The notes under the pieces are model-generated. The model saw only the letters and a program-made list of their open reading frames with translations, was not told where the DNA came from and ran no database searches. This document shows, in pieces, positions 1 through 64,000 of a stretch of DNA of 64,000 nt (its first letter is position 1; every line of letters begins with the position of its first letter). The stretch comes from an uncultured bacterium (lineage in GTDB: Bacteria; Cyanobacteriota; Vampirovibrionia; Gastranaerophilales; Gastranaerophilaceae), in NCBI GenBank assembly GCA_949290355.1, contig CASERN010000011.1, positions 62,001-126,000 on the forward strand, written 5' to 3'. The position numbers were made by a program, and so were the translations under genes.

Positions 1-503
1 AAAGACTGAACGAAATTTTCAATTGCACCTATACCTTTATCCAAATCTACACTGTAACCAGCTTGTATTCCTACACCTGCAGTAACAGAAACTGTGGTTG
101 ATTTTAGTAAATTTAATATGAGTTGGTAAATAGATTTTGAGACATTCTTAAGATGAGCTTTTAGTTCAGCATTAATACTTCTGTGCTGAAAATATTTGAT
201 AATTTCAGTAGAGAATGATACGAAAGGTTGCTCAATATAATCGTTTTCCCATGCGCTAAAATATATTGCATCAATATCACAATTGCGCAAGAAATATGTA
301 AATCTTGTGGAAAAATGAGTTTTTCCCATTCCAAAATTATCTTCAAGTCTTAATACATAAGGTGTAGGTTTTGTTAATATTGTTGTTTTTAAACATTCTG
401 CAAAACTTGCAGCACCTGGCATACAGTCGATAAATTCTTTACCTTTGTAACTTTCTAAATCTTCTTTTTCTAACTTAAAAATATTTGCATAGTCTTTTGG
501 CAT
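1..503 (-). CDS. KAP-family P-loop NTPase, N-terminal part (cut by window edge)
   Basis: The reading frame is open from the ATG at 503 to the window edge (about 167 residues). ATG 503 is preferred over ATG 509 because a GGAGA lies seven bases upstream. A Walker A-like segment FGMGKTHFSTRF lies at residues 57-68, followed by YFSAWENDYIEQPF, typical of the KAP NTPase family (membrane-associated ATPases linked to phage exclusion). It aligns without gaps over the first 90 or so residues with the intact KAP protein at 17809-19347, with the Walker lysine at residue 61 in both. The Walker B region and C-terminus are off the edge. It is divergent from the AIPR gene. Confidence 0.8.
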   Translation of the reverse strand, partial: MPKDYANIFKLEKEDLESYKGKEFIDCMPGAASFAECLKTTILTKPTPYVLRLEDNFGMGKTHFSTRFTYFLRNCDIDAIYFSAWENDYIEQPFVSFSTEIIKYFQHRSINAELKAHLKNVSKSIYQLILNLLKSTTVSVTAGVGIQAGYSVDLDKGIGAIENFVQS

Positions 504-782
504 ATACATTTCTCCATATAAACTTGAATAGAATAATTGTATAGTATTTTGGGGCAGAAAATTCAAAATTAAGAAAATATTAATAATTAACGATAAAAAA
601 TAATAGGTAATGCCAAGAATTAGGTGTTGAAAAGCAAGTTTAAATCTGTTTAGTTTATATTTGCTAGAGATGGGATAATTTTCATTTGCTAACTTAAAAT
701 ATAGTATAATATTTATTCGTGATAATGTAAATACTATTTTCGTGCTATAATTGCAATATTATTTATGATGTGGAGTGGTATA

Positions 783-2531
783 ATGTATCAAAAAATTTTA
801 ACAGATATTAAGCAAGATTATTATCAAATGACATACCAAAATGATGGACAACGCTTTGTTGCTTGGTATTTAAGAAATATACATAACCTTGATATTTGTG
901 AAACTAAAGATTGTATTACAGATGGTGCTGGAGATAAACAAATTGATGCAATATATATTGACAATGAAAATAGTACAATTCACATTATTCAGGGGAAATT
1001 CTATCATGGATCATCTGTTGATGCAGAGCCCTTAAGAGAAGTTTTGTCTTCTTGGGTTCAAATTAAAAATCTAGAAAAACTTCAAAATGGGGCAAATCAA
1101 AAGCTCCAAATAAAAATTCAAGAAATGGCTGCAGCAATAGAAGACGACTATGAAATTTGTTTTGAACTAATAGTTACATCTGGCCTAACTGAGTCTGCAA
1201 AAAAAGATTTAGAAGTATTTCAAAAAGAGCTTTCTGAAGATGAGACTTTGCAAGCAAATTTATTTGTAATTGATAATGATTTGTTGAAATATAAATATGA
1301 TGAAGCCTTAAACAAAAATAGGCCTTATATTAATTACGATTTTACCCTTGAAGAAGGAAAATATATGCAACTATTTATCGGTAACACTAAAGCTGTAATA
1401 GCTGCAATACCACTAAAAGACTGTGTGAAAATCCCAGGAATCAAGGACGGGAGCCTTTTTCGTAAAAATGTTCGCCAGTCTCTCGGAACTAATAATAAAG
1501 TTAACAAGGGCATTGCAAATACTATAAAGAATAGTGCAGAAAACTTTTTCTTTTTTCATAATGGGATAACTGCAATTTGTTCAAATATGAATATTGAAGG
1601 CAATTTACTGTCAGTAAAAGAACTAAATGTTGTAAATGGCTGTCAATCATTAAATACTATTTATAGCTGCAGTGAATCAGCCAAAAAATGTTCAGAAGCA
1701 TACATAATGTTTCGATTTTATGAAATAGAAAATCCTGATAAAGCTGATAAGATTAGTACTTCAACAAATAGCCAAAGTGCTGTTAAAGCAAGAGATCTAA
1801 GAAGTAACGATAAATCAGTGCTTGAAATGAAGAAAACATATGAACAGTATTATCCAGGAGGCTATTTTAAAACAAAACGCGGTGAAAATGTTGATAGTAC
1901 AAGGTATAATACAACATATATTGTTGACTTAACAGAACTTGGTAAACAATTAATTGCTTGGCATTCACAACGACCTACAATTTCATATAGCGAAACCAAA
2001 ATTTTTGACAAATATTTTGATCAATTGTTCCGTAGGACATATTCACCTGAAAATATTCAAGCTTTACACGAATTGTTTTATGCATTATATAAAAAATGGG
2101 AAAAAGAAAATCCAATGGGATTAAATGAAACCTTATTAGCAATGAAGGCTTATGCACCATATCATCAACTTTATGCTATTTCTGTAATTTTTTGTGAAGT
2201 TAATAAAATGAATGATCAGGTCCCGTCACCTTCTGTGGCTCTTGAAAAAATGAAGAGCAGTAATAATTTGGATATTATTATCGATACTGCAGGCAATTGT
2301 TTAAACGTGGCTATGGAAACAGCTTCTTCTGAAGCTACTGATAATGGTAAAATTTTTGTACCTCAAAACTGGATAAAGTCTAAAACTTCTCTTAAAGATA
2401 TTAGAACAGCTGTGAAGCAGTATCTGGCAAGTTTAAGAATATTCCCTGATGGACGAAAAATGCTAGAAAAAATTACACTTGATTTAAAAATGCCAAAGGA
2501 AAATTTCGAAGCTAGATGGACAGCAGACTAA
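783..2531 (+). CDS. AIPR-family abortive infection protein
   Basis: This 582-residue protein matches the AIPR family, associated with abortive infection and phage resistance. Near the N-terminus (residues 51-72) DKQIDAIYID followed by IIQGKF resembles a PD-(D/E)xK nuclease core, with Gln in place of the usual acidic residue. The central HNGITAICSN and NVVNGCQSL are the family hallmarks. ATG 783 is chosen over ATG 765 because GGAG at 772-775 is seven bases upstream. The gene stands alone between the divergent KAP fragment and an unknown zinc-ribbon gene. Function beyond the family link is inferred. Confidence 0.82.
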   Translation: MYQKILTDIKQDYYQMTYQNDGQRFVAWYLRNIHNLDICETKDCITDGAGDKQIDAIYIDNENSTIHIIQGKFYHGSSVDAEPLREVLSSWVQIKNLEKLQNGANQKLQIKIQEMAAAIEDDYEICFELIVTSGLTESAKKDLEVFQKELSEDETLQANLFVIDNDLLKYKYDEALNKNRPYINYDFTLEEGKYMQLFIGNTKAVIAAIPLKDCVKIPGIKDGSLFRKNVRQSLGTNNKVNKGIANTIKNSAENFFFFHNGITAICSNMNIEGNLLSVKELNVVNGCQSLNTIYSCSESAKKCSEAYIMFRFYEIENPDKADKISTSTNSQSAVKARDLRSNDKSVLEMKKTYEQYYPGGYFKTKRGENVDSTRYNTTYIVDLTELGKQLIAWHSQRPTISYSETKIFDKYFDQLFRRTYSPENIQALHELFYALYKKWEKENPMGLNETLLAMKAYAPYHQLYAISVIFCEVNKMNDQVPSPSVALEKMKSSNNLDIIIDTAGNCLNVAMETASSEATDNGKIFVPQNWIKSKTSLKDIRTAVKQYLASLRIFPDGRKMLEKITLDLKMPKENFEARWTAD

Positions 2532-2618
2532 TGTAGGTTACTGATTAACGTTTGGAAAAGAGTATCTGCAGATCATATGAGAGATTTGTTTTAATGATAT
2601 AATGCAATACGATATTTT

Positions 2619-2654
2619 GTAAAGGGAATTACATTCAAATGCAATTCCCTTTAC
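2619..2654. terminator. Hairpin after AIPR gene
   Basis: A perfect 12-base inverted repeat (GTAAAGGGAATT and its complement) with a 12-base loop sits 87 bases after the AIPR stop. Only a weak T-rich tract follows, so it may be an inefficient terminator or a protein-binding site. Confidence 0.45.
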
Positions 2655-2819
2655 TATATTTTAGTAACAATATTATTTTTGAATTTTACATATATTGTTA
2701 TTTGAATATTAATTAAGTATGTATAATAAAATTGCATAGCTAAAAATAAGTTTTTTGATTGATTTATGTAGAACGAAAATTTTGTACAATGGAAAAAGGT
2801 TATAAAATAGAGGTTTTTT

Positions 2820-3698
2820 ATGGAATTTTTATATGAGCTAGAGTTAATATATTATATTATTACTGATGTATCTGAAAAGGTGCTAGAAAAGATAGTAAAT
2901 TTTCCTGATGATCAAGGTCATGTTCCGAGTTTTTTATTTCCTACAAGATATTCAGGCACAAGTATTATAAATATATTGTTGAAGTCTGACGATGATTATG
3001 ATAAGATCCGTTTTTTTGATCTTATTAAAAAAGTTTTGGTATGTATTAATAGTTTTGATACTAGCAGAATTAAAAAGTATAGTATTGAGAATAAAAGTAA
3101 TAAAAAATATCATAGAGAAATAGTAGAATTGATAGAATCAATGTTGAAAATGTGTATTCAGGATAGGATCTATTATGAGTGTAAGGATTCAAAAATTTAT
3201 ATTTATTCATTTTCTAATCCAAATAATTATGAAGCTTATAATCTGATAGAAAGATCGAAACAGGTATATTTACAAGGAGGGGGGAAAGAAGGAATATTAC
3301 CTAGGATTAGTAGTTTAAAACAAATAAAACAAGTTAAGTCATTGAAGCGATTGTCTGATATTCACAATGCAATATTAGCAGCATATAAACATCAGCAAGA
3401 TTTGTATTGTTCTTGGTGTTATCCAGATGAATCTCTTAAACATAAGCAAGGACAAAAATGTCCTGCATGTGAATATCTTATGCAAATTATAAAAACCATT
3501 GCTGATGAGAATTCATTAGATATAGATATGATTTTAAGACAAATTAGAAGATGTACGAATAATTGTCGGTCATTACAAGAAAAAAAGAAAAAAAGAAAAG
3601 AAAAAATTTTAGAATTATTTAAAAATGTAAAAATATTTAGACAATATTCCAAAAGAGACTTTCAAATAGCATTAAAGAATAGTTTTGGCAATAAGTAA
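2820..3698 (+). CDS. Unknown protein with CxxC zinc-ribbon-like motif
   Basis: I do not recognise this 292-residue protein. Around residues 200-218 it has two cysteine pairs (CSWC and CPAC) suggesting a zinc ribbon, with more Cys and a very Lys-rich stretch (KKKKRKEK) near residue 257. The N-terminal half is Ile/Tyr-rich and looks like a winged-helix or all-helical domain. GAGG at 2810-2813 lies six bases before the ATG. Its place between AIPR and replication-type genes in the island suggests an accessory, perhaps nucleic-acid-binding, role. That is inference only. Confidence 0.6.
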   Translation: MEFLYELELIYYIITDVSEKVLEKIVNFPDDQGHVPSFLFPTRYSGTSIINILLKSDDDYDKIRFFDLIKKVLVCINSFDTSRIKKYSIENKSNKKYHREIVELIESMLKMCIQDRIYYECKDSKIYIYSFSNPNNYEAYNLIERSKQVYLQGGGKEGILPRISSLKQIKQVKSLKRLSDIHNAILAAYKHQQDLYCSWCYPDESLKHKQGQKCPACEYLMQIIKTIADENSLDIDMILRQIRRCTNNCRSLQEKKKKRKEKILELFKNVKIFRQYSKRDFQIALKNSFGNK

Positions 3699-3914
3699 TG
3701 GACATTTAAGAGAATATTTTTGATAATAAGTACTGTCCATTTAAGTCTTTTTTTCTCTTTTTTCAGATTAAAAAATTTACATATTTGTACTCTTAAGTAC
3801 GTAAATTTTGTCGATTTATGAATAAATTGATAAAATAATTAGGTCATAATTGTTTCTTTTAAAATAGAGGATTTTACTAGCTTTTCCTCTTCTTATTGTG
3901 CTTTAAATAAATGT
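3699..3914. other. AT-rich intergenic stretch with short imperfect repeat
   Basis: It holds an imperfect 21-base direct repeat (3690-3710 and 3725-3745, spaced 35 bases, first copy covering the stop codon of the upstream gene) and a T-rich tract. A reading frame open from 3843 leads into the small ORF at 3915 but has no standard start codon. I see no other feature. Confidence 0.4.
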
Positions 3915-4094
3915 ATGTTCAATTTTGCGAAGCACAATTTTATAAATGATACAATTACAGAGTTTCAATGCTATGAGCAGTTTCCTTTATCAGAAGCTGA
4001 TGCTGTTGAAATTCAAAATAATTTATTTGCATTTATAAATTTATTACAAGAGTGGTCAAATACTCTAAAAGGAAAGGAGGACGGTTATGTATAA
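3915..4094 (+). CDS. Possible 59-residue protein upstream of primase genes
   Basis: A small frame, MFNFAKHNFINDTITEF onward, has protein-like composition (FAFINLLQEWSN near the end). It stops at a TAATG overlap with a 23-codon frame (4094-4165), whose own TGA overlaps the GTG start of the primase gene. A strong AAAGGAGG lies at 4073-4080 near its end. The frame is open back to 3843 without a start, so this may be the tail of a longer decayed gene. No family is recognised. Confidence 0.35.
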   Translation: MFNFAKHNFINDTITEFQCYEQFPLSEADAVEIQNNLFAFINLLQEWSNTLKGKEDGYV

Positions 4095-4165
4095 TGAAAG
4101 AGCTCCATGATATTCAGGTATATAAAATTAGAGTAATAAATGTAAATAAGGAGATAATAAAGTGA
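4094..4165 (+). CDS. Possible 23-residue leader peptide before primase gene
   Basis: ATG AAA GAG runs to a TGA at 4163-4165 that overlaps the GTG start of the next gene, and its ATG overlaps the previous stop (TAATG). Ribosome site AAAGGAGG is 13 bases upstream, farther than usual. Coupling geometry is the only support; it could be chance. Confidence 0.2.
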   Translation: MKELHDIQVYKIRVINVNKEIIK

Positions 4166-4713
4166 ACATTTCAAATAACGTTAAACAAGCATATATAGAA
4201 AATATAAAGGCTAGTCCGTTAAAGGTATTATTAGAAGAAAAGATTTTTGTGTGTTTTGATGAACGTAAAAAGCCTTATAACCCTAATACTGCACAAGGAG
4301 CAAAATGTAATGATAATAGTACTTGGGGAACTTTTGATGATGCTGTAAGATTATATGTATCAGATCCAAGAATGTATGGGATTGGGCTTGAATTTAGTAG
4401 TTTATCCAATGGGAAAAAACTCGCAGGAATTGATATTGATGCCTGTATAGATGAAGATGGGAATATTTCTGCTGAGGCTTTTGATTTGATCAAAGCTGTT
4501 GATTCTTATACAGAGTATTCACCACGCGGTAAAGGTATTCATATACTGTTTTTTATGGATAATGATGCGGAAAGAATATGTAATAAGTTTAATATTTCTG
4601 AAACGGGATATTCTGTAAATTCAATTGATAGCTGGTGCAGTCATATTGAGTTTTATAATGCAAGTCATTATTTTACGATAACAGGAAAGGAAGTTGATTA
4701 TGAAAGAAATTAA
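4162..4713 (+). CDS. PrimPol-type primase-polymerase domain protein
   Basis: The 183-residue product starts at GTG, with AAGGAG about eight bases upstream. Catalytic-type aspartates lie in AGIDIDACI (D91, D93), followed by the family signature YTEYSPRGKGIHI (residues 116-128) and SHYFTITGK (168-176). These are the conserved blocks of the primase-polymerase domain at the N-terminus of plasmid and phage replication proteins, which makes primers or short DNA. The frame ends at TAA right where the usual linker to the helicase should begin, and that linker continues in the next frame. Confidence 0.72.
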   Translation: MNISNNVKQAYIENIKASPLKVLLEEKIFVCFDERKKPYNPNTAQGAKCNDNSTWGTFDDAVRLYVSDPRMYGIGLEFSSLSNGKKLAGIDIDACIDEDGNISAEAFDLIKAVDSYTEYSPRGKGIHILFFMDNDAERICNKFNISETGYSVNSIDSWCSHIEFYNASHYFTITGKEVDYERN

Positions 4714-4954
4714 AGAAAGAACTGATATAGTTCTAAATATTTATAGTAAATACAAAATGAAAAATTGTAGTATAAATCTTGCACATAATTTGCCCACAAA
4801 AGTTCGTGAAAAATTACAGCAATATTTATTAAAGAATAACAAATTTAAAAATTTGTATAACGGGAATAGGCATTTCCCAGATGAAAGCCGTTGTGATATG
4901 TCTTTGATCGGTTATTTAAAACAAATTAGTAATGATAAAGAAGTAATAAAATGA
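4700..4954 (+). CDS. Linker fragment of primase-helicase
   Basis: It continues the primase in another frame. KERTDIVLNIYSKY corresponds to the segment that follows the PrimPol domain, and NRHFPDESRCDMSLIGYL is the typical SRSEADMAL-like block before the helicase. ATG 4700 has AGGAAG six bases upstream, so re-initiation after the first piece is possible. A TTG start at 4694 would also work. It ends at TGA 4952-4954, after which the same frame continues as LFLDSPYFKSKDSYHKW, a natural continuation. Probably a fragment of one broken gene. Confidence 0.55.
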   Translation: MKEIKERTDIVLNIYSKYKMKNCSINLAHNLPTKVREKLQQYLLKNNKFKNLYNGNRHFPDESRCDMSLIGYLKQISNDKEVIK

Positions 4955-6088
4955 CTGTTTTTAGATAGTCCATATTTTAAAAGTAAAGACAGTTATCATA
5001 AATGGAAAATTGAAGTTAGGGAAGATTATTTTGAAAGGACTTATAACAAATGCACAGCAGATATTAATATTAATGAATCTGGTATTATCCAATCAAAACA
5101 TTCAGCTCAAATAAGTAATATAATTCAGTCTATAAATATAGTACAAGCTGCAGATGATTTTGAATGGATTATTGAAAAATTGTTTGCATTAAAGTTTATA
5201 AGTGTTCTTTTTAGTGAGCCAGGCGGTGGTAAGACATGGATAATTTTGGATACTTGCATTAAATTGTCATTGGGGCTTACAGTATTTAATGGAATTGATA
5301 CTGATCCACATACAGTACTTTTACTGGAAGGTGATGTTCCTGATACTTTGATAAAAGAACGTTTAAATAAACTAAAAATAACTCCTGATTATAATAGGTT
5401 TAAATATGTAAATCGCTATAATGCAGAAAGGCAAGGTATCAATTTAAATCTTTCCAATGAAGAGGGACGTAAAAATTTTGAAACTATTATAAGGGAATCG
5501 TCTGCAAGATTCATTGTTATAGATACATTGATATCCTTTATAGATGATGAAAAAGATGCAGAAGTCGTAAAAAAGGCGATCGATCATTTAAGAGCTGTTG
5601 CTGATAAATATAATATTCATATTTTAATATGTCACCATACAAGAAAAAGAGAAAGTAAACAAAAACGAAAAAAGCTTGATCAGTCTGATTTAATAGGGAC
5701 ATCAGTTATTGCTAGATTTTCAAGTATAATACTAGGTATTGATATTGGTGATCGATATAAACTGTTATCAACTAAGAAAACTTGGTTTGAACCAGTTCCG
5801 ACTATGGAACTTAGTATTTCTGATACTGATGATGATAGGGTTGAAATTAAGTATGAAGAATCAACAATATCAGAGTCAAAAATTGAAACAGCATATAAAC
5901 TTATATGGAAATATCTTTTAGATAATAACATTGATAAATTTACGCGAAAAGATATAGAAACAAAATTTAGAAAAGTTTTATCTGAAAGTGCAATACGTGG
6001 AGCAATCAATAAATTGTTGGAAGCAAAACAAATACATGCAGAAGGCAACACAAAAGTAAGGAAATTTTTTGTAAATCAGCTTACATAA
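4955..6088 (+). CDS. RepA/AAA_25-like helicase portion
   Basis: The open frame runs from just after the TGA; the first usable start is TTG 5180, with no ribosome site. It carries Walker A SEPGGGKTW, Walker B FIVIDTL and an ICHHTRKR motif typical of AAA_25/RepA hexameric helicases, then about 80 residues with a winged-helix look (SAIRGAINKLLEAKQI). It would unwind DNA for replication of the mobile element. Without fusion to the upstream fragments its expression is doubtful. Confidence 0.7.
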   Translation: MFLDSPYFKSKDSYHKWKIEVREDYFERTYNKCTADININESGIIQSKHSAQISNIIQSINIVQAADDFEWIIEKLFALKFISVLFSEPGGGKTWIILDTCIKLSLGLTVFNGIDTDPHTVLLLEGDVPDTLIKERLNKLKITPDYNRFKYVNRYNAERQGINLNLSNEEGRKNFETIIRESSARFIVIDTLISFIDDEKDAEVVKKAIDHLRAVADKYNIHILICHHTRKRESKQKRKKLDQSDLIGTSVIARFSSIILGIDIGDRYKLLSTKKTWFEPVPTMELSISDTDDDRVEIKYEESTISESKIETAYKLIWKYLLDNNIDKFTRKDIETKFRKVLSESAIRGAINKLLEAKQIHAEGNTKVRKFFVNQLT

Positions 6089-6133
6089 CATCTAAATTAT
6101 CTGAATATCTATTTCTATTAATATAGCTAATGT

Positions 6134-6165
6134 TTTCATTCGGATTTATATATATCCGAATGAAA
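6134..6165. promoter_or_regulatory. 12-base perfect inverted repeat before nuclease gene
   Basis: TTTCATTCGGAT and its complement are separated by eight bases. It lies between the helicase stop and the nuclease gene, and no T-run follows on either side. It may be a terminator of low strength or an operator. Confidence 0.4.
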
Positions 6166-6256
6166 CACAAGCTAAGCCTAGCTATTAATTCATTCAGTTG
6201 GCGATTACCCCTGTGTGTTAAATAAAAATTATATTAGGTATTAATTATTTTTGTTC

Positions 6257-6262
6257 TATAAT
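6257..6262 (+). promoter_or_regulatory. -10 box TATAAT, leaderless spacing
   Basis: TATAAT ends seven bases before ATG 6270 and no ribosome binding site is present, so transcription would begin at or next to the start codon. Confidence 0.5.
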
Positions 6263-6269
6263 AACTGTA

Positions 6270-8267
6270 ATGAAAAAGATTTTAGCAATTGCGTTAATAT
6301 TGACAACAGTGTCAATCATACCTGTATCTGCATCAGTTGAACATAAGGTAATTAAGGTTATTGATGGGGATACTGTATATGTTGACTTTAACGATAACGG
6401 CATTGCAGAACAAGATGAAAAAGTCCGCATCAATGGTATTGATACGTTTGAAACTAAACTCAATGACGGACTTAATTGGCAGATGAAGCTTTATAACCTT
6501 ACTCAAGATGAAGCTTTAGGACTTGGGTATTATGGTAAAGAATTTGCTAAAAAAGAGTTGCTGAATAAGTCTGTAAGAGCTGAATACACAGCAGAAGAAA
6601 AGTTAGATAAGAATAACAGGCACCTGATGTCACTCTACTATGATTGCAATAGGCAAGGGAAATGCAAAAGCTATGAAAAAGAAGTCTTGAAAGCAGGACT
6701 TGCGACAATTTATACAAAATCTAACCTTGCAGATGAACTAAAACCATATCAAAATTTAGACAAAATAAAAGCTAATGCAAAAAAATCTCATAGTCTAAAT
6801 CTTGTTGTATTGAATAAGAAAAACGGCAAATACCACAAACCAAGTTGTGAATATGGGTGGATGGCAAGTAAAGCAGAATTAGTTCCGCAATCTAAATTTT
6901 GGAATAAAAAGTACAAGTCTTCCTGTTGTTGTTTTGCATGCAAAGATAGTGAAAAAGATGCTATTAGCCAAGAACTTAAAGAAAATTTTGACATCTATCA
7001 GGCTCCTTATAAGCATTCGGTAGAGATAGTTCCTAATATTGACGCAAATAAAAAACAAAAAATAAAGACAAGTGTAATGTTGCTTTTCAACAATCCAATT
7101 CAATACAATATGTTTCCCTCAGACAAAACCAGAACTATATCTGGTAGGGTTTTAATTGATGAATTGAATAAATTGAAGGGAGAAGATATTTATCTTGCGA
7201 CTTATGGTATAGCTGAACAACCAGAAATAGTTAATGCTTTCATAAAAGCTCAAAAACGTAAGAATAAAATTTTTGGTATTGCAGATGTTGATATCTACAA
7301 TAGAAGTGTTTATAAAGATACCTTTTATGCAATGAGAGATTTTGGGAGTTGGAAAACTGATTACGCAGTAGATAGAGCTATTACTGATAGAATTATTAAA
7401 GATACAGCAGAAGGGCGTAATGCTGAAAAGGGAACTTACAATGGTAATATAATGCACAATAAATTTGTTACTCTCGGTAAAAACAGAGTATGGACAGGAT
7501 CTACAAATTTAAGCTCTTCTGGTACAGGCGGATTAAATTGTAACCTAAATGTCTTAATTGTTTCCCCTGAAATTACTTACGCATATATCCAAGAAGCAAA
7601 ACAGATGTATTCAGGGAAATTTCATTACACAAAAGTTCCTTATCATATCAAAAATGTAAAATTGGATGATGGCTCAATTTTGTCTGTATATTTTTGTCCT
7701 AATCCTGATGTTATCGATGAGTTAGTAAGTAAGATAAATTCAGCTGAAAAGTATGTCTATGTGTCGATGTTTTTCTTAACTCACGATAGAGTTATCGAAG
7801 CTCTTTCAAATGCAAAACAAAGGGGCGTAGATGTAAAAGTTATTACTTGTGCATCTGCTGCTAATGAAAAATACTCTAAACATACAAAGATACGAGAAAT
7901 GGGTATCCCTCTAAAAGTTGAGAATTGGACTGGTAAAATGCATATGAAAACCATTGTTATTGATGATAAATTAGTAACTGTAGGATCAATGAATGCAACC
8001 AAGACAGCATCAGAAAAGAATGATGAGAATATTGTTTTTATAGAGAGTAACAAACACGCAGCACAAGCAAGAGGTATTTTTGAAACATTATGGAATGATA
8101 TTCCTGATAAGTGGTTGACAGGTACTCCAAAAGCAGAAAGTCCAGATTCAGGCAATTCTTGTAATGATGGATTAGATAATGACCACGATTGGAAATACGA
8201 TGCTCAAGATCCTGATTGCGCAGGGTTTGACTATTCTAAGGCTTATCGACTAAGATGGTCAGAATAA
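6270..8267 (+). CDS. Secreted nuclease: TNase-like domain fused to phospholipase-D-type domain
   Basis: The 665-residue protein has a signal peptide (about residues 1-21). A staphylococcal-nuclease domain follows: IDGDT at 31-35 and VRINGIDTFET with R53, D58 and E61 spaced exactly as the catalytic Arg35/Asp40/Glu43 of the prototype. Next is a small Cys/His cluster (HKPSCEYGW, SSCCCF), then two HKD motifs, MHNKFVTLGKN with GSTNLSSSG and MHMKTIVIDDK with GSMNAT. Near the C-terminus is an Asp-rich CNDGLDNDHD...DPDC motif of calcium-binding type. It probably degrades extracellular or periplasmic nucleic acid. The start is leaderless. The gene overlaps the convergent PAPS-reductase-like gene by 25 bases. 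Confidence 0.82.
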   Translation: MKKILAIALILTTVSIIPVSASVEHKVIKVIDGDTVYVDFNDNGIAEQDEKVRINGIDTFETKLNDGLNWQMKLYNLTQDEALGLGYYGKEFAKKELLNKSVRAEYTAEEKLDKNNRHLMSLYYDCNRQGKCKSYEKEVLKAGLATIYTKSNLADELKPYQNLDKIKANAKKSHSLNLVVLNKKNGKYHKPSCEYGWMASKAELVPQSKFWNKKYKSSCCCFACKDSEKDAISQELKENFDIYQAPYKHSVEIVPNIDANKKQKIKTSVMLLFNNPIQYNMFPSDKTRTISGRVLIDELNKLKGEDIYLATYGIAEQPEIVNAFIKAQKRKNKIFGIADVDIYNRSVYKDTFYAMRDFGSWKTDYAVDRAITDRIIKDTAEGRNAEKGTYNGNIMHNKFVTLGKNRVWTGSTNLSSSGTGGLNCNLNVLIVSPEITYAYIQEAKQMYSGKFHYTKVPYHIKNVKLDDGSILSVYFCPNPDVIDELVSKINSAEKYVYVSMFFLTHDRVIEALSNAKQRGVDVKVITCASAANEKYSKHTKIREMGIPLKVENWTGKMHMKTIVIDDKLVTVGSMNATKTASEKNDENIVFIESNKHAAQARGIFETLWNDIPDKWLTGTPKAESPDSGNSCNDGLDNDHDWKYDAQDPDCAGFDYSKAYRLRWSE

Positions 8268-9034
8268 CACTGTATAAGATTGTAGTGACAGTCTTTTTTC
8301 TGTTGTTTCTTGCTGCTATTTTTCAGGTAACTTGTTTTAATCTTTTCAATATTTTGAGGTAAAATGAGTTCTCTTAAAAGCATATCCATATTCCAACCAA
8401 TTTTATTTACTCCATCATCTATTTCATATTCCATAGCTTTTTTAAATAGATCAGGATGCTTTTCATACAGTCTAAGCCAACTTATTTTTGGTTGGTAAAA
8501 GCAGAAATAGCAGCCGGAACGACAACTCCAAGAATAATATGCAGGGAGTCCTATTCCTGATTTCTTTAAAATTTCTTCTACATCTTGTTTATTAATACTA
8601 TATTCAATAAACGGATATAGTTGCTTGATATTGTTCCCTTGATAGTCTTCTGGTTTTGCTCTATGAGCTTCGTCTGCTCTAATACCTACATACAAATTTT
8701 TTACTGCAGCTGCATTTAGCGAATGGAGATATTTACTAAACGGCTTAGTTTTCATTTCTACTGTACACCATCGTCTATGTGGAGCAGGTAGATTTTTATA
8801 TATCTGGATCAAGTGCTCAAAGTTTTTCTCCGCTCTTATAATTCTAATCTTTTTTCCAAGAAAAATTTCAATTTTATTCAGATAGTCGTATGTTTCAGGA
8901 AGGTCGCATTCGGTGTCTGAAAACACAAGTTCTAGTTTCTCAAAAATCTCAGGCATATTCTCTTTCATAAAGAAAGCAAGTGCTGTAGAATCTTTACCTC
9001 CAGATAGAGATAAAATATGATATTCTTTTTCCAT
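8243..9034 (-). CDS. PAPS-reductase/DndC-like ATP pyrophosphatase
   Basis: This 263-residue protein begins with the PP-loop ILSLSGGKDSTALAFF (residues 7-22), which activates a substrate by adenylation. It has Cys in RRWCTVEMKTKP and a C-x3-C-x2-C group (SCRSGCYFC), as in DndC-like or iron-sulfur PAPS-reductase family members found in phages and defence islands. The genuine sulfate-assimilation enzyme is less likely because no sulfur genes lie nearby. A good site AAGGAG precedes the ATG. A hairpin followed by four T residues lies in its leader (9063-9092), possibly an attenuator. Confidence 0.78.
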   Translation of the reverse strand: MEKEYHILSLSGGKDSTALAFFMKENMPEIFEKLELVFSDTECDLPETYDYLNKIEIFLGKKIRIIRAEKNFEHLIQIYKNLPAPHRRWCTVEMKTKPFSKYLHSLNAAAVKNLYVGIRADEAHRAKPEDYQGNNIKQLYPFIEYSINKQDVEEILKKSGIGLPAYYSWSCRSGCYFCFYQPKISWLRLYEKHPDLFKKAMEYEIDDGVNKIGWNMDMLLRELILPQNIEKIKTSYLKNSSKKQQKKDCHYNLIQCYSDHLSR

Positions 9035-9435
9035 TAGTTCTCCTTATAATACGCTACACAAAAGCACAGCAAAGCATCTGCTTCACTGTGCTAAAAAACT
9101 TTCAGTTACTCCTTGCAAACACAAAAATCATCAAGGATTTTGCTTAACAAGAGGTGTATTACCTTTTATATTATTCACTATGATTAAGAATTTCTAGTAG
9201 TTTTTAATGATTTTTTAATTATTAAGAAATTTTTGAGTAAGGAAATGGACTAGGTTTAAAGATCTCTGAAAGGCTTGTCTTATAAAAATTATAGCAGTAA
9301 TCACCTAAAGGTGAAAAGTTATTAAATAAGTCAGTTTTTTATATAGTAGGAGCTATTTTGCAAGATTTTTCTCAGCAGCAGCGCTAAAGATTAGTTTTCT
9401 CCAAACTTTTTATATTAAATAAAAGGAGAAAACTA
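9035..9435. other. Divergent intergenic region with hairpins
   Basis: About 400 bases without a gene. It holds the leader hairpin of the PAPS-reductase-like gene (9063-9092), a small TCACCT/AGGTGA hairpin near 9300, and the inverted repeat that covers the ribosome site of the next gene (9390-9437). Promoters for both divergent genes must lie here but none is clear. Confidence 0.5.
9063..9092 (-). promoter_or_regulatory. Leader hairpin, possible attenuator
   Basis: On the minus strand a seven-base stem (AGCACAG with CTGTGCT) with an inner five-base stem (AAGCA with TGCTT) is followed by TTTT, about 30 bases before ATG 9034. Confidence 0.35.
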
Positions 9436-9437
9436 AT
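9390..9437 (+). promoter_or_regulatory. 13-base inverted repeat masking the ribosome site and start codon
   Basis: ATTAGTTTTCTCC (9390-9402) is the exact complement of 9425-9437, which contains the GGAG ribosome site and the first two bases of ATG 9436. The RNA hairpin (22-base loop) would hide the translation start, suggesting translational control. Confidence 0.55.
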
Positions 9438-9879
9438 GAACAAAACAACATCTTCAAAAACAAGTATCAAGGACTTGAATGCTGAGTTCGCACGATTATT
9501 TAAGGCTTATGGCTTTACAAAGGCAGTAAAGAGATTAAGAGAAAGCACTGATGGTACTGCTGAAGGTTTTACTCAGCTAGATGCTCTCAAATTGAGTTTG
9601 GAGGAGCAACCATATGTAGTGTTTGTAACTTTTGAGCAAACAGAGAATGATGCTGACTATAAGCAGCAAGTGATGAATTTTGAAGACAATTTACTTGATG
9701 CGTCTTATAGATTTTTAAATTTAGATGTTATATCAAAAACTAAACAGAATGTACCCATAATAGGTTATCTGGTTTGGGATGACAACTCTAAAACCGATGA
9801 TGAATTATTTTATACTATAGAGAACTGGAAAAAAGACTATAACAAGGCAAGAGTATTAATCTATAAGGGCAGGATCTAA
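9436..9879 (+). CDS. Unknown 147-residue soluble protein
   Basis: No family is recognised. The product is soluble, acidic and mixed alpha/beta (PYVVFVTFEQTEND, VPIIGYLVWDD, ARVLIYKGRI look like strands; the N-terminus is helical). GGAG lies seven bases before the ATG but sits inside a perfect hairpin. A clear terminator follows at 9909. It is therefore a stand-alone gene with controlled translation, next to the XRE regulator in the island. Confidence 0.6.
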   Translation: MNKTTSSKTSIKDLNAEFARLFKAYGFTKAVKRLRESTDGTAEGFTQLDALKLSLEEQPYVVFVTFEQTENDADYKQQVMNFEDNLLDASYRFLNLDVISKTKQNVPIIGYLVWDDNSKTDDELFYTIENWKKDYNKARVLIYKGRI

Positions 9880-9906
9880 ACTTTATCATATGTCGGGGTT
9901 CATTTT

Positions 9907-10335
9907 CTAGGAGTGGTGCTGATCACTCCTTTTTTTAGTTGTGATTAATTTTTCTTGTTTTACTTTAGTATTTTGTATTATAGAATTTTTTTGTTTCGTT
10001 GTTAATCTTTGACTGTCCTTTATTGTTTTAATAATATTACGATATAAAAGTAATTCTTCATCTGTTGCATTTTCTAATAGAGCATAAATTTCATCTTTTA
10101 CGGGATTAAAAATTTTTAAATTATTGATATCCAAAACTCTTATATCCATTTGCAGAACATGTACAATTTTTAATACTGTATCTATAGAAGGAGAATTTTT
10201 TCCCATTTCTATACGATAAATCTGTTTTTCATGTTCATGTACATCAATTTTTTCTGCAAGCTGAGCCTGGGAAAGTCCTTGCCTTTTCCTTTGTTCTTTT
10301 ATTTGTCTTCCAAGGTTTATACGCTCGTCAATCAT
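9907..10335 (-). CDS. XRE-family transcription regulator
   Basis: The 142-residue protein has an N-terminal Cro/C1 helix-turn-helix (LSQAQLAEKIDVHEHEKQIY, then IEMGKNSPSIDTVLKI, about residues 19-57) and a helical C-terminal part. It resembles the XRE protein at 41653 in length and layout. GGAG eight or nine bases before the ATG supports the start. It is divergent from the eight-gene vWA/PP2C/kinase operon, and a long inverted repeat in the shared promoter region is the likely operator, so it probably represses that operon and itself. Confidence 0.82.
   Translation of the reverse strand: MIDERINLGRQIKEQRKRQGLSQAQLAEKIDVHEHEKQIYRIEMGKNSPSIDTVLKIVHVLQMDIRVLDINNLKIFNPVKDEIYALLENATDEELLLYRNIIKTIKDSQRLTTKQKNSIIQNTKVKQEKLITTKKRSDQHHS
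9909..9936 (+). terminator. Rho-independent terminator of the 9436 gene
   Basis: Stem AGGAGTG/CACTCCT with an eight-base loop is followed by seven T. It overlaps the last codons of the convergent XRE gene. Confidence 0.75.
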
Positions 10336-10378
10336 AAATTGTTCTCCATTGTCATATATTAGTTATATGATAGAGCGT

Positions 10379-10434
10379 ATTTGCACTATTTAAATGACAA
10401 ATAAGATTAATATAATATAATAAATAGTGCAAAT
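10379..10434. promoter_or_regulatory. Likely XRE operator (14-base inverted repeat)
   Basis: ATTTGCACTATTTA (10379-10392) is repeated inverted at 10421-10434. ACTATT recurs near 10438, 10460 and 10555. It lies between the repressor start and the operon start, as expected for an operator. Confidence 0.6.
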
Positions 10435-10570
10435 TTATACTATTTTCTACGTTAAATAAACTATTTTTAAAGAAAATTATTGACTAAAGCTTAAACAAAT
10501 GTAAAAATATTAGACAAATAGGATATATTCATACAAATAAAATGTACATATTTTTACTATTAAAGGACAT

Positions 10571-10882
10571 ATGAATACACTTATACCATTAATTTATCCT
10601 AATGGATATGATATTATTACAATATTTACTACTTTTTTTGTATATACAGAAAGTAAAAACTATTTATTTACAAGTTTGTTATTGGCTCTACTATACGTAT
10701 GTACAAGAATAGGTTATTGTGCTGGGTGTGGAGTTAGACATGTATTATTAACACAGTTTTATGTATCAAATTCTCCGGCAAATAATATTATTGGTTTTTT
10801 AATGTTTAAATATGGTTTTCAATGCATTGGAATTATTTTGATACATTATGAAATTCTCTCAATTTTAGGAGTTATTAAATAA
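10571..10882 (+). CDS. Small membrane protein, first gene of triad operon
   Basis: The 103-residue hydrophobic protein has about three membrane segments (residues near 13-25, 30-47, 73-100) and a CAGCG motif. No family is recognised. AAAGGA lies a few bases before the ATG. Its TAA overlaps the next ATG (TAATG), so the two are translationally coupled. Being first in the operon it may be the membrane sensor or anchor. That is inference. Confidence 0.65.
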   Translation: MNTLIPLIYPNGYDIITIFTTFFVYTESKNYLFTSLLLALLYVCTRIGYCAGCGVRHVLLTQFYVSNSPANNIIGFLMFKYGFQCIGIILIHYEILSILGVIK

Positions 10883-11070
10883 TGAAAAATTTAACAGATT
10901 TTGAAAATAATATTAATAATGGTCCTGGCTGTTTAGTATGTATAATTTGCTTGATCATCATAATTATACTTTGGCAATTTGTACCATCTGATAAATCCAA
11001 AGAAGATAATAGTAAAGAAACACAGAGTGTATCAAGTATGATTGTGTATATTTTGGAGGTAAATACATGA
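10882..11070 (+). CDS. 62-residue single-pass membrane protein
   Basis: It has one membrane helix (CLVCIICLIIIIILWQF, about residues 17-33) and a charged Lys/Glu/Ser-rich tail. Overlaps with both neighbours (TAATG upstream, ATGA downstream) argue that it is real in spite of its size. No family is known. Confidence 0.6.
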   Translation: MKNLTDFENNINNGPGCLVCIICLIIIIILWQFVPSDKSKEDNSKETQSVSSMIVYILEVNT

Positions 11071-11534
11071 TATTTATTAATTTTCTAAAACGTTTACTTG
11101 CACTATTTTTATATTTTGGTTGTATTCTGTTGTCAGTATATTTTATTTATTATAGTTTGACTTTTAAAGATGTTAAACCAGATTGGTTATATATTATTGA
11201 AATGACTTTAGCTCCTATAATATTATTTGTAATAGCCTATAAAATTAATATTACAAGAGTTTGTCCAAATTGCAACAAAAATAGAGGAATTGAGATTTCA
11301 GAAGCACCAATAGATGCATCACCTTGGGATACTTATGAATCTGGGGATTATAAATATAGGGAACGTAATGTTAGGTATGAAATTACAAGACAATGTAATA
11401 ATTGTAATTATGTAAAAGTTAATTATGAAGATAGAAATGAAAGACAGCAAGTTGGTTTAAGTACAATAGGTGCTTTAAGGCAATATGAAAGAGAAAAAGA
11501 ATATCGTAGAGAGGCAAGAAGGAGAGGATATTAA
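11067..11534 (+). CDS. Two-pass membrane protein with zinc ribbon
   Basis: The 155-residue protein has two membrane helices (about residues 8-32 and 40-58), then a cytoplasmic-type zinc ribbon with C66/C69 and C110/C113, and an Arg/Glu-rich tail (EKEYRREARRRGY). GGAGG lies just upstream and a four-base ATGA overlap precedes it. The ribbon recalls the one in the kinase of the same operon. Function unknown. Confidence 0.65.
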   Translation: MIFINFLKRLLALFLYFGCILLSVYFIYYSLTFKDVKPDWLYIIEMTLAPIILFVIAYKINITRVCPNCNKNRGIEISEAPIDASPWDTYESGDYKYRERNVRYEITRQCNNCNYVKVNYEDRNERQQVGLSTIGALRQYEREKEYRREARRRGY

Positions 11535-11959
11535 TGAATTTAAATTGTTTTGAAGAAAAAGTTTTACAAATTATATTTCTTTCAATAATTGCTTCTAGTA
11601 TTATTTTGGCTTGGAATATTTACTCAGCAAAAAATCCGAAACCTATTGCTAAAGAAAATAAGATAGAATCTGAACAGAAAAACCAACCTAAAGAAAATAA
11701 TGCTCCCCCAAAAACAGTAAATAAGGTTAATGAGATTCCCACAAATAATTTGAAGCAAGAAGTTTCCAAATTTTCTAATGTCGAAAATTCATCAGGAATA
11801 GATGAAAAAATACAATTGTATGCACCAGTTCCTCAATCTTATGAAGAAACTTCAACTACCCAAGAAATAAATTTAAAAAATGAATTATTTGATACTAATT
11901 CTAATGATACAAATGTCGAATCTCAGAATGTAGGAGAACTTGAGAATGAATTATTTTAA
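11534..11959 (+). CDS. Single-pass membrane protein with disordered tail
   Basis: Of 141 residues, a membrane helix occupies about 10-29 and the rest is Asn/Glu/Lys/Pro-rich and probably disordered. ELFDTNSND and the terminal LENELF form a repeated acidic motif. It starts in a TAATG overlap. No family is recognised. It may be a periplasmic or cytoplasmic scaffold in the operon. Confidence 0.6.
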   Translation: MNLNCFEEKVLQIIFLSIIASSIILAWNIYSAKNPKPIAKENKIESEQKNQPKENNAPPKTVNKVNEIPTNNLKQEVSKFSNVENSSGIDEKIQLYAPVPQSYEETSTTQEINLKNELFDTNSNDTNVESQNVGELENELF

Positions 11960-12491
11960 ATATTTTTTATTTTTAGCTTTACTGATATTTTCTAGTAATA
12001 ACGTATTCGCTGAAAGTTGGATTGATACAGGAACTTATAATAATGCTCAAATATTTCTTGATATTGATAGTATAAAAAAAAATGACAGATTTATTTTTTA
12101 CAATATAAAGCGAGAAAATTCAGAATCTGGTGAAGGCTTAATAATTACAATTCAATCGGATCCAGAAAATAATTTTGCTGGGATCGTAACACAACAAACC
12201 TATACTGAATTTTATCAAAAAGATTTACCATATTTATTAGTAGGACAACAAAAAGCAAAAACAATGAAACAATTAGAACCCAATTCTCCAATGTTTACTG
12301 CAAATAAAATGGCTATAAATTATTTGAAGCAACAATCCTTAAATGAACAGCAACAAACTGCTATTCCTCAATATAATAATATGCCAGCTTGGCAACAAAA
12401 AACTAACAATATTTTAAATACCGTAAACCAAACAAATACAACATGGCAAAATATAATAAATACACTATATTTATTCAGATTTAGATATTAA
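11946..12491 (+). CDS. Exported protein with TonB-protein-like N-terminal domain
   Basis: Start ATG 11946 is preferred to TTG 11940 because AGGAG lies nine bases upstream. The product is about 181 residues. A signal peptide (to about residue 22, ending NNVFA) is followed by SWIDTGTYNNAQIFLDIDSIK, which resembles the region after the signal peptide in the TonB-like protein at 48413, including Trp, IDxDS, NFxG and a late NxY. The C-terminus is Gln/Asn-rich. Likely exported to the envelope. It overlaps the preceding gene by 14 bases. Confidence 0.62.
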   Translation: MNYFKYFLFLALLIFSSNNVFAESWIDTGTYNNAQIFLDIDSIKKNDRFIFYNIKRENSESGEGLIITIQSDPENNFAGIVTQQTYTEFYQKDLPYLLVGQQKAKTMKQLEPNSPMFTANKMAINYLKQQSLNEQQQTAIPQYNNMPAWQQKTNNILNTVNQTNTTWQNIINTLYLFRFRY

Positions 12492-12505
12492 AGGAGAAAT
12501 AAATT

Positions 12506-13183
12506 ATGTCAGAACAAACACCATATTTACCAGTAACAGTTTTTGAAACAGTAGAGTTTGCCGAAAATCCAGAGCCAAGATGCCCTTGTATTCTTCTTTT
12601 AGATTGTTCAAGTTCAATGCAAGGGGCTCCAATTAAAGAGCTCAATAATGGTTTAAAGATATTTAAAGATCAGCTTATTTCTGACAATTTAGCAGCCAAA
12701 AGAGTTGAAGTAACTGTTATTAAGTTTTCTTCAGATATAGAATTAATTAATGAATTTGAAGTTGCAGAAGAGTTTGAACCACAGGAATTAACAGCGGAAG
12801 GGTTAACAAGTATGGGAAAGGCTATAGAAGAAGCTATTCAACTTCTTTCTGCCAGAAAAGAAATATATAAACGTAATGGTATCTCTTATTATAGACCTTG
12901 GATTTTTATGATTACAGATGGATGCCCTACAGATAACTGGGAACGTGCAGCAGAAAAGGTAAAAAGAGGTGAAAGTAACAAGGAATTTGCATTTTTTGCT
13001 GTTGGTATAAACAATGCAGATATGAACAGATTATCCCAAATTGCAGTTCGAAAACCATTAAAATTAAAAGGTCTTGATTTTAGAGAATTATTTCAATGGT
13101 TGTCAAATTCGATGCATTCTGTATCAAGTTCAACACCTGAAGATAAAATTAAACTTGAGGTGCCAGGATGGAGTGAAATTTAA
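12506..13183 (+). CDS. TerY-like von Willebrand factor A protein
   Basis: The 225-residue protein is one vWA domain with a complete metal-dependent adhesion site: DCSSSM at 33-38, a Thr in LTSMG and ITDGCPTDNW. This matches the TerY family, which partners with a PP2C phosphatase and a kinase in the so-called TerY-P triad. AAAGGAG lies upstream. The next gene begins immediately after its TAA. It probably acts as a cytosolic protein-interaction or phosphorylation-target module. Confidence 0.88.
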   Translation: MSEQTPYLPVTVFETVEFAENPEPRCPCILLLDCSSSMQGAPIKELNNGLKIFKDQLISDNLAAKRVEVTVIKFSSDIELINEFEVAEEFEPQELTAEGLTSMGKAIEEAIQLLSARKEIYKRNGISYYRPWIFMITDGCPTDNWERAAEKVKRGESNKEFAFFAVGINNADMNRLSQIAVRKPLKLKGLDFRELFQWLSNSMHSVSSSTPEDKIKLEVPGWSEI

Positions 13184-13936
13184 ATGTGTTGGAGTTATTA
13201 TGCAGCATCAGAAAAAGGTTATGCACACATAAAAAACGGAAAACCAAAACAGGATTATATTCTTACCGAAATATTCAATCAAAGCATTATTTTTGTAATT
13301 GCAGATGGAGCAGGAACTGCAAATTATTCCGATATTTCATCTAATCTGCTCTGTCATTTTTTTGTGAAAAAGGTTAAGCAATGGTTAAAAACAAATGAAT
13401 TAGATTCTTTGGACAAATGTGATATTGAACAGTGGATAAAAATTTTCCAAAAAATTCTTATGCGTATAAATAGATATTATAACACTGATGATATAAGAGA
13501 TTTTGCATCAACTATGATACTTGCTGTTGTAGAAGATTCAAAGGCTGTATTTTGTCAAATTGGAGACGGATGTATTGTTATAAATTCTAATAACAATCTT
13601 CAATGCGTATTTTGGCCACAAAATGGTGAATATATAAATACAACAAATTTTGTAACAGATAAAAATATTTCTCAAAAAATTATGTTTAAAATTTTATACA
13701 ATAATATTACAGAGATTTCAATATTTACAGATGGATTAGAATCTATAGCATTAAATTTTTCTAAAAAGGAACCTCATGTTCCATTTTTCACTCCATTTTT
13801 TAATTTATTAAAAAATTGTCCTCCTGGAGAAAATAAAGAACTTAGTGATGCATTAGCAGAGTTTTTAAATTCTGAATTAATATGTAAAAAAACGTATGAT
13901 GATAAAACTATTGTTTTTGGAATAAAAGGAGCATAA
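13184..13936 (+). CDS. PP2C-family protein phosphatase
   Basis: This 250-residue protein shows the ordered PP2C motifs: KPKQDY (about 21-25), VIADGAGTANYSD (38-50), FASTMILAVV, QIGDGCIVI, IFTDGLES and a final DDKTIVFGI. Metal-binding aspartates are present at D41, in GDG, in TDG and near the end. It would dephosphorylate Ser/Thr in partners of the adjacent kinase. Its stop overlaps the kinase start (TAATG). Confidence 0.88.
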   Translation: MCWSYYAASEKGYAHIKNGKPKQDYILTEIFNQSIIFVIADGAGTANYSDISSNLLCHFFVKKVKQWLKTNELDSLDKCDIEQWIKIFQKILMRINRYYNTDDIRDFASTMILAVVEDSKAVFCQIGDGCIVINSNNNLQCVFWPQNGEYINTTNFVTDKNISQKIMFKILYNNITEISIFTDGLESIALNFSKKEPHVPFFTPFFNLLKNCPPGENKELSDALAEFLNSELICKKTYDDKTIVFGIKGA

Positions 13937-15972
13937 TGATCTTTACTGATGAACAAGGTAATATTATAAAACTAGGTAAAGAAATTGCGAAAGGTGGAGA
14001 AGGAACTGTTTTTAATGTTCAAGATACCAAAAAACAGGTTGTAAAACTATATAATGAGGAATTTTTGGAATCGAGGAAATTTAGTAAACTTAAAATAATG
14101 ACCTCGCTTTATAATGATAATATAGGTAAGTTTGCAGCTTGGCCAAGAATTATTGTTTACAATAACAATAAGCCATGCGGATTTATTATGGAGAAATTTT
14201 CTGATTCTATAGAAATTCATGAACTCTATGGCAGTGGTAGTCGTAAAAAATATTTTCCAAATGCAAATTGGAGATTCTTAGTTCATACTGCTAGAAATCT
14301 AGCTAGTGCTGTAGAAACTTTACATAGAAAAAATATTATAATTGGGGATATTAATCAAGGTAATATTTTGGTCAATAAGCAAGCTATGGTAAAGTTTATA
14401 GATTGTGATTCTTATCAGATTGAATCAGGTAATGATTTATTTTTATGTGAAGTAGGAGTCCCAGAATATACTCCTCCTGAACTTCAAAGTAAATCTTTTA
14501 GAGATACAAGACGCACATTTAATCATGATAATTTTGGATTGGCTGTTCTTATTTTTAAAATACTTATGATGGGGAGGCATCCGTATAGTGGTGATGGGGC
14601 TCCATCTGAAATAGGAGAAGCGATCAAGAAAAATTATTTTTGTTATGGTGAAGCAGCTAAGGTTAATGGTATATATACACAACAAGCCTCTTTTCTGTAT
14701 GAAATATTAGATGTTAAGTTACAAAGTTTATTTAATGATGCATTTACCAATAATATGTCAAGACCAAGTGCTGTTTTGTGGAAGAATGCATTATCTGAAG
14801 TAGAAGCAACACTTAAAATCTGTCCAGATAATTCTATGCACATTTATTCTGACTGTTTAAATTACTGCCCTTGGTGTGAATTTGAAAAGCAAGGAGTATT
14901 TTATTTTGGGAAATCACAAGTTAAAAATAAAAAAAGACATTATAGAAAATTAAATAATATTTTGAATAATAAAAAAAATCATACGCAAAATATGCCTCAA
15001 GGTGTTATTAATAATACAAAACCTAATCAGAGTTTAACTAAAAGACCAAAGTATATTACTAAGAATTACTTAAGATTATTATTACAGCAGTTAGAACAAA
15101 TCCCAACGCCACAGAAAGTTATATTTAGTAAATTAGCCAAACCTACACCAGTACCTTGGCCATCTGAATGCAAAAAAAAACTTTGGCAGATACTTTTAGT
15201 CAGAATAATACATTTTATTGTAATTATTTCAATTCTATTATTATGGATATCAGCAATAATAAAATCTATAAATTTTGATTTAATGAAATTGGTTATACAT
15301 TCAGTAATACTTTTATCATTTCTTTTAATTAAACCATATAATCAGTCATTTAAGATGGAATATGATAAACGTAAAAAAGATTTAGAATTATCACATCAGC
15401 AATTAAAAGATTTTGAAAAGTATTGGAGAAAATATAGTTCAGATAAAAAATTTAACAAATATTACAAAAAATCAAAAAAAAATTATTTTAAAGCATTAAA
15501 AATTGTAAGTAAAATTTCGAAAGCTAATAAATTAATCCCTCTTAAAAGTTATAACAATCAAAAAAGAGAGTTTTTAAAAACATTTAGTATATATAGTAGT
15601 AAAGAAATTAATATAGGAAAATTTTTAAATTTTAAACTAAGATTATTAAATATAAAAACTGCTAATGATCTAAATAATTTTAATTTATTTCTTTTGGGAA
15701 GTGACGGTGAATTGTTAAAAAAGTGGAAAAGACTTAAAGAAGAAGGATTTTTGTATAAAAATAACTATAATAATATTAGATTAGCTCAGGATAATCTTTA
15801 TAAAAGATATGAAAAAAATTTGAATAAGTATACCTACTTGTTTGAAAATACTATATATGAGTTACAGACAATATCTAAGGACATAACATTTTTTAGAAGT
15901 ACTAATAAATCTCAACTTGAAGCCTTAAGACAAAAATATTTAAGGAACAAGTTAAGTTTAAGATTTTTTTAA
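13936..15972 (+). CDS. Membrane-anchored serine/threonine kinase with zinc ribbon
   Basis: The 678-residue protein opens with a kinase domain (1-290): Gly-loop AKGGEGTVF, Lys37, catalytic GDINQGN with D138 and N143 (replacing HRD), and D156 in IDCDSY replacing DFG. Then come a ribbon with C296, H302, C307 and CPWC (311-314), two membrane helices (about 419-443, 450-466) and a long Lys-rich helical tail. The architecture is that of TerY-P triad kinases, but the membrane helices and tail make it longer. It is last in the eight-gene operon. Confidence 0.86.
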   Translation: MIFTDEQGNIIKLGKEIAKGGEGTVFNVQDTKKQVVKLYNEEFLESRKFSKLKIMTSLYNDNIGKFAAWPRIIVYNNNKPCGFIMEKFSDSIEIHELYGSGSRKKYFPNANWRFLVHTARNLASAVETLHRKNIIIGDINQGNILVNKQAMVKFIDCDSYQIESGNDLFLCEVGVPEYTPPELQSKSFRDTRRTFNHDNFGLAVLIFKILMMGRHPYSGDGAPSEIGEAIKKNYFCYGEAAKVNGIYTQQASFLYEILDVKLQSLFNDAFTNNMSRPSAVLWKNALSEVEATLKICPDNSMHIYSDCLNYCPWCEFEKQGVFYFGKSQVKNKKRHYRKLNNILNNKKNHTQNMPQGVINNTKPNQSLTKRPKYITKNYLRLLLQQLEQIPTPQKVIFSKLAKPTPVPWPSECKKKLWQILLVRIIHFIVIISILLLWISAIIKSINFDLMKLVIHSVILLSFLLIKPYNQSFKMEYDKRKKDLELSHQQLKDFEKYWRKYSSDKKFNKYYKKSKKNYFKALKIVSKISKANKLIPLKSYNNQKREFLKTFSIYSSKEINIGKFLNFKLRLLNIKTANDLNNFNLFLLGSDGELLKKWKRLKEEGFLYKNNYNNIRLAQDNLYKRYEKNLNKYTYLFENTIYELQTISKDITFFRSTNKSQLEALRQKYLRNKLSLRFF

Positions 15973-16010
15973 GCTAAGATATATAGTACCTAGGTCTATT
16001 GCTAATCAAT

Positions 16011-16619
16011 TCAACTTATTCTCTTTTGATATTTTTGCACCAATTTATAAAAAGAAGTTGGTTTCATTCCAAGTCTTTTCATAGCTTCCCTAGCAGTAAT
16101 TTTTTTTGCTTCCCATGTATTGTAAGTTTCTTCCCAATTGCTAGGATACTCAATAGCAGGTCTTCCAAGTTTTTTCCCTTTCGCTTTAGCACAAGCAATC
16201 CCTTCAGCTTGTCTTTGTTTAATGAAAGCTCTTTCTTGCTCTGCAACATACCCCAGTAGCTGCAAAACTATATCTGATATTACCTGCCCTATAAGTCCAT
16301 CGGTTCTTGTAGTATCAAGCAAAGGCAAATCAATTACCCTTATATTAGCTCCGATTTCACCTGTAATCTCTCTCCATTCATCGCAGATTTGCTTGTAATT
16401 TCTTCCAAGTCTGTCAATAGATTTGATAACAAGCAGATCCCCTTTTCTAAGTTGAGCTTTCATAGCCTGATACATTGGCCGATCAAAATTTTTACCGCTT
16501 AACTTATCAATAAAAATATCTCGTTCATTTATCCCCATATCAAGCATAGCTTGAACTTGTCTGGCTTCATTCTGATCTGCAGAAGATACTCTACAGTATC
16601 CAAAAGTTTTTGCTTCCAT
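16011..16619 (-). CDS. Small serine recombinase (resolvase/invertase family)
   Basis: The product is about 202 residues. The catalytic region YCRVSSADQNEARQ lies at the start, SGKNFDRPMY and SIDRLGRNYKQI follow, and a C-terminal HTH (ITAREAMKRLGMKPTSFYKL) binds DNA. ATG 16619 is preferred over an upstream ATG at 16649 because AAGGA precedes it and the family starts here. It ends in TGA. Repeated ATTCGT motifs directly upstream (16661-16727) look like its res site. It would resolve cointegrates or plasmid dimers. Confidence 0.88.
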   Translation of the reverse strand: MEAKTFGYCRVSSADQNEARQVQAMLDMGINERDIFIDKLSGKNFDRPMYQAMKAQLRKGDLLVIKSIDRLGRNYKQICDEWREITGEIGANIRVIDLPLLDTTRTDGLIGQVISDIVLQLLGYVAEQERAFIKQRQAEGIACAKAKGKKLGRPAIEYPSNWEETYNTWEAKKITAREAMKRLGMKPTSFYKLVQKYQKRIS

Positions 16620-16660
16620 AAAAAAATTCCTTTTCGTTTCTATTCTCATTATACAATATA

Positions 16661-16727
16661 TATTCGTAAAAGTCTATATATAAAAAGAATATTCGTAAAA
16701 TAATTTAACAAGATTAACGAATAATAT
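16661..16727. promoter_or_regulatory. res-like site of resolvase
   Basis: ATTCGT occurs at about 16662 and 16690 and inverted (ACGAAT) at 16717, in an AT-rich stretch just upstream of the resolvase. Spacing and inverted order recall resolvase binding sites, which would also control the gene. Confidence 0.45.
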
Positions 16728-16843
16728 TTAAAGTCAAAAAACGATGGTTGTAAAAGTTTACCTTTGCGAAAGGTGCTGGATTGAATTTGTATTTTTAATT
16801 ATTTCTTGTATATTAGAAGAAAAATCAAAAGGAATTTTTATAG

Positions 16844-17737
16844 ATGGATAGAACTAATGCACCAAAAATTTTATACAAATATATGCCTGCAGAGACTGCA
16901 TTAAAGGTGTTACAAACTCAAACTATCCGATTTAGTGATCCAAAAAAATTTAATGATCTGTACGATTCAGATGTTCCTATAAAATTGCGTGTAAATAGAA
17001 ATCTGACTTCAAAAGATTTTATTGCTATGCTAGAAGAATTTGAAAAAAATCCAGAATTGAAGTTATATTTGCCTGCAGGGATGACGCTAGAAAAAATGAA
17101 AGGATTAGTTAAACAATATAGATATTCAATAAATCCGGTAGATCACCTTAATAAAACTTTGGATAATATGAGAAAAAATATGCGGGTACTTTCGTTGTCC
17201 TCTAATAGAGATAATTTATTAATGTGGGCACATTATAGTAATAATCACAAAGGTATAGTTATAGGTTTTAAAAGAAATTCGGATTTATTAAAGTATGCAA
17301 CACCTGTTTTATATAGTAAAAATATCCCTGTAATAGACGGAAAACTATTAAGAGATTTTAAATTGAGCACTAAAGAGGCTTTAAGAGAATTACAAGTCCT
17401 TTTTCAAACAAAGAGTCTTGATTGGGAGTATGAGCAGGAATGGAGATGTGCACTTGATGTAGTAAAACGTTATGAATACTGTTTAAGGAAAAATCCAAAC
17501 TTAAAATATCAATCATCGGTGCTGTATAAAGAATTATTCTGCCAGAAGGAATTTGTTCATATCCCTTTTTTGCCAGAAGATGTTCAAAGTATATATCTAG
17601 GAGCAAATATAAATATAATAGATGAAAACATAATCATTAATATCATAAGAGAAAATTATCCTGGAGTAAGTATTTTTAAGGCATCTCGTAATGAAAATAA
17701 ATTTATGTTGGATTTTAAGCGTATCTTAGATTCTTGA
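16844..17737 (+). CDS. DUF2971-family protein
   Basis: The 297-residue protein has the DUF2971 pattern: ILYKYMPAETALKVLQTQTI near the start with FSDPKKFNDLYDS, then LSLSSNRDNLLMWAHYSNNH and GIVIGF in the centre and WEYEQEWRC later. The family is common in accessory and defence regions and its activity is poorly known. AAGGA precedes the ATG. It lies directly upstream of the KAP NTPase on the same strand (71-base gap), so they may be co-transcribed. Confidence 0.82.
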   Translation: MDRTNAPKILYKYMPAETALKVLQTQTIRFSDPKKFNDLYDSDVPIKLRVNRNLTSKDFIAMLEEFEKNPELKLYLPAGMTLEKMKGLVKQYRYSINPVDHLNKTLDNMRKNMRVLSLSSNRDNLLMWAHYSNNHKGIVIGFKRNSDLLKYATPVLYSKNIPVIDGKLLRDFKLSTKEALRELQVLFQTKSLDWEYEQEWRCALDVVKRYEYCLRKNPNLKYQSSVLYKELFCQKEFVHIPFLPEDVQSIYLGANINIIDENIIINIIRENYPGVSIFKASRNENKFMLDFKRILDS

Positions 17738-17808
17738 TGTGAATATGTACAAATCAAACAATTGAAATTTATATAATAGTAGTAAAGTAATAAAAAAGGT
17801 AAAGGATT

Positions 17809-19347
17809 ATGAGCTTAGATAAAGCAAATATATTTAAACTTAAAATAGAAGAATTTGAAAAATATAAACAAGAACCTTTCTTAGACTGTTTTGAAAGTAC
17901 AAAAATTTTCGCAAAAGCTTTAAAAAATGATATTGATACAAAGGAGACCCCACATTCTTTACTTCTTTCTGCAGAGTATGGAATGGGAAAAACTTTTTTT
18001 AGCACAAGATTTACGCAGTATCTTAAAAAATGTAAGTACGAAGTAATATATTTCAGTGCTTGGGAAAATGATTATATGCAGAACCCTTTTCTTGCATTTT
18101 CAAAAGCTATAATTAGTTATGCATATAACAGATTTACGGAAGAAAAATATGTAAAAAAATTATCAAATTTATTTGAAGCTGCTGAAAAAATAGTTAGTGC
18201 AATGTCATTAACATCAAGAATTGGTATACCAGGAGTCGCTGAAATGGATGTTACCATTGATGCTGGTAGATTACTTGAGTCATTTAAGGAAAATTGTGAT
18301 CCAATTATTGATTTTAGAAGCAAACTTTCATCATTTATTTCTAAAATTCCTAAAAAGAAACTAATTGTTATAGTTGATGAACTTGACCGTTGTAGACCTG
18401 ACTATGCAATGAAAACTTTAGAATGTATAAAACATTTTTTTGATATTGAAGGTTTATTTATTATTTTACCTACAAATAAAAATGCTTTAAATAATTGTAT
18501 AAAAGCATTATACGGAATTGAGAATGGTAATTTAAATGGTAAAGAAAATTATTTTCAAAAGTTTTTTAATGATGAAAGAGTTTTACAATCACCAACTGAA
18601 GAAGATTATTTATATGTTGTAAAGCAATATATATGTGAAGACAAATTAAAAGAGGCTTTGGACAAACATCTGCTATCAGGTGTAGCTGCTGATTATAATA
18701 GCATTCAAAATTTACAGATATGTTTTGCGAAATATGCTTACAAGGCAAAATTAACAGTTAGAGAAGTTAAAGATTTTTCATTAGAACTAGTAAGAATCTG
18801 TAATAATTTTTTTGAACCAATAAGAACAGAATGGTTAGCATGTATATTTGCTAATAAAAATAAAGAAAGAGGTGCTCATTTTCAATATCCGGTAAATAGT
18901 GAACATTGTTTTTATTGTGAACAGTATAAGAATTTAGAGAATAGTAGTAATGGTAAACAAGTACTGTTAGATTTAAGTTTGTGTAATTCGAAATTGAGAG
19001 AAATAACGCTGCTGAGAGAATGGGATTTTGGTAATTATGATACATACCAGAAATATATTAATTTAATTAATAAAATTAAATCACCACAGAAAAAATTTAA
19101 AACATATACAGATGTTTATAATTTTTTGGAATATCTTATTGCTGATATTACAGCGCTTGCAACTTTAGTTTCAAACAATCGTGAGTTAGAAAATCATTTG
19201 AATAAAATTAAATCAGTTTTAGAAGAACATAAAAATGCAATACTTAAGTACCAAAGAAAATATGGCTCTGATGATGATGATATTAATAGAAGGCAAAAAT
19301 ATATAGATGTTGTTAATAACCCTGAATTAATATATTTTAATGTTTAG
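17809..19347 (+). CDS. KAP-family P-loop NTPase
   Basis: The 512-residue protein has Walker A-like EYGMGKTFFSTRF (57-69, Lys61), YFSAWENDYMQNPF and the family Walker B signature VDELDRCRPDYA (189-200), which identifies KAP NTPases. The C-terminal half contains helical regions and a Cys pair. No clear membrane helices are visible, although other members carry them. It is the intact relative of the partial gene at 1-503, on the opposite strand. A role in phage exclusion is inferred from the family. Confidence 0.84.
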   Translation: MSLDKANIFKLKIEEFEKYKQEPFLDCFESTKIFAKALKNDIDTKETPHSLLLSAEYGMGKTFFSTRFTQYLKKCKYEVIYFSAWENDYMQNPFLAFSKAIISYAYNRFTEEKYVKKLSNLFEAAEKIVSAMSLTSRIGIPGVAEMDVTIDAGRLLESFKENCDPIIDFRSKLSSFISKIPKKKLIVIVDELDRCRPDYAMKTLECIKHFFDIEGLFIILPTNKNALNNCIKALYGIENGNLNGKENYFQKFFNDERVLQSPTEEDYLYVVKQYICEDKLKEALDKHLLSGVAADYNSIQNLQICFAKYAYKAKLTVREVKDFSLELVRICNNFFEPIRTEWLACIFANKNKERGAHFQYPVNSEHCFYCEQYKNLENSSNGKQVLLDLSLCNSKLREITLLREWDFGNYDTYQKYINLINKIKSPQKKFKTYTDVYNFLEYLIADITALATLVSNNRELENHLNKIKSVLEEHKNAILKYQRKYGSDDDDINRRQKYIDVVNNPELIYFNV

Positions 19348-19458
19348 TAAAATTTAAATATTTTTACATGGCTTTAAAACTTAGATTAGTTAAGATTTTG
19401 TAGCAAAAAATAATATTTAGTATTTTTCTAATTCCAGATAGTAAAAATGGAATGAATA

Positions 19459-20907
19459 ATGAAAGAAAAAGCTGTTATATATGCTAGGGTCTCATCTTTA
19501 TCCCAAGAAAAAGATGGTTTCTCTATTCCTGCACAAATTGATTTATTAAATAGTTATGCTGAAAAGAATAATATTGAAGTAGTGAAGATCTTTGATGAAG
19601 CTGAAACAGCAAAACAAGCAGGTCGAACAAAGTTCAATGCAATGTTAAAATTTCTTTCGCAGTACAAAGATGTATCCACTATACTTGTTGAAAAAACGGA
19701 TCGCCTTTATCGAAACTTCAAAGATTATGTTGAGTTAGATGTTGATAGAACAAGATATAAGGTTTGTCTTGTAAAAGAAGGAGTAGTATTGTGTAATAAT
19801 TCAAATTCCCATGAAAAATTAGTTCATGGGTTAAAGGTTTTGTTAGCAAAAAACTTCATTGATAATTTGAAGGAAGAAACTCAAAAGGGACGTTTAAAAA
19901 AAGCTAGTGAAGGTTACTTTATAGGGCAAGTCCCTTATGGGTATAAAAAGTTGGATACAAAAACTACAGTTATTAATTCAGATACAGCACCTTTTGTGAG
20001 ACGAGCTTTTGAGTTGTATGCTGATGGTTATTCTATAGAAAAAGTTAGAGAAACGCTAAAAGATGAAGGGTATATATATAATAAATCTTCTATAACAATT
20101 TCTAAGGGACACCTGCATAAGATGCTTAAGAATGTAGCATATATTGGAATTATCGATTTTAGAGGGAAATTTTACGAAGGGAAACATGAACCTATTGTAT
20201 CAAATGATCTTTTTAATAAAGTACAAAGACAGTTTAAGAAAGACTATAAGCCAGATAAAATATCTAAGCACAATTTTGCATTTACAGGGCTAATAACCTG
20301 TGCAGAATGTGGATGTGCTATTACTGCTGAAATTAAAAAAGGTAAGTATATATACTATCATTGTACCGGTTATAAAAAAAATTGTTCTCAAAAAGAATTT
20401 ATAACCGAAGAAAAACTTATTGAGCAATTTGATACTGCTGTAAGAGCAGTAACAATAAGTGAAAAGCATTTTGAATATATAAAAAAAGGACTAAGGGAAA
20501 GTTTTATAGATAAAAAGAAATATGATTTGGAACATTATGATGTAATGGTAAAAAATGTGAAAAAGATTCAAAACAGACTTGATAAGTTATACTTAGATAA
20601 ACTTGATGGGGAGATCAGTACTGAAGTATGGAGAGAAAAGCATGCTAAATGGACTGAAGATCTTGAAGTGTTGCAATCGAAAATATCAGCATATTCAAAA
20701 GCTAGTAAAAAATATTATGAAGAAGGTATTAAATATATCGAACTGTTAAAAAATGTGTATTCAATATACTCTGCACAATCTAATTCTGAAAAAGCAAAAC
20801 TTATAAAAATATTACTATCGAACTGTAAACTAAGAGATAAAAAACTAAGCTATGACTATAATAAACCATTTTCTTATTTTGTAAAAAACGACCAATGTCA
20901 TAAAAAA

Positions 20908-20934
<27 letters not shown>
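19459..20934 (+). CDS. Large serine recombinase (integrase)
   Basis: The 491-residue protein has an N-terminal catalytic domain (YARVSSLSQEKDGFSI with the nucleophile Ser, then EKTDRLYRNFKDY), a recombinase domain (PYGYKKL, HKMLKNVAYIG), a zinc ribbon (CAECGCAIT and CTGYKKNC) and a C-terminal coiled coil. It would integrate and excise the island. Its last nine or so codons are inside the 3' end of the tRNA-Arg on the other strand, so the tail was created by integration at that site. Confidence 0.9.
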
Positions 20935-20981
<47 letters not shown>

Positions 20982-21191
20982 TTGGATCCAGAGGGTTTAA
21001 ACAAGCGTTTGGTTTTATGGGGTACCTGTATAATCCCTCATAGAATTCATGTTAACACAAAAAATTTTTTTTGCAAGATAATTCCAAAATTCATATTTGT
21101 AAATTTTTGCAAATTGATTTTTTTGTTATTATTTAAAGTTTTTTATTCAAAATCTTGTAAAAAATAAAACTAATTAATACAAATTGTTATT

Positions 21192-21238
21192 AGCCTTAGT
21201 TTTGTGAAAGTTTTAATTAACAAAATTAAGGCTTTTTT
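21192..21238 (+). terminator. Rho-independent terminator at the island edge
   Basis: A 14-base stem starting AGCCTTAGTTTTGT (one G-U pair) has a 14-base loop and a T-run. It insulates alaS from transcription out of the recombinase. Confidence 0.7.
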
Positions 21239-21249
21239 ATTTGTTTTTT

Positions 21250-21278
21250 TTGCAAGAGTTTTTTGTTTAAGATATAAT
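21250..21278 (+). promoter_or_regulatory. alaS promoter
   Basis: TTGCAA at 21250-21255 and TATAAT at 21273-21278 are 17 bases apart. A second TATAAT at 21284-21289 is also possible. Confidence 0.5.
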
Positions 21279-21315
21279 TTTTTTATAATGTAGAAAACTA
21301 TAAGGGAATTAGATT

Positions 21316-23940
21316 ATGCTAACCGGAAATGAAATTAGACAATTATATTTAGATTACTTTAAAAATAAACATCAACATACAATAGTTGAAAGTTCAAGTC
21401 TTGTACCTGATAATCCGACTGTTTTGTTGACTACAGCTGGAATGTTACAATTTTTACCTATATTTTTAGGTATTCAACCTTGCCCTTATGAACCTGCAAG
21501 AGCTACTTCTTGCCAAAAATGTGCAAGAGCCGGCGGTAAAGATTCTGATATTGAAAATGTTGGAAGAACTCCAAGACACCATACATTTTTTGAAATGTTA
21601 GGGAATTTTTCTTTTGGCGATTATTACAAAAAAGAAATTATTCCTTGGGCTTGGGAATTTGTTACTGAGGTTTTGAAACTTGATAAAGACAGATTGTGGA
21701 TTACAATTTTTGAAACAGATGATGAAGCTTATGAAATTTGGAGAAGTGTTGGAGTCCCAGCTGAACGTATTAAACGTAAAGGGAAAAAAGATAATTTCTG
21801 GGGACCTCCGGGAGCATCAGGATCTTGCGGCCCTTGTTCTGAAATTCATTATGATTTAGGCGAACAATATAAATGTGATGATCCTAATTGTGGTATTGAT
21901 ACTTGTGAATGCGACAGATGGGTTGAAATTTGGAACCTTGTATTTACTGAATTGTACCAAGATGAAGAAGGAAATCAATCTCCTTTAGGTAAGAAAAACG
22001 TTGATACAGGTATGGGGTTAGAACGTATTGCAATGGTATGTCAAGGTGTTGCATCAACTTTTGAAACAGATCTTTTAAAACCTATTATGGATAAAGTTTC
22101 TGAAATGAGTGGTGTACCTTATAAAAAATCTGAAAAAACAGATATTTCATTGAGGATTATCACTGACCATGCAAGATGTGTAACTTTCTTGATTTCAGAT
22201 GGAGTTATTCCAGGAAATGAAGGCAGAAGTTATGTATTAAGAATGATATTGAGACGTGCTTTGCGTCATGGAAAAATCTTAGGTATGGATTTGCCTTTCT
22301 TGTATAAACTTGTGGATGTTGTAGTTGAAAATTATGGCAAAGCTTATCCTGATTTAGTTAAAAATAAATCTAAAATTGTAGAAACTATAAAAAAAGAAGA
22401 AGAACGTTTTGCAAAAACTCTTGATCGTGGCTATAAAATGCTTGATGAATTTATTTCTACGAAAAAAGATATAGATGGTGAAAGTGCATTCAAATTGTAC
22501 GATACATATGGATTCCCGTTTGAATTGACAAGAGAAATAGCAGAAGAAAACGATCTTAAAGTTGATGAAAAGGGATACAAAGCTGCTATGCAGGAGCAAA
22601 AAGATCGTGCAAAAGCTGCTGCAGCAAAAATTAGTGTAACCGGTGATATGAAATATGCAAAACTTGAACAACAAGTTGGATCTTCAGAATTTGTAGGTTA
22701 TACAGAGAATGAGTGTGATGCTAAAATCCTTGCGACAATTGATGGAGATGGATATGTTGATGTTGTTTTAGACAGAACTCCATTCTATGCTGAATGCGGA
22801 GGTCAAGTTGGAGATAGCGGAATAATAGAGGACAAGAATACACAGGGTCAGGAAGTTAAACTTGATGTTCTTACAACTTTTAAAGTTAACAAATTGTTTG
22901 TTCACCGCTGCCAAATTGTAAATGGAGAAATTACAATAGGTGAAAGTGTAAAAGCTAAAATTGATCTTCCAAGACGTGAAGAAATCAGACTTCACCATTC
23001 ATCTGCCCACTTACTTCAAGCTGCTTTAACAAAAGTGTTGGGCAATGAGGTAAAACAAGCAGGTTCTCAGGTTGAAGAAAACAGAATGCGTTTTGACTTT
23101 ACATTCTCTCGTGCTATGACTTTCGATGAAATTCTTAAAGCAGAAGCTATTGTAAATGATTGGATTGCTCAAGGTTTAGAAATTTCTACTCAAGAAATGG
23201 ATATTGAAAAAGCAAAACTTACAGGTGCTGTCGCTTTATTTGGCGAAAAATATGAAGATATTGTAAGAGTTGTTTCAATTGGCGGTTCAGATAATTGTGT
23301 TTCAAAAGAATTTTGTGCAGGTACCCATGCAAGAAATACAAGAGATTTAAGATTATTTAAAATTGTTTCTGAGGCAGCTATTGCAGCTGGAACAAGACGT
23401 ATAGAAGCTGTTGTATCAAAGGCTGCATTTGAATTTATGAATGAGAGAGTAATTGAAATGGATAAACTTTCTCAAATGTTTAAAGTTCATTCAGAAGAAG
23501 TTATTGAACGTATAAAAAAACTTCAGGAAGAAAATAAAGAACTTCAAAAAGAATTAGTAAAAGCAAAAGAAGAAAGCGCACGTGCTAAGTTTGCAACTTT
23601 CTTGTCAAAAGCTGAAGATATTCAAGGCGGTAAGTTATTTGTTTCAAAAGTTGAGAATTTTGATGCTAATGCAGTAAAAGCAGGTATTGAGTTTATGGCC
23701 CAAAAATTTGGTGATAGTATTATTATTCTTGCTTCTGAAAAACTTGTTGCAGTTAAAGTATCAGACAGTTTTGTTAAGAAAGGAATTAATGCAGGCAAGA
23801 TTGTTGGAGAAATCGCTCGCGCAACAGGCGCAAACGGAGGCGGAAGACCTAATTTCGCTCAAGGTGGAGTTAAAGATGCTTCAAAATTGGATGAAATTTT
23901 ATCTAAAGTTGAAGAAAATCTAAAGTGTGTTAAGGCATAA
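21316..23940 (+). CDS. alaS: Alanyl-tRNA synthetase
   Basis: The 874-residue protein is of usual family length. It charges tRNA-Ala. Visible parts are the class II catalytic start ([14 protein letters not shown]), the editing-domain zinc ligands [10 protein letters not shown] and CAGTHA, a coiled coil near 720-770 (KIKKLQEEN-type) and the Gly-rich DHHA1 end ([14 protein letters not shown]). Start ATG has AAGGGA upstream and its own promoter. The next gene, dut, follows 10 bases after and is probably co-transcribed. Confidence 0.97.
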
Positions 23941-23950
23941 TGGAGAATTT

Positions 23951-24388
23951 ATGACAGTATTAAAAATAGAAAGATTACCACATAATAAGTTTTTACCTGA
24001 ATATAAGACTGAAGGTGCGGCAGGCATGGATTTGTGTGCAGCAATTTCAGAGCCTGTAACTTTAGGACCTCTTGAACGTAAATTGATTCCAACAGGATTA
24101 AAAATAGAATTGGAACATGGATATGAAGCTCAAGTAAGGCCTCGTTCAGGGTTATCAATAAAACATGGAATAACTTTGATTAATTGTATAGGGACAATTG
24201 ATGAAGATTATAGAGGAGAGATCTGTGTGCCTGTTGTAAATATTTCTAACGAGTCTTATACGATTCAGCCAGATGAAAGAATTGCTCAAATGGTAATTGC
24301 GAAAGTTGAACAAGCTGAAATCAAAGTTGCTATGGAATTAACAGCAACAGGCAGAGGTGCAGGGGGCTTTGGGTCTACAGGAAAATAA
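23951..24388 (+). CDS. dut: dUTP diphosphatase
   Basis: The 145-residue trimeric dUTPase hydrolyses dUTP to dUMP, keeping uracil out of DNA and feeding dTMP synthesis. All five motifs are visible: [37 protein letters not shown] and [14 protein letters not shown] 23951 is chosen because GGAG precedes it by five bases. A terminator follows directly at 24411. Confidence 0.95.
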
Positions 24389-24410
24389 TATTAATTAGAA
24401 TAATAAAAAA

Positions 24411-24438
24411 AAGAACCTTTAAATAGGTTCTTTTTTTT
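24411..24438 (+). terminator. Terminator after dut
   Basis: Stem AAGAACC/GGTTCTT with an eight-base loop and eight T. The run of A before the stem makes it bidirectional for the small gene from the other side. Confidence 0.8.
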
Positions 24439-24472
24439 ATAAAATTTTTACACGAGAAAAGGAGGAACTTTA

Positions 24473-24640
24473 TTATTTTTTGCCTTTAAAGATTGAAATA
24501 TCTTTAAGTGCTACATTAGTATTAAGATCAAAAATTGCATTAGGAATTTGTTGCTGTTCTTCCTTAACTTTATTTTGTTTTAAGTAATCAGAAGGTATTT
24601 GTGGTTTCCCTTTTGGTATTTCATTGTTAAAGTCGATCAT
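24473..24640 (-). CDS. 55-residue hypothetical protein
   Basis: A short frame, MIDFNNEIPKGKPQIPSDY onward, ends FKGKK-TAA and has a good AGAGGA site before ATG 24640. It has no hydrophobic segment. Codon use resembles the neighbours. It lies downstream of the GH57 gene on the same strand and ends at the dut terminator. No family is recognised. Confidence 0.55.
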   Translation of the reverse strand: MIDFNNEIPKGKPQIPSDYLKQNKVKEEQQQIPNAIFDLNTNVALKDISIFKGKK

Positions 24641-24721
24641 ATTAATTCCTCTTTGCTTGTTTTTATTAACGTCAATAATAAAAAAAACTTTAGTATTTAT
24701 TATTATTTTATTAAAAATTTG

Positions 24722-26944
24722 TTACATTCTTTTTATTGTTAACAACATTTCATTAGGCACAAAATAGTCCTTTATTCCATAGTTTGCATTTACAAATAGA
24801 AATTCTAATGTATCGCCTTTATCAATTTCAATGTCGTCAAAAGGAATGCTTAAATCCACAACTTTGTCGTATACTGCTTTTATATTTTTAGGAGAAGCTA
24901 TTACCCATAAATTATTTGAAATTGCGCTTACAAGTCTAACAAGATTTATTTCTCCGTTATATATTGAAATTTGCATTTCATTGTGGAATTTTTCTTTTGA
25001 AATCGGTAATAATTTTTCATTAGTTTGTATAATTCTAATAGGCGAAAGATATTGTTTTTTATTTTGATTGCGCATATAAACATACATCTGATTTACTCTT
25101 TTAGAAGTAGATGCTGAATTTTTATTGTATTCATTGATATAAAATCTCAAATACAAATTATCTTTGTCATATCCAAAACAAATTTTGTCGTAAAATTTAT
25201 CTTCATCGAGCACTGGGCCATCAGGAATTTTTATACAACCTGCATTGAGCCAATTCTCATCATCGTGTTCTTTCCCGTCCAATATTGGAGTAAATTCTCC
25301 TTTGGGATATCGTGAAGGTTTTGTGATAGCTGATAGCAGAGGAATATCAAGATATTCAGGAACTTCTATCCCAAGATAAAGATATATATTTTTTAAGTGT
25401 TCTCTAAAAATGTAGTCGAAAATATTGTCTCTGCCTGAATCATTAGGTTCTCCATACCACCAAAACCAGTCGCTGCCTTCACATATAAAAAGTTCTTGTC
25501 TTGCTGCTTCTATATTCGGATTAAACGGATTTTGTTTAACATAAGCACAAAAATCGTCTCTTACCTGTTTTAAATATGTCCAGGCAAGGTTTTTGAGAGG
25601 TTCGTCTATCCATAGTTTGAAGTTTCTATTCACCCAAGATCCGGAGCTTAATTTATTTAAAGGTTTTTGTGTGTCTTTTTCGATGTAATCACTTATCAAT
25701 ACTGTTTCTAACGTTGGGTCATTTTCGATTAATGAGTATATAGTAGAAAGAAATGTTGATCCATCTGCAGTGTAATTTTCCCAACAATTTTCTCCATCCA
25801 TTGCAATTGTTAATAAGTGGTTTCCGTCAGGTGAAGTTAATAATTTACTTTGTATTGCTTTAATTCTGTCATATAAATCATTCGCAGCTCCTTCAGGGGA
25901 GTGATTAGGATATTCAAAGCCTATTAAATTTGGGATAACGGAGTCTCTGAATATAATTTTTGTACCTTTATAATCATATGATTTTAGCAAATGATATGGA
26001 TCTTCTAAGTATCCTCTAAAATCTCGTATAAATTCAAATTTTATTGAATCAGACAAAATTCCTTCATCAGATATTGTCCATTCAATTCCAAGTTCTTTGA
26101 ACATGTCCATGACTTTGGAATTTATGCATTGTTCTGATGGCCAAATCCCTTTTGGTCTGACACCAAAAAGTTCTTCCATTCTATCAAGAGCTTTTTGGGT
26201 TTGCATTTTGGCGTCAAGTGCCATTTTTAAATTTGTTGGCAAATCACTGTTATGTGATATTTTGATACTTTTTATATCGAGTAAAATAGGTAAAATAGGG
26301 TGATAATAAGGACTTGTAGTTATTTCTATTTTCCCTTTTTTGATTAATTTTTTATATGTTGGAATAATTTGTCTAATTATATCTCTTTGAATATCTATGA
26401 TTTTGATTCTGTCTTCCAGAGTGTAGTTTTTTCCTTTTTTAATGAGTTTTTTTAAATCAGGGTACATATTTTTGTATATAGGATCAAACCACGCAAGGTT
26501 GAACAAAGCCATCAAATCGGAATATTCTTGAGGTGAAAAAATATCTATGCTATTTTCCGTATTTGATTGATACTTTTGATAAAGTCTGTTATATTCCTCA
26601 TTTGGTAAAATCATTGAGTGAAAATTTGCATCAAAAAAATTATTAATAATGAATTCTTTATCATCATTATTCAAATCTTTAACATCTGTAACTGTCAATC
26701 TTGAATGAATATCATGCAGCCCATTTTCACCATAATCTATCAAAGAATCCATTAATACAGGAACTAAATTGAAATTAAGTTTAATGTTTTTAAATTTATT
26801 GATTATCAAAGCCATGTCAAGATAATCTTTAATAGCATGTAGTCTTACCCATGGCATTAAATAATCACCTGTTGGAGAAAGTTGATAAACAGGTTGATGC
26901 ATATGCCAATAGAATGCTATAGATAATTTTTTTGCTTGGCTCAT
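24722..26944 (-). CDS. Glycoside hydrolase family 57 protein
   Basis: The 740-residue protein has an N-terminal GH57 barrel (FYWHMHQPVY at about 11-20), the nucleophile-type WPSEQC (about residue 268) and acid-type AMDGENCW (about 380-387). GH57 enzymes act on alpha-glucans (amylase, branching or glucanotransferase). The C-terminal 230 residues have a CBM9-like sugar-binding domain (ILDGKEHDDENW). No signal peptide is seen, so it is probably a cytosolic glycogen enzyme. The exact activity is not resolved. Confidence 0.85.
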   Translation of the reverse strand: MSQAKKLSIAFYWHMHQPVYQLSPTGDYLMPWVRLHAIKDYLDMALIINKFKNIKLNFNLVPVLMDSLIDYGENGLHDIHSRLTVTDVKDLNNDDKEFIINNFFDANFHSMILPNEEYNRLYQKYQSNTENSIDIFSPQEYSDLMALFNLAWFDPIYKNMYPDLKKLIKKGKNYTLEDRIKIIDIQRDIIRQIIPTYKKLIKKGKIEITTSPYYHPILPILLDIKSIKISHNSDLPTNLKMALDAKMQTQKALDRMEELFGVRPKGIWPSEQCINSKVMDMFKELGIEWTISDEGILSDSIKFEFIRDFRGYLEDPYHLLKSYDYKGTKIIFRDSVIPNLIGFEYPNHSPEGAANDLYDRIKAIQSKLLTSPDGNHLLTIAMDGENCWENYTADGSTFLSTIYSLIENDPTLETVLISDYIEKDTQKPLNKLSSGSWVNRNFKLWIDEPLKNLAWTYLKQVRDDFCAYVKQNPFNPNIEAARQELFICEGSDWFWWYGEPNDSGRDNIFDYIFREHLKNIYLYLGIEVPEYLDIPLLSAITKPSRYPKGEFTPILDGKEHDDENWLNAGCIKIPDGPVLDEDKFYDKICFGYDKDNLYLRFYINEYNKNSASTSKRVNQMYVYMRNQNKKQYLSPIRIIQTNEKLLPISKEKFHNEMQISIYNGEINLVRLVSAISNNLWVIASPKNIKAVYDKVVDLSIPFDDIEIDKGDTLEFLFVNANYGIKDYFVPNEMLLTIKRM

Positions 26945-26960
26945 GACAAATCCAGCTCCA

Positions 26961-26991
26961 GAATGCTATTCTCAAAAACATTATAGCATTC
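26961..26991 (-). promoter_or_regulatory. Inverted repeat with -10-like box before GH57 gene
   Basis: GAATGCTAT and its complement (26961-26969, 26983-26991) flank 13 bases. On the minus strand TATAAT forms part of the first arm, so the hairpin could overlap the promoter or act as an operator. Confidence 0.35.
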
Positions 26992-27022
26992 AAAAGCAAA
27001 AAAAGGAATATAATTTACATTT

Positions 27023-27301
27023 TTAAATGTTATGCATATTGTCAAAAATTTCTTTTCTCTGGATCCAAATTTCCATTCCAAGTTCTTCTCCTACTTTATT
27101 CAAAGCTTCTTTTATATCTTTGAAAGGGTATTTGGATTTTTCAATATTCCCAAGCATGAACATTACAAAATAACCTTGCATTAATGTCTGTTTAATATCT
27201 TCAATATTTACTTCGTACTTTGCAAGTACGTTAGAAACTTTTGCAACTATTCCAACTTTATCTTTTCCTGATACTGTTATGATAATTTGTTGATCTGACA
27301 T
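27023..27301 (-). CDS. ACT domain protein (UPF0237 type)
   Basis: A single ACT domain of 92 residues: IIITVSGKDKVGIVAKVSNVLAKY then VNIEDIKQTL and YFVMFML, the pattern of small stand-alone ACT proteins thought to bind amino acids. It overlaps the symporter gene before it by 25 bases, so the two are coupled and the ACT protein may sense the amino acid the symporter carries. Confidence 0.85.
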   Translation of the reverse strand: MSDQQIIITVSGKDKVGIVAKVSNVLAKYEVNIEDIKQTLMQGYFVMFMLGNIEKSKYPFKDIKEALNKVGEELGMEIWIQRKEIFDNMHNI

Positions 27302-28854
27302 ATTACCTCATCTTCCTCGTCATCATTTTTAACTTCAACAGGTGCAAGCCAATCTTTGTTTATTCTTTTCCCTAATTGGTGTATTCTGCAATATTCTGCC
27401 AAGTCTTTTTTCACTTCAGGTGCCAAAATATACATTGCAATAATATTTGGTAAAGACATTGCAATCATCATTGCATCTGTAATATTTATAACAGAAGTTA
27501 CATTTAATACCGAACCTATTAAAATAAATCCGCAATATATAAATTGAAATGTAAGAGTTCTTTTCTTTCCTTCTCCGAATAAAAAGTTCCAAGATTTTTG
27601 ACCGTAATATGCCCAACTTATAATTGTTGATAATGCATATAAAAGAACGATTCCAGCTAAAAGTGTTGGGAAAAATGGCATTACTGAAGAAATAGCATCA
27701 GATGTCATTTCTATACCGGAAGTATGTCCTACATGTGTTTTGTAAACACCTGTAATAACAATTGCGAATGCTGTTAATGTACACATAAAGCCAGTTAAGA
27801 ACGGGTCTAACAGAGCTACGAAACCTTGAGACAAAGGCTCATCTGTTTTTACTGTTGCATATACAATTGGAGCAGAACCTGTACCTGCTTCATTTGATTG
27901 AACAGAACGTCTTAGTCCCATAATCATTGCAACAAACATTCCGCCATATACTGATTCTGGTTTGAATGCTTCTTTTACTATAATCCAAGCTGCATGCGGT
28001 ACCAGTTTTATATTACATACAATTACTGCCATTGCAGCAAATAAATATACGAAAATCTTTAAAGGAACAATTTTTTCTGTAACTTTTACGATATTTTTAA
28101 TTCCACCAATTACAATTAATCCTACTATAATTGCCATGGTAAGTCCGATTACCCAGTGTAAATTATGCATGAAACCATTTTCACCACCGCAAACATTAAC
28201 GAATTGGTTAGCTGCTTGGTTGATTTGAATCATATTACCGCCTGTAATACCCCCGCAAATACAAAGTATTGCGAAAATTACAGATAAAGGTTGACCTAAC
28301 CATCTTAATTTCTTTCTTGTTAAACCGTGAGCCATATAGTGCATAGGTCCACCTGATATAGAACCGTCAAGGTTAAATCTTCTATATTTTACAGCGAGTG
28401 CTGCTTCTACAAATTTTAATGACATACCTAAAAGGGCTCCGACTATGATCCAAAAAGCTGCACCTGGTCCACCCATTGAAATAGCTATTGCAACACCTGC
28501 AATACTACCTAATCCGATTGTCCCTGACAAAGCTGTCATCAAAGCTTGAAAAGGTGATGTCTCGCCTGATCCATCTTCCCCTTTTTTAGGTTTAAATACT
28601 AAATCAATTGCATGTTTGAAGCCCCAAACAGCAATTCCTCTTAAATAAAATGTAAAAAATATTCCTGCAAATAATACCCAGAAAATAATAATTGGTACGT
28701 CCGCACCGAAAACATGTACAGGATGAAATATAATTTTAGCAATTGCATCTGATATAGGTGCAACATTTCTATCCATAAATGCATCTATATTAAATGCATT
28801 AGCCTGTTGAATGTTAAATAAAAGTGTCAAAAGTACAATTAAAATTTTGTTCAT
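27277..28854 (-). CDS. Sodium:alanine symporter family (AGCS) transporter
   Basis: The 525-residue protein is of usual length, with an N-terminal signal-like segment and about ten membrane helices. AGCS signatures GTIGLGSIAGVAIAIS, GGPMHYM and SNEAGTGSAPIVYATV are visible. It imports alanine, glycine or similar with Na+. AAAGGAAA precedes the ATG. The ACT gene overlaps its end. Confidence 0.92.
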   Translation of the reverse strand: MNKILIVLLTLLFNIQQANAFNIDAFMDRNVAPISDAIAKIIFHPVHVFGADVPIIIFWVLFAGIFFTFYLRGIAVWGFKHAIDLVFKPKKGEDGSGETSPFQALMTALSGTIGLGSIAGVAIAISMGGPGAAFWIIVGALLGMSLKFVEAALAVKYRRFNLDGSISGGPMHYMAHGLTRKKLRWLGQPLSVIFAILCICGGITGGNMIQINQAANQFVNVCGGENGFMHNLHWVIGLTMAIIVGLIVIGGIKNIVKVTEKIVPLKIFVYLFAAMAVIVCNIKLVPHAAWIIVKEAFKPESVYGGMFVAMIMGLRRSVQSNEAGTGSAPIVYATVKTDEPLSQGFVALLDPFLTGFMCTLTAFAIVITGVYKTHVGHTSGIEMTSDAISSVMPFFPTLLAGIVLLYALSTIISWAYYGQKSWNFLFGEGKKRTLTFQFIYCGFILIGSVLNVTSVINITDAMMIAMSLPNIIAMYILAPEVKKDLAEYCRIHQLGKRINKDWLAPVEVKNDDEEDEVICQINKLS

Positions 28855-28964
28855 TAAATATTTCCTTTCGGGTATAATATAAGATTTCGGCTATTATAAG
28901 CAATAGGGCAAATCACCAACCCACAATTATACTACCAAAAACATGCTTGCATGATGTCAAATCT

Positions 28965-30044
28965 TTACAAAATCTTAAACAATTGTTGCAAATATTCACC
29001 TGCACATTTATTTGATGTATATTCTTTGATTGTCTGAAAACTATTGTTGCGCAATATATTCAGCTTGTCATTATCCATGTTTTTTATGTTAAGAAGTATT
29101 TCTTTAATTTTATCTGGATTAGGAAGAGTTAAGAATCCGTTTTCTCCGTTTTTAATAATTCCTGCTATCCCGTCGTCTTTTGTACAGATTGTAATACAGC
29201 CTTGCGACATAGCTTCTAAATATACCATACCAAAGGTTTCTCCAATACTAGGTAGGATAAAAATATCACTATCGTGCATTTTTTCAAGAACTTGGTTATG
29301 CGGCAGATATCCTGTAAATTTTACGGATTTATCAATTTTTTCTAAATTTTTTCGTCCTTTGCCATCCCCAATTACTGTCAATTCAAAGTTTTCAAGATCT
29401 TTGCAGGCTTCAATTACTTTGTCGATATTTTTTCTTTTTTTGAAATTAGAACAGGTTAAAACTTTGATTTTATCTTTATTTATGGGGAGAAAATCTTGTT
29501 TTATTATTTCTTTTTTTATACCTGATGGAGCTGTGAATGTTTTATTTTCAAATTCAGGATAGAGTTTTAGCAGTTTATCTTTTATTACAAAAGAGCGGCA
29601 AGCTATAGCTTTTGCATTATGCAAAGCTTTTTCAAGTCTTTTTTTGAAATGAAATTTGTATAGCGGGTTTGTAAGTACTTCTAAATCAGAATTATGTACA
29701 CCTGCAACAAAAGGAATTCCAAGTTTGTCTGCAAATAAAATTCCTGATGGCATATGAGCTATAACTAGAAATTCCTGAGGGTAAGAGGACAGGAGGTCAG
29801 GTATTTTACTTTTAATATTAAACAAAAATGGAGTCCAATAATTGACATTGAATACTTTTCCATATTGTCCGGTTTTGTAAAAAGGTTTGCCTCGCAAAAA
29901 AGAATTTAATATGAAATTCGGTTTTATAACATTGACAATGTGTCCTTGTTTTTCCCATTCTTGGACGAAGTCAAAGAGAGTTCTTGGCGTTGTTTTTTCA
30001 TTTTCACTTACCGGATATAAATCTGTTATAAAAAGAATATTCAT
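28965..30044 (-). CDS. Glycosyltransferase family 4 protein
   Basis: The 359-residue GT-B protein has an N-terminal GT4 start (MNILFITDLYPVSENE) and C-terminal donor-site segment ILPSIGETFGMVYLEAMSQG, where E-x7-E type residues bind the nucleotide sugar. It lacks membrane helices. The likely role is transfer of a sugar to a cell-surface glycan or lipid. TATAAT ends seven bases before the ATG with no ribosome site, so the mRNA is probably leaderless. Confidence 0.87.
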   Translation of the reverse strand: MNILFITDLYPVSENEKTTPRTLFDFVQEWEKQGHIVNVIKPNFILNSFLRGKPFYKTGQYGKVFNVNYWTPFLFNIKSKIPDLLSSYPQEFLVIAHMPSGILFADKLGIPFVAGVHNSDLEVLTNPLYKFHFKKRLEKALHNAKAIACRSFVIKDKLLKLYPEFENKTFTAPSGIKKEIIKQDFLPINKDKIKVLTCSNFKKRKNIDKVIEACKDLENFELTVIGDGKGRKNLEKIDKSVKFTGYLPHNQVLEKMHDSDIFILPSIGETFGMVYLEAMSQGCITICTKDDGIAGIIKNGENGFLTLPNPDKIKEILLNIKNMDNDKLNILRNNSFQTIKEYTSNKCAGEYLQQLFKIL

Positions 30045-30051
30045 ACAAATT

Positions 30052-30057
30052 ATTATA
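30052..30057 (-). promoter_or_regulatory. -10 box TATAAT of GT4 gene, leaderless spacing
   Basis: On the minus strand TATAAT ends seven bases before ATG 30044, and there is no Shine-Dalgarno sequence. Confidence 0.5.
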
Positions 30058-30106
30058 TCATAAGGCGGGTTGAGGTTTTATACATTATGTGATTTAATTA
30101 TAAAAA

Positions 30107-30622
30107 ATGGATTATAGAAAAGGAATTAAAAAAGTGAGTGAGCACGATTACAAATTTTATTTAGATAAAGGAATTTCAGAAACTAACGAAGGAAAATTTG
30201 ATGAAGCAATGCATTCTCTTGATAGGGCAATAGCTTTAAATCCTGATAGTGCAATGCCTTATTTTTCTTTGGCTATAGTTTTTCATAACTTGAATGAATT
30301 AGAACCTGCTTATGAAAATTACACAAAAGCTATTGAATTAAATCATAAAATGATTGATGCATATTACAATCGCGCTCAAGTTTTGCTATTGGATAAGAAT
30401 GCAGATAATGAAAAATTAAAATCAGCATTAAAAGATCTTGATAAAGCTGTTGAATTAGATCCAAAATTTATAGATGCTCTTTATTATAAGGCAGTTGTAC
30501 AAATGAAACTTGAGGATTATAAAGGAGCTGTTGAAACTTTAGATAAAGTTTTGGCAATTGATCCTCAGGCAATATATTCAAGAGCTTTGAAAAAGCTGAT
30601 ATTGCAGAAATATTTAAAATAG
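30107..30622 (+). CDS. TPR-repeat protein
   Basis: The 171-residue protein has about four tetratricopeptide repeats (EGKFDEAMHSLDRAIALNPD, LEPAYENYTKAIELNHK, LKSALKDLDKAVELDPKF, YKGAVETLDKVLAIDPQA), so it is a protein-interaction scaffold. ATG 30107 lacks a ribosome site. GTG 30134 has AAAGGAA upstream and could be the true start. Its end overlaps the convergent nagZ gene by nine bases. Confidence 0.85.
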   Translation: MDYRKGIKKVSEHDYKFYLDKGISETNEGKFDEAMHSLDRAIALNPDSAMPYFSLAIVFHNLNELEPAYENYTKAIELNHKMIDAYYNRAQVLLLDKNADNEKLKSALKDLDKAVELDPKFIDALYYKAVVQMKLEDYKGAVETLDKVLAIDPQAIYSRALKKLILQKYLK

Positions 30623-31630
30623 TTTAGATTTTAAATTATTTATTTTTTCGAATGAATACTCAATTTTTTCTTGAAGTTCTTTGTCTGTTAATGTTTTTTG
30701 GGCAATTGTTTCTATTATGTTGATTGTTTCAGGGTTGGAATTTCTGTAAATAAACATATTCAAACCTGCACGAATTCCCATTTCACAAGTTGCAATTCTT
30801 TGAGCTATACAATTGCTATGATTTGATAAGTTTTGACAGAGCTTGTGTTGCAGGGCTGCGTGCGTAGCACCCGCCATTATCATATCATCAGAAATTATTA
30901 CACCTTCAAAGCCCAATTTAGTTCTTAAATAAGAAATTGCGTTTTTGCTTAAAGATGTTGGAATTACATCTTTTTCAAAGCAGGTGCAGTGAAGATGTGC
31001 TACCATTATCATTTCTATTGTTTTTGCACAAGCGGCAAAAGGTTTTATGTGAGTTTTTTCCATTTCTTTTAACGGTAGATTAATTTCAGGAAGTGTCAAA
31101 TGACTGTCTGCATTAGCGTCCCCGTGTCCCGGAAAATGTTTTGCACAAGGTATAATTCCGTTTTCTCTATATGTTTGAGAAACTATTTTTTCACATTTTA
31201 TAACCTCATCAGGGTTACTTGAAAAAGCTCGTTCCCCGATAATTGGGTTATTAGGATTTGTGTTTACATCAATACAAGGTGCAAAATTTAAGTTAAGTCC
31301 ATAACTTTTTAATTCTTGTGCAATTTCTTTTGTTTGATTACGCAAGAAATTTTCTCCTTTTTCATAAGCAAATTTTGCAGATAGGTATTTTTTACCGTTA
31401 TGAATATTTTCAGTACGCTCAACTCTTCCACCTTCTTGATCTATTGACAAAAAAGGCGCGATTAGAGCTTTTGACTTAATATTTGATACAAGTTTTTGAA
31501 ATTGTTCTGCGGATTGAATATCTTTTGTAAAGAATATCATTCCGCCAAGTCCTTTTTTAAGAGCTTTTATATATCCTTCTCCTTCTGTACCGAGAATGAA
31601 CATTTGGTATAATTTTGTTTTTAAATCCAT
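30614..31630 (-). CDS. nagZ: Beta-N-acetylhexosaminidase (GH3)
   Basis: The 338-residue protein has the NagZ fold signatures: IDQEGGRVERT, FAPCIDVNTNP, and the catalytic-site loop CAKHFPGHGDANADSHLTLP with the His/Asp pair, then VIISDDMIMAGA. It removes N-acetylglucosamine from muropeptides in cell wall recycling. No signal peptide is seen, so it acts in the cytosol. It is three bases downstream of an unknown gene and probably shares its mRNA. Confidence 0.9.
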   Translation of the reverse strand: MDLKTKLYQMFILGTEGEGYIKALKKGLGGMIFFTKDIQSAEQFQKLVSNIKSKALIAPFLSIDQEGGRVERTENIHNGKKYLSAKFAYEKGENFLRNQTKEIAQELKSYGLNLNFAPCIDVNTNPNNPIIGERAFSSNPDEVIKCEKIVSQTYRENGIIPCAKHFPGHGDANADSHLTLPEINLPLKEMEKTHIKPFAACAKTIEMIMVAHLHCTCFEKDVIPTSLSKNAISYLRTKLGFEGVIISDDMIMAGATHAALQHKLCQNLSNHSNCIAQRIATCEMGIRAGLNMFIYRNSNPETINIIETIAQKTLTDKELQEKIEYSFEKINNLKSKLF

Positions 31631-31633
31631 TTG

Positions 31634-32221
31634 TTACAAAACCTTTTCTGCAAGTGGTAGTAATTCATACAATTTCCCATTATCAATAACTTTTTCAATT
31701 GCATTTGATATTTCATTAATATCCTTTTCTGACGGTTGTTTTAGACTTGCAGGTAAAACAATATCATTTGTAGTTTTTGTTTTCACAAAACCCTCATTAG
31801 CTTTTAAAAACTCTCTATATTGTTCAAGTATCTTCAAACTTTTTTCATCAATATCAAAATTTTGCCCTGTATAATATTTCACATCTTTTTTTAATTTTTC
31901 AATGTATTGTTTTACAAAATCTACTTCTTCAAGAGTATCTTTTTCAGAGTATTCTCCACCAAAGCAAATGTTATTTAATATTGGTTTTTCATCAATATGT
32001 TTTATGTATACAGCCCATAAAATGCAGCCAAGATAAAATGAAATGTAATTTTTTAACAAAGATTGTATTTTGGGATAAAACATTTTAAATTGTAATTTTT
32101 TTTGATTAAAGTTTCTGCATCCGTTTAGTGTTTCATATACATATTCAATATTAGGTTCAAATGCTGATATGTGTTGTATAAAACCGGGATCAAATTGTAC
32201 TCCGTCTTTAGTATCTATCAT
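31634..32221 (-). CDS. Unknown 195-residue protein
   Basis: I do not recognise a family. The protein is mainly helical, has a short hydrophobic stretch (ISFYLGCILWAVYI at about 65-78) and acidic helices after it. It lies between an exported hydrolase-like gene (12 bases away) and nagZ (3 bases), so the three probably form an operon. Overlap and spacing support that it is translated. Confidence 0.65.
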   Translation of the reverse strand: MIDTKDGVQFDPGFIQHISAFEPNIEYVYETLNGCRNFNQKKLQFKMFYPKIQSLLKNYISFYLGCILWAVYIKHIDEKPILNNICFGGEYSEKDTLEEVDFVKQYIEKLKKDVKYYTGQNFDIDEKSLKILEQYREFLKANEGFVKTKTTNDIVLPASLKQPSEKDINEISNAIEKVIDNGKLYELLPLAEKVL

Positions 32222-32233
32222 TTTTATTTTCTC

Positions 32234-33430
32234 CTACATCATTTCAAATTTAATTTTCTTCTTATTATTTTTTAGTACTTTTTGTTGAAATTCTTTATCA
32301 TATTGAAGTCTATATCCGTTTGTGAAAGCTTTTACAACTGCGTTAGCAAAAGTTTTTCTTGCGCTCCAGTATGATGTATGAGCAAAAAGCACTGAACGTT
32401 TTGACCATACGCTTGAATTGTCGTATACAAATCCCTTTGGATCTTCAATTTTTATGTTTGCAATTTTTTCGATTTCTCCTATTGTAAGATTTCTTGAAGA
32501 AGGAAATCCTAAAGGATCTTCTCTGAAATTTACTGTAATAAAGAATAAACCGTTTTCAATTATATATTTAAGCATTAATTTGTTATAATAGGTTAATTCG
32601 TAATCAGGATCAGCAAGATCTGAATAGAATAGTACCAAAGGGCTTGCAAAATTAACAACACCTTTTAGTGAATCTGTAGGTGCGCAGGATGAATTTGTCG
32701 CTTCTTGTAATTTTAAATAATTTTTTTCAATAGAACTATCGTCGATTTTTTTTAAAATTAAATGTCCGTCTTGTGAAACCATTCCAATTTCTGCTTTTGA
32801 AAGTGCAGAAATACATGTATTTTCTATTTTATGTTCTTTTACAAAATTTCTGACATTTTCGCTAACTTCAATTGTATTGAATAAATTTTCCGGATTTATG
32901 TATGGAAGTTTGTTGAACATATATTCATATGTAATAAAAGTACCGGCAGAATAACCATATAATACAACTTTATTCCCTTTTTGGCTTTCTTTTAATATAG
33001 TATCATTTAGTTCATCTAAAATAGGGAGCATGTTATGTTGTTTTTGCACCCAGATTGCGTCGTGTAAATAAGCCGTAAGCATAGATCTTACTTTATATGC
33101 TAGAGTCGGGCTGAATGCTTTTGTTAAATCCAGTTGTTTCTGAACAAATTCTAAATCGTTTTTGCTTTTGTCTCCCCAAAAAAATATTACAGGTTCTTTG
33201 TTGATTTTGTATTGTTTAGTATTTAAAAAGGCTTTTTTAATTTCTTTATTATGTTCAAACTTTTCTTTCATAACAGGATGTAACTTTTGCACGCCCTCAA
33301 TGTACCAGTTGCGCATTTTTTCGTCATTGTTATTTGAACCGTTTATATATAAAAAACTAACTCCAGTTTGTGCTTGACATATATTTTGACATAATAAAAA
33401 AACTAAAATAAGCCCTAAAATCTTCTTCAT
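32234..33430 (-). CDS. Exported alpha/beta-hydrolase-like protein
   Basis: This 398-residue protein starts with a signal peptide (LGLILVFLLCQNICQAQ, to about residue 21). KVVLYGYSAGTFITYEYMF contains a GxSxG nucleophile elbow as in esterases and lipases. A later VNFASPLVLFYSDLADPD could hold the acid. The substrate is unknown. A TATTAT box six bases upstream of the ATG suggests a leaderless mRNA. It heads the likely operon with the unknown gene and nagZ. Confidence 0.6.
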   Translation of the reverse strand: MKKILGLILVFLLCQNICQAQTGVSFLYINGSNNNDEKMRNWYIEGVQKLHPVMKEKFEHNKEIKKAFLNTKQYKINKEPVIFFWGDKSKNDLEFVQKQLDLTKAFSPTLAYKVRSMLTAYLHDAIWVQKQHNMLPILDELNDTILKESQKGNKVVLYGYSAGTFITYEYMFNKLPYINPENLFNTIEVSENVRNFVKEHKIENTCISALSKAEIGMVSQDGHLILKKIDDSSIEKNYLKLQEATNSSCAPTDSLKGVVNFASPLVLFYSDLADPDYELTYYNKLMLKYIIENGLFFITVNFREDPLGFPSSRNLTIGEIEKIANIKIEDPKGFVYDNSSVWSKRSVLFAHTSYWSARKTFANAVVKAFTNGYRLQYDKEFQQKVLKNNKKKIKFEMM

Positions 33431-33515
33431 ATTTATATAATATCATAAAATATAATTAAATAAATAAACGAATGCAGTTTGTAAGTAAAAAGTATTGGAA
33501 TATTTGCAATTAAAT

Positions 33516-33540
33516 AAAAAACACCCCGAAGGGTGTTTTT
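33516..33540. terminator. Bidirectional terminator
   Basis: AAAAACACCC and its complement enclose a CGAA tetraloop, with A and T runs on both sides. It sits at the end of the aquaporin gene. Confidence 0.8.
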
Positions 33541-34175
33541 TATTCGTTGTTTGTTAATTTATAAATTCCAGCTGCCGCTGCCCCTGCAATAAAGTTTGTT
33601 AATATTGTCCAAAGTATTAATTTTATTTGAGCAATACCCATTATGCAAATACTTGTTGCAACTGCAGGGTTGAATGCGCCATAACATGTACCTGATGTCG
33701 CAATTAATCCTACAAGTACTACTGAGCCGATTGCAAAACCAAAATAAGAATTTCCTTTATTTTTCTCAGATGTAGCAGTATTTAATACTGTATAGCATAG
33801 TGCAAATGTGAATAAAAATTCGCATATTACCATAGGCCAAACGCTATATATCTTTTCTGCTGTATATGGTGGTATGGCAACTATATAACAAGCTAAAAGT
33901 GCGCCTAATGCCCCGCCGGCAAATTGCGATAAAATATAAGGAACAAAATCTTTCCAGTTAAGAGCTCCTCTGATAGCTGCTGCAAAAGATACAGCAGGGT
34001 TATAATGCCCGCCTGAAATATGTCCGCCTGCATATACTATTACCATTAGTATAAATCCGATGGCCATTGGTGGGAATGAGACATCCCCATTTGGGAATAA
34101 TGAACAACCTATTGTGAACACAAGGAAAAATGTTCCGATTAATTCAACTAAGCATTTTTTTAATATTTCTTTCAT
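33540..34175 (-). CDS. Aquaporin / glycerol facilitator (MIP family)
   Basis: The 211-residue protein has about six membrane helices and two half-helix signature loops, GHYNPAVSF and GAFNPAVAT, which make the pore. It passes water or small solutes such as glycerol across the inner membrane. GGAG-type site precedes the ATG. It stands alone and ends in a strong terminator. Confidence 0.92.
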   Translation of the reverse strand: MKEILKKCLVELIGTFFLVFTIGCSLFPNGDVSFPPMAIGFILMVIVYAGGHISGGHYNPAVSFAAAIRGALNWKDFVPYILSQFAGGALGALLACYIVAIPPYTAEKIYSVWPMVICEFLFTFALCYTVLNTATSEKNKGNSYFGFAIGSVVLVGLIATSGTCYGAFNPAVATSICIMGIAQIKLILWTILTNFIAGAAAAGIYKLTNNE

Positions 34176-34277
34176 ATTTCTCTCTCCTTTTTGATGATTT
34201 TAGCATATTGCTTAATTTTCTGCAATTAATCTTAATATTAATATCAAAAATATTCATGTTGGTGTTTTAGCTGTAGT

Positions 34278-36296
34278 ATGAAAATTTATCCATTGCATTT
34301 TGCTTACAATAATATTATTTATAAAAATATAAATTTACCTAATAATAAGAAGAATTCTGATATTCATAAAAATTCATTAGAATTGAATTCTTTTTATTAT
34401 CCAGTATTTGGCTGCTCAGAAACAGATACAAAAGACTTTGTAGAAGAATTAAGTAATCTGCAAGATATACATTGCCCCCATTGTGGTGTTGAAATGGTTT
34501 CCAGACAACAAAGGAAAGAGCTTTTAAATCAAGTTTCTCAAATAGATTCATCAAAAGCTTTAATTAATTTTTTACGTGAGAATAAAGAAAGATTATCAAA
34601 AGATTTAAGCCCTTATTTGGAATATATGGAATCTTTGTATAATGAAAATCCTTCAATAGGTTGTGATGATTTAGTTAATGAAACAAAAAAATATGGATCT
34701 GTTCGGATTATTTCAATGCTTGATAACCAAGTAAAATACTTGAGTAGTTACCAAAAGACTAATTATGTAAATTATGACGATAATCGTTTGGTTGAAATTT
34801 TTAAACAAAAAATAAAAGATTTAGAAAAAAATTATTCGGAGAAATTTAGTTTTAAGAATTATAAAAATGCTTTGCAAGATACTATTGCAAAGATGGAAAA
34901 TTATAATAAGTGGCAAATCTATACAGACTTAAAACAACCAATTTTAAAAGAATGTCAGACTCAGACAGTATTTAATTTTTATAAAAAAGAGGATGATCCT
35001 AGTGATTCTTCTACATATTTGTTTTTGAGAAATTTGCTTTCAGATGTTACATCCAGAGTAGATTCTATAAATTATGATTTTTCTGATAGCAGTAAAACTA
35101 AGTTTAATAAAATTTTAGTCTGCAATAAATGTTTTAATGATAAAAATATTAAAACAAAATATATAAATTATAAAGATGAATATGCATATGAGAATTATGT
35201 GAAATATCTTGATGATATTTGTAATAACGTTATAAATGGTAATATAAAAACTGAACCCAAATACCCGCTTCTTTTTAACGGTTACATAAAAAAATTAACA
35301 AAAGGCGGGATAAACGTAAGGCATTCTGAAAGTTTAGCAAAATTAAAGGATGTTTTTTTTGAAGAGGCAAAAAAGATAGATTTTAAGTTAGTTTCTTTAG
35401 ATAATGTTCCTTGCGCAAGTTGCGGACAATATTGTTTATCTCATGATAAAAAAATGAAGTTATATGATGAGATAACTAATGCTGAAAGTATGCAAGAATT
35501 AGAAAATATATTTGATAAAAATATTGTCTACGTTAGAAGTAAATTTATCCCAATAGTTAGAGATTTTAAAAGAAATTTGAAATATTGCCCTCAAATTACG
35601 GATAAAGAAATGATAGAAAGCCTGCGAGAAATTTCTTTGAAAAGGATAAGAAACAGACTTATAAAAAACCGAAATATAATGTCTGCTACTTTAAACAAAC
35701 CATATATAAGTGATGAAGATAAAGTTAAAATTAAAGAATATATCCAAGGTGTAAACGAAATTATTGATAATATCCCAAATAATGATGTTTTTAGATTTGG
35801 GGAATATGGGATTTTGCTTGAAAAAACTATATTCCAAACTAATTACAGAATAAAAAATAAATATTATGATTTCCTTAGGAATAATATAAAAGATTTATTT
35901 GTTTCTCATATGTTGGTAACAGTGTCAGATGCTCTTGGTAGCAAGTATGATTCATATACAAAAATTGCCGTCCAAAATGTTTTTAAAATGTCTGTAGCTA
36001 CGAAAGATCATGTTGTTGCAAGAAATCTTGATGGAGAGGATGATAAATCAAATTTTGTAGTTTTATGTAAAGATTGTAACCACAACAAAACAAATTACAC
36101 ATTAAAATATTATAATAAAATGCACCCTGAAACGAAAGATAATTTTATAAAATATATTATGTTTGTAAAAGATAAAATTAAAAGTGGAGAATTAGATAAA
36201 AACTACATTAAATATATAAAAGATGTAAGCAATTTATATGATAGAGCTACTGATGGCGCTATAAAAGTTCCTGAAAATATTATATCTGATTTATAA
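34278..36296 (+). CDS. Large HNH-endonuclease-like protein with several CxxC pairs
   Basis: The 672-residue protein carries CxxC pairs near residues 66-69, 281-284, 379-382 and 596-599. The last pair with DHVVARNLDGEDDKSNFVVLC forms an HNH nuclease motif (His about 578, Asn, CKDCNHNKTN). The long middle is helical and unlike known families I can name. No ribosome site precedes the ATG. It lies 20 bases before pgeF on the same strand. The role may be nuclease, toxin or selfish element. Confidence 0.68.
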   Translation: MKIYPLHFAYNNIIYKNINLPNNKKNSDIHKNSLELNSFYYPVFGCSETDTKDFVEELSNLQDIHCPHCGVEMVSRQQRKELLNQVSQIDSSKALINFLRENKERLSKDLSPYLEYMESLYNENPSIGCDDLVNETKKYGSVRIISMLDNQVKYLSSYQKTNYVNYDDNRLVEIFKQKIKDLEKNYSEKFSFKNYKNALQDTIAKMENYNKWQIYTDLKQPILKECQTQTVFNFYKKEDDPSDSSTYLFLRNLLSDVTSRVDSINYDFSDSSKTKFNKILVCNKCFNDKNIKTKYINYKDEYAYENYVKYLDDICNNVINGNIKTEPKYPLLFNGYIKKLTKGGINVRHSESLAKLKDVFFEEAKKIDFKLVSLDNVPCASCGQYCLSHDKKMKLYDEITNAESMQELENIFDKNIVYVRSKFIPIVRDFKRNLKYCPQITDKEMIESLREISLKRIRNRLIKNRNIMSATLNKPYISDEDKVKIKEYIQGVNEIIDNIPNNDVFRFGEYGILLEKTIFQTNYRIKNKYYDFLRNNIKDLFVSHMLVTVSDALGSKYDSYTKIAVQNVFKMSVATKDHVVARNLDGEDDKSNFVVLCKDCNHNKTNYTLKYYNKMHPETKDNFIKYIMFVKDKIKSGELDKNYIKYIKDVSNLYDRATDGAIKVPENIISDL

Positions 36297-36304
36297 TTTT
36301 GTGT

Positions 36305-36310
36305 TATAAA
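36305..36310 (+). promoter_or_regulatory. -10-like box before pgeF, leaderless spacing
   Basis: TATAAA ends six bases before ATG 36317, and no ribosome site is present. Confidence 0.4.
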
Positions 36311-36316
36311 TAAATT

Positions 36317-37057
36317 ATGTTTTATTTTGAGCAAATTAACGGTAAAAGAGTTTTAAAAAGTTCCTTATTACAAAGTCTTAATCATTTTTTTACAACAAGG
36401 GAATCTGTAATTAAATCAAAAGAGTCTCAGTGGCAGAAAATTGTTGAGCAAAATAAGCTAGATATCTGTGATTTTTTAGGTATTGATGAATGCAATTTAA
36501 TATATCCCTCCCAGACACATACATCAAATATTGAGATTGCAAAAGTTGGAGTTGATTCTTATCCTGATACTGACGGCTTAATTTTAACAAATAAGGAGCA
36601 AGCTGTTTTTTTGAATTTTGCAGATTGTACACCTGTCATAATTTATGATTCTAAAAATCATATTGCAGCTGTGTCTCATGCAGGTTGGCGTGGTACTGCG
36701 GGGAATATTGCAACAAAGACTGTTGAGAAAATGGTTTGTGAATTTGATTCAAAACCTGAAAATTTGCTATGTGCTATAGGGCCTGCTATATCTTATTGCT
36801 GTTACAATGTAGGAGAAGATGTTTATAGAAAACTTATGAATTCAGTTAGAAATTCTGATGGATTATCTGAAATAAGAGAGGGAAATATATTTGTAGATTT
36901 GAAAAATATTAATAAACGTCAACTTATAGAAATAGGTGTAAACCCTTATAACATTGATATTTGTCCATATTGTACCGTTTGTGATAACAATTTATTTTTC
37001 TCTTATAGAAAAGAAAATGGAACGACTAATCGTCATAGTGCAGTTATTAAATTATAA
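36317..37057 (+). CDS. pgeF: Peptidoglycan editing factor (PgeF/YfiH, laccase fold)
   Basis: The 246-residue protein shows the family block AAVSHAGWRGTAGNIATKTV, an upstream NFADCTPVIIYD and the later Cys-rich DICPYCTVCDNN. The zinc/copper site uses His and Cys from these. The family removes wrongly placed amino acids from peptidoglycan precursors (older names: polyphenol oxidase, purine nucleoside phosphorylase). It is on its own leaderless-looking start. Confidence 0.9.
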   Translation: MFYFEQINGKRVLKSSLLQSLNHFFTTRESVIKSKESQWQKIVEQNKLDICDFLGIDECNLIYPSQTHTSNIEIAKVGVDSYPDTDGLILTNKEQAVFLNFADCTPVIIYDSKNHIAAVSHAGWRGTAGNIATKTVEKMVCEFDSKPENLLCAIGPAISYCCYNVGEDVYRKLMNSVRNSDGLSEIREGNIFVDLKNINKRQLIEIGVNPYNIDICPYCTVCDNNLFFSYRKENGTTNRHSAVIKL

Positions 37058-37145
37058 TTTTTGAGAAAAAGTTTTAATTTTTACTAGCAAAAATTTGTTT
37101 TTTGTTGTTTTAAAATACGTACGATAAACTACTTTTGGAGTGTGT

Positions 37146-37520
37146 ATGAAAAAACTTTTAATTATAGTTATGATTTTGTGTATAGGCTTATCTTTACCAG
37201 TTTGTGCAAGAACCGTAAGATTAGATCATCCTGTAGAGATTATTAATAAAGACAATCACAAATACAATAAGTATCATAATAATTACAGATACAAACGTAG
37301 AAGACCTGATTATGCTTATTATGCGTGTAAGAATGGAATTTGCCGTTGGTATGACAAACCTGCACCTTTATATACTCACAGTCCGGCAACATCAACCCCA
37401 AAATATGTAAGTGGTGCAACATATATTAGACCGCTTCCAAAAGATAGACCTCCAATGCCGGGAATTAAACCAAATACTTACCCGAGACCGGCAATGTCTT
37501 ATTCTTATTCTGCAAGATAA
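37146..37520 (+). CDS. Small secreted protein rich in Tyr/Pro/Lys
   Basis: Start ATG 37146 is used because GGAG is five bases upstream. The 124-residue product has a signal peptide (to about CARTV) and a basic, Tyr-rich, unfolded-looking body (HKYNKYHNNYRYKRRR, TPKYVSGATYIRPLP). No family is recognised. An envelope or extracellular role is inferred only from the signal. Confidence 0.65.
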   Translation: MKKLLIIVMILCIGLSLPVCARTVRLDHPVEIINKDNHKYNKYHNNYRYKRRRPDYAYYACKNGICRWYDKPAPLYTHSPATSTPKYVSGATYIRPLPKDRPPMPGIKPNTYPRPAMSYSYSAR

Positions 37521-37528
37521 TTTTATAG

Positions 37529-37876
37529 TTAATAGCCCATAAACATATTTTGCATTCCACCCTGCATAAGCATCATAGTGTTTGAACTGTCAAGATGCTG
37601 AGGAAATTGACTGTATGTCATTGGTGTGCTGGTATTATTTGAAGGTGTTATATCTCCCATTTCTCTAACAGATTTTGGGCCTATAATGCTTTGTGTCCCT
37701 TCTTCTTCTACAAGATCAGCTGCAGATAGAGGTTTGTGTAATTGAGGATATTGAGAGCGAACACCTCTGTTGTTAAAACCTGAAAACGTATTTTTCGGGG
37801 TAAGATTAATTTCATCTGAAAATGCAGGTATAGTAGCAAAAGTAATTAGCAAAAAAGTTAATAAAAATTTTTTCAT
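37529..37876 (-). CDS. Small secreted hypothetical protein
   Basis: The 115-residue protein has a signal peptide (LLTFLLITFATIPAFS) and a low-complexity body ending in MLMQGGMQNMFMGY, rich in Met. It has no known family. It is convergent with the Tyr-rich secreted protein, eight bases from its end. Confidence 0.6.
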   Translation of the reverse strand: MKKFLLTFLLITFATIPAFSDEINLTPKNTFSGFNNRGVRSQYPQLHKPLSAADLVEEEGTQSIIGPKSVREMGDITPSNNTSTPMTYSQFPQHLDSSNTMMLMQGGMQNMFMGY

Positions 37877-37930
37877 AATAATATCCCCTTTATATTTGTT
37901 GATAATATTATAACAAAAAAAAATTTCTGA

Positions 37931-37936
37931 TATAAT
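37931..37936 (+). promoter_or_regulatory. -10 box TATAAT, leaderless spacing
   Basis: TATAAT ends six bases before ATG 37943 and there is no Shine-Dalgarno. Confidence 0.5.
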
Positions 37937-37942
37937 ATTTTT

Positions 37943-39553
37943 ATGGATTTGAATATTGAGATAAAAGATACAAAAATAATTATATCTTGGGAAGATATTG
38001 AAGCTGATTTTTATAGAGTATTTTTCAAAAAAGATAATCTTTTTATGGAGTGTGCAAAAGTATATGGAAATACATTTTTAAGATTGTCCTTACTTCCTTA
38101 TGGTGAAAACGAATGTTTTGTTCAAGCAGTTAAAGATGGTATTGTGATTGATGAATCGAAAAAACATACTTTTTTATATGATTTGATAGATGTAGAATAT
38201 CGATTTGAAAAAGATAATAAAGTAAAATTTTTCTACAGTACATATGATGGAGCAGAAGGGTACAGACTCTATAAAAATGAGGAAAATATAGGATATAACG
38301 GTTGTAAAAATTCAGATACAGGATTCATTACAATTGATAAAGCGAATGAAACGGAATTCAAGATTAAACCTTATGTGAAAAAAGATGGTGAAAGAAAATT
38401 TTTAGCTTCATCTGCAGAAATTTCTATAGATAAAAACAGATTTGAATTTGCATCAATTTATAAATCTTATAACTATAATTTATTTTTATCTTGGAATTAT
38501 AGTGGTTGTGCTGATGGTTTTTTAATTTTTGCTGAACACGCTGATAAACCTGCATTTGAAATAAATGATGGCATGCAACATTTCCTTGAAATATTTGATT
38601 ATAAAGGCTTGACAAAGTTTATAATTAAAGCTTTTGTAAATACAGTTAATGGTCGGTTGATTTTAGCGGAATCAGCTCCTGTATCGTTAGGTATAAGAAG
38701 GTATAAAAAGCCTTTAGTATCATTAATAATTCCTGCATATAATGCACAAGATTATATTGCAAGAAGTATTGACAGTGCTCTTGGTTCAGATTTTTCGGAT
38801 TTAGAAATTGTCATTGTAAATGATGGAAGTACTGATGAAACGCAAAAAATTATAGATTGGTATGCAAAAAATTATCCAAATGTTGTATCTTTAGTAAAAG
38901 AAAACGGTGGTGTGGCAGATGCTAGAAATTATGGAATTGCTGCCGCAAAGGGTGATTATATTGCATTTATGGACAATGATGACCTTATTCGTCCTAATAT
39001 GATAAGCAAATTGTATAATTCAATTACAAAAAATAATTGTGATGTAGCTGTAGCGCCTTTGTATCGTATTACAGATAAAGGATATACAACTCATTGTAAT
39101 TTACCGTTTTTAGAAGATATTCCAATAGGGATTGATAAATACTTAGATATAATGTACACTCCAGGATATTATAATTGTGCTATCTGGAATAAATTGTATA
39201 AAGCTTCACTTGTAAAAGAGCATCCTTTAGGCTTATTAAAATATGAGGATGTCTCTTGGACTCCTTGTATTTTGTCTTATGTTGATAAATTCTGCTTTAT
39301 AAATACCCCTTTATATGAATGGGATAGAAAGACTCGCCCTGTTACTTTTGGCGATGTATTAGCTAAGATGTCTGAGGAAGAATTATTCGAAAATAGAAAG
39401 CAAGCAATGCTATTTTTTGTAAAAAATGGTAATCCTCAAAAAATAGATTACCTTAAAGAAATAGCAAAAAGACGTCTAAAACGTTATGCAAAAAATTCTT
39501 CAAATCCTGCATATGCAGATCTTATTGATAAAATTGATGAAAGCAAATATTAA
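37943..39553 (+). CDS. Glycosyltransferase family 2 with N-terminal fibronectin-like repeats
   Basis: The first 250 residues of 536 hold about three beta-sandwich modules with recurring pattern (IIISWEDIEADFYRVFF, VKFFYSTYDGAEGYRLY, LFLSWNYSGCADGFLIF), fibronectin III-like. A GT-A domain follows: LVSLIIPAYNAQDY, IVIVNDGSTDE, and metal-binding FMDNDDLI. It probably transfers a sugar to a surface polysaccharide. The N-terminal repeats are unusual for GT2. It overlaps the convergent GT2 gene by four bases. Confidence 0.85.
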   Translation: MDLNIEIKDTKIIISWEDIEADFYRVFFKKDNLFMECAKVYGNTFLRLSLLPYGENECFVQAVKDGIVIDESKKHTFLYDLIDVEYRFEKDNKVKFFYSTYDGAEGYRLYKNEENIGYNGCKNSDTGFITIDKANETEFKIKPYVKKDGERKFLASSAEISIDKNRFEFASIYKSYNYNLFLSWNYSGCADGFLIFAEHADKPAFEINDGMQHFLEIFDYKGLTKFIIKAFVNTVNGRLILAESAPVSLGIRRYKKPLVSLIIPAYNAQDYIARSIDSALGSDFSDLEIVIVNDGSTDETQKIIDWYAKNYPNVVSLVKENGGVADARNYGIAAAKGDYIAFMDNDDLIRPNMISKLYNSITKNNCDVAVAPLYRITDKGYTTHCNLPFLEDIPIGIDKYLDIMYTPGYYNCAIWNKLYKASLVKEHPLGLLKYEDVSWTPCILSYVDKFCFINTPLYEWDRKTRPVTFGDVLAKMSEEELFENRKQAMLFFVKNGNPQKIDYLKEIAKRRLKRYAKNSSNPAYADLIDKIDESKY

Positions 39554-40425
39554 TTAAATTTTTTAATTTCTATTACTGGAATAAAGCCAAATAATCTAAT
39601 TTTTATTTTCCCAGGATGGTAGTATTCAAGTTTAAACATTTGTAAACCCAAAAATTTAACTTTTATTTTTTTTGAAAGTTTATATTGTATTAGAACTGGG
39701 ATATTGTGCATTTTTAAAAAATGATTTATTTCTTTTTCAGCTAGTTTGCAATCTTGCTGATGTTTTAATGTTTTTTGTGTAACGATAGAGCCTTGATTTT
39801 TTCTGTAATGATAAAAAGTATTTGGTACAGTAACAAAACCTTTAAGATCATATATTATCTTAACTAACCATCGCATATCTTCATAATAGCAATTTTCAGG
39901 AAAAGTTTTTTTTAATATTGCTGTTCTTTTATATATTTTATTCCATACATAATTGTATTTAGGAATAAATGCATAATTTATTTTTTCTTCTGGTTTAAAA
40001 TAAGTTGATGTATATTTATAATTTAATTTTTTTGATTTTAGAATTTTCCCTTCTCTGTAAAAATTTCCTGCGGCAATTTCACAATTATTGTTTATTGCTG
40101 CATTATATAATTTTTCAAAATAATCTTTGTCAACCCAATCATCACTGTCCACAAAACCTATAAAATCTCCTTTCGCAAGTTTAATACCTGTATTTCTTGA
40201 TTTCCCTGGACCACCGTTATTTTGATTAACAACTTTTATTCGTGTATCTTTTTTTTGATAAAATTTAAGAAGATTTAATGAATTGTCTGATGAACCATCA
40301 TTAATGCATATTATCTCTATTTCTTTAAGTGTCTGATTTATGAGACTTTCAAGACATTTTGCAATATATTTTTCAGCGTTAAAAACTGGTATTATTATTG
40401 AAACTTTTATAGTTCCGATATGCAT
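39550..40425 (-). CDS. Glycosyltransferase family 2
   Basis: The 291-residue GT-A enzyme has VSIIIPVFNAEKYI, EIICINDGSSDN and GFVDSDDWVDKDYF (DxD metal site). No membrane anchor is visible. GGAGG precedes the ATG, which overlaps the stop of the GT2 gene before it (TAATG). Both are in one transcript and probably build the same polysaccharide. Confidence 0.9.
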   Translation of the reverse strand: MHIGTIKVSIIIPVFNAEKYIAKCLESLINQTLKEIEIICINDGSSDNSLNLLKFYQKKDTRIKVVNQNNGGPGKSRNTGIKLAKGDFIGFVDSDDWVDKDYFEKLYNAAINNNCEIAAGNFYREGKILKSKKLNYKYTSTYFKPEEKINYAFIPKYNYVWNKIYKRTAILKKTFPENCYYEDMRWLVKIIYDLKGFVTVPNTFYHYRKNQGSIVTQKTLKHQQDCKLAEKEINHFLKMHNIPVLIQYKLSKKIKVKFLGLQMFKLEYYHPGKIKIRLFGFIPVIEIKKFN

Positions 40426-41480
40426 TATTTTTGCCTCCTATTAAAAATTATTTGTGATATAAAAATTTTTATTTTTATTGATATGTAAGAATCTTTTTCT
40501 TTTATTTTCAAATTACCCCAATAATATGTCGGATAGTTTTTTAATAAGTTCGCTTGTAATTTTTTTAAGTCATTAAAATATGTTGTTTTATATTTATTTG
40601 AACATTTCCCAAGCCAAGATATTGCTTTGATAAAATATTTGTTTAGTATTTTGTAATTTAGATTTGAATCAATATTTTGTTTTTTTAAAAATTTTTCAAT
40701 TGCATAAAAATTTAAAATTACAGAATTGTCATTTTTTTGTTTTGAATATGTAAGCGAAGTTTTTCGATCTTTTAAATAATAATAATAATTTTTATTTATA
40801 ATATATATACTGTCGGCAAGAAGCATAGTTTTTATAAAAAACATTTGATCTTCCCCATTGCAACCTGTTTGAAATAATATATTATTTCTAATAAGGAAAT
40901 TAGTATTATATAATTTACCCCAAGCAGTAGTTGGAAAGCTGAAAATATATTTTTTTATAATGTTATTTTTAAGTACTTTATTTTTTAAATAATGTGGGAT
41001 TTTTTCTATGCTGTAATATCCTTTTCCCTTTTTATTGTGTTTAACTGAGTATGCTCCGCAAATAACTACATCACTTTTATTAAGATTTGCTTTTTTATAT
41101 AACTCTTCTAAAGCTGTTTTATGGAGTTTATCATCACTGTCTACAAAACTTATGTATTCTCCCTTTGCTAATTTTAAAGCATTGTTTCTTGCTGCTCCTG
41201 TTTTCGCATTTTTTTGATTAATAATTTTAATTCTTTTATCATGCTGTCCAAATATAGAAATTATGGAAAAAGTGTTATCTGTAGAACCATCGTTGACAAT
41301 TATTAATTCAATTTCTTTTAAGGTTTGTTTAATAATAGATATTAAACATCCATATATATAGTCTTCAGCATTGTAAACAGGTATTATAACTGTTACTTTA
41401 GGCTTTTCAAAGCTATATTGATATTCATATAATTCTAATTCTGAATTTAATGTTTCAATAAAATTATTATACTCTCCCAT
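40425..41480 (-). CDS. Glycosyltransferase family 2
   Basis: This 351-residue GT-A enzyme resembles the one after it: KVTVIIPVYNAEDYI, ELIIVNDGSTDN and SFVDSDDKLHK. The C-terminal part is Lys/Asn-rich and Tyr-rich. It is the first of a coupled GT2 pair and is divergent from an XRE regulator, across a region with TGTATAC repeats. Confidence 0.9.
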   Translation of the reverse strand: MGEYNNFIETLNSELELYEYQYSFEKPKVTVIIPVYNAEDYIYGCLISIIKQTLKEIELIIVNDGSTDNTFSIISIFGQHDKRIKIINQKNAKTGAARNNALKLAKGEYISFVDSDDKLHKTALEELYKKANLNKSDVVICGAYSVKHNKKGKGYYSIEKIPHYLKNKVLKNNIIKKYIFSFPTTAWGKLYNTNFLIRNNILFQTGCNGEDQMFFIKTMLLADSIYIINKNYYYYLKDRKTSLTYSKQKNDNSVILNFYAIEKFLKKQNIDSNLNYKILNKYFIKAISWLGKCSNKYKTTYFNDLKKLQANLLKNYPTYYWGNLKIKEKDSYISIKIKIFISQIIFNRRQK

Positions 41481-41502
41481 AAAGTTTTCTCTATTAATTA
41501 TA

Positions 41503-41625
41503 CGTATGCGTCTATTAAATCATAGGCAAATATTCAAAAGCAATGCATTATTAAGTTTTATGTATGCAAACATCAAATTATTATTAAAATTATATGTATA
41601 CGTTCTTAAAAAATATTTGTATACA
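41503..41625. promoter_or_regulatory. Repeated GTATAC/GTATGC motifs, likely XRE operator
   Basis: TGTATAC occurs at 41595 and 41619, TGTATGC at 41561 and CGTATGC at 41503, all between divergent genes. They could bind the adjacent XRE protein to control it and the GT pair. Confidence 0.45.
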
Positions 41626-41652
41626 TCATAATTTAGAATTGGAGATATGCTT

Positions 41653-42021
41653 ATGATGAAATTTGATGATAAAAAATTTATAGCAGAAAAAATAAAATAT
41701 CATCGAAAAAAAATGAATTTGACACAAGCAGAACTTGCCGAGATGACTGATATCAGTGATCAGCATCTTTCAAGGATAGAACGTGGTTGTTATATTCCAT
41801 CTTTAAATACTTTTTTCATGCTTGTGAAAATATTAAAAATTGATTTAAGGGAGTTTGGTTTTGATACTGAAGATATAAACAATCCTCTAAAAAGTAGACT
41901 TGTAGATGTTATTAACAAAGCGAATGATAATGAACTTGTGTTTTTTAATGATGTGATTACAAGTTTGGATGGTGCTATAAAAAAGGTTCAAAAAAATTTC
42001 CGTAATGAATTTTTTATGTAA
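41653..42021 (+). CDS. XRE-family transcription regulator
   Basis: The product is about 122 residues; start ATG 41653 is used because GGAG at 41641 is eight bases upstream (an ATG at 41647 is too close). The HTH LTQAELAEMTDISDQHLSRI is followed by ERGCYIPSLNTFFMLVKIL. The helical tail resembles that of the XRE repressor at 9907, so they are related. It is probably self-controlled through GTATAC motifs upstream. Confidence 0.85.
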   Translation: MMKFDDKKFIAEKIKYHRKKMNLTQAELAEMTDISDQHLSRIERGCYIPSLNTFFMLVKILKIDLREFGFDTEDINNPLKSRLVDVINKANDNELVFFNDVITSLDGAIKKVQKNFRNEFFM

Positions 42022-42024
42022 ATC

Positions 42025-42834
42025 CTATATTAAATAGCACTTTGGTTGTTGCCCTTGAACACCTGCGTAAAGCTCAACATATTGTTTTGCAGGGCTTGAA
42101 TCAATTTTTGTTAATAATACTTCTTCAATTTGGAAAAATCCAACATCGCCTGACATTTCAATATCTATTCTGATTGGCTTTTTCTGTCCGTGATGGATTC
42201 CTATACGGTTAATTGCATTTGCAGAATATTTGTGGATATCCCCGACTCTTGGAGTTGTGTTTATTGCCATAGGAATTCTTGCTCTTCCTTTAGTCATATC
42301 ACAACCATCAGCAATTAAGATAATTCCTGCTTCTATTGAATGGATTTTTCTTGAAGACATATGACCGATAATTGCTTCTGTAGCAAGTGATTTAATGATA
42401 ACTCTTCTGTGTAAATTATCAGGGAAAACATGCATTAAAGTTCTATCTATAATAGGTTGCGCCAAGATTGCAGACATCTCCTCATGACCTTGTCTGCCTA
42501 TCATCATTCCCAAGTCGTGCATCAAACCGGCAATTATTACGGCACAAACGCTATCTTCAAATGTCCCAATTTCTTCTCTTTCAAGAGATGTTTTTATCCC
42601 TGATTCTTGGAGCAAGTTAAGCATTTTTATAGCATTGCTTGCAACCTGCCTCATATGAACAGGGCCGTGATCGTTATATCCAAGCCTTTTTATTGAAACA
42701 TTATTCGCATAATCCTGCATCTCCTGTAATTCTTCATCTGCAAATAAATAATTTACAAGTTCAGTGCAGGTAGGATTATTTTGTAATCTTTGTAATATTT
42801 TTGATTCCAGAGAACGTTCTTTAATTGATTTCAT
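42025..42834 (-). CDS. HD-domain phosphohydrolase
   Basis: The 269-residue protein contains an HD domain: NDHGPVHMRQVASNA, AGLMHDLGMMIGRQGHEE (metal His and Asp) and later IADGCDMTKGRARIP. It may hydrolyse nucleotides or cyclic nucleotides. TATAAT-like boxes lie upstream but no ribosome site is seen. Convergent with the XRE gene, three bases from its end. Confidence 0.82.
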   Translation of the reverse strand: MKSIKERSLESKILQRLQNNPTCTELVNYLFADEELQEMQDYANNVSIKRLGYNDHGPVHMRQVASNAIKMLNLLQESGIKTSLEREEIGTFEDSVCAVIIAGLMHDLGMMIGRQGHEEMSAILAQPIIDRTLMHVFPDNLHRRVIIKSLATEAIIGHMSSRKIHSIEAGIILIADGCDMTKGRARIPMAINTTPRVGDIHKYSANAINRIGIHHGQKKPIRIDIEMSGDVGFFQIEEVLLTKIDSSPAKQYVELYAGVQGQQPKCYLI

Positions 42835-42997
42835 AATTTACTTAACCATATTATATACTATATTCTAATAATATAATACCCAATAAATAAAAAAATTTGT
42901 ATATTTTTTGAAAATTTTTCAAATTAATATATAAAAATAATATTATAAATAAGATTATTAGTTCGCAAAATATTTTATTTTTTTATTTAATATAATT

Positions 42998-43522
42998 ATG
43001 AAAATTAAATCAAAAATAATAGAATATTTTAAAAAACCTAACAAATGCTACAGTCCTAAATGCAAAGCGCATTGTTGTATAGATGCCCCTTTACCTGAAG
43101 GTTTTGTAGAGCGTTTTCAATCTAAAATTCAACGTTCAATTTATGGAGGCTTAAATATCGGGATAAATGATCCCAAAGACGCTTATAATTCAATAGTATA
43201 CAGTACTCGTCCTATACAGATTGTTCATATAAATAGACAAACCGGTGAAAAAATTTATGGTATAAGTAAAGACATGATGGAAGCGATGAAGCTTAAAAGT
43301 CTTGATGATGTAAATAAACTGTTAAATCAATATGAAGCTCAGAAAATATATAATTATTGTCCGTTTATAACTGATAATGCGAGATGCAGTGTTTATGAAA
43401 ATCGCCCGCTGATATGTAAGGAATTTGGTTCATCTCCTTTAAAGGAAGATATATGTCCTGAAAAATCCAGTCGATGGGATATAATTAAATTTATACTTTC
43501 TTCTTTATTTAGTAAAAGATAA
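42998..43522 (+). CDS. YkgJ-like cysteine cluster protein
   Basis: The 174-residue protein begins with a Cys cluster (CYSPKCKAHCC) and has further Cys in YNYCPFITDNARCSVYENRPLICKEFG, the typical CxxxCxxxCC...C pattern of the YkgJ family (iron-sulfur or zinc binding, function unclear). It is followed without gap by a small unknown gene, so both form an operon with the membrane protein after. Confidence 0.85.
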   Translation: MKIKSKIIEYFKKPNKCYSPKCKAHCCIDAPLPEGFVERFQSKIQRSIYGGLNIGINDPKDAYNSIVYSTRPIQIVHINRQTGEKIYGISKDMMEAMKLKSLDDVNKLLNQYEAQKIYNYCPFITDNARCSVYENRPLICKEFGSSPLKEDICPEKSSRWDIIKFILSSLFSKR

Positions 43523-43813
43523 ATGGAACTTGTGGATTTTATAAGAGATAATTATGCCGATTTAAAATCTGGGAAAGAAATATCCGGATCATTCAGGTTT
43601 AATGGATTTAATAATTTACATAATGCTTTTGGTAGTGTAGAAGTATTGTCTGCAAAAGTTCGCGGGAATTACGTTGATATTGAGTTACTTGATACGTTTG
43701 ATTTTAATAAAAATGATAAGAATCCTTTGGTTAAAATGGGTCGTAGTGCTCAAGAAACAGGAAAATTAAATCCATACTTTACAATTGTGAAATGTAGATA
43801 TAAACTGAAATAA
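43523..43813 (+). CDS. Unknown 96-residue protein
   Basis: I do not recognise a family. It is soluble, mixed alpha/beta, with a beta-rich middle (VEVLSAKVRGNYVDIELL). It starts immediately after the YkgJ gene stop. The tight spacing supports that it is real and coupled. Confidence 0.6.
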   Translation: MELVDFIRDNYADLKSGKEISGSFRFNGFNNLHNAFGSVEVLSAKVRGNYVDIELLDTFDFNKNDKNPLVKMGRSAQETGKLNPYFTIVKCRYKLK

Positions 43814-43832
43814 ATAAGGAGAAATTGAATTT

Positions 43833-44282
43833 GTGAAGAAATTCGATTTTTATTTTTATCTAAATCTTTTCAATATTCTATTAGTTATGTTTATGTATGG
43901 AATGTTTTTAGTTTTTTTTATAACTTGTTGTATATCACAAAACTGGATACTTCCAATTTGCTTTATTTTACTATACTTACTTGCAAAACTATTTATTCTA
44001 GACCTATTATTTGTTACATTGGTAAAAGTTTCCCCTAATTTAGAATTGATTAGAGTGGCAGATGAATTAAAAACAAGCCCCACTCTTAGAATGCATTCAT
44101 TGTTATTGGCGTTTGGTTATGATGCACTTATAATGTTATGTTTTGCATTGCATGATATTATAGAATATCGTTTTGAATGGGCATCTCTTCTTGCGTATGA
44201 GATACTAACATTAGGTGGTGTATGGATGTTTTACGTGGCATTATTTACTATCTGGAAATTTCAAGGCAAATTAAAACCATAA
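43833..44282 (+). CDS. Four-helix membrane protein, unknown
   Basis: The 149-residue protein has about four membrane helices (near residues 11-32, 36-62, 90-105, 120-145) and little soluble sequence. GTG start has AAGGAG upstream. It is the last of a three-gene run with the YkgJ protein. No family recognised. Confidence 0.6.
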   Translation: MKKFDFYFYLNLFNILLVMFMYGMFLVFFITCCISQNWILPICFILLYLLAKLFILDLLFVTLVKVSPNLELIRVADELKTSPTLRMHSLLLAFGYDALIMLCFALHDIIEYRFEWASLLAYEILTLGGVWMFYVALFTIWKFQGKLKP

Positions 44283-44581
44283 ACATAATAGGAAAAAAGT
44301 ATTTAAGAATATATAAGTTCTTTATTAGTGTACATTAGTTTGTAATATCCTTTTTCTCGGGGAAACGAATGTCTAACAAATATCCAATTAGGCTGAAATA
44401 TACACTACAAAAGCTTTTACAAAAGGACTCTTTTTATTTGCCAAAAGAGAATTTGCGATTCCTTAACTCAAAATTCTCTACATTCTCTCTTTTAAAATTC
44501 TCTTAATCTTGTCATATCGCGCACAGTGCGTGCATTTGCGCCATATAAAATAGCGCTAAGCCTTGCTACGACTGGTAAAAT
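44283..44581. other. Intergenic stretch next to tmRNA with gene remnant
   Basis: It holds repeated TTCTCT-rich hairpin arms (AGAGAATTT near 44443, AAATTCTCT near 44471, AAAATTCTCT near 44495) and, next to the tmRNA 3' end, a GC-richer reading frame remnant on the minus strand. No complete gene is seen. Confidence 0.5.
44492..44580 (-). pseudogene. Possible C-terminal gene remnant abutting tmRNA
   Basis: On the minus strand the frame reads VARLSAILYGANARTVRDM then TRLREF and stop, with GC-rich codons (GCGC, CGC) unlike neighbours. It has no start and runs into the tmRNA 3' end. It may be the scar of an element once inserted at tmRNA, or a chance frame. Confidence 0.3.
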
Positions 44582-44970
44582 TGGAGACGAGGGGAGTCGA
44601 ACCCCTGTCCAAAATGGATCTTGACAAACGTCTACGAGTGTAGATATTAATTTTCTCGGATTATGCAGGGAATATCAAAACCTTCATTATAATCCAAAGT
44701 GTTTTTTGCGGAAACACTAACCTTTAACGGTTATCTTGATGCATTTACCGTCATCAATGCACTGCCGCTTGCATGATGGACTCATATCACCGGCAAGCTG
44801 GGTTATATGAGTAGCTAGAAGCGACTACGCTGCTAAAGCTTGTGCTCTAGAGAAGTCTGCTTTAATTACATTGTTAGCATTTAATTTGTTTTGCTCGTTG
44901 ATAACCGAGAACAGCGCTCGGACTCGCAATTCATCTCAACCGAACATCCTGTCAAATCCAAAACGTCCCC
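44582..44970 (-). ncRNA. ssrA: tmRNA (one-piece)
   Basis: On the minus strand the 5' end GGGGACGTTTTGGATTTGAC and the 3' end GGTTCGACTCCCCTCG pair as a tRNA-like acceptor (GGGGACG with CGTCTCC). CCA is not encoded. The tag frame GCT AAC AAT to TAG gives ANNVIKADFSRAQALAA. ANN at the start is typical of cyanobacterial tags, ALAA at the end is the usual protease signal. It rescues stalled ribosomes. Confidence 0.94.
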
Positions 44971-45030
44971 ATATTTAGTTTTAAATGTGCTATTATATAT
45001 TATAAACTATTTCTTTTTTATTTCAAGCAA

Positions 45031-45435
45031 TCATTCTGTAATGTGGAATGAACATTTTGAACAATGTGCTTTTGGATGGAGCATCAAATTATCTTCTAAA
45101 TCATATAATTTTGCAATTCTTGTAACTAATGGAGCCCCACATTTCGGACATTTTAAGCCTCCTGCTCCATTTAAAATTAATTCTTTTAAGCTATCAATGA
45201 TTTCTTGAGATATTGTGTAATTTGTGAAATCTTTTTCTAAAGCTTTTATTTCCAAAGGATCACATTTTAAAACTTTAGCTAAAGTTTGTCTCACTGTTAC
45301 CGGCAAAAAAAGTTCCTTACCCGCTTCTATGTCTTCAATATAGTTTAAAGGAAGGTTGCATTCTTTGGCCAAACCTTTTGGAGATAAGCCAATATCATCT
45401 CTTTTATGTTGAATAAATAAAGCTAATGTTTTCAT
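45031..45435 (-). CDS. HTH protein with C-terminal zinc ribbon
   Basis: The product is 134 residues from ATG 45435. An XRE-like HTH (LSPKGLAKECNLPLNYIEDI) is followed by a zinc ribbon (LKCPKCGAPLVTRIAK and HCSKCSFH). A TATAAT box seven bases before the ATG and no ribosome site suggest a leaderless mRNA. An upstream GTG at 45459 is unlikely. It may be a regulator or an archaeal-like adaptor. Confidence 0.72.
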   Translation of the reverse strand: MKTLALFIQHKRDDIGLSPKGLAKECNLPLNYIEDIEAGKELFLPVTVRQTLAKVLKCDPLEIKALEKDFTNYTISQEIIDSLKELILNGAGGLKCPKCGAPLVTRIAKLYDLEDNLMLHPKAHCSKCSFHITE

Positions 45436-45442
45436 AGGTTTT

Positions 45443-45448
45443 ATTATA
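45443..45448 (-). promoter_or_regulatory. -10 box TATAAT, leaderless spacing
   Basis: On the minus strand TATAAT ends seven bases before ATG 45435. Confidence 0.5.
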
Positions 45449-45451
45449 AAC

Positions 45452-45484
45452 TTAAACACCCTCTTTATTCAAGAGGATGTTTAA
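45452..45484 (-). terminator. Hairpin after lipoprotein-like gene
   Basis: A 14-base inverted repeat with one mismatch (TTAAACATCCTCTT and partner) has a five-base loop. It lacks a long T-run. It separates the gene at 45508 from the HTH gene. Confidence 0.5.
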
Positions 45485-45507
45485 AGTTTATAAATATATT
45501 TTCTTAA

Positions 45508-46503
45508 TTAGTATTTCCAACCTGGATGTTGGTAGTCATCACTTCTTTTTGCATAATCAGAGTATACAACTGCTTGATCAAAGTTATATTTTGCAAATTC
45601 TAAGTTTCCATCTTCATCATATACAGGTGCACCTGTTTCAGGGTCAAAGATTAATGATCCATACATAAATGTTCCTGCCTCTTGTCCTTTTTCATAGTTG
45701 CCTCTGAAAAGCAAGTTATTTTGATTATCAAAAATGTACCTTATATTTTGTTTATGATCTCTACCGTTTGTTCTAATTTCATATCCAGCATAATTCCATA
45801 AATATTGTTCATTATCCCCAGGTTTTTTAGGAGTGTCTGCTACGTATCTTGTAATTTTGATACCTTTTCCTGGAACATCTGTTACTACAGATTTCATATA
45901 TGTAGTTTTGGGATTTTTTGAATCATATAAATCAACTATTTTAGATACAATAGCTAATTCTCTGCGATTAGTTCCGATGCTATCTACCATTGATTCATAA
46001 TATTTATTATCATATCTGTTGTGGGCTTTTGAACCAACGTATACAACACTGTCTCTGCCTGTTCCGTTAGGGATTGGACCATCAATAGGAATATTAATAT
46101 TCATACCTTGTGCAATTAAAGAATCACCCAGATGAAATGGATAATCTTTTATATAAATAGGTTTAATTTCTGTATTAATAATTGTATCTGTATCATGAAT
46201 TGTATCTGTTTTAATTATTGTAATTGTATCATGGTGATCACAATTATTGCCTATTGCAATTGCCGAAGCGCTTGATGATGCGCTTGCGCTTGCACTTACT
46301 TCCAAATCTTCACATGAAGATGTTGCACCTGCTGCTCCTAATATCATAAGACCATATATTAGATTTCTCATAGCTTTTGCTGCTTCAGGTGATGTTTGGT
46401 ATACTTTATTTGGATTATTAAACTCTTTTTGTTGTTTATTTCTTACGTTTTTTGTATTATTTGTGCCATTAAAACTTAATGCATTAATTGCTTTGATTTC
46501 CAT
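45508..46503 (-). CDS. Unknown lipoprotein-like protein with LSFNG N-terminus
   Basis: Start ATG 46503 is chosen because GGAGG is five bases upstream. The product is 331 residues. The N-terminus MEIKAINALSFNG resembles the FKG/FNG start seen in many Gastranaerophilales proteins (from memory). A hydrophobic segment and AATSSCEDLEVSASASASSS follow, with a Ser/Ala repeat and a Thr/Asp/Ile-rich stretch (TDTIHDTDTIINTE). The C-terminus has MORN-like turns (LLFRGNYEKGQEAGTF). Function unknown. Confidence 0.62.
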   Translation of the reverse strand: MEIKAINALSFNGTNNTKNVRNKQQKEFNNPNKVYQTSPEAAKAMRNLIYGLMILGAAGATSSCEDLEVSASASASSSASAIAIGNNCDHHDTITIIKTDTIHDTDTIINTEIKPIYIKDYPFHLGDSLIAQGMNINIPIDGPIPNGTGRDSVVYVGSKAHNRYDNKYYESMVDSIGTNRRELAIVSKIVDLYDSKNPKTTYMKSVVTDVPGKGIKITRYVADTPKKPGDNEQYLWNYAGYEIRTNGRDHKQNIRYIFDNQNNLLFRGNYEKGQEAGTFMYGSLIFDPETGAPVYDEDGNLEFAKYNFDQAVVYSDYAKRSDDYQHPGWKY

Positions 46504-46538
46504 TTGAGCCTCCAATTTTTATACTTTTGTATGTATAT

Positions 46539-46597
46539 AATATAGAAACATGTTTTTAGTTGCTATCAAAAACAGAAAAAAAACATGTTTCTATATT
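46539..46597. promoter_or_regulatory. 19-base perfect inverted repeat between recA and next gene
   Basis: AATATAGAAACATGTTTTT (46539-46557) is the exact complement of 46579-46597, with a 21-base spacer. It could terminate the recA transcript or bind a regulator at the next gene's promoter. Confidence 0.5.
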
Positions 46598-46643
46598 ATT
46601 TTCTTATTATTGCTGCATTTAAGCTACTTTACAAAATTTAATA

Positions 46644-47669
46644 TTAATTTGCAGCTAATTTTTCTCTTACTAATGTCTCTATTGTATTTAAAATATCGGG
46701 GTTTTCGGATAAAAATTCTTTTGCCTTATCCCTACCCTGTCCTAATTTTTCCTCATTAAAACTGAACCAAGAACCAGCTTTTTTTACAATATCCAAGTTT
46801 ACTGCTACATCAAGAATGTTACCTATCTTGCAGATTCCTTTTCCAAATATAATATCAAATTCAGCTGTTCTAAAAGGAGGTGCTACTTTATTTTTAAGAA
46901 CTCTTACCCTTACATGGTTTCCGACATCTCCATCTTCGCCTTTAACACCTTCGGTACGTTTAATTTCCATACGAACTGAAGCGTAATATTTTAAAGCATT
47001 ACCACCTGTAGTAGTTTCAGGATTTCCGTACATAACGCCAATTTTCATTCTTAACTGGTTAATGAAAATTACTGTAGTATTTGTTTTTCCGATGATTCCT
47101 GTCAATTTTCTTAGTGCTTTACTCATAAGACGAGCTTGAAGTCCCATTTGCTGGTCTTCCATTGAGCCTTCGATTTCAGCTTTAGGAACAAGCGCTGCTA
47201 CGGAGTCTACAACCACAACATCTACAGCTCCTGAGCGTACAAGTTCTTCTGTAATATCAAGCGCTTGTTCTCCGGTATCTGGTTGTGAAATAAGTAAATC
47301 GTCAACTTGGACTCCAAGATTTCTTGCATATTCAGGATCAAGAGCATGCTCTGCATCTACAAATGCTGCAATACCTCCTCTTTTTTGACATTCAGCAACG
47401 ATATGTTGTGCAAGTGTTGTTTTCCCTGAACTTTCAGGACCGTAAATTTCAATAATACGACCTCTTGGAATTCCTCCGATACCTAATGCTACATCCAAAG
47501 ATAAGGCTCCTGTCGGAATTGCATCGACATTTACGGTTGCCTTATCGCCAAGTTTCATTATGGCACCTTTACCAAAATCTTTTTCGATTTTTTCTATAGC
47601 AAGTTTTAATGCTTTACTTCTTTCATCTGCAGTTGTTGTATTTTCACTTTCTTTTTCTTTTACTGCCAT
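46644..47669 (-). CDS. recA: Recombinase A
   Basis: The 341-residue RecA forms filaments on single-stranded DNA, drives strand exchange and triggers the SOS response. Walker [10 protein letters not shown], Walker B-type [20 protein letters not shown] and the loop [16 protein letters not shown] are visible. The C-terminus is short and not very acidic. It follows a coiled-coil HTH gene by 18 bases, so both are probably in one transcript. Confidence 0.97.
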
Positions 47670-47687
47670 TTTTATAATTCCTTTATA

Positions 47688-48185
47688 TTATTCCCAGATA
47701 TGTTTTTCTTTTTTCTTATAAAAACCTAAACCAACAGGTTTAAAAGTATTTAGTTCATTTTTAAGCTGATAAATTTCTTTATTTAATTCAATAATTTTTT
47801 GTCTTAATGTCTCATTATCAGTTTTGCAACGAATTAGCTCTACAACAACTTCATCCATACCTTCAAGTTTTTCGTCAATAACTTTGGATAATTTGTTGCT
47901 TAGAGTATTTTCCATGTTTTTAATTGAATTTAAAATATTTATAATAGCAGGAGCCTGCTTATTTGATGTATTCACTGGGGGCATTACAGCTCCTTTCATT
48001 GCCTGAACTTTTCTCAAATTTTTAACTTCTTCATATGAAAAGTATGTTTGTCCTTTACTGTTTTTTCTGGGTAATATAGAAGCTTTTTTGCATAGTTCTA
48101 CGATTTCTTTATTATCTGCTTTTAAAATACTTCTCACTTCTTGTGGAGATAAAGTTTTCCCCTTCAACTCTTGTTCTAATATCAT
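47688..48185 (-). CDS. MerR-like HTH protein with coiled coil, before recA
   Basis: The 165-residue protein has an N-terminal helical HTH of MerR type (LSPQEVRSILKADNKEIVEL, then FSYEEVKNLRKVQ) and a C-terminal coiled coil (about residues 90-150, NETLRQKIIELNKEIYQLKN). No effector domain is seen. It probably binds DNA as a dimer. Its close placement before recA suggests a joint role, perhaps in regulating recA. Confidence 0.68.
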   Translation of the reverse strand: MILEQELKGKTLSPQEVRSILKADNKEIVELCKKASILPRKNSKGQTYFSYEEVKNLRKVQAMKGAVMPPVNTSNKQAPAIINILNSIKNMENTLSNKLSKVIDEKLEGMDEVVVELIRCKTDNETLRQKIIELNKEIYQLKNELNTFKPVGLGFYKKKEKHIWE

Positions 48186-48412
48186 CTTATATCCCTCAAA
48201 ATTTCTCCAATTATATTCTATTTTATATATGAAAAAAAGACAAATACATTTTGTAATCTTGTAACATCACTTAATATATAAAATTTAGGAATCTTTAATA
48301 AATGCATTTATTATTGAATTAGCAAGAAAAATTTTTTAAAATATTTATATATTTAAGTACTTGCGTAAAAAATTTTTTTCTTATTTAATGGGATTAAAAA
48401 GAGGGTAGCATA

Positions 48413-49240
48413 ATGAAAAAGAAAGTACTATTAATTGCATCTTTATTGTTGATTACTGGAGTAAGAGCTTTTGGTGCTGATTGGCAGCCTATAGATGCTA
48501 ATATTCCGAATTTCAGTATTGATATTGATAGAGATTCAGTAAATTTTGTAAAAGAAAATGAATGCGTTTATGCAATTAGATTCAGGTCAACTGACAAGCA
48601 GGAAAAAGTTGTTTATTTAAAATCAAATTTTGATAAAAATTATTTAGGAGTAATACAGGCTCTTGATTATAATTCTAAAAATTATAATCCTGCAGTATAT
48701 TTAACAAGTCCGCATGTGTTTATGAAACCTGTAAACGGAGATTCTTTCTTAGCTATTGCTCATAATTATGTAGCTTCTATAGCTGATAAAAATACTCAAT
48801 TAGCCCAAAATTCTAATAATATGATTCAATATCAAGGGAAACTTCCTACTGTATCATCTGGAGATTCTGGAAATATTGCTAATCCGGAAAAAAATGTTTC
48901 ATTTATAAAGGTTTTGTCTCCAAATCAAAAAGAAAATTCTGCAAAGAATATTGATGAGTATGTATCAATAACTGCAAAACAACTTTATGAAAATTGGAAT
49001 CCTCCAAAATCCGGCAGAAATACCCAAGCTATTGTAATTATATCAATTAATCCAGATGGCAGTATAAAAAACTATCATTTTGCAAAATCGTCAGGGGATG
49101 ATGCAATGGATAGATCTATATTAGTTGCTTTAAAGAAAAATGTTCCTTTTGATAAATTCCCACATATTGTTAAAAATATCTCCAGTTTAGATTTTCAATT
49201 TGTGTTTGATTATAAGTATTTAAGGAAATCAGTAATATAA
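48413..49240 (+). CDS. TonB-like energy transducer family protein
   Basis: The 275-residue protein has a signal peptide (LLIASLLLITGVRAFGA), a domain with DWQPIDANIPNFSIDIDRDS and NYLGVIQAL similar to the exported protein at 11946, and a C-terminal TonB domain (YENWNPPKSGRNTQAIVIIS, GSIKNYHFAKSSGDDAMDRS). No TonB membrane anchor is obvious, so it may be a periplasmic TonB-box protein rather than a real transducer. GAGGG-type site upstream. Confidence 0.75.
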   Translation: MKKKVLLIASLLLITGVRAFGADWQPIDANIPNFSIDIDRDSVNFVKENECVYAIRFRSTDKQEKVVYLKSNFDKNYLGVIQALDYNSKNYNPAVYLTSPHVFMKPVNGDSFLAIAHNYVASIADKNTQLAQNSNNMIQYQGKLPTVSSGDSGNIANPEKNVSFIKVLSPNQKENSAKNIDEYVSITAKQLYENWNPPKSGRNTQAIVIISINPDGSIKNYHFAKSSGDDAMDRSILVALKKNVPFDKFPHIVKNISSLDFQFVFDYKYLRKSVI

Positions 49241-49256
49241 ACTTTAGATAAAAAAA

Positions 49257-49287
49257 AGAGAACTTTAAAAAAAGTTCTCTTTTTTTT
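49257..49287. terminator. Bidirectional terminator
   Basis: AGAGAACTTT/AAAGTTCTCT with a four-base loop, A and T runs on both sides. It ends the TonB-like gene and rpmB. Confidence 0.8.
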
Positions 49288-49312
49288 AATTAATTTTTTA
49301 ATAGTAAATAAA

Positions 49313-49504
49313 TTAAACCGCTTTTTGTACTTTACCTGCTCTTAAGCAAGAAGTGCAAACCTTAATTCTTTTAACGTTACCGTTAACATTTACTTTAACT
49401 GATTGTAAATTTGGTTCTTGTGTATGAACGATTTGTTTATGCGAGAATGTAAGTTTAGCTGCTTTAATTGGAGCTTTTCCGCATATATCACATTTTTTTG
49501 ACAT
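49313..49504 (-). CDS. rpmB: 50S ribosomal protein L28
   Basis: The 63-residue L28 protein binds the large subunit. It has C5/C8 and C50/C53, the zinc-binding (C+) form. MSKKCDICGKAP and VKVNVNGNVKRIKVCTSCL are characteristic. It stands alone between a terminator and the LysM gene. Confidence 0.95.
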   Translation of the reverse strand: MSKKCDICGKAPIKAAKLTFSHKQIVHTQEPNLQSVKVNVNGNVKRIKVCTSCLRAGKVQKAV

Positions 49505-49704
49505 AATTCCTGTTTCCTTTTCTAGCTAGTTTGTGTATTTTAATAATATATTAAAAATTTGAAAAATCAAGCAGCATGTTAAAATAGTTTAAGCCGTTTT
49601 TGGAAAATGTTGGTAACAGTGTAATTTAGGGTATACTTGAATTAAATTTTACCTTATGATATATTGCGTATATTAAGAACAATTTATTATTAGGGTATGG
49701 AAAG

Positions 49705-50268
49705 ATGAAAAGTTCAACTATCAGAAGATCAAATTTATCTAAGGAAAAAATGGCTGTATTGGAAGCTTTGTCTCATTACAGGCATGATGCATATGATAAT
49801 GCTCCAAACGTATATTTAAGACCAAATAAAGAAAAAGAATTAGATTTGCTTTGGCAGAATTTTAAAGTTAATCAGAAAACAGATAAATCTCCAAGTGTGT
49901 ATCTTGCGACAGGATTTATTATTGGTGCTGTTGTAATGCTTATTTTGACTGTTTTTATTAGTTTTTCTGCTAATGGAATAAATTCAGCCAAGGAACATGT
50001 TGCATTGAATGCTCCTGTAAAGAAAGAAAAACTTAGTTTGAATTTTATTCCATCCTCACAAGATAAGACAGAAGAACAGACTGCTTCAAATGAAATTTAT
50101 ACTGTGCAAAGCGGTGATACTATGGAAAGCATTTTAATCAGATTTTATGGTTCCTATAGCAAAGAAAAAGAATCATTAGTTTTAAAAACAAATAATCTAA
50201 CAAATCCAAATAAATTGTCTATCGGACAGAAGTTAACTATTCCGATGGAACAGAATCCGCAACAATAA
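49705..50268 (+). CDS. LysM-domain membrane protein
   Basis: The 187-residue protein has a membrane helix near 63-86 (YLATGFIIGAVVMLILTVFI) and a C-terminal LysM domain from about 130 (YTVQSGDTMESILIRFYG, LSIGQKLTIP) that binds peptidoglycan. The topology puts LysM in the periplasm. GGAAAG upstream. A terminator follows immediately. Confidence 0.85.
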   Translation: MKSSTIRRSNLSKEKMAVLEALSHYRHDAYDNAPNVYLRPNKEKELDLLWQNFKVNQKTDKSPSVYLATGFIIGAVVMLILTVFISFSANGINSAKEHVALNAPVKKEKLSLNFIPSSQDKTEEQTASNEIYTVQSGDTMESILIRFYGSYSKEKESLVLKTNNLTNPNKLSIGQKLTIPMEQNPQQ

Positions 50269-50279
50269 TAAATAAAAAA

Positions 50280-50306
50280 GCCTTCTTTAAATAGAAGGCT
50301 TTTTTA
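50280..50306. terminator. Bidirectional terminator
   Basis: GCCTTCT/AGAAGGC with a six-base loop, A-run before and T-run after. It ends the LysM gene and rarA. Confidence 0.8.
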
Positions 50307-51536
50307 TTTAACATATTTTCTATTAACAAGTTCGTCAGGTAAAAATTGCTGATAAATATCAGGTGCATCATGGCTATAAATATAGCCTATTCCAAAACCA
50401 TATTTTGTAGCATCCTTATAATGAGCATCTCTAAGGTGCATTGGTGGAGGATAATCTTTACCGTTATTAATATCTGCAAGAGCCTCATCTATAGCGCAAA
50501 TAGCTTTATTCGATTTTGGAGCTTTAGCTACATATATAACTGCTAGAGCAAGAGGTATTCTCCCTTCAGGTAATCCTAAAAGTTCTACTGCTTTATAGGC
50601 ATTAACTGCAATATTCATTGCGTTTGGATCTGCTAAGCCTACGTCTTCAGCTGCGCAAACTATTAATCTTCTTGCAATAAATCTGGGGTCTTCTCCTGCA
50701 GCTATCATTTTTGCCAAATAATATATTGCAGCATCAGGATCTGAGCCTCTCAAACTTTTTTGGAAAGCAGATGCACAGTCATAATGTTCTTGTTGAGAAT
50801 ATCTAGTATTGCGTTTTTGGCATATTTCTTCAATTATGGAGACAGTTAAGTTTCTCCTATTATCTTTTAAATTACTCGCAAAATAAGCATTTTCAACAAT
50901 ATTTAATGCATATCTTGCATCTCCTCTTGCCAGATTTATAATAAAATCTATCGCACCTGATTCACAATCCATTGGCAGATAGTTTTTGGCCAAATATGCA
51001 AAACCACGTTTAATAATTTTTTCCATACTTGTATCATCAATAGCATTAAGTCTTACAACTTGAACTCTTGACAAAAGAGCAGGTATTACTTGGAAGGATG
51101 GATTTTCTGTTGTTGAACCTATTAAAAATAATGTACCATTTTCAAGATGCGGTAAAAGAGCATCCTGTTGAGTTTTTGAGTATCTGTGTATTTCATCAAT
51201 AAAAAGGATTGTTTTAACTCCGCTTCTAAGAGCTTCTTTTGCACTTTCAACGGCATCTTTAATGTCTTTGACACCAGATGTTACCGCAGAAATTTCGATA
51301 AAATTTGCATTTGTCTTTGTCGCGATAAGTCTTGCAAGTGTTGTTTTCCCACAACCTGGTGTTCCCCAAAAAATTAATGAGAATAATCTGTTTGTTTTGA
51401 GTAAATTTAATATTGGGCTGTTTGGAGATACAACATTACTTTGACCTAAAAATTCTTCAATTGTCTTAGGTCTTAATAATTCAGGAAGCGGTATTTGTTT
51501 GTTTTGATTTTCAAGTTCCGTAAATAGATTATTCAT
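50304..51536 (-). CDS. rarA: Replication-associated recombination protein A (AAA+ ATPase)
   Basis: The 410-residue AAA+ protein (RarA/MgsA) acts at stalled replication forks. Walker A FWGTPGCGKTTLARLIA, Walker B TILFIDEIHRYSKTQQDAL, sensor GSTTENPSF and the C-terminal tetramerisation part (SLRGSDPDAAIYYLAKMI, GEDPRFIARRLIV) are visible. A TACAAT box six bases before the ATG and no ribosome site suggest a leaderless mRNA. Confidence 0.94.
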   Translation of the reverse strand: MNNLFTELENQNKQIPLPELLRPKTIEEFLGQSNVVSPNSPILNLLKTNRLFSLIFWGTPGCGKTTLARLIATKTNANFIEISAVTSGVKDIKDAVESAKEALRSGVKTILFIDEIHRYSKTQQDALLPHLENGTLFLIGSTTENPSFQVIPALLSRVQVVRLNAIDDTSMEKIIKRGFAYLAKNYLPMDCESGAIDFIINLARGDARYALNIVENAYFASNLKDNRRNLTVSIIEEICQKRNTRYSQQEHYDCASAFQKSLRGSDPDAAIYYLAKMIAAGEDPRFIARRLIVCAAEDVGLADPNAMNIAVNAYKAVELLGLPEGRIPLALAVIYVAKAPKSNKAICAIDEALADINNGKDYPPPMHLRDAHYKDATKYGFGIGYIYSHDAPDIYQQFLPDELVNRKYVK

Positions 51537-51610
51537 AGTATAATTGTAACATGGTTAGAATAATTTGGAAATTGTAATTTAAGTTTTCAATTTATATCAG
51601 GAGTTAATTT

Positions 51611-52837
51611 ATGAAAAACATTTTTGTAAAACTTATTTCAGTAATTGTTATAATTTTAGCTTTGGTCGTAACTGTGCCTATAAATAAGAAAAAATCAGAT
51701 AATGAGGTTGTATTTTGGACTTTGCAAATGAATGATTTTGCACCATATATAAAAAATGTAATTGCAGAGTTTGAAAAGGAAAATCCGGGAGTGAAAATTA
51801 AATGGGTTGATGTTCCGTTTTCTGAAGGTGAAAAAAGAACACTTGCTTCGGTTTTGAGTGATAATCCTCCTGATTTAATTAATTTGAATCCTGATTTTTC
51901 TTCTCTTTTGGCTCAAAGAGGTGCTTTATATGAAATTAAACCTGAATATACTGCACAATTTAATTCTCAAATTATTGAATCTTTAAAATATAAAGGAAAG
52001 TTATATTCTTTACCTTGGTATGCTACATCTGCAGTTACTATATACAATAAAGAATTAGTGATGAAATCAGGGGTAAAATTACCTGCGACGTATGATGATT
52101 TAGCTCAAATCGCTCCACAAGTAAAAGCAAAAACCGGAGCATATGTTTTATTACCGAATATAACGGAAAATGATACTATGTTGAGAATTTTGAATAAATA
52201 TGGGGTTACATATAATAATATAAATTCATCTCAATCTATTGAAGTTTTTGATTTTTTTAAAAAATTATATGCTGATGATTTGATTCCCAAAGAATCAATA
52301 ACTCAGACGCACCGTGAGGCTTTAGAAAAATACATGGCAGAGAAAATAGTATTTTTTCAAGCAGGTGCAAATTTTTTAACTATGATTAGAGAAAATGCTC
52401 CTTCTACATATGAAAAAACTGATGTGTCTGCTCAATTAACCGGTGAATTAGGACAAAATGACTTTTCTTTAATGAATTTTGTAATTCCCGTGAAAGCTAA
52501 ACATAGAGATGAGGCTTTAAAATTCGCATTGTTCCTTACCAACAGCAAAAATCAACTTGAACTTGCAAAATTGACAAATGTTTTGGCTGTAAATCAAAAT
52601 ACGCTAAATGATGAATTTTATACAAAATATGAAAATGACGATTTACTTGCAAAAGCAAGAGTTATAAGTGCAAAACAATTGAGTAAAATTGAACCTTCAT
52701 TTAAAACTGCAAGGGATCAAAAAGAAATAAATACTATTGTAAATACAGCTGTTCAACAAATTCTGTTAAATAAAAACACCACCAAGAAAATTCTTGATGA
52801 TGTTTCAAACAAAATTAATACTATAGAAGCTGATTAG
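51611..52837 (+). CDS. Extracellular solute-binding protein (sugar ABC type)
   Basis: The 408-residue protein has an uncleaved-looking N-terminal membrane segment (LISVIVIILALVVTVPI) without a lipobox Cys, then a family 1 fold: VVFWTLQMNDFAPYIKNVI, FEKENPGVKIKWVDVPFSE, PPDLINLNPDFSSLLAQRG. It binds a sugar for an ABC importer, but no permease or ATPase gene is adjacent, so partners are elsewhere. GGAG site upstream. Confidence 0.87.
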   Translation: MKNIFVKLISVIVIILALVVTVPINKKKSDNEVVFWTLQMNDFAPYIKNVIAEFEKENPGVKIKWVDVPFSEGEKRTLASVLSDNPPDLINLNPDFSSLLAQRGALYEIKPEYTAQFNSQIIESLKYKGKLYSLPWYATSAVTIYNKELVMKSGVKLPATYDDLAQIAPQVKAKTGAYVLLPNITENDTMLRILNKYGVTYNNINSSQSIEVFDFFKKLYADDLIPKESITQTHREALEKYMAEKIVFFQAGANFLTMIRENAPSTYEKTDVSAQLTGELGQNDFSLMNFVIPVKAKHRDEALKFALFLTNSKNQLELAKLTNVLAVNQNTLNDEFYTKYENDDLLAKARVISAKQLSKIEPSFKTARDQKEINTIVNTAVQQILLNKNTTKKILDDVSNKINTIEAD

Positions 52838-53277
52838 CACCAAAAACCCCTTGTGGCAAATATCGACGGCCCTCCAAAGAAGTTTCCGCATCCGCATCCT
52901 CCGCCGAAAAATCCTCCGAAGAATGGGCCGCACCCATATATGCTTGATGTCATATAAGGGTTAAATCCACAACCGAAAATTCCAAAAGGTGAAGTCAGCA
53001 TTGAAGCTCCAATAAGTCCCATTGTCCCGTTGTAATTGGCAATGGGATTGCCATATCCGGCAGCGGAGTTGATTGCATAACCAATATAACTGCCTGTCCT
53101 GTGTTGAATGTCTTCTGCAGCTTTATTTCTTATAACACCATTCATGACGTTAAATCCAAAGTCCATCAAGGCATTCCCTGCAGGAACTCCATTTTGTGTA
53201 GCATTAATGTAGCCGTTAGTACTGCCTAAAAATGCATTAATATTACTCAGTGCGTGTATAGCATTGTCTAAACTCAT
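52834..53277 (-). CDS. Gly/Cys-rich hypothetical protein
   Basis: The 147-residue protein has an Asn/Gly/Ala-rich body and a Gly/Phe/Cys-rich C-terminus (FFGGFFGGGCGCGNFFGG). No signal peptide is visible. I recognise no family. It overlaps the convergent sugar-binding gene by four bases. Confidence 0.6.
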   Translation of the reverse strand: MSLDNAIHALSNINAFLGSTNGYINATQNGVPAGNALMDFGFNVMNGVIRNKAAEDIQHRTGSYIGYAINSAAGYGNPIANYNGTMGLIGASMLTSPFGIFGCGFNPYMTSSIYGCGPFFGGFFGGGCGCGNFFGGPSIFATRGFWC

Positions 53278-53451
53278 ATTTTTTCTCTCGCTTATATACT
53301 TATGTATATATAAAGTATATCCAATTTAAAAAATTGCTTGATTAATTCTTTAATATTAAGTTATGTGAAGAAGATTTCTCTTTATTTTAAAGATTTTACC
53401 AATCTATGCCGAATATTATATTAAGGAAAAGATAAAAAAGGGATTGATATT

Positions 53452-53952
53452 ATGGCTATGAGTGTTTATAATGCGCAATACAAATTAGGGATTGATACAA
53501 CAACATTAAAACAAGTTTCTCAGGAAATTCTTAAACGTGCTGCTGAAAAAAATAGCCAATATAGTAATGTCTCATCATTCAACAGTGTATTCAAATCTGC
53601 TGATTTAGGCTTGGATTTGTATAAAGGTAACGTAGATACTAAAGTTGCACGTCAAGTAGCGATGAATAATTCAGGTTTCCAAATTCAATTGAGCCAAGAA
53701 GTAATGCAATCAATTCAATACTTGAATACAAAAGCTGCTCAAAATATGCAAAAAAATGTTGACGGAAAAATTACAGTTGCTTTGAATGAAGGGGTTGGTA
53801 ATGCTCAAAAATCTCAAGCAGCTCCAGCATTCAATAGTATAATCAGTTTAGCTGCAGGAAAAGATAAGAATGGATCAGCACCGTCTTATAAAGGTGAATT
53901 TTTATTCATTAAAAAAGATAAAGAAAATGAAGAAACAGCAGCAGTAGCGTAA
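53452..53952 (+). CDS. Unknown 166-residue protein
   Basis: No family is recognised. It is helical and Gln/Asn/Ala-rich (QVSQEILKRAAEKNSQYS, LSQEVMQSIQYLNTKAAQNM). The start MAMSVYNAQYKLGID has AAAAGGG upstream. It is convergent with another small unknown gene, with few bases between. Confidence 0.6.
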   Translation: MAMSVYNAQYKLGIDTTTLKQVSQEILKRAAEKNSQYSNVSSFNSVFKSADLGLDLYKGNVDTKVARQVAMNNSGFQIQLSQEVMQSIQYLNTKAAQNMQKNVDGKITVALNEGVGNAQKSQAAPAFNSIISLAAGKDKNGSAPSYKGEFLFIKKDKENEETAAVA

Positions 53953-53962
53953 TCTTTGCAAT

Positions 53963-54343
53963 TTATTTATCTAAATCTTTTTTCATTTCTTTTGACAAAT
54001 TGTAAAATTCTTTTTCAAGCTCTTCTTCCGGATCTTTTTTATAACTGCTCGCTTTTTCACGTTCTTTTTGTTCTTCCAGAGCTTTTTTTCGAGCATTTAT
54101 AACATTTGCAACATTCATCATTGCGAGAGAATTTAAAGTCGCGCGTAGGACAGCACTTCTGTCTGTATATTTTTGACTGTCTTGATTTTCTTCATCTTCA
54201 AGTTGCTGTTGTTGAGCAAAATATTCTCCACCTTGCCCCATTTTGTCATCTTGAGTTTTTGCTGCGGTACCTGAGATATCTCCACTTTTAAAATTGAAGG
54301 AGCCTCCGATTCCAAAAAATCCTGCTGACCTGTTATCGACCAT
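53963..54343 (-). CDS. Unknown coiled-coil protein
   Basis: The 126-residue protein begins MVDNRSAGFFGIGGSFNF and has a Gln-rich stretch followed by a charged coiled coil (ARKKALEEQKEREKASSY to LEKEFYNLSKEMKKDL). No signal peptide. No known family. It may pair with the adjacent 53452 gene, but nothing shows it. Confidence 0.6.
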   Translation of the reverse strand: MVDNRSAGFFGIGGSFNFKSGDISGTAAKTQDDKMGQGGEYFAQQQQLEDEENQDSQKYTDRSAVLRATLNSLAMMNVANVINARKKALEEQKEREKASSYKKDPEEELEKEFYNLSKEMKKDLDK

Positions 54344-54563
54344 ATTCTATCCTCAGTGTGTATTTACTATACTTTTGATATATAGTATCAAATTGAATGA
54401 GATATTAACTCGTCTGAAAGTATTATTTTGCTAGTTTGTTAATAAAAATTTACAACTTTAATTATTATATTATTGTTCTATTTAATCAGAATTGTCTTGT
54501 TTTTCTGTTGAAAATGACTGAAAAATATGTTATTATGTATATAAAATTAATGAGGATATATTT

Positions 54564-55193
54564 ATGAAAAGATTTAAAGGTTTTACTCTTACTGAGTTGA
54601 TGATTGCTTTGGCTGTAATAGGTATTTTGGTTGCTATCGTTACACCTGCGATAATGAAAACCAGACCTAATAAAAATAAAATGATGGTAAAAAAGACTTT
54701 TTACACAACAGAGCAAATTGTCGGGACTTTGATTAATGATGAGCGTTTGTATCCTGATATGACAGATGGCTGTGATGCGACTCCTGTAGCTGATTCTTGT
54801 GCTTGGGGATTTGATTACGATAAATCTGTAAAATATGAAGGTGTTACATATTCAGGATCCAGTAAGTTTTATAAGTTATTTAAAAGTAAATTAAATTTAT
54901 CAAAAGATAATGGTTATGAGTTTTATACAACTGATGGTGTAAAATGGGACTTAAGAGGTACTGGTGCTTGGGTAAAAAAAGCTTCTACTGTTGACGGAGC
55001 TGGTGAGGGAATTATTGTAATTGATGTGAATGGAGATGACCCGCCAAATAAAAGAGAAAATGCTTCAAGCAGTGAAGATTTTGATCAGTACCAAATACTT
55101 GTAAAAGCAAACGGGAAATTAAGAATTGATCCCGCTGATGCTAAGGCAATTGAGTATGTTACAATAAATACGTCAATTCGTGATGCTTTATAA
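54564..55193 (+). CDS. Type IV pilin-like/pseudopilin protein
   Basis: The 209-residue protein starts MKRFKGFTLTELMIALAVIG, the class III signal cut by prepilin peptidase after Gly6, with Glu at +5 and a hydrophobic helix. The rest is a beta-rich globular part. It belongs to pili or type II secretion. No other pilus genes are near, so it is a lone pseudopilin. GAGG precedes the ATG. Confidence 0.87.
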   Translation: MKRFKGFTLTELMIALAVIGILVAIVTPAIMKTRPNKNKMMVKKTFYTTEQIVGTLINDERLYPDMTDGCDATPVADSCAWGFDYDKSVKYEGVTYSGSSKFYKLFKSKLNLSKDNGYEFYTTDGVKWDLRGTGAWVKKASTVDGAGEGIIVIDVNGDDPPNKRENASSSEDFDQYQILVKANGKLRIDPADAKAIEYVTINTSIRDAL

Positions 55194-55541
55194 TAAAGTA
55201 ATCGAATAATCGCGCTTGGTAGTTTATCAAGTGAGGAAAGTCCGTGCATTCAAGGACAGGTTGCCGGAGAAACTCCGGACGGCGTGAGCCGGTGGAAAGT
55301 GCCACAGAAATGTAGACTGCCGATGGATTTTATATTACAGGCGATGGTGCAACGGTGAGTTAAGAGCTTCACCAGCGATACTGAAAAGTGTCGGCTAGGT
55401 AAACCCCAACCGAATGCAAGATTGAATTGAGGGTTATAAAGGCTGTCCGCCAACTTCAGAAAAATCGCTAGAGATTGAAAGTAATTTCAATACCAGACAG
55501 ATGATTATTTAGAAACAGAACACGGCTTATGAGTTACTTTA
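55194..55541 (+). ncRNA. rnpB: RNase P RNA (type A)
   Basis: The conserved core is clear: GAGGAAAGTCCG near 55232, ACAGAA at 55305 and 55515, AACCCCAACCGAATGCAAGA near 55405 and ACAGAACACGGCTTA near 55514. The ends AAAGTAA and TTACTTT pair. It is the catalytic RNA that matures tRNA 5' ends. It begins just after the pseudopilin stop. Confidence 0.92.
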
Positions 55542-55549
55542 TTTTTATA

Positions 55550-55585
55550 AAAAATGACCTTTGTTCATACAAAGGTCATTTTTTT
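55550..55585. terminator. Terminator after rnpB
   Basis: AAAAATGACCTTTG/CAAAGGTCATTTTT with a six-base loop. It also serves the convergent isomerase gene. Confidence 0.82.
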
Positions 55586-55606
55586 ATTCATTTGAATATT
55601 ATTTTA

Positions 55607-56755
55607 TTATTTTTGTTTTTTTGCAGCGTCTTCTTTAGCTTTTTTTGCTGCTTCTCCGCTGTTTTTAATTGATTCTTGTACATCTTTTTTCATTTGAGCA
55701 GGATCATATTCAGGATTTACGTATTTAATTTTTGCATTTTTCTTTAATGATTCTGTCAATTTGTCTATAGCTTCGATTTGTTTTTGATTTTCAAGATATC
55801 CTTTTATATTGTTTTTTACTTTTTCAAAAGAATCTTGACCTGCTGCAGCTCTGTCAGTAACCATTATAATATGATATCCGTATTCTGTTTTTACAAGTTT
55901 GTCTGATACGGTATTAGGTTTCATAGAAAATGCTGCTTTTGAAAATTCAGGAACCATTTCTTTAGCAGCGAAGAATCCCAAATCTCCGCCTTTTACTGCT
56001 GTAGTTGTATCTTCAGAATTTTCTTTAGCAAGTTTTGCAAATTGTGTAGGATCTTTTTTTACTTCAGATAAAAGTTTTGTAGCTTTTTCTTCTTTAGCTT
56101 TAATTTCTTCATTTACTTTAGCTTTAATTGCTGTTTCATCAAGATTTTTATTTTTAGCATCTGATTTTATAACTTCTTCTATTTCAGCTGGATTTACGCT
56201 AATAAGAATATGAGATGCTCTTACTTTTTCTGGGTGTTTGAATTTGTTAATGTTTTCATTATAGAATTTTTTTGCTTCAGCATCAGAAACATTATATGTT
56301 CCTAATTCTTTTGCAAGTTTTTTCATTTTAACTTCTTCTTTTAAATCTTTTTTGAATTGTGCATTTGTCATATCATTTTGTTTAAGTAATGCAGCAAGTT
56401 GTTCTTTAGAGCCTATTTTGTCTATAATTTCTTTTACAGCTGCATCAACTTCTTTATCTGTTACTTTAATGCCTCTTTTAGCAATTTCTTCATCTAATAA
56501 TGTTTTTACGATAAGTTCATTAACTACTCTATCTTTAATTAACAAATATAAAAAGCTGTTTTTATCACTTTTAACATCTACCCCTAATGCTTTTAGCATG
56601 CTAGAACCAGCTTGTTCATTAAACATTTTATCAAATTGACCCTGAGTAATTTTTCTGTCATTTACTGTTATAATTGTTTCTCCTGATTTAAGCCCGCACC
56701 CTGTAAATAAAACGGCTCCAAGTGCAAGTGTTACCAGTAATTTTTTCCCTCTCAT
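55607..56755 (-). CDS. SurA/PrsA-like peptidyl-prolyl isomerase lipoprotein
   Basis: The 382-residue protein has a lipoprotein signal with lipobox LFTGC (Cys20), an N-terminal chaperone part and a parvulin domain (KVRASHILISV, GGDLGFFAAKEMVPEFSKAA, VKTEYGYHIIMV). Lys-rich C-terminal tail. It folds exported proteins in the envelope. AAAGGAG precedes the ATG, which overlaps the mfd stop (ATGA). Last gene of the murA operon. Confidence 0.9.
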   Translation of the reverse strand: MRGKKLLVTLALGAVLFTGCGLKSGETIITVNDRKITQGQFDKMFNEQAGSSMLKALGVDVKSDKNSFLYLLIKDRVVNELIVKTLLDEEIAKRGIKVTDKEVDAAVKEIIDKIGSKEQLAALLKQNDMTNAQFKKDLKEEVKMKKLAKELGTYNVSDAEAKKFYNENINKFKHPEKVRASHILISVNPAEIEEVIKSDAKNKNLDETAIKAKVNEEIKAKEEKATKLLSEVKKDPTQFAKLAKENSEDTTTAVKGGDLGFFAAKEMVPEFSKAAFSMKPNTVSDKLVKTEYGYHIIMVTDRAAAGQDSFEKVKNNIKGYLENQKQIEAIDKLTESLKKNAKIKYVNPEYDPAQMKKDVQESIKNSGEAAKKAKEDAAKKQK

Positions 56756-59700
56756 AATGTCTCCTTTTTTTCAACGTTATATTCATTACTTACTTTATAC
56801 ATATAATAAAACAAATCTATTAAAATGTTAAATACTTCATTAAAATTTAAGTATGAATTATTTAATAATAAAATAGAATTGCCATCAGTGCAAGAACTTG
56901 GAGCAATTGTAAATTTTATGCGTTTTAAAATTTCTGAAGGAATTGCTCTTTGGATAATTTTCCATTCCGGCTGAGTATATGGTGTATATATTCTAATATT
57001 GTCTTCTGTTTCTCTTATTAAAGATATTTTAACGTCAGTTGCTGCGAGTCTTATTTTAATAAGTTTAATAAGGTTTTCTACACTTTCAGGCGGTTTAGCA
57101 AATCTGTCTTTCCATTCTTCTGTTATATAATCAAGTTCAATATCTGACTTTACATCTGCTAAACGTTTGTATTCTATCATTTTTTGTTCAGAAGATCCTA
57201 CCCACTCATCAGGAATAAATGCTGTAATATTAATATCAACAATTGTAGGTTCTGTTTTATTAACTGCTTCACCTTGCAACTCTTGGACTGTTTCTTCTAA
57301 TAGTTGGCAATAAGTATCAAAGCCTACATTTACCATATGTCCATGTTGTTTTGTCCCTAAAATATTCCCAACTCCGCGAATTTCAACATCTCTCATTGCT
57401 ATTTGATAACCGCTTCCAAGATTTGTAAATTCTTTTATCGCTTTTAATCTTTGGACTGCATCTTGGGTTATTTCTTTTGATTTAGTATATAGACAATAAC
57501 AATAAGCTTGTCTTTGAGAGCGCCCTACTCGCCCTCTTAGTTGATATAATTGCGCAAGACCAAATTTGTCAGCATTGTGTATTATCATTGTATTGGCATT
57601 TGGTATATCAATACCATTTTCAATAATTGTTGTTGCAAGTAGGATGTCATATTCGTGATTTGCAAAGTCAATAATTACTTTTTCGAGAGTTTTTTCATCC
57701 ATTTGTCCGTGTCCAATTGCAATTTTTGCATTAGGAACGAGTTTTTGTAATTTTACTTTGAATTCATCAATTGTCTCTACTCGGTTATATAGATAAAAAA
57801 CTTGTCCTTCTCTGTCCAATTCATGAATTATGGCATTTTTTACCATATTTTCATTCCATTCCCCCACATAAGTTTTTATTGGTAATCTATTTTTAGGAGG
57901 TGTATTTATTATAGAGATATCTTTTATACCTGATAAAGACATATAAAGAGTTCTTGGAATAGGAGTTGCAGACATCGTTATTATATCAATATTTTCACGT
58001 AATTGTTTTAATTTTTCCTTATGTCGAACTCCAAAACGATGTTCTTCATCAATAACCAAAAGCCCTAAATCTTTAAATATTATTCCGTTTTGTAACAATC
58101 TGTGAGTACCAACTACAACATCACATTCCCCTGTTGCAAGATGTTTAACAGTTTCTTTTTGCTCTTTTTGAGTTCTAAATCTTGATAATAATTCAACATT
58201 TACCCCGAATGGTTTGAATCTTTCAGAAATTGTTTGGTAATGCTGGAATGCTAAAATTGTAGTTGGAACAACTACTGCAACTTGTTTCCCTGATGTTACA
58301 GCTTTAAAAATCCCTCGCATAGCTACTTCTGTTTTCCCAAATCCAACATCACCGCATATTAATCTGTCCATTGGTTGTTCACTTTCCATATCAGTTTTAA
58401 TATCGTTGATGGCTTTCATTTGGTCAGGAGTTTCTGTGTATTCAAAAGCTTCTTCCATTTCTACTTGCCAAGTTGTATCAGGTAAAAATTGAATTCCTTT
58501 TTGCATTTTTCTTTTTGCGTATAATCTTAATAAATCATAAGCTACCTGTTCGACTTCTTTTTTTACTCTGGTTTTTGTATTTTCCCAATCTTTTCCACCC
58601 ATTCTAGAAAGTTTTGGTTTTATAGAACCTGAGCCTCTGTACCTTACAAGAAGATTAATTTGCTCTGCAGGGATATGTAGTCTATCTTTATTTGCATATT
58701 CAATTGTCAAATAATCTTTTAATTGTCCATCAATTTCTTGTTGGGACAAGCCTTTGTAAATACCTACACCGTGTATACTGTGGACAACATATTCCCCCTC
58801 TTTTATGTCATTAATATTTTCTATATATTCAGGTTTTTCTTTGTAATAAGACCGTTTTGTTGAGGTAATTTCTTTAGTTCGTTTGTTAAATAGTTCTCTG
58901 TCTGTGATTATAATTGTTTTAAAATCTTCTAATACAGCACCGTGTGATGAAATACTCTCGTTATATTCTATGTTGAAGATGTTGCCTTCTGCAAGAATTT
59001 CTTTAACACGTTCTGGATAGTCTGTTGCTATTATAATTTTGTATTCTTGTCTTGAATTTATGTAGTCTATAATATCATCAAGTTTTGCTCCAAAATTTTG
59101 CACTGTACCAGAATTGAATTCGACAATATTATCCATTTCACTGTCGAGAAAATTATTTAATGCAATTTTGACAAAGCCTGCACTTTTTTGGATAAATTCT
59201 TCAAATGGTATATGATTTCTACCTTTGAGGTCTATATTCAAGCCTAATTTTAAATTTTCTTGCAGTTGTTCTTCAAAATTTTTGTCGATGAATTCATATT
59301 TTGGATATAATTCGGATGTTTCATCAAAAACTAAAATATAATCATCGAAATAGTCTAAAATACCTACTAATTCATTATTAAAATAGTTTTGATAAATTTC
59401 AATCCCTTCAAAATAACCATCTTCATCTTCAGGTTTAATTTCTTTCGGAATACCTTTATCCAATGTAAATTTGTACATTGGCATAATTTTAGATGATTTT
59501 AATTTTTCGATTGATTTTTGTGTTTCGTTGTTAAAATATCTTATATCAACAATTTCGTCTCCCCAAAGCTCAATTCTTGTAGGATGTTTATCTAACGAGT
59601 AAAAATCAATAATATCTCCTCTGATACTGAATTCTCCAATGTCAGATACCATAGTTGCTCTTTTGTATCCTAAATCAATAAATTTTTGAGAAAGTTTTTT

Positions 59701-60129
59701 TAAATCAATTTCATCACCGACTTTAATAGATATTGAGTTTTGTTCAAAAAATTCTTTTTTAGGGAATTTTTCTAATAAAGCTTTAACAGGGCAAATAACT
59801 ATATCAGGTTTTTCATTTAAAATTCTTATTTGCTCAGCATAATCGTATCTGTTTGGAGAGATACTCTCATACATTGAAATGTTCTGAAAAGGTAATAAGT
59901 CTGATTTCTCCGCAAATGCTTTTTGTAAATCATTTTGATATTTTAAAGCATTTTGTTCACTGGATGTAATAAAAAGAATTTTTTTATCAGAAATCTTTTT
60001 TATTTTAGTAATTAAAAAAAGTCTTAAGATAGTTGTCAATCCTGTGATTGCAAACGAAAAAGACCTTGCAAGGTATCTTTCAAACAAGGCATAATTCTCA
60101 TTATTCTCAGGAATTTGAATTTTGAACAT
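56752..60129 (-). CDS. mfd: Transcription-repair coupling factor
   Basis: The 1125-residue protein removes RNA polymerase stalled at DNA lesions and recruits UvrA. The RNA-polymerase-interacting domain (EGEYVVHSIHGVGIYKGL), helicase motifs (GDVGFGKTEVAMR, IDEEHRFGV, TATPIPRTL) and the UvrB-like N-terminal part are visible. It ends in TGA, overlapping the start of the isomerase gene, which shows TGA is a stop here. Three bases separate it from the tandem-repeat gene before. Confidence 0.96.
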   Translation of the reverse strand: MFKIQIPENNENYALFERYLARSFSFAITGLTTILRLFLITKIKKISDKKILFITSSEQNALKYQNDLQKAFAEKSDLLPFQNISMYESISPNRYDYAEQIRILNEKPDIVICPVKALLEKFPKKEFFEQNSISIKVGDEIDLKKLSQKFIDLGYKRATMVSDIGEFSIRGDIIDFYSLDKHPTRIELWGDEIVDIRYFNNETQKSIEKLKSSKIMPMYKFTLDKGIPKEIKPEDEDGYFEGIEIYQNYFNNELVGILDYFDDYILVFDETSELYPKYEFIDKNFEEQLQENLKLGLNIDLKGRNHIPFEEFIQKSAGFVKIALNNFLDSEMDNIVEFNSGTVQNFGAKLDDIIDYINSRQEYKIIIATDYPERVKEILAEGNIFNIEYNESISSHGAVLEDFKTIIITDRELFNKRTKEITSTKRSYYKEKPEYIENINDIKEGEYVVHSIHGVGIYKGLSQQEIDGQLKDYLTIEYANKDRLHIPAEQINLLVRYRGSGSIKPKLSRMGGKDWENTKTRVKKEVEQVAYDLLRLYAKRKMQKGIQFLPDTTWQVEMEEAFEYTETPDQMKAINDIKTDMESEQPMDRLICGDVGFGKTEVAMRGIFKAVTSGKQVAVVVPTTILAFQHYQTISERFKPFGVNVELLSRFRTQKEQKETVKHLATGECDVVVGTHRLLQNGIIFKDLGLLVIDEEHRFGVRHKEKLKQLRENIDIITMSATPIPRTLYMSLSGIKDISIINTPPKNRLPIKTYVGEWNENMVKNAIIHELDREGQVFYLYNRVETIDEFKVKLQKLVPNAKIAIGHGQMDEKTLEKVIIDFANHEYDILLATTIIENGIDIPNANTMIIHNADKFGLAQLYQLRGRVGRSQRQAYCYCLYTKSKEITQDAVQRLKAIKEFTNLGSGYQIAMRDVEIRGVGNILGTKQHGHMVNVGFDTYCQLLEETVQELQGEAVNKTEPTIVDINITAFIPDEWVGSSEQKMIEYKRLADVKSDIELDYITEEWKDRFAKPPESVENLIKLIKIRLAATDVKISLIRETEDNIRIYTPYTQPEWKIIQRAIPSEILKRIKFTIAPSSCTDGNSILLLNNSYLNFNEVFNILIDLFYYMYKVSNEYNVEKKETL

Positions 60130-60132
60130 GGT

Positions 60133-60480
60133 TTAGTTTTTTGCTTCAGTATTATTAGAGCTTACGTATTCTATGCCCATTTCTTTAAGCGTTCTAATAA
60201 AATTCTGAGCACAAATCTTTTGAGCTTCAGGCGGTACAATTCTCAAAATTTCAACGGTTTTTGAAATCACGGGATCTTTATCATACCAACGGTTGTTTGC
60301 ATTAACCGGCTTAACCATAGCATAAAATTTATCAATAGTTTCTTTGGACACTTTTTCTTCAATTTTTTGAAGAAAAATTTCAGCCTGAGCTCTTAATTCT
60401 GTTTGGTAGTTTTTTAAGAGTTCAATAACCTCAAGTAATAATGGGTCGTGATCATACCAGCGTTTATAGCCAGAACTCAT
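60133..60480 (-). CDS. Tandem-repeat protein between murA and mfd
   Basis: The 115-residue protein has two related repeats of about 50 residues, each starting RWYDxDP (RWYDHDPLLLEVIELL and RWYDKDPVISKTVEIL) and ending in an amphipathic helix (AEIFLQKIEE, AQNFIRTLKE). No family is recognised. Its start overlaps the murA stop (TAATG) and it ends three bases before mfd, so it is translated with both. Confidence 0.72.
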   Translation of the reverse strand: MSSGYKRWYDHDPLLLEVIELLKNYQTELRAQAEIFLQKIEEKVSKETIDKFYAMVKPVNANNRWYDKDPVISKTVEILRIVPPEAQKICAQNFIRTLKEMGIEYVSSNNTEAKN

Positions 60481-61802
60481 TACAGCAAGCCCTCCGTTAT
60501 GTTAACTTTAGGTTCAACAGGAGAAATTATAGCATCATCTTTTCTCTCTATTTTACCTCCTAACAATCTTAGCTTACTTTCAAAATTTTCGTATCCTCTA
60601 TCTATATGATGTAAATTTTCGATTGTAGAATTGCCATCAGCCATTAAAGCTGCAACTACTAAAGATGCACCAGCTCTTAAATCACTTGCAGCAAGTGTTG
60701 CCCCGGTAAGTTTCTTGACCCCTTTTATTATTGCATGATTTCTATCTTGATGGATATCAGCTCCCATTCTGCGTAATTCAGGAACTTGCATAAACCTATT
60801 TTCATACAAACTTTCAGTGATAATTCCAACACCGTTAGCTGTTGTCAAAAGAGTCATAGCCATTGATTGAAGGTCTGTAGGGAACCCTGGATATGGTTGT
60901 GTTATAAAATTGATTGAGTTAAGTCTGTTTTTACAAGAAACTTCAATAGAAGTCGGATCAACTAATTTTATATTTGCTCCCATCTTTAACAATTTATCTG
61001 TGAAAAATGTTAAATGTGCAGGAAATACATTCTTTATGATTGCTTTTCCTTTAGTTGCAATAATTGCAGACATATAAGTTCCAGCTTCAATTCTGTCGGG
61101 AATTGTGGTATATTCAATAGGATGTAATCTTTCATGTTTTACCCCATTGATAACAATTTCTGAAGTCCCGGCTCCGACGACATCTGCTCCCATTGAATTT
61201 AAAAAATTAGCTAAATCAACAATTTCAGGTTCTTGAGCTGCATTTTGAATTCTTGTAGAACCTTCTGCAAGAATAGATGCCAACATTAAATTTTCTGTTG
61301 CGCCGACAGATGGTATATCAAGATAAATATCTGTACCTACAAGTTTAGATGCTTTTGCATGGACATAGCCATTTTCTATTTTTATTTTTGCACCTAGAGC
61401 TTCTAACCCTTTTATGTGGAAATCAACTCTTCTTTCCCCTATAGCGCATCCACCTGGTAATGCAACAATTGCTTCTTTGCATCTCGTAACTAAAGCTCCA
61501 AGAACGATAAATGAAGCTCTCATTTTGCTTACAAGCTCATATTTTGCAGTAATACTTGTTAAATCTGTCGCATCAATAGTTACAGATTTTTCTTTTTTAT
61601 CATAAGTCGTTTTAGCTCCCAATTGTGCAATTACACTAAGCATAATTTCAACATCTGTTAAATCGGGAACATTATAAATTTTTGTTTCACCTTTTGCTAG
61701 CAAAGCGGCAGCCATAAGTTTTAATACAGAATTTTTTGCTCCGCCTATAGATACTTCACCTTTTAATGGGGTGCCACCTTTTATATAAAATTTCTCAGTC
61801 AA
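60480..61802 (-). CDS. murA: UDP-N-acetylglucosamine 1-carboxyvinyltransferase
   Basis: The 440-residue enzyme transfers enolpyruvate to UDP-GlcNAc, first step of peptidoglycan synthesis. Lys23 (GGAKNSVLK), the fosfomycin-sensitive active-site Cys119 (LPGGCAIGERRVD) and ATIIKGVKK-type end are visible. It starts at TTG with AAGGTAAGGAAA upstream. The C-terminus is about 20 residues longer than usual. First gene of the four-gene operon. Confidence 0.95.
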   Translation of the reverse strand: MTEKFYIKGGTPLKGEVSIGGAKNSVLKLMAAALLAKGETKIYNVPDLTDVEIMLSVIAQLGAKTTYDKKEKSVTIDATDLTSITAKYELVSKMRASFIVLGALVTRCKEAIVALPGGCAIGERRVDFHIKGLEALGAKIKIENGYVHAKASKLVGTDIYLDIPSVGATENLMLASILAEGSTRIQNAAQEPEIVDLANFLNSMGADVVGAGTSEIVINGVKHERLHPIEYTTIPDRIEAGTYMSAIIATKGKAIIKNVFPAHLTFFTDKLLKMGANIKLVDPTSIEVSCKNRLNSINFITQPYPGFPTDLQSMAMTLLTTANGVGIITESLYENRFMQVPELRRMGADIHQDRNHAIIKGVKKLTGATLAASDLRAGASLVVAALMADGNSTIENLHHIDRGYENFESKLRLLGGKIERKDDAIISPVEPKVNITEGLL

Positions 61803-62014
61803 TTTCCTTACCTTTTAAATGAATATTTATTACATATATTATAATAATACAACCACATAAGCTTGGTGTAAATAAGTTAAATAATGTAAAGAAAAATCTT
61901 CAAAAATAGGATATGTTTTCTTTATTAAATTATTAAAAAATAATAAATTTTCCTTGTGAATTAATATTGATAAACTATAATATTTTTATATAAGTAAAAT
62001 TAAGAGGTAGAGAT

Positions 62015-62593
62015 ATGACACATAAACATCATAATAACAACCCGTTTAAAAATTCCGAAAATTTAGACGAAGAAGTAAAACAAGAAGAGGAAAAGCAAGA
62101 AGATCAAAATTCTGAAGCTAAAAATGATTCTTCTGACTCTGAATTAAAAGAGCTTCAACAAAAATATGATACATTAAATCAACAATATTTACGATTGGCT
62201 GCAGATTTTGATAATTATAGAAAAAGACAAGAACATGAAAGAGAAGAGTTATTGAAATTTGGTACAGAAAATGCTCTTAAGAAGATGATTGAAGTTCTGG
62301 ATAACTTTGAACGTGGGAAAAAAGCTCTTGAAAGTGTTGAGGATTGTCAAAAAGTAAAAGAAAGTTTTGATCTTGTGCATAAACAGGTATTTGAAGCTTT
62401 GAAGAAACTTGGGCTTGAGATTATTGAAACTGAGGGTAAAGAATTTGACCCTAATTTCCATGATGCAGTAATGCAGACTCCTACGTCAGAAAAACCTGAG
62501 CATACAATTATAAATGAATTACAAAAAGGATATAAAATGGGTGATAAAGTATTGCGCCCTGCTTTAGTTAATGTTGCGACTGCTGAAGAGTAA
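62015..62593 (+). CDS. grpE: Nucleotide exchange factor GrpE
   Basis: The 192-residue GrpE exchanges ADP on DnaK. An acidic N-terminus, a long coiled coil (QQKYDTLNQQYLRLAADFDN) and the DNYRKRQEHEREELLKFGTE and GYKMGDKVLRPALVNVA motifs are visible. GAGG upstream. Its stop codon lies inside a terminator hairpin, so dnaJ is separately transcribed. No dnaK or hrcA is in the window. Confidence 0.96.
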   Translation: MTHKHHNNNPFKNSENLDEEVKQEEEKQEDQNSEAKNDSSDSELKELQQKYDTLNQQYLRLAADFDNYRKRQEHEREELLKFGTENALKKMIEVLDNFERGKKALESVEDCQKVKESFDLVHKQVFEALKKLGLEIIETEGKEFDPNFHDAVMQTPTSEKPEHTIINELQKGYKMGDKVLRPALVNVATAEE

Positions 62594-62611
62594 TTTTACT
62601 CTTCAGTTTTT
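62583..62611 (+). terminator. Terminator overlapping grpE stop codon
   Basis: CTGAAGAGTAA and its complement (62596-62606) are separated by two bases and followed by five T. The stem contains the grpE stop. Confidence 0.7.
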
Positions 62612-62673
62612 GTATGATAAAATAAAATTGTTAAAATTATTTAAAAATTAGAATAGGGAAGATTTAATATAAA

Positions 62674-63804
62674 ATGACAGATTACTATGAAATACTTGGA
62701 GTATCAAAGGATGCTTCCAAAGAGGAAATAAAATCTGCTTTTAGAAAAAAAGCAAGAACATTACACCCCGATGTAAATAAAGCCCCAGATGCTGAAGAAA
62801 AGTTTAAAGAGCTTGGTAAGGCTTATGAAACGTTAATAGATGATAATAAACGTGCAACTTACGATCGTTACGGCGAAGATGGATTAAAAAATGCCGGATT
62901 TGATACAGGTGGTCCTTTCGCTGGTGGATTTGGCGATTTGAATGATATATTTAACTCATTTTTTGGAGGAATGGGAGGTTTCGGTTTCGGGGGAGGTCCT
63001 GATCCAAATGCGCCAATTGAGGGTGATGATTTAAGACTGGATATTGAAATTGATTTTGAGCAAGCAGTGTTTGGCTGTGAAAAAGAAATTAAGTTTGATC
63101 ATTTGGAACTGTGCCAATCTTGTAGTGGTACAGGAGCTGAAAAAGGCTCTCAACCTGTAACTTGTCCTACATGCCATGGTTCCGGTCAAGTAAAACAAGT
63201 TATGCGTACTCCATTGGGATCTATAGCTCAAATAGTTACCTGTCCTGATTGCCATGGAGCAGGTAAAAAAATATCAAAACCTTGTAAAGATTGCAAAGGC
63301 CAAGGGAAGGTTCAAAAAGAAAGAAAAATTAATATAAAAATCCCGGCCGGTGTTGATAATATGTCAAAAATCAGAGTATCAAGAGAGGGAGATGCTGGTA
63401 CTAACGGTGGACCTGCCGGTGATTTGTACGTAGTTTTGCATGTAAAAGCTTCTGATTATTTAAAAAGGGAAGGTAATGACGTATATTCTAGATTAGATAT
63501 AACTCCTGCTCAAGCAGCTTTAGGAGATGAAGTAGTTGTTAAAACACTTGATGGTGAACAAAAAATTACAGTACAAGCAGGTGTGCAAAGCGGTAACTCA
63601 ATAAAAATTAAAGGGGCCGGAGTGCCTTATATCCAAAGACCTTCTCAAAGAGGAGATCATATTGTTGTTGTAGCTGTTAAAACTCCTACAAAGCTTTCTG
63701 ATGAAGAAAGAATGCTTTATAAAAAACTTTATGAAATTCAAAATAATAGAAAATCTGCTCAACAGCAGTCTATTATGGATAAGGTGAAAGGTGTATTCCA
63801 ATAA
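62674..63804 (+). CDS. dnaJ: Chaperone DnaJ
   Basis: The 376-residue type I DnaJ has a J domain (LHPDVNK with HPD), a Gly/Phe-rich linker, four zinc repeats ([32 protein letters not shown]) and the C-terminal substrate-binding part. It stimulates DnaK ATPase. A short gap and terminator separate it from grpE. Confidence 0.97.
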
Positions 63805-63818
63805 CACGGGAGAAAGGT

Positions 63819-64000
63819 ATGAAGCAGTTAAAAAATATAGCAACAAAACTTTGTATTTCAGCAATATTGGTATTTTCAATTGTAGCACCTGCTTCTTGTG
63901 CGAAAATTCCTGATAATATACAAAAGGTTATAAGCACTGACTTCCCTAAGACAACGTTTAGATTTGACGGTGTCATAATACTACCTGATAACACTATTTA
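63819..64000 (+). CDS. Exported protein, N-terminal part (cut by window edge)
   Basis: The frame from ATG 63819 stays open to the edge (60 codons). A strong GGGAGAAAGG site precedes it, and a signal peptide (LCISAILVFSIVAPASCA) is visible. The rest (FPKTTFRFDGVIILPDN) is beta-rich. It follows dnaJ by 14 bases and may share its transcript. Family unknown. Confidence 0.6.
   Translation, partial: MKQLKNIATKLCISAILVFSIVAPASCAKIPDNIQKVISTDFPKTTFRFDGVIILPDNTI

Follow-up and report, generated by a model that had tools for sequence, protein, structure and literature searches.

Gene content and control region

In the window, the 64,000-nucleotide stretch of DNA analysed here, which comes from a genome of the Gastranaerophilales, a gut relative of cyanobacteria, we identified an operon of eight genes with a divergent repressor gene. 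The features are as follows.

9907-10335, reverse strand: XRE/Cro-CI type repressor, divergent (HTH_3, E=2.1e-13; matches phage regulator PHROGs)
10379-10434, no strand: candidate operator, a perfect 14-nt inverted repeat with arms at 10379-10392 and 10421-10434
10571-10882, forward strand: P1, 103 aa, two membrane helices (hydropathy)
10882-11070, forward strand: P2, 62 aa, with a single strong membrane helix (hydropathy)
11067-11534, forward strand: P3, 155 aa, two membrane helices and a four-cysteine zinc-ribbon-like domain
11534-11959, forward strand: P4, 141 aa, membrane anchor (one helix, hydropathy) and polar tail
11946-12491, forward strand: P5, 181 aa, exported, with a signal peptide
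12506-13183, forward strand: vWA protein, YegL/TerY type (PF00092, E=1.5e-11)
13184-13936, forward strand: PP2C phosphatase, PphC/YegK type (PF13672, E=6.1e-48)
13936-15972, forward strand: membrane-anchored Ser/Thr kinase, YegI type (PF00069, E=2.2e-13)

The genes for P2, P4 and the kinase start at TAATG junctions and that for P3 at ATGA, the PP2C gene abuts the vWA gene, and only 14 nt separate P5 from the vWA gene, with no terminator between them. P5 overlaps P4 and has two candidate starts, ATG at 11946 and TTG at 11940; the former is more likely, which is a small correction to the earlier reading. Codon use in all eight frames exceeds that of shuffled sequence (z 2.2 to 7.7, the lowest score being that of the 62-aa P2), and a Shine-Dalgarno-like purine-rich motif precedes P1-P5, the vWA gene and the kinase gene. 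An initial annotation, made from the DNA alone, had proposed eight tightly packed genes, five of them for small membrane or exported proteins; the coordinates, overlaps and codon use confirm the former, and the hydropathy of P1-P4 together with the signal peptide of P5 agrees with the latter. The operon encodes no nuclease or known toxin, an observation that speaks against a defence function.

A promoter-like element (ATGACA-16-TATAAT, 10394-10421, 11/12 match) has the arms of the inverted repeat at both sides, and the final codons of the XRE gene fall inside a flanking terminator hairpin (9909-9930). The previously suggested phage-type repressor, divergent and with an inverted-repeat candidate operator, is borne out by the HTH_3 match, the phage PHROGs and the perfect 14-nt repeat.

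The vWA-PP2C-kinase triad and its relatives

The vWA protein, which is ~55% identical to E. coli YegL over its length, carries the MIDAS motif (DxSxS as DCSSS at residue 33, with the later T and D visible), and the motifs ADGAG, GDG, TDG and DDK are visible in the adjoining PP2C. The order vWA-PP2C-kinase, with overlapping or abutting genes in the window, is that of most triad loci. On sequence grounds, the window triad is of the YegL-PphC-YegI type, related to TerY-P.

The kinase consists of a kinase domain (1-~295), a CHCC zinc ribbon (~296-314), a membrane hairpin (~410-470) and long helices, with a degenerate helix-hairpin-helix at ~550-603, an element that many relatives have. Its structure model (mean pLDDT 87.7) contains the kinase, the zinc ribbon, the hairpin at 410-470, the long helices and a helix-hairpin-helix-like part; a Foldseek search with this model returned only general kinases. 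Among 46 aligned relatives, the zinc site (C296/H302/C311/C314), the glycine loop, the lysine, the GD.N loop and the DxD motif are invariant, and a membrane segment after the zinc site is predicted in 46/46. Since zinc ribbon and membrane segment recur in all 46 relatives, this architecture is the family standard rather than a peculiarity of the locus, and we no longer regard the membrane anchoring of the kinase as unusual. Thus, of the earlier assignment to the TerY-P triad, the families, the gene order and the zinc ribbon stand, while a kinase architecture special to this locus does not.

The absence of TerD, noted before for the window, extends to a whole-genome search (PF02342 not found), so a Ter-linked tellurite function is unlikely. 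The PADLOC matches of the kinase to PD-T4-6, MAD6 and MkoA reflect generic kinase similarity; the vWA protein matched no PADLOC defence model and the PP2C gave only a weak match to a candidate model.

To our knowledge, YegI and PphC of E. coli have a known biochemistry and no known phenotype or role. The yegL-pphC(yegK)-yegI locus of E. coli resembles the window in its three families, their order and a membrane-anchored kinase with a zinc ribbon, and the window kinase domain shares ~37-41% identity with YegI and other proteobacterial plasmid copies. The E. coli locus, however, lacks P1-P5 and the XRE gene, and adjoins yegD and mdtABC; in K-12, yegJ lies between pphC and yegI (PMC13232886). According to work cited in the same article, YegI is membrane-bound and autophosphorylates, and PphC dephosphorylates it (PMC13232886).

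TerY-P triads have been linked with restriction systems, and a version whose kinase has an OB-fold is antiphage (PMC11090510, PMC7699616); TerY-P has also been proposed as a metal-sensing switch (PMC11090510). The window shares with TerY-P the MIDAS vWA, the PP2C, the fusion of kinase and zinc ribbon and the association with restriction and defence islands, whereas its operon has no nuclease and CoCoNuT genes are absent from the window. The antiphage TerY-P of Gao et al. 2020 is defined by a C-terminal OB-fold on the kinase (PMC11090510), in place of which the window kinase has a zinc ribbon and a membrane hairpin.

Triads are widespread. By tblastn, the E. coli genes and like triads were found on plasmids of Cupriavidus, Pseudomonas, rhizobia, Deinococcus and cyanobacteria; further triads lie in prophage-like contigs, and species genomes gave 494 matching stretches, some of them in Methanoregula archaea. 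A supposed phage match (L014) was rejected, since its contig appears to be chromosomal and to hold a distant variant of the triad. Outside the Gastranaerophilales family, the triad stands mostly alone, on chromosomes and mobile DNA, and the immediate neighbours listed are mixed and by inspection mostly not defence-like.

The closest relatives of the kinase are in Gastranaerophilales (Melainabacteria) genomes, at ~50% identity. Within the family the triad is sporadic: the vWA gene was found in 13/383 genomes from 9 genera, and the kinase only in the source genome among 97 relatives, the genomes searched being in part fragmentary. All in-family vWAs in the tree, that of the window included, form one clade with support 100/100. 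In seven in-family triads the companions are a TPR protein, a TonB_2-type exported protein and an HNH nuclease anchored in the membrane (the HNH-type loci listed are L050, L053, L056, L059, L208-L210 and L212). Some of these loci have a mobile context, with recombinases adjoining L050 and L053. Two others have a membrane Mrr_cat nuclease upstream of the vWA gene; of the remainder, L211 stands by itself, another is fragmentary and a third stops at a contig end. The HNH-type triads are like the window in the vWA and PP2C clade and in an exported or TonB_2 protein beside the kinase, but the window has neither their TPR protein nor their nuclease, and instead carries P1-P4 and the XRE gene. None of the triads of relatives in the family has P1-P4. 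Given the mixed neighbours elsewhere, nuclease coupling is a trait of the Gastranaerophilales lineage and not of the triad generally. As the immediate neighbours listed for loci outside the family have no general defence linkage, the triad by itself might act as a switch for general stress.

The mobile element and the small envelope proteins

The operon lies in an integrative element, whose parts are listed below.

Genome C11:60711-82923 (window part 1-20923), no strand: integrative element, 22.2 kb long, flanked by the copies of a 16-bp direct repeat
9436-9879: 147-aa gene at one side of the cargo slot
~9937-16018, no strand: cargo block, missing in two genomes of the same genus (G022 and G007)
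16011-16649, reverse strand: serine resolvase/invertase bordering the cargo slot (PF00239, E=3.7e-28)
19459-20934: large serine integrase

The 16-bp repeat is TACCCGAGATGCGATT; the right att lies in the 3' end of a tRNA-Arg gene (20908-20923), and one genome (G016) has an empty site with a single copy of the repeat. Because the block is missing in G022 and G007, the XRE gene and the operon are cargo between the 147-aa gene and the serine resolvase. In other genomes, AbiH, type I RM or type III RM genes follow the same 147-aa gene. The same element carries AbiU-like (765-2531) and SspD-like (8243-9034) genes, as well as the candidate defence genes PDC-S31 and PDC-S20. The earlier suggestion of a membrane-sensing phosphosignalling or defence system fits this context, with Abi and RM genes in the slot in other genomes and the AbiU-like and SspD-like genes nearby.

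P3, which carries a CPNC...CNNC motif besides its two helices, has homologues in three other Gastranaerophilales genomes among the roughly 400 sampled (G364, G380 and G396; E 2e-12 to 3e-8); a profile search recovers all three, the profile itself having been built with them. Each homologue adjoins a divergent XRE gene (loci L213, L214 and L215), and all three genomes lack the triad. These clusters thus share the divergent XRE gene and P3 with the window and lack vWA, PP2C and kinase; the evidence on the recurrence of P3 consists of these three loci. In the window, P1 and P2 intervene between XRE and P3; neither was found in the three clusters. In L213 and L214 an anchor-plus-tail protein follows the P3 homologue, resembling P4 in architecture and without significant sequence similarity to it. 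L213 additionally encodes a P5-like TonB_2 protein, and G380 has a compact cluster of XRE, P3, anchor-tail protein and small membrane protein. P3 had no match in phage records and viral contigs.

For P1, the 383 family genomes gave only marginal matches to larger membrane proteins, which we do not trust, and no homologue of P2 was found; that these two proteins have no convincing relatives is a further observation that weighs against defence. A DNA-level search of 10500-13000 against plasmids returned nothing. P5 comprises a signal peptide, a small beta domain, a disordered middle and a helical tail; its structure model is poor (mean pLDDT 49.8) and usable only at residues ~25-87. Its kin are exported family proteins with a TonB_2 domain, which P5 itself does not have, and proteins of this family are present in 19/97 relatives, mostly without the triad.

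A proposed reading as two joined modules and their possible function

The distributions of P3 (in three genomes without the triad), of the P5 family (19/97) and of the kinase (only the source genome) indicate that the eight genes are better read as two joined modules. Occurrence of the small genes mostly apart from the triad had been named beforehand as evidence against the initial annotation, and we found it in part, for P3 and, in most cases, for the P5 family. The docking of P1-P5 with the triad could be recent and functionally loose, since the P3 and P5 families occur without it. The combination of the triad with the five small genes, claimed as perhaps new, is apparently undescribed in the open-access literature, and the window probably holds a new version of a signalling and defence module that is already known.

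We read the operon as a mobile two-module cassette, an XRE-envelope module and a phospho-switch sharing a single promoter, which is most likely an anti-phage or anti-mobile-element system; we give this reading about an even chance. Its basis is gene order, protein families, operator, mobility, defence-island setting and the nuclease coupling in relatives, all taken from sequence, and the functional steps are what we infer. One module would comprise the XRE-repressed small envelope proteins P1-P5, and the other a switch of membrane-anchored kinase, opposing PP2C and a vWA protein that is probably a scaffold or metal sensor. At rest, XRE would keep expression low and PP2C would keep the kinase inactive. 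An event at the envelope or the entry of DNA, perhaps perceived by exported P5 together with the membrane hairpin, may release the kinase, and phosphorylation by the freed kinase would trigger an effector arm. In relatives, this arm could plausibly be the membrane-anchored HNH or Mrr nuclease; in the window, it might be the membrane proteins P1-P4.

A more specific version, which we hold as possible though somewhat doubtful, is that P1-P5 and XRE form an undescribed membrane effector or exclusion module, also standing alone, that was taken over by a YegL-PphC-YegI switch which elsewhere in this lineage is connected to HNH or Mrr nucleases. If so, the triad would act as a plug-in controller whose effectors can be exchanged. 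In this lineage, coupling of the triad to nucleases and to exported proteins recurs on defence islands, which allows the concrete guess that the triad controls effectors; the window copy, with membrane proteins in place of a nuclease, would bear on whether the effector can be swapped.

Three other explanations compete with the cassette reading. The operon might be a general envelope- or metal-stress operon, whose triad senses the state of metal or membrane, phosphorylates envelope proteins and adjusts the surface, its place in the island being incidental. This would suit a triad that is mostly stand-alone in many phyla and in Methanoregula archaea, the proposed metal-sensing role of TerY-P (PMC11090510), the TonB_2 domains on P5 relatives and the predicted membrane anchoring of the kinase. 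The sporadic presence in the family (13/383), the RM and Abi genes in the swappable slot of the element, the nuclease coupling in kin and the control of the operon by a phage-type repressor all argue in the other direction, and we consider this explanation rather unlikely. Stabilisation or exclusion of a toxin-antitoxin-like kind appears improbable as well. Here a toxic kinase, or toxic small membrane proteins, would be checked by PP2C and XRE, and the element would benefit through its maintenance or the exclusion of rivals. XRE control with a symmetric operator, the mobile setting (att, integrase) and the compact cluster in G380 are consistent with it, and there is a precedent in KKP of Pf prophages, a tripartite kinase-kinase-phosphatase toxin-antitoxin system that also defends (PMC11341870). 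KKP is likewise a mobile balance of kinase and phosphatase, and its balance acts in phage defence; it differs in having two kinases, which bear CSD or FHA domains, where the window has one, and in lacking a vWA, a zinc ribbon and envelope genes. Two points tell against this explanation: the operon exceeds known toxin-antitoxin modules in size, and its toxicity is a supposition.

It is somewhat less likely still, in our view, that the XRE-envelope cluster and the YegLKI triad are chance neighbours, that is, unrelated cargoes with no common function. The P3 clusters of three genomes do occur without the triad, as in-family triads do without P1-P4. Against this, the genes overlap or abut throughout, and the short junction between P5 and the vWA gene is free of a terminator; independent in-family triads, too, have P5-type exported proteins beside the kinase.

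Other genes of the integrative element, some of defence type

Besides the operon, the integrative element of the window also encodes an AbiU/AIPR-like abortive infection protein, which is listed here with further genes of the element.

Further genes of the element (window positions unless marked C11, the contig numbering)
765-2531, AbiU/AIPR-like abortive infection protein, on the same integrative element as the operon
6270-8267, SNase-plus-PLD nuclease, adjoining the SspD-like gene
8243-9034, SspD-like PAPS-reductase-type protein (PADLOC, E=7e-83)
16844-19347, two candidates for defence genes, PDC-S31 (DUF2971) and PDC-S20 (KAP NTPase)
C11:60968-62566, second KAP-like ATPase, encoded at the element's left end

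Homologues of the SspD-like and SNase-plus-PLD genes were found in the same-genus genome G007 (locus L174), where the two keep the order that they have in the window and may belong to the core of the element. In the same region (C1:424000-442000), the 147-aa gene that borders the cargo slot is immediately preceded by an operon encoding zinc-ribbon membrane proteins, a TonB_2/PDZ protein, a TPR protein, and a protein resembling P5, the exported protein of the window operon.

Nuclease-coupled triads in Gastranaerophilales

Across Gastranaerophilales loci, the vWA-PP2C-kinase triad recurs with genes for a TPR protein, a membrane-anchored HNH nuclease, and a TonB-type exported protein (L050, L053, L054, L056, L057, L059, L208-L210, and L212), a gene set that is apparently undescribed. 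At L048 and L049, the vWA gene is directly preceded by a gene for a membrane-anchored Mrr_cat nuclease.

Triads in other settings

On the prophage-like contig L005, a triad (6797-10554) lies between the terminase large subunit and portal genes and is possibly a moron. Several Competibacteraceae loci (L066, L071, L072, L083, L085, L099, and L124) have a TetR-like regulator gene after the kinase gene.
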